This document shows, in pieces, positions 1 through 10,668 of a stretch of 10,668 bases of DNA (its first letter is position 1; each line of letters starts with the position of its first letter). The stretch comes from Bordetella parapertussis. Lineage in GTDB: Bacteria > Pseudomonadota > Gammaproteobacteria > Burkholderiales > Burkholderiaceae_C. The notes below the pieces were generated by a model that saw only the letters and a list, made by a program, of their open reading frames with translations, ran no database searches and was not told the DNA's origin. The stretch is taken from positions 1-10,668 of the forward strand of contig CALQBT020000045.1 of NCBI GenBank assembly GCA_943328885.2. The letters are read 5' to 3'. Made by a program: the position numbers and the translations under genes.

Positions 1-1
1 G

Positions 2-241
2 AGCCGTGTCGTTCCCGACGGCCAGGTGCTTGCCGAGGCCCGGAAGATGGCGCGAATGTTCGCGAGCAAGCCGCCCGGCGCCATGAAGCTGGGGCATGCG
101 GCCTACATGCGATTCAACGATCTGGACTACCGGCGCGACATCGGGCATGTCGTCGAGAGCTTTTGCAACGCCGCGGCCGGCGCCGATGCGCAGGAAGGCA
201 TCAGCGCTTTCGTCGAGAAGCGGGCACCGAAGTGGCGCTGA
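2..241 (+). CDS. Enoyl-CoA hydratase/isomerase family protein, C-terminal part (5' end outside window)
   Basis: The frame is open from base 2 and ends at TGA 239-241, giving about 79 residues of C-terminus. It opens with a Val-Val-Pro segment followed by an Ala/Glu-rich helix. It closes with a Gly-Ala-Asp-Ala-Gln-Glu-Gly-Ile-x-Ala-Phe-x-Glu-Lys-Arg-x-Pro-x-Trp stretch, the usual end of crotonase-fold proteins, where this helix packs on the trimer. Family members hydrate trans-2-enoyl-CoA or isomerise, cleave or dehalogenate acyl-CoAs. The catalytic Glu region and the oxyanion hole lie upstream of the window, so the exact reaction cannot be judged. The stop is only 15 bp from the stop of the convergent Rieske gene. 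A role in acyl-CoA breakdown fits the three acyl-CoA dehydrogenases further along. The family is fairly certain, the reaction unknown. Confidence 0.85.
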   Translation, partial: SRVVPDGQVLAEARKMARMFASKPPGAMKLGHAAYMRFNDLDYRRDIGHVVESFCNAAAGADAQEGISAFVEKRAPKWR

Positions 242-256
242 TGCGCGCGCCCTTGT

Positions 257-1390
257 TCAGGTCGAGGTCGCAGCGCTGCGTGCAGTGGCCAGCGTGCGGT
301 GGAAATGTGAGATGGCCCCTTCGAACAAGCCGAAGGTGAAGTGCTCGTTAGCCCGGCTGGCCAGGCCTTTCTGGATCGCGCAGATCACCTCGCGGTCTTC
401 GGCGGCGCCGACCTCGCGAACGAAATCGGCGTCGCGCAGCACGGCGGCCCTGGCTTGGTCGTCTGCGCCGCGAACGTCGGCCAGCGTGTAGCTGATCTCC
501 AGCGTTCGGTCCACGCCCATCGGCTCTAGCACCACCAGATTGGTGTGGCGCGACAGCATCGTGACGAGCACGTTCGGGAACAAGTGGTACACATAGGTCA
601 GCAGGCCCTCCACGCGGCGCTCGGCAGGCGGCACGTCGGCCAGCTTGCTGATGCGCCGGAACGGGTAGGTCACGCGGCAGTGGCGCCCGAAGGGCTCGAT
701 CAGGTTGAGGTTGTCAAAGCCGTAGGGGTAGAAGCTTTCACGGTGTGTCGACCGGATGTGGTAGCCCTCGATGAAGCCTTCGAGCATCACCTTCCAGTTG
801 GCTTCGACGATGCGTTCGCGCGTGGCGAGCAGTTCGTACTCAGGCGGCAGCAAAGACTGCACTTCGTCGAGTGAGTCGTCGCTGACCAGCGCTGCGTCCT
901 GGGTGATGAACACCAAGCCCAGGCGCTCCTGCACTTGCACCGGCACCAGCCCATGGCAGCTTTTGTCCAGACCGGGGAAGCCATGCGGGTCGGGCACCTG
1001 GCGCAGTTGGCCGTCTAACGCGTAGGTCCAACCGTGGTAGCGGCAGGCAAAGGCCGGTGCGTTGCCGGTGCCACTGGCGACCTGCATGCCTCGGTGCCGA
1101 CAGGCATTGCGGAAGGCGCGCACCACGCCGTCCTTGCCGCGCACGGCCAGCAGCGGCGTGCCGGCGGCATCGCGCGCCACGAAGTCGCCGGGCTGCGACA
1201 GCGCCGCCGATGGGCAAAACGCCGTCGGCGTGCGGCGCATCACCTGTTCGATCTCGGTGGCCAGCAGCTCGGGCGACCGGTAATTCGCCACCGGCTCGCG
1301 CCACACCGCGGGCGCCAGATCGGTGCTGCGCTGGGCCATGTGGTCCAGCACACGCTGGGCCACTTGCTGGTCATTGGCGAGTATCGGCAT
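257..1390 (-). CDS. Rieske non-haem iron oxygenase, alpha (catalytic) subunit
   Basis: This is a 377-residue terminal oxygenase component. The Rieske [2Fe-2S] ligands are C97-x-H99 and C116-x2-H119. The mononuclear iron site is E208-x2-H211-x4-H216 (in Gly-Tyr-His-Ile-Arg-Ser-Thr-His), with a probable third ligand at about D332 in a Glu-Asp-Arg-Glu segment. Such enzymes use O2 and electrons from a separate reductase to hydroxylate aromatic rings, demethylate, or oxidise alicyclic or quaternary-amine substrates in the cytoplasm. No reductase or small beta subunit lies in the window, so the reductase is encoded elsewhere. Most relatives carry Asp where this one has Glu208; carnitine monooxygenase (CntA) is a known Glu case. 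The start at 1390 was chosen because an AGAAAG precedes it by 8 nt; an in-frame ATG at 1429 has no clear ribosome site. The molybdopterin gene lies 173 bp upstream on the same strand. Substrate unknown. Confidence 0.92.
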   Translation of the reverse strand: MPILANDQQVAQRVLDHMAQRSTDLAPAVWREPVANYRSPELLATEIEQVMRRTPTAFCPSAALSQPGDFVARDAAGTPLLAVRGKDGVVRAFRNACRHRGMQVASGTGNAPAFACRYHGWTYALDGQLRQVPDPHGFPGLDKSCHGLVPVQVQERLGLVFITQDAALVSDDSLDEVQSLLPPEYELLATRERIVEANWKVMLEGFIEGYHIRSTHRESFYPYGFDNLNLIEPFGRHCRVTYPFRRISKLADVPPAERRVEGLLTYVYHLFPNVLVTMLSRHTNLVVLEPMGVDRTLEISYTLADVRGADDQARAAVLRDADFVREVGAAEDREVICAIQKGLASRANEHFTFGLFEGAISHFHRTLATARSAATST

Positions 1391-1563
1391 GTCACGAACT
1401 TTCTGGCTGCGGTGGGTGTCTGCGCGCATGAAGCCTGCGCGCGCGCTGTTGGACCGACGACGCCACCTTTGGAGGGTCTTGCGTCTCGACGCTGTGGATC
1501 ACGGGGATGGCCTGCCGCCGCTGTACCAGCGTGCCGATCAAGCCCTCGCGGCTTGCCGTCGGC

Positions 1564-3897
1564 TCACATGGAATGCCGGCCATACAAAGCCAGTTCGGCG
1601 GCCTGGAACTCCACGCCGTCACCGCTCACATCATCGGCCATGAAGTGGTCGGCTTGCGCGCGCGAAGGCGACAAACGGCCTTCGGGGCCCAGCGGCAAGC
1701 GGTCGGTCGGGCCGAACTGTGCCTCGAGCGCTTGGACCTCGCCAGCGCTCAGCGCGGTGATGCGGCAGGGCACGCCCTTGAGGTGCGGAATACCTTGTTC
1801 GCGGTCGATCAGGTCGGGGTGGTCGTCGGCGGTGAGTTGCGCATCGGAGAAGGCCCACATCCCGGACATCACCGCCAGCCCGCGCTCGGACTCCGGCTTC
1901 CACCAGCCGTGCGGCACCCGCACCAGACCGTCGGGCATGCTGTCTCGCGGCACCACGCGCGCGACCATCGCACCGGTGAAGGTCGTCACACGAGCCCATT
2001 GACCTTCGGTCAGCTGCTGGCGTGCCGCTTCTTGTGCGCTCAAATAAAACGTTGGGTCTTGCGCGCGCTTGCGCAACTCGGGGATGTGGCGGTGGCCGGT
2101 GCGGTAGTACTCGTCGTCTGGCAAACCGATGAACAAGCTCAAGGGGTACTCGGCCGTGGGCGTGGCGGCTTCGCGGTAATACGGCAATGAATCAAAACCC
2201 AGGTCGTTCAGCACCGATGAATCGAGTTCCACTTTGCCCGATGGCGTGGCAAAACCCGTCAACAGGTACTTGCGCTCCTCGTTCTTGCGGCCAGGCATCT
2301 TGCCGCTGGCAGCCACCTCGGCCCAGCTGACCTTGGAAGGCTCGAACTTGTGGTTGATCACCTCCTCGTCGGTGGTCCACGGGAAATGCTCGCCCAGGCC
2401 CATGCGCTGGGCCAATTCGTGCCAGAAGAAGGTGCCTCCCTTGCACTCGCCGGGTGGCTCCATCGCCTTCGGGCTGACGCCGGCCATGATGCAGTCTCGC
2501 TCCAACCATGAGTCACCCGGCAGCACAAAGTCGGCGAGCTGCGCAGTGGGTGTCATCATGTGTTCGTAGGCCACGATCAGGTCTTGCTTCATCAGGCCCT
2601 CGTAGATGCGCTTCGTGTTGGCAAACGACATCAAGGTGTTGTTGGCCAGCGAGAGAAAGGCCCGCACCGGGTAGGGGTCGCTGTCGGCCATGGCCTTGAA
2701 CACCGCCATCGGGTTGGCCATGTAGCAGCCACCCACCAGGTTGGCATAGCGCTGGCCCCAGACCTTCTCGGTGGCATCGCCCAAGGCCTGCATGCCCCGG
2801 TAGGTGAACACCGGAAACTCATCGGCACCCAATTGCATGGCTTTTTGTTCGTCACTGAGCAGGTGATGCAGCTCCAACTCGGTGTCTGAACGCACGCCGG
2901 GGTTGAAACCGACAAAGGGTTCGCCGCCCTTGATGTCGAGGTTGCCGCACAGCGCACGCAGCGCGCATTGCAGCCGGATGGCCGAGGTGCTGGAGACCTG
3001 CTGGTCGGTGATCGGCGACCAGGGGATGGCCGCCGGGCTGCTGCCGGCATACAGCCTTGCGGCAGCGGCGATCAGCTCGGCGCTGACACCGGTGATCTGG
3101 GCGACCCGTTCCAACGGGTACTGCTTGACGCGCTGCGCAAAGGCGTCGAAGCCCACGGTCCAGTCGCGCACGAAATCCTGGTCATACAAGCCTTCTTCGA
3201 TGATCACGTGCAGCCAGCCCAGCATCATCGCGGCGTCGGTGCCGGCACGCAGCGGCAGCCACAGGTCGGCGGCTTCGGCGTTGCCACTCTTGCGCGGGTC
3301 CAGCACGATCAGCTTGGCGCCGTTGGCCTGCGCGGTCCTGATCGACTTGTACTCCAGCGTCCAGCTGTGGCGGCGCGGGTCGTGGCCGAAGAGCACGATG
3401 CACTTCGAGTTCAGCACATCCGCTCTCGGGTACCAGCCATAGACCATGCGGTTGACGGCCGCCGTGTTGCCCATGCAATAGGCCACGCCGCTGATGAAGT
3501 TGGGCGAGCCGATCAAGTTCATGAAGCGACGCGTCAGCCCGTTGTCGTTGCCGAAGTTGGCCGCGCTCGCGGCCACGGCCAGCGCCTGCGGACCGTGGCG
3601 CTGGATCACCTTCGTCAGGCCCTCGGCAATGCCGTCCATCGCGCTGCTCCACGACACCTGCTCCCAACTGCCGCCACCGCGCGCACCCTTGCGCCGCAAG
3701 GGGTGCATCAGCCGGTCGGGATGGGCAAAGGATTTGGGCGCGTAAGCGCCCTTCATGCAGATCACGTCCTTGAACAGCGGGTGGTCGCGCGTGGTCACCT
3801 TGACCACTCGGCCGTCGCTGATCTTCACGGCAATGGGGCAGAAGCCGTCGCAACTGGTGCAGACCAGGTTCTTGCTGGTTTCGAGGACAGCGCTCAT
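1564..3897 (-). CDS. Acetylene-hydratase-like molybdopterin (W/Mo-bis-MGD) enzyme
   Basis: The 777-residue protein belongs to the DMSO-reductase superfamily. An N-terminal [4Fe-4S] site is C13-x2-C16-x3-C20 with C47 as fourth ligand and K49 two residues on. The probable metal ligand is C141 (Ala-Tyr-Cys-Met-Gly-Asn). Mid-regions contain Leu-Ile-Val-Leu-Asp-Pro-Arg (196-202) and Leu-Pro-Gly-Asp-Ser-Trp-Leu-Glu-Arg (459-467). The C-terminal cofactor-binding domain has Ala-Thr-Pro-Ser-Gly-Lys-Val-Glu. Asp17 directly after the second cluster Cys, K49, C141, W179 and W293 match the landmarks I recall for acetylene hydratase (about 730 residues), which hydrates acetylene to acetaldehyde without net redox. 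No twin-arginine signal is present, so it should be cytoplasmic. No ferredoxin-type or membrane subunit gene is adjacent. The start has GGGAG 9 nt upstream; the frame stays open up to 4227 but that extension is Arg/Pro-rich and looks non-coding. Superfamily membership is certain, acetylene-hydratase kinship strong, substrate unknown. Confidence 0.93.
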   Translation of the reverse strand: MSAVLETSKNLVCTSCDGFCPIAVKISDGRVVKVTTRDHPLFKDVICMKGAYAPKSFAHPDRLMHPLRRKGARGGGSWEQVSWSSAMDGIAEGLTKVIQRHGPQALAVAASAANFGNDNGLTRRFMNLIGSPNFISGVAYCMGNTAAVNRMVYGWYPRADVLNSKCIVLFGHDPRRHSWTLEYKSIRTAQANGAKLIVLDPRKSGNAEAADLWLPLRAGTDAAMMLGWLHVIIEEGLYDQDFVRDWTVGFDAFAQRVKQYPLERVAQITGVSAELIAAAARLYAGSSPAAIPWSPITDQQVSSTSAIRLQCALRALCGNLDIKGGEPFVGFNPGVRSDTELELHHLLSDEQKAMQLGADEFPVFTYRGMQALGDATEKVWGQRYANLVGGCYMANPMAVFKAMADSDPYPVRAFLSLANNTLMSFANTKRIYEGLMKQDLIVAYEHMMTPTAQLADFVLPGDSWLERDCIMAGVSPKAMEPPGECKGGTFFWHELAQRMGLGEHFPWTTDEEVINHKFEPSKVSWAEVAASGKMPGRKNEERKYLLTGFATPSGKVELDSSVLNDLGFDSLPYYREAATPTAEYPLSLFIGLPDDEYYRTGHRHIPELRKRAQDPTFYLSAQEAARQQLTEGQWARVTTFTGAMVARVVPRDSMPDGLVRVPHGWWKPESERGLAVMSGMWAFSDAQLTADDHPDLIDREQGIPHLKGVPCRITALSAGEVQALEAQFGPTDRLPLGPEGRLSPSRAQADHFMADDVSGDGVEFQAAELALYGRHSM

Positions 3898-4480
3898 GGT
3901 GTGGAACTCCCAGGGTGCGTGGCAGTTTGGACCGGCTCGCTGCAGCAGATGCTGGTCTTTGAGGGGGGCATTCGTCGATGACGGAGTAGCCGATGTTGTC
4001 GCGGTTCGACCTGACGGGCATCTTATCGCAGCCCCTCGACGGCGGGTGCGGCCTGGGCGGTGAGGAATGTCGAGCCGAAGTCGGTCCGCGCGGGGCTGTG
4101 CGGCCAAGCGTGGTCTCGCCGGTGCTTGCGACTGTGCACGATCTGCTGGATGGCCCAGGGCGCGGCGCAAGGGTTCGGGTCGGCCTTGTGATGCGCGGCC
4201 CGGCATTCGTTGATTTAGGACAACCACTTATTGAGTTATTAAATCGTTCGCGCATGGATCACCGGCATCGAGCCCGCCGTGGCAGGGCCTGTTGCCGTCT
4301 GCGTTTTACATCACCCATCGGGTGATTCAGCCAAGTCGCCAGTTCACTGCGCCACTACCGGCGGTTGCCGGCATTCAACACGGCGTGCTGCTGTTTCCAG
4401 GACCAATCGCCAAAGCTGCTTTCAGTAGACGCGTCGAATTGGACTTAGCACTGATGGCCATTCCTTCCCCTGATCTGTTG
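3898..4480. other. Intergenic region between the GST and molybdopterin genes, no gene recognised
   Basis: These 583 bp separate two minus-strand genes, unusually long for this packed window. The open frames crossing them have Arg/Pro-rich translations without family features. The region holds a 17-bp inverted repeat (4310-4326), a smaller hairpin CCGGC-GGTT-GCCGG (4358-4371) and an AT-rich patch with an imperfect dyad (4226-4244) that stands out from the GC-rich surroundings. The length suggests that the molybdopterin gene has its own promoter and is not simply read through from the GST gene. No convincing -35/-10 pair could be placed. Confidence 0.5.
4310..4326. repeat. Perfect inverted repeat, 7-bp arms with 3-bp centre
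   Basis: The sequence is ATCACCC-ATC-GGGTGAT. It lies 154 bp past the GST stop and about 413 bp upstream of the molybdopterin gene start. As RNA it would form a 7-bp stem, but neither strand has a following U-run, so it is not a standard Rho-independent terminator. A regulator-binding operator is the other reading. Confidence 0.5.
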
Positions 4481-5401
4481 TCAGGCTGCGCGCAGATCGT
4501 AGCCCAGTCGTGGGAAGTGCACGACGACCGTTCCCACCAGCGGATCGTCGCGGCGCAGCGCGATCTCGTCGAGCCCGGCATAGACCAGTTCGCCGCTCAC
4601 CACGTCGCGGCCGTAGTCGTCGGCGCGAATCCTGACCTCGGCGCCCAGCGGCGGATCTTCGGGCCAGGGCGTCGAGGGCTCGGGCGCCAGCGGCTCGCTA
4701 TGGCGGGCGACTTCCAGCGCGCGCCCGGGTGCCATCGGTGTGGGCGTGCCGTGGCCGAAGGCGCGAACCCGCGACATCCAGGCCGCGATGTGCGGATAGC
4801 GTGCCAGCTCATGGGCCAAGCGATCGGTGCGCGCCGTGAAGAACCAGAGCGGGTGGTAGACCGCGAGATCGGCGACACAGGGCGCTGGCCCTGCGAGCCA
4901 GGCCCGACCATCGGCCAGCATGGCTTCGACGTCGGGCAACTGCGCGCGCACCAGCGGCGCATTGCGCAGCGCGGCGCGCCGCATCGTGGTCTCGTCGGGC
5001 GCTGGCAGGCCGCGCATCACCGAGCGGTCAGCCTGCAGACCTGCGGGCAGGTGGTCCAGGTTCAGCCCCGAGACGAAGAGCGTGATCGGGCGCATCAGGC
5101 GGTTTTCTGCCCAATAGGCCATGGCCTCAGCCAGTGCCGCTTGCGCGGGCGGAAAAAGCGTCGGCGTGGGCGCACGCCGTTCGAGTTCGCGCACGATGAG
5201 ACGGGTATCGCAATAGAGATCAGCGCCGACCTGGAGCACCGGCGTGCGACGGTAGCCGCCGGTCAGCGGCACCAGATCAGGCTTGGGCGCGATCGACGGG
5301 ATGATCACCGAATGCCATGCCAGGCCCTTGAAGCCGAGTGCAAGACGCACCTTCTCGGCAAAATTGGAGAAGTCGTAGTGATGCAGGATGAGATCGGACA
5401 T
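4481..5401 (-). CDS. Glutathione S-transferase family protein with C-terminal extension
   Basis: The 306-residue protein starts with a thioredoxin-fold GST domain. Its first strand, Leu-Ile-Leu-His-His-Tyr, leads into Asp-Phe-Ser-Asn-Phe-Ala-Glu-Lys-Val-Arg, with S12 the likely glutathione-activating residue. P54 in Arg-Thr-Pro-Val-Leu is the conserved cis-proline. C64-D65-T66 occupies the place of the usual Glu/Asp-Ser that holds the glutathione gamma-glutamyl group. An all-helical GST C-domain follows to about residue 240. The last 65 residues are an extra module rich in beta-type sequence (Val-Val-Val-His-Phe-Pro-Arg near the end), making the protein longer than the usual 200-230. Such cytoplasmic enzymes conjugate, isomerise or dehalogenate electrophiles, or protect against reactive intermediates. 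AGAGG lies 10 nt before the ATG. It is divergent from the acyl-CoA dehydrogenase operon and upstream of the molybdopterin and Rieske genes on the same strand. The specific reaction is unknown. Confidence 0.9.
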   Translation of the reverse strand: MSDLILHHYDFSNFAEKVRLALGFKGLAWHSVIIPSIAPKPDLVPLTGGYRRTPVLQVGADLYCDTRLIVRELERRAPTPTLFPPAQAALAEAMAYWAENRLMRPITLFVSGLNLDHLPAGLQADRSVMRGLPAPDETTMRRAALRNAPLVRAQLPDVEAMLADGRAWLAGPAPCVADLAVYHPLWFFTARTDRLAHELARYPHIAAWMSRVRAFGHGTPTPMAPGRALEVARHSEPLAPEPSTPWPEDPPLGAEVRIRADDYGRDVVSGELVYAGLDEIALRRDDPLVGTVVVHFPRLGYDLRAA

Positions 5402-5666
5402 GGCGGCAGAACCTCTTGAGCGAACCTTGAGCGAACACGGCGAATCGACGGTGGACACCCTGATTGTCGTCAAGCCCGCCCCAGAGGCCATGCTGCGGGT
5501 CTGACCTTGGGCGCAGGCCGCTCGCCGGGATCCTCGCGACCCCCTCGGTGCGGCGTATCCTGACCTGCCGGCTGGGGTTCGGGCTTGGACGCTCTCGTAG
5601 AATTGGGGTCCGCGTGCCGACGCGTCTGCAGCCGGCACCACCCCGAAACAAGACGGCAGGAGCGAG
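5402..5666. promoter_or_regulatory. Divergent promoter region between the GST gene and the acyl-CoA dehydrogenase operon
   Basis: The 265 bp lie between two outward-facing starts and must contain promoters for both directions. For the plus strand, TAGAAT (5598-5603) is a fair -10 about 60 bp upstream of the first dehydrogenase, but the -35 at 17-bp spacing (GGGTTC) is poor, so an activator may be needed. For the minus strand, TTGACG (5473-5468) is a fair -35 with only a weak -10 at 18-19 bp. An 11-bp tandem repeat lies close to the GST start. No regulator gene is in the window. Confidence 0.4.
5415..5436. repeat. Tandem direct repeat of 11 bp in the GST leader
   Basis: CTTGAGCGAAC occurs twice, back to back and identical, at 5415-5425 and 5426-5436. 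The copy nearest the GST start begins 14 bp before that ATG and overlaps its ribosome site. The 11-bp period is about one helical turn, which would place two bound proteins on the same DNA face. A 9-bp match, TTGAGCGAA, recurs at 6893-6901 between the first two dehydrogenase genes. Confidence 0.6.
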
Positions 5667-6887
5667 ATGACCATGGCGACCGATGAACTTGCTGCGTTCC
5701 GCACGGAAGTACATGGCTGGATCGAGACGAATTTCCCGAAAACGCTGGTCGGCCGCGGGGCCGAGTTGCAGAGCACCAGCACCGGTGGAGGGCCGTTGCC
5801 CGAGGACCTGCAGCTGTGGGTGCGCCGCCTGGGTGAGCGCGGCTTCGGCGCCCCGACCTGGCCCACCGAGTTCGGGGGTGCGGGTCTGAAGGGTGCACAG
5901 TCGCATGTGCTGGCCGACGAACTGCACAAGGCAGGCGCCTTCAACCCGATCCCGCAGCTCGCCGGCATGGGCGTGACCATGGTGGGCCCGACGATCCTCG
6001 AGTACGGCACGGACGAGCAGAAACAGCAACACCTGCCACGCATTGCGAATGGCTCGGTTCGCTGGTGCCTCGGCCTGTCCGAACCCAACGCGGGCTCCGA
6101 CCTCGCGTCGCTGAACACGCGCGCCGAGGATCGCGGCGATGCCTGGGTGGTCAATGGCCAGAAGGTCTGGACCTCGGGCGCGGATGTTTCGCAGTGGTGC
6201 GGCGCGCTCGTGCGAACCGATGCCAGTGCGAGCAAGCGCGACGGCATCAGCTTCTTGTTGCTGCCAATGGACCAGCCTGGCGTGCGCACGCGGCCGATCC
6301 CGCTGATCGCCGGGGCCTCGCCGTTCTGCGAGACCTTTTTCACCGATGCCCGCGCCGCGAAGTCCGACCTGCTCGGACCGCTGAACAAGGGCTGGACCGT
6401 GGTCAAGCGCTTGCTGCAGCACGAGCGGGCCAGCCAGACCAGCACGCGCACCGCAGCGGGCGCGAAGGAAGAGCGCTTCCAGGACATGGCCAAGCGCTAC
6501 GTGGGCATGGACGAGTCGGGTCGCCTGGCCGATGCCGATCTGCGCACGCGCCTGGCGATGCACTTGATGGATTCGAAGGCCCACGCGCTGACGGTGTCGC
6601 GCATCGTGGCCGAGGCCAAGGGCAATGTCGAGGTCAGCGCCGCGGCCTCAATCCTCAAGAACTCGGCCACCGCCGTGTCGCAGACGCGTGCGGAGCTGAC
6701 GCTCGAGCTGATGGGCAACCAGGGTCTGGGCTGGGAAGGCACGCGCTTCGCGCAGGACGAACTCGCGGCGGTGCGCAGTTGGCTCTCGGGCAAGGCGATG
6801 TCGATCTACGGCGGCTCTTTCGAGGTCCAGAACAACATCATCGCGAAGAACATCCTGGGCCTGCCCGAGACAACCCAGAAGGGCTAG
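5667..6887 (+). CDS. Acyl-CoA dehydrogenase, probable catalytic subunit of a heteromeric pair
   Basis: The 406-residue flavoprotein has the full acyl-CoA dehydrogenase architecture: helical N-domain with Thr-Glu-Phe-Gly-Gly (67-71), beta-domain with Leu-Ser-Glu-Pro-Asn-Ala-Gly-Ser-Asp (137-145) and Asn-Gly-Gln-Lys-Val-Trp-Thr (163-169), and a helical C-domain. It removes two hydrogens between C2 and C3 of an acyl-CoA, passing electrons through FAD to electron-transfer flavoprotein. The catalytic base position of medium-chain enzymes is Gly here (Tyr-Gly-Gly, 381-383). The alternative isovaleryl-CoA-dehydrogenase-type base is present as E253-R254. ATG codons at 5667 and 5673 follow AGGAG by 4 and 10 nt; either could be used, changing only two residues. 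It is first in an operon of three dehydrogenases. The architecture resembles one partner of the mycobacterial FadE26/27 and FadE28/29 pairs, which is an inference from motifs only. Confidence 0.93.
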   Translation: MTMATDELAAFRTEVHGWIETNFPKTLVGRGAELQSTSTGGGPLPEDLQLWVRRLGERGFGAPTWPTEFGGAGLKGAQSHVLADELHKAGAFNPIPQLAGMGVTMVGPTILEYGTDEQKQQHLPRIANGSVRWCLGLSEPNAGSDLASLNTRAEDRGDAWVVNGQKVWTSGADVSQWCGALVRTDASASKRDGISFLLLPMDQPGVRTRPIPLIAGASPFCETFFTDARAAKSDLLGPLNKGWTVVKRLLQHERASQTSTRTAAGAKEERFQDMAKRYVGMDESGRLADADLRTRLAMHLMDSKAHALTVSRIVAEAKGNVEVSAAASILKNSATAVSQTRAELTLELMGNQGLGWEGTRFAQDELAAVRSWLSGKAMSIYGGSFEVQNNIIAKNILGLPETTQKG

Positions 6888-6970
6888 CCGCTTTGAGCGA
6901 AGGCCTTCCCGCCCGAAACAGCGCATCGCAATCAGCCTGACGCAAACCGATTCATGAAGGAGCTCGCTCG

Positions 6971-8107
6971 ATGGCGGCACTGACGACAGAACAGACGATG
7001 ATCCGCGAACAGGCCAGCGCCTGGGTTCGCGAACAGGCGCCGGTACAGGCCTTCCGCAAGCTGCGCGACAGCGGTTTGCCCGCGCGCTTCGAGCCCACCA
7101 CCTGGGCTGCGATGGTGGAGCTGGGCTGGACGGGGATCATCGTTCCCGAACAGTACGGCGGCTCGGGGCTCGGTTATCTGAGCTTTGGCATCGTGCTCGA
7201 GCAGACGGGCCGTCAGCTGACGGCTTCGCCGCTGTTCGCCTCCGCGCTGGTCGGCGCGACGGCGCTGATGCTGGGCGGCAACGACGAGCAGAAGCAGGCC
7301 TATCTGCCCAAGATCGTGGACGGCAGCGCGATCTTCACCTTGGCCGTGGACGAGAGCACGCGCCATGCGCCGAGCCGCACGGCGCTGCAGGCCACGCGCC
7401 ATGGCGCCGGCTACCGTCTGAGCGGCAGGAAGACCTTTGTGCTCGAAGGCGGGGCGGCCACGCACCTGATCGTGGCGGCGCGCACCAGCGGCAGCGCCGG
7501 CGACACGAACGGCATCACGCTGTTCGTCGTGCCCGCACAGGTCAGCGGCATCACCCGCACCGAGCTCAGCATGGTGGACAGCCGGGGTTATGCGGACATC
7601 GCGTTCGACGCCGTCGACCTGGCTTCGGACGCAGTGCTCGGCCAGGCCGATGCAGGCTTCGCGTTGCTGGAGGCGACGCTGGACCGGGCCCGTGCGGGCC
7701 TGGGGGCCGAGATGCTTGGCACGGCCGCACGCGCGTTCGACATGACGGTGGACTATCTCCAGACCCGCGTGCAGTTCGGCCAGGTGATCGGCGCGTTCCA
7801 GGCGCTTGGCCATCGTGCGGCGGCGCTGTTCACGCAGCTCGAGCTGAACCGCTCCTGCGTGGAAGCGGCGCTGCAGGCGATCGACGCCGATGCGGCCGAC
7901 ATCGCCGAGCTCTGCTCGCTGTCGAAGGCGCGCACCGGTGCGTTCTTGCATCAAGCCTCGAACGAGCTGATCCAGATTCACGGCGGCATCGGCATGACTG
8001 ACGAGTTTGACGCGGGCTTCTACCTCAAACGCGCGCGCACGCTCGAAGCCACCTTCGGCAACCAGGCCTTTCATCGCGACCGCTACGCGACGCTGAACGG
8101 TTTTTGA
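6971..8107 (+). CDS. Acyl-CoA dehydrogenase-like protein, probable non-catalytic partner subunit
   Basis: The 378-residue protein has the acyl-CoA dehydrogenase fold: Val-Pro-Glu-Gln-Tyr-Gly-Gly-Ser-Gly-Leu-Gly (58-68), a weakened flavin/substrate segment Leu-Ala-Val-Asp-Glu-Ser-Thr (124-130), Arg-Val-Gln-Phe-Gly-Gln (266-271) and Gln-Ile-His-Gly-Gly-Ile-Gly-Met-Thr (335-343), the last typical of the second C-terminal helical region. Both known catalytic-base positions lack Glu. The isovaleryl-type site is Asp (D238-R239), and the medium-chain-type site is occupied by Phe at about 362. The usual Thr-Glu before Pro is also replaced. This fits a partner subunit that completes a heterotetramer with the upstream gene product. 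An excellent AAGGAG lies 8 nt before the ATG, and the gap to the upstream gene is 83 bp, so co-transcription is likely. Heteromer formation is inferred. Confidence 0.9.
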   Translation: MAALTTEQTMIREQASAWVREQAPVQAFRKLRDSGLPARFEPTTWAAMVELGWTGIIVPEQYGGSGLGYLSFGIVLEQTGRQLTASPLFASALVGATALMLGGNDEQKQAYLPKIVDGSAIFTLAVDESTRHAPSRTALQATRHGAGYRLSGRKTFVLEGGAATHLIVAARTSGSAGDTNGITLFVVPAQVSGITRTELSMVDSRGYADIAFDAVDLASDAVLGQADAGFALLEATLDRARAGLGAEMLGTAARAFDMTVDYLQTRVQFGQVIGAFQALGHRAAALFTQLELNRSCVEAALQAIDADAADIAELCSLSKARTGAFLHQASNELIQIHGGIGMTDEFDAGFYLKRARTLEATFGNQAFHRDRYATLNGF

Positions 8108-8164
8108 TCCGAAACACGCTGTGCAGGCAAGCGCTACAAGTGCCCGCACCGGAGCCAGCCTGCG

Positions 8165-9307
8165 ATGACCCGATTGCCAACAATGAACGAAGCCAGCGCG
8201 CTCGAAGACCAACTTGTGCTGCGCGCCCGGCGCTTTCTTGCCGAGCATGTGACACCCTGGCTGGAGGCGGGCGAGAAACCTTGGCATGACGCGGCGCTGT
8301 GCGCTGGTGCCGCGGCAGCCGGCATATTCGGCATCTCGGTGCCCACCGAATTCGGCGGCAGCGGCGCCTCGTTCACCTGCAAAGCCCGTGTCGTCGAAGT
8401 GCTGGCCGAGGCCGATTTCGGGTTGGCGATGGCGCTGATCAATTCGCACAACACCGCCGAAAACATAGCGCGCAACGCCCACCCGGACGTGGCGCGGCGC
8501 TTCGTCCCGGAGATCGTCGCTGGCCGCATGGCGGGCTGCACCTCGCTGACCGAACCCGGCGCGGGCTCGGATTTCGCGGCGATCACCACCCGCGCCACCC
8601 GCATCGCCGGGGGCTGGCGGCTGGAGGGCGAGAAAGCCTGGATCATCAACGCCGTGCGCACCGGTGTCGCGGTGTGCTACGCGCAGACCGAGCCCGGCAG
8701 CGGCGCGGCCGGCATCGCCTCGTTCGTGGTCGACGCCGCGCGCGCAGGTTTCGTGCGCGGCGGCCCGATCACCCGTGCGCTGCCGGCGCTGGGCACAGGC
8801 TCGTACCGGCTGGACGGCTACCTGGCCAGCGATGAGGAACTGCTGGCACCGGCCGGGCAGGCCTTCAAGCGCGCGCTCACATCGATCAACGGCGCGCGCA
8901 TCTACGTCGCTGCGATGTGCAACGGCATGGTGGCCGAATCGCTGCGTGTGGCCGCTGCGTACGGGCGCGAACGCAAGACTTTCGGCGCGCCGCTCGCCGG
9001 CCACCAGTCGTGGCGTTTCGCGCTGGCCGACGCCTCGGTCGATCTCGAAGCGGCACGCCTGCTGGTCTATGACGCGGCCCTGCGGCTCGATGCCGGCGAG
9101 GACGTGCAGGGCGCGGCGGCACGCGCCAAGATATTCGCCACCACCATGGCGCACCGGCAGGTCGGGGCGCTGTTGCACTGCATGGGCGCTGCGGGCTTTG
9201 CCGACCGCTACCCCTTCCTGCGCCATCTCGAAAGCGTGCAGGCGGCGGCTTTCACCGACGGCTCGACCGAGATGCTCAAGGAGCGTATCGCGCGCAGCTT
9301 CGTGTAG
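8165..9307 (+). CDS. Acyl-CoA dehydrogenase family protein
   Basis: The 380-residue third dehydrogenase of the operon keeps the full flavin-binding motif Leu-Thr-Glu-Pro-Gly-Ala-Gly-Ser-Asp (128-136) and Gly-Glu-Lys-Ala-Trp-Ile (155-160), Val-Pro-Thr-Glu-Phe-Gly-Gly-Ser-Gly (59-67), and Arg-Lys-Thr-Phe-Gly in the C-domain (270-274). At the medium-chain-type base position the sequence reads Thr-Asp-Gly-Ser-Thr-Glu, so D365 would stand in for Glu; the isovaleryl-type position is Ala244. It is more complete than its upstream neighbour and probably acts alone, oxidising a different acyl-CoA or a later intermediate. The gap to the upstream gene is 57 bp. GGAG lies 10 nt before the ATG at 8165; an in-frame ATG at 8183 is a less supported choice. 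Family certain, substrate unknown. Confidence 0.92.
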   Translation: MTRLPTMNEASALEDQLVLRARRFLAEHVTPWLEAGEKPWHDAALCAGAAAAGIFGISVPTEFGGSGASFTCKARVVEVLAEADFGLAMALINSHNTAENIARNAHPDVARRFVPEIVAGRMAGCTSLTEPGAGSDFAAITTRATRIAGGWRLEGEKAWIINAVRTGVAVCYAQTEPGSGAAGIASFVVDAARAGFVRGGPITRALPALGTGSYRLDGYLASDEELLAPAGQAFKRALTSINGARIYVAAMCNGMVAESLRVAAAYGRERKTFGAPLAGHQSWRFALADASVDLEAARLLVYDAALRLDAGEDVQGAAARAKIFATTMAHRQVGALLHCMGAAGFADRYPFLRHLESVQAAAFTDGSTEMLKERIARSFV

Positions 9308-9717
9308 CGGCGCGACGAAAGATCGAATCTCTGGGTTGGCGGCTGCGGGCTGTTGCGCGCCTGGGCATGGGCTCGCGAGGCTTGATCGGCTCTGTCTAAG
9401 GGCTGACAGGCATCACCCGAGCCGCCCCAGGCAGATCCGTGCCGACTGTGCGTCGCCGCGCGATGTCGCTGCGGTGCGCTTGACCTGTGCGCGGTGGCGA
9501 ACGGGAGCGGCCGAGAGGCTGCCCGCAGCCGTCGACCTGTGGACCCTGCCGGACCTTCAGGCGTGACGCCAGGTGCGACGCTGTGTCCGAGCGTGGTGAC
9601 GTCCGCAGCGCTGCCTCGCCACCGACTTGCCCGCCCGGAACACCACTGCGCCGATGCTGCTCAACTGTTTCTTGCAGTCAGCGCATAAATTCGAGCAAAC
9701 AGCCTAAAAAACCTTAA
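9308..9717. other. Intergenic region after the dehydrogenase operon, no gene recognised
   Basis: I see no credible gene in these roughly 400 bp. The translations of the open frames are Arg/Ala/Pro-rich and carry no family feature. No hairpin followed by a T-run was found after the third dehydrogenase, so termination there may be Rho-dependent. Minor hairpins occur, such as GGCTG-CCCG-CAGCC (9517-9530). Base composition changes from GC-rich to AT-rich from about 9685. Confidence 0.45.
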
Positions 9718-9746
9718 TTTACGAATTGTATCAAGTTTGCTATATT
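9718..9746 (+). promoter_or_regulatory. Candidate sigma-70 promoter for the RTX-type gene
   Basis: TTTACG (9718-9723) and TATATT (9741-9746) are separated by exactly 17 bp and match the -35 and -10 consensus at 4/6 and 5/6 positions. They lie in the only strongly AT-rich stretch near this end of the window (about 9685-9780). Transcription would start near 9753 and give a leader of about 230 nt before the RTX-type ATG. Placement is by eye and untested. Confidence 0.4.
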
Positions 9747-9801
9747 TGGAATTTTGAGTTGATTTTGAACTCCTGAGGAATGGCAATTTCGGTGTTCGGG
9801 A

Positions 9802-9817
9802 CGCTGCCCGGGCAGCG
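9802..9817. repeat. Perfect 16-bp palindrome in the RTX gene leader
   Basis: CGCTGCCCGGGCAGCG reads the same on both strands and lies about 55 bp downstream of the candidate -10 and 165 bp upstream of the RTX-type start. It could be a regulator site or, as RNA, a compact GC-rich stem. No T-run follows it, so it is not a clear terminator. Confidence 0.5.
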
Positions 9818-9981
9818 GCTGGCACCACGCCCAGCAATGGCCGGCAGCAGAGCAGCCTGTGGCGCACCTTGTCTCGCACCGGGCATCGCCCAAGCTGTTG
9901 TGGACGCGGCTTGCGCGCAGCCCACCGCAACACCAGCCACCGCAATACAAAGCCGACCCACGGCACTGAGGACTTGAGACC

Positions 9982-10668
9982 ATGACCACATTGACCGGCA
10001 CCGCAGGCGCGGACACATTGACGGGCGGGGCGGACAACGACACGCTGACCGGCGGCGCGGGCAACGACACCATCGACGGCGGGGCGGGCATAGACACCGC
10101 GGCCTATGCCGGGCTGCAGGCCGACTATGTGATCAAAGCCTCATCATCGGGCCAAGGCGTGACGGTGGCCGATACCAGCCTCGGTAACGGCGATGAGGGT
10201 AGCGATACGCTCATCGGCGTCGAGAAGCTGTCGTTTTCCGACGGCACGTTGCCGGTCGAGGTGGTAGTGGCGCGCGCCGAACAACGGGTCAACAGCTACA
10301 TCGCCGGCGACCAGACGAATTCGTCGATGACCAAACTGGCCGATGGTGGCTATCTGGTGACCTGGAATTCCAACGGCCAGGACGGCAGCGGCTGGGGTGT
10401 CTACGGTCAGCGCTTCGATGCGGGTGGCGGCCGGGTGGGTGGCGAGTTCCGGCTCAACACCAGCGTCAATGCCGATCAGTATTTCACCGATGAAAGTGCC
10501 GTGCAGGCGGTGGCGGGTTTGCCTGATGGCGGATTCGTGGCGGTCTGGCGTTCAGGTTCAGCTGATCCGAGCGATTGGGGCGTCGTTGCGCAGCGCTTTG
10601 ACGTCGCTGGCAACCCGGTTGGAACCGAGATGCTGGTCAACACCTACACCGATGACCAGCAGCGCGAC
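9982..10668 (+). CDS. RTX-type calcium-binding repeat protein, N-terminal part (runs off the window)
   Basis: The frame is open from ATG 9982 to the last base, giving 229 residues. Residues 6-41 are four RTX nonapeptides, the third being the classic Gly-Gly-Ala-Gly-Asn-Asp-Thr-Ile-Asp, which form calcium-bound beta-rolls. A linker domain of a type often attached to such repeats follows, ending in Glu-Lys-Leu-Ser-Phe-Ser-Asp-Gly-Thr (81-89). From about 103, repeats of about 61 residues begin, each with Asp-Gly-Gly-Tyr/Phe, a Trp, Gln-Arg-Phe-Asp and a closing Val/Leu-Asn-Thr. There is no Sec signal peptide, as expected for type I secretion, whose signal would lie at the unseen C-terminus. A GAGG lies 10 nt before the ATG. 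Such proteins are usually secreted or surface-bound adhesins or exoenzymes; this one's role is unknown and it appears unrelated to the catabolic genes. Confidence 0.85.
   Translation, partial: MTTLTGTAGADTLTGGADNDTLTGGAGNDTIDGGAGIDTAAYAGLQADYVIKASSSGQGVTVADTSLGNGDEGSDTLIGVEKLSFSDGTLPVEVVVARAEQRVNSYIAGDQTNSSMTKLADGGYLVTWNSNGQDGSGWGVYGQRFDAGGGRVGGEFRLNTSVNADQYFTDESAVQAVAGLPDGGFVAVWRSGSADPSDWGVVAQRFDVAGNPVGTEMLVNTYTDDQQRD
9997..10104 (+). repeat. Four RTX nonapeptide repeats (coding)
   Basis: The four 27-bp units encode GTAGADTLT, GGADNDTLT, GGAGNDTID and GGAGIDTAA. The first and last depart from the Gly-Gly-x-Gly-x-Asp-x-hydrophobic-x consensus, as is usual at the ends of an array. Four units are few, enough for about one or two calcium ions in a short beta-roll. 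Confidence 0.85.
10288..10641 (+). repeat. Coding repeats of about 61 residues in the RTX-type protein
   Basis: Residues 121-160 and 182-221 align directly: Asp-Gly-Gly-aromatic, two hydrophobic residues, Trp five or so on, then Trp-Gly-Val, Gln-Arg-Phe-Asp, a Gly-rich turn and Asn-Thr. A third unit starts at 221 (Thr-Tyr-Thr-Asp-Asp-Gln). The period and the beta-strand/Gly-turn pattern suggest a propeller-like or stacked beta structure that continues beyond the window. Confidence 0.75.

Follow-up and report, generated by a model that had tools for sequence, protein, structure and literature searches.

A molybdopterin enzyme of the acetylene hydratase subfamily with small residues at the substrate-pocket positions

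The window, i.e. the whole stretch of 10,668 nucleotides analyzed here, carries on its minus strand a single open frame that starts with an ATG at position 3897, directly preceded by a GGGAG stretch, and ends with a stop codon at 1564-1566. The encoded protein (the query) contains the Pfam domains Molybdopterin, Molydop_binding, and Molybdop_Fe4S4. The following features were assigned:

1564..3897, minus strand: predicted bis-MGD/4Fe-4S enzyme of the acetylene hydratase (AH) subfamily, 777 aa
3838..3861, minus strand: Cys-x2-Cys-Asp-x2-Cys motif, residues 13-20, with three putative cluster cysteines and the Asp matching Asp13 of AH
3751..3759, minus strand: Cys47-x-Lys49, counterpart of Cys46 and Lys48 of AH
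3466..3477, minus strand: Cys141-Met142-Gly143-Asn144, putative metal ligand and pocket position (Cys141 and Ile142 of AH)
257..1429, minus strand: Rieske/ring-hydroxylating oxygenase alpha subunit, just downstream of the query gene
4481..5401, minus strand: glutathione S-transferase (GST)-like gene upstream of the query gene (start assigned by eye; scan from 5413)
5667..9307, plus strand: three acyl-CoA dehydrogenases, opposite to the query gene, at 5667-6887 (pimC-like), 6971-8107 (pimD-like), and 8165-9307, under the curated pimC/pimD cut-offs

The pair at 5667-8107 resembles the large and small subunits of pimeloyl-CoA dehydrogenase, again under the curated cut-offs, and the start of an RTX-repeat protein (PF00353) at 9982-10668 runs off the contig.

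None of the 25 NCBIfam families shown, out of 27, scored above its cut-off for the query. The best curated redox family was PhsA with 267.6 bits against a cut-off of 694, and assignments as formate dehydrogenase, PhsA, NapA, or another curated redox family were rejected on these scores. A search of 36 genomes with the curated PhsA family itself gave no match, and neither did its 14 controls. In contrast to the distant second-best structure (197 bits), AH of Syntrophotalea (Pelobacter) acetylenica (PDB 2E7Z) was retrieved by sequence with 610 bits, at 44% identity over 685 aligned residues. An AlphaFold2 model of the query (pLDDT 92) superposed on 2E7Z with 1.4 Å over 703 residues, and Foldseek in combination with VIA-align returned AH as the top structural match by a wide margin. 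In the predicted structure, the AH-type fold covers the entire chain, and the linker between domains II and III is part of it; the query differs by about 60 additional C-terminal residues.

Phylogenetic analysis was in agreement with this placement. In a tree of 53 sequences, the AH subfamily was set apart from Fdh, Nap, and the L088-type molybdopterin oxidoreductases with a support of 100/100, taken from the splits of the unrooted tree, and the corresponding split in a tree of 339 sequences had a support of 0.991; PsrA, DmsA, Pht, and the catechol dehydroxylases were left out of both trees. The nearest group outside the subfamily was the L088 type, joined to it at 98.6/100 in the 53-sequence tree. 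L088 and P0241-P0360 represent a large MopB group adjoining the AH subfamily, some members of which are named thiosulfate/polysulfide reductase chain A by one source. Within the subfamily, the query falls outside the AH-proper branch (100/100; the unrooted check covered the wider groups only) and shares a wider clade (99.9/100) and the invariant core with proteobacterial proteins carrying an Ile-Trp-Ala pocket trio (see below), such as P0183 of Paraburkholderia sp. C35, L045, and L053. The anaerobe-rich clade of AH received a support of 64.8/83 (unrooted splits). The initial annotation had proposed that the protein shares the fold of AH and would group with it rather than with a redox subfamily, and both expectations were borne out. 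The sequence matches, the phylogeny, the invariant residues, and the predicted structure together give strong support to the conclusion that the query is a real gene product and belongs to the AH subfamily of the DMSO reductase (MopB) superfamily. The subfamily itself is already known, its members being mostly uncharacterized, and the query does not define a new class.

Alignment with 2E7Z placed C13, C16, D17, C20, C47, and K49 of the query opposite C9, C12, D13, C16, C46, and K48 of AH, while C141, W179, W293, and D298 coincided with the AH residues of the same number. The cluster cysteines, Asp17, Lys49, Cys141, both tryptophans, and Asp298 thus match AH as initially annotated; the reported coincidence of residue numbers is real but comprises four positions, not three. 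The match exceeds chance, since 314 of the 325 subfamily sequences have Asp at the Asp13 position (11 are gapped there) and Cys141, Trp179, Trp293, and Asp298 are present in all 325. Gly143 and Asn144 are likewise invariant, and Lys is found at the Lys48 position in 323 sequences, with gaps in the remaining two. Judged from the alignment to Asp13, Asp17 would be located at the metal, and Cys141 is the putative metal ligand. Asp13 has been named as specific to the AH subfamily (PMC12096430). The corresponding position is Gly in all FdhA-type (7/7) and NapA (4/4) sequences and His in all 120 listed members of the L088 type, so that within this sample the Asp is indeed rare in redox relatives. 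One earlier assignment did not hold: Trp464 in the LPGDSW motif, thought to correspond to Trp472 of AH, aligns instead to W462, and W472, in the alignment with AH, sits in a stretch inserted relative to the query and has no match in it. The W472 column contained 153 gaps, 27 F, 13 Y, 3 W, and 3 L in 201 relatives, and mostly I or V in 121 proteins of the query group in another alignment; this column is ambiguous, but it contains no conserved Trp.

A clear difference to AH was found at the substrate pocket. Ile14, Ile113, and Ile142 of AH, which line the substrate site together with Trp residues, are replaced by Gly18, Ala113, and Met142 in the query. In the 325-sequence sample, which is skewed in favor of the query and AH, the most common trios were Ile-Trp-Ala (110), Gly-Ala-Met (63), Gly-Ala-Ala (24), and Cys-Ala-Met (14), while Ile-Ile-Ile occurred only twice, in AH and its 99% identical copy P0122. 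We compared the trios by summed residue volumes, a sequence-based estimate. The sum was 500 for AH and 312 for the query. The inner subclade of the query had a median of 312 and a range of 209-360 (103 of 110 members with all three letters), as opposed to a median of 483 for the remaining 124 members of the wider clade; the trio of the Ile-Trp-Ala proteins is large. As the 157-member larger clade spans 209 to 535, the small trio is a feature of the inner subclade. Values also varied among members of the anaerobe-rich AH clade (263-527). Because the Ile trio is replaced in the query and Ile-Ile-Ile is that scarce, we did not classify the query as an acetylene hydratase itself. The smaller pocket residues suggest, at the level of sequence, that its substrate is larger than acetylene, although other residues could fill the space left by the small trio. 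In AH, an Ile-to-Ala change in the pocket is described to have lost much of the activity (PMC6013536), and propyne and other acetylene derivatives are described as not being converted (PMC6308299; PMC6013536).

ORFs with a ferredoxin-type motif were present at only 4 of 80 loci of relatives, several of which are short, and none was closer than 2.8 kb. In the controls, such motifs were found at all NapA loci (4/4), at one of two L088-type loci (an ORF lies alongside L088, none beside L090), and for FdhA within the chains themselves (6/6). None of seven further AH-like loci had the motif (three of their genomes overlap with L104-L106). A Tat-like motif was not detected near the N-terminus in any of 320 proteins; more than 30 residues preceded the first Cys in 73 of them, partly due to over-long ORFs, which leaves room for exported relatives. 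This pattern fits a soluble, cytoplasmic, single-subunit enzyme without an electron chain of its own, as is AH, with the limit that gene context cannot prove a monomer. As a separate observation, P0136 (919 aa), a protein of the AH clade, carries a flavodoxin-fold/FMN reductase domain as an N-terminal fusion, and a flavodoxin-fold gene (L104:13716-14633) lies beside an AH-like pair in Cupriavidus. No homologue of this gene was found at the 80 loci.

The gene neighbors of the query differ from those of AH. The initial annotation had placed the enzyme in an acyl-CoA catabolic island, which is correct for this contig with its three dehydrogenases; at the loci of relatives, however, homologues of these were present in only 6 of 80 cases, and neither the Rieske gene nor the GST had any homologue there (0 each, in a search repeated at E 1e-5). 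The island was therefore rejected as a functional clue. A different GST-fold gene is located upstream of the relative L066. When five kinds of acyl-CoA genes were counted together, the 33 loci of the query's clade had them within 3 kb in 14 cases, at 3-6.5 kb in 4, and beyond in 3, as compared to 8, 8, and 5 for the 47 other loci. After collapsing the loci at 80% identity, 7 of 13 groups of the query's clade had such genes near and 3 of 13 further out, as compared to 8 and 6 of 19 groups, respectively, for the other loci. Of the 27 loci with sufficient room, 7 had a same-strand gene for an enoyl-CoA hydratase (L017, L018, L019, L023), a MaoC hydratase (L027), or a CoA-transferase (L005, L006) no more than 300 bp further on, versus 3 of 43; at 80% identity, this contrast collapsed to 3 groups in each set. 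Since the enrichment shrinks upon collapse and 13 groups are too few to rely on, a link of the query's clade to acyl-CoA metabolism is possible but weak, and we regard it as a hint only.

Divergent helix-turn-helix genes made up 20 of 69 upstream genes of relatives, in clusters of 13, 3, and 4 (Pfam matches, not exclusive: HxlR 13, MarR 7, TetR_N 6). Of these regulators, 19 lay with the Ile-Trp-Ala proteins. As the only one in the query's clade is at L032 and the window has none, they say little on the query. Two further arrangements were observed. L104 (G158, taken as Cupriavidus sp. 2SB) encodes two AH-like paralogues, 62% and 56% identical to the query and separated by about 8 kb. An aldehyde dehydrogenase gene precedes the first paralogue and an enoyl-CoA hydratase gene follows 59 bp after the second; genes for an acyl-CoA ligase, an SDR, and TetR and MarR proteins are also present. 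In G148, a RuBisCO large-chain-like gene (L105:10882-12213) is divergent from the AH-like gene.

The host genome is a MAG of 61.65% completeness, in which FdhA, the molybdate-binding ModA, and three haem-copper oxidases matched above cut-off and WtpA was not found. The query-type gene is rare: AH-like matches occurred in 4 of 300 genomes of the order (a fifth match, G010, is of the L088 type), in 3 of 398 of the phylum, and in 3 of 369 of the class, with this genome counted in every case. Among the named hosts of the relatives, many are presumably aerobes.

Taken together, we propose that the query is a cytoplasmic one-subunit Mo/W hydratase of the AH subfamily acting on a substrate larger than acetylene, a reading to which we assign a probability of about 50%. 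Such an enzyme would hold a bis-MGD Mo or W center by Cys141 in addition to a [4Fe-4S] cluster, and would add water, with no net redox change, to a C-C triple or activated double bond. Asp17, like Asp13 of AH, would activate water or the substrate at the metal, and Gly18, Ala113, and Met142 would leave room for extra groups of the substrate. More tentatively, the whole clade may consist of metallopterin hydratases for substituted alkynes or larger unsaturated compounds, e.g. alkynoic acids or CoA esters, in aerobes. AH is described as highly O2-sensitive (PMC12096430), and the host of the query, unlike that of AH, possesses haem-copper oxidases, which counts against a hydratase.

The main alternative is a redox enzyme supplied with electrons by soluble carriers, for example a reductive dehydroxylase or hydroxylase with an aromatic or another ring compound as substrate. 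According to PMC7028382, the characterized enzymes nearest AH are the catechol dehydroxylases, and homologues occur in aromatic degraders. These enzymes of gut Actinobacteria (Dadh, Hcdh, Cadh, Cldh), compared here by description only, are redox-active, which counts against hydration; one of them, Cadh, reportedly has 4Fe-4S and membrane partners. A search with L088 returned no protein named catechol dehydroxylase among its matches. The flavodoxin-fold domain of P0136 and the gene beside the Cupriavidus pair would also suit redox work, and the HxlR/TetR/MarR-type regulators (20/69) fit aromatic or xenobiotic catabolism. However, the relatives have no ferredoxin-type partner beside them, the query retains the AH-type linker region, and the Asp, the Gly-Asn pair, and Asp298 are conserved as in AH, whereas the redox groups sampled, which comprised no catechol dehydroxylases, have Gly or His at the position of the Asp. 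We consider a redox function less likely than the proposed hydration, though its main competitor.

Clearly less probable is another non-redox or internally redox-neutral reaction, such as isomerization, transhydroxylation, or sulfur transfer. The latter is performed on this scaffold by the metallopterin ergothioneine synthase, a module of which is reported to be 27% identical to AH (PMC9516567), and the wide variation at the pocket positions of the subfamily would allow for varied chemistry. On the other hand, no fused or adjacent desulfurase was found among the partly annotated neighbors, and every catalytic position of AH is retained in the query. It is most improbable that the query is a genuine acetylene hydratase from an oxygen-respiring bacterium: while subfamily, catalytic core, and ModA in the host genome would be in line with this, and aerobic acetylene degraders with Mo-dependent activity, gene unknown, have been reported (PMC7858054), the Ile-to-Gly/Ala/Met replacements, the position outside the AH-proper branch, and the activity loss of the Ile-to-Ala variant argue against it.

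AH has been described as the sole known Mo/W enzyme that does not catalyze a redox reaction and as the one characterized member of its subfamily (PMC12096430). None of the papers listed by our literature searches concerned the clade of the query. If the proposed hydratase function is correct, AH would no longer be the only hydratase of the superfamily. Our analysis adds a division of the subfamily according to pocket trio and the indication that homology to the AH family is poor evidence of growth on acetylene. One study has interpreted how the AH family spread as a history of acetylene use (PMC10100899). As only 2 of 325 sequences, from a sample biased towards the query and AH, keep the AH trio, caution is advised with such surveys, and most homology-based 'acetylene hydratase' calls in genome surveys would, if our reading is true, not mean acetylene growth. 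An AH relative that shares the catalytic residues but has a wider pocket would also provide a natural test of the Asp13 chemistry on other alkynes, and enzymes of the query type may represent catalysts for alkyne hydration.
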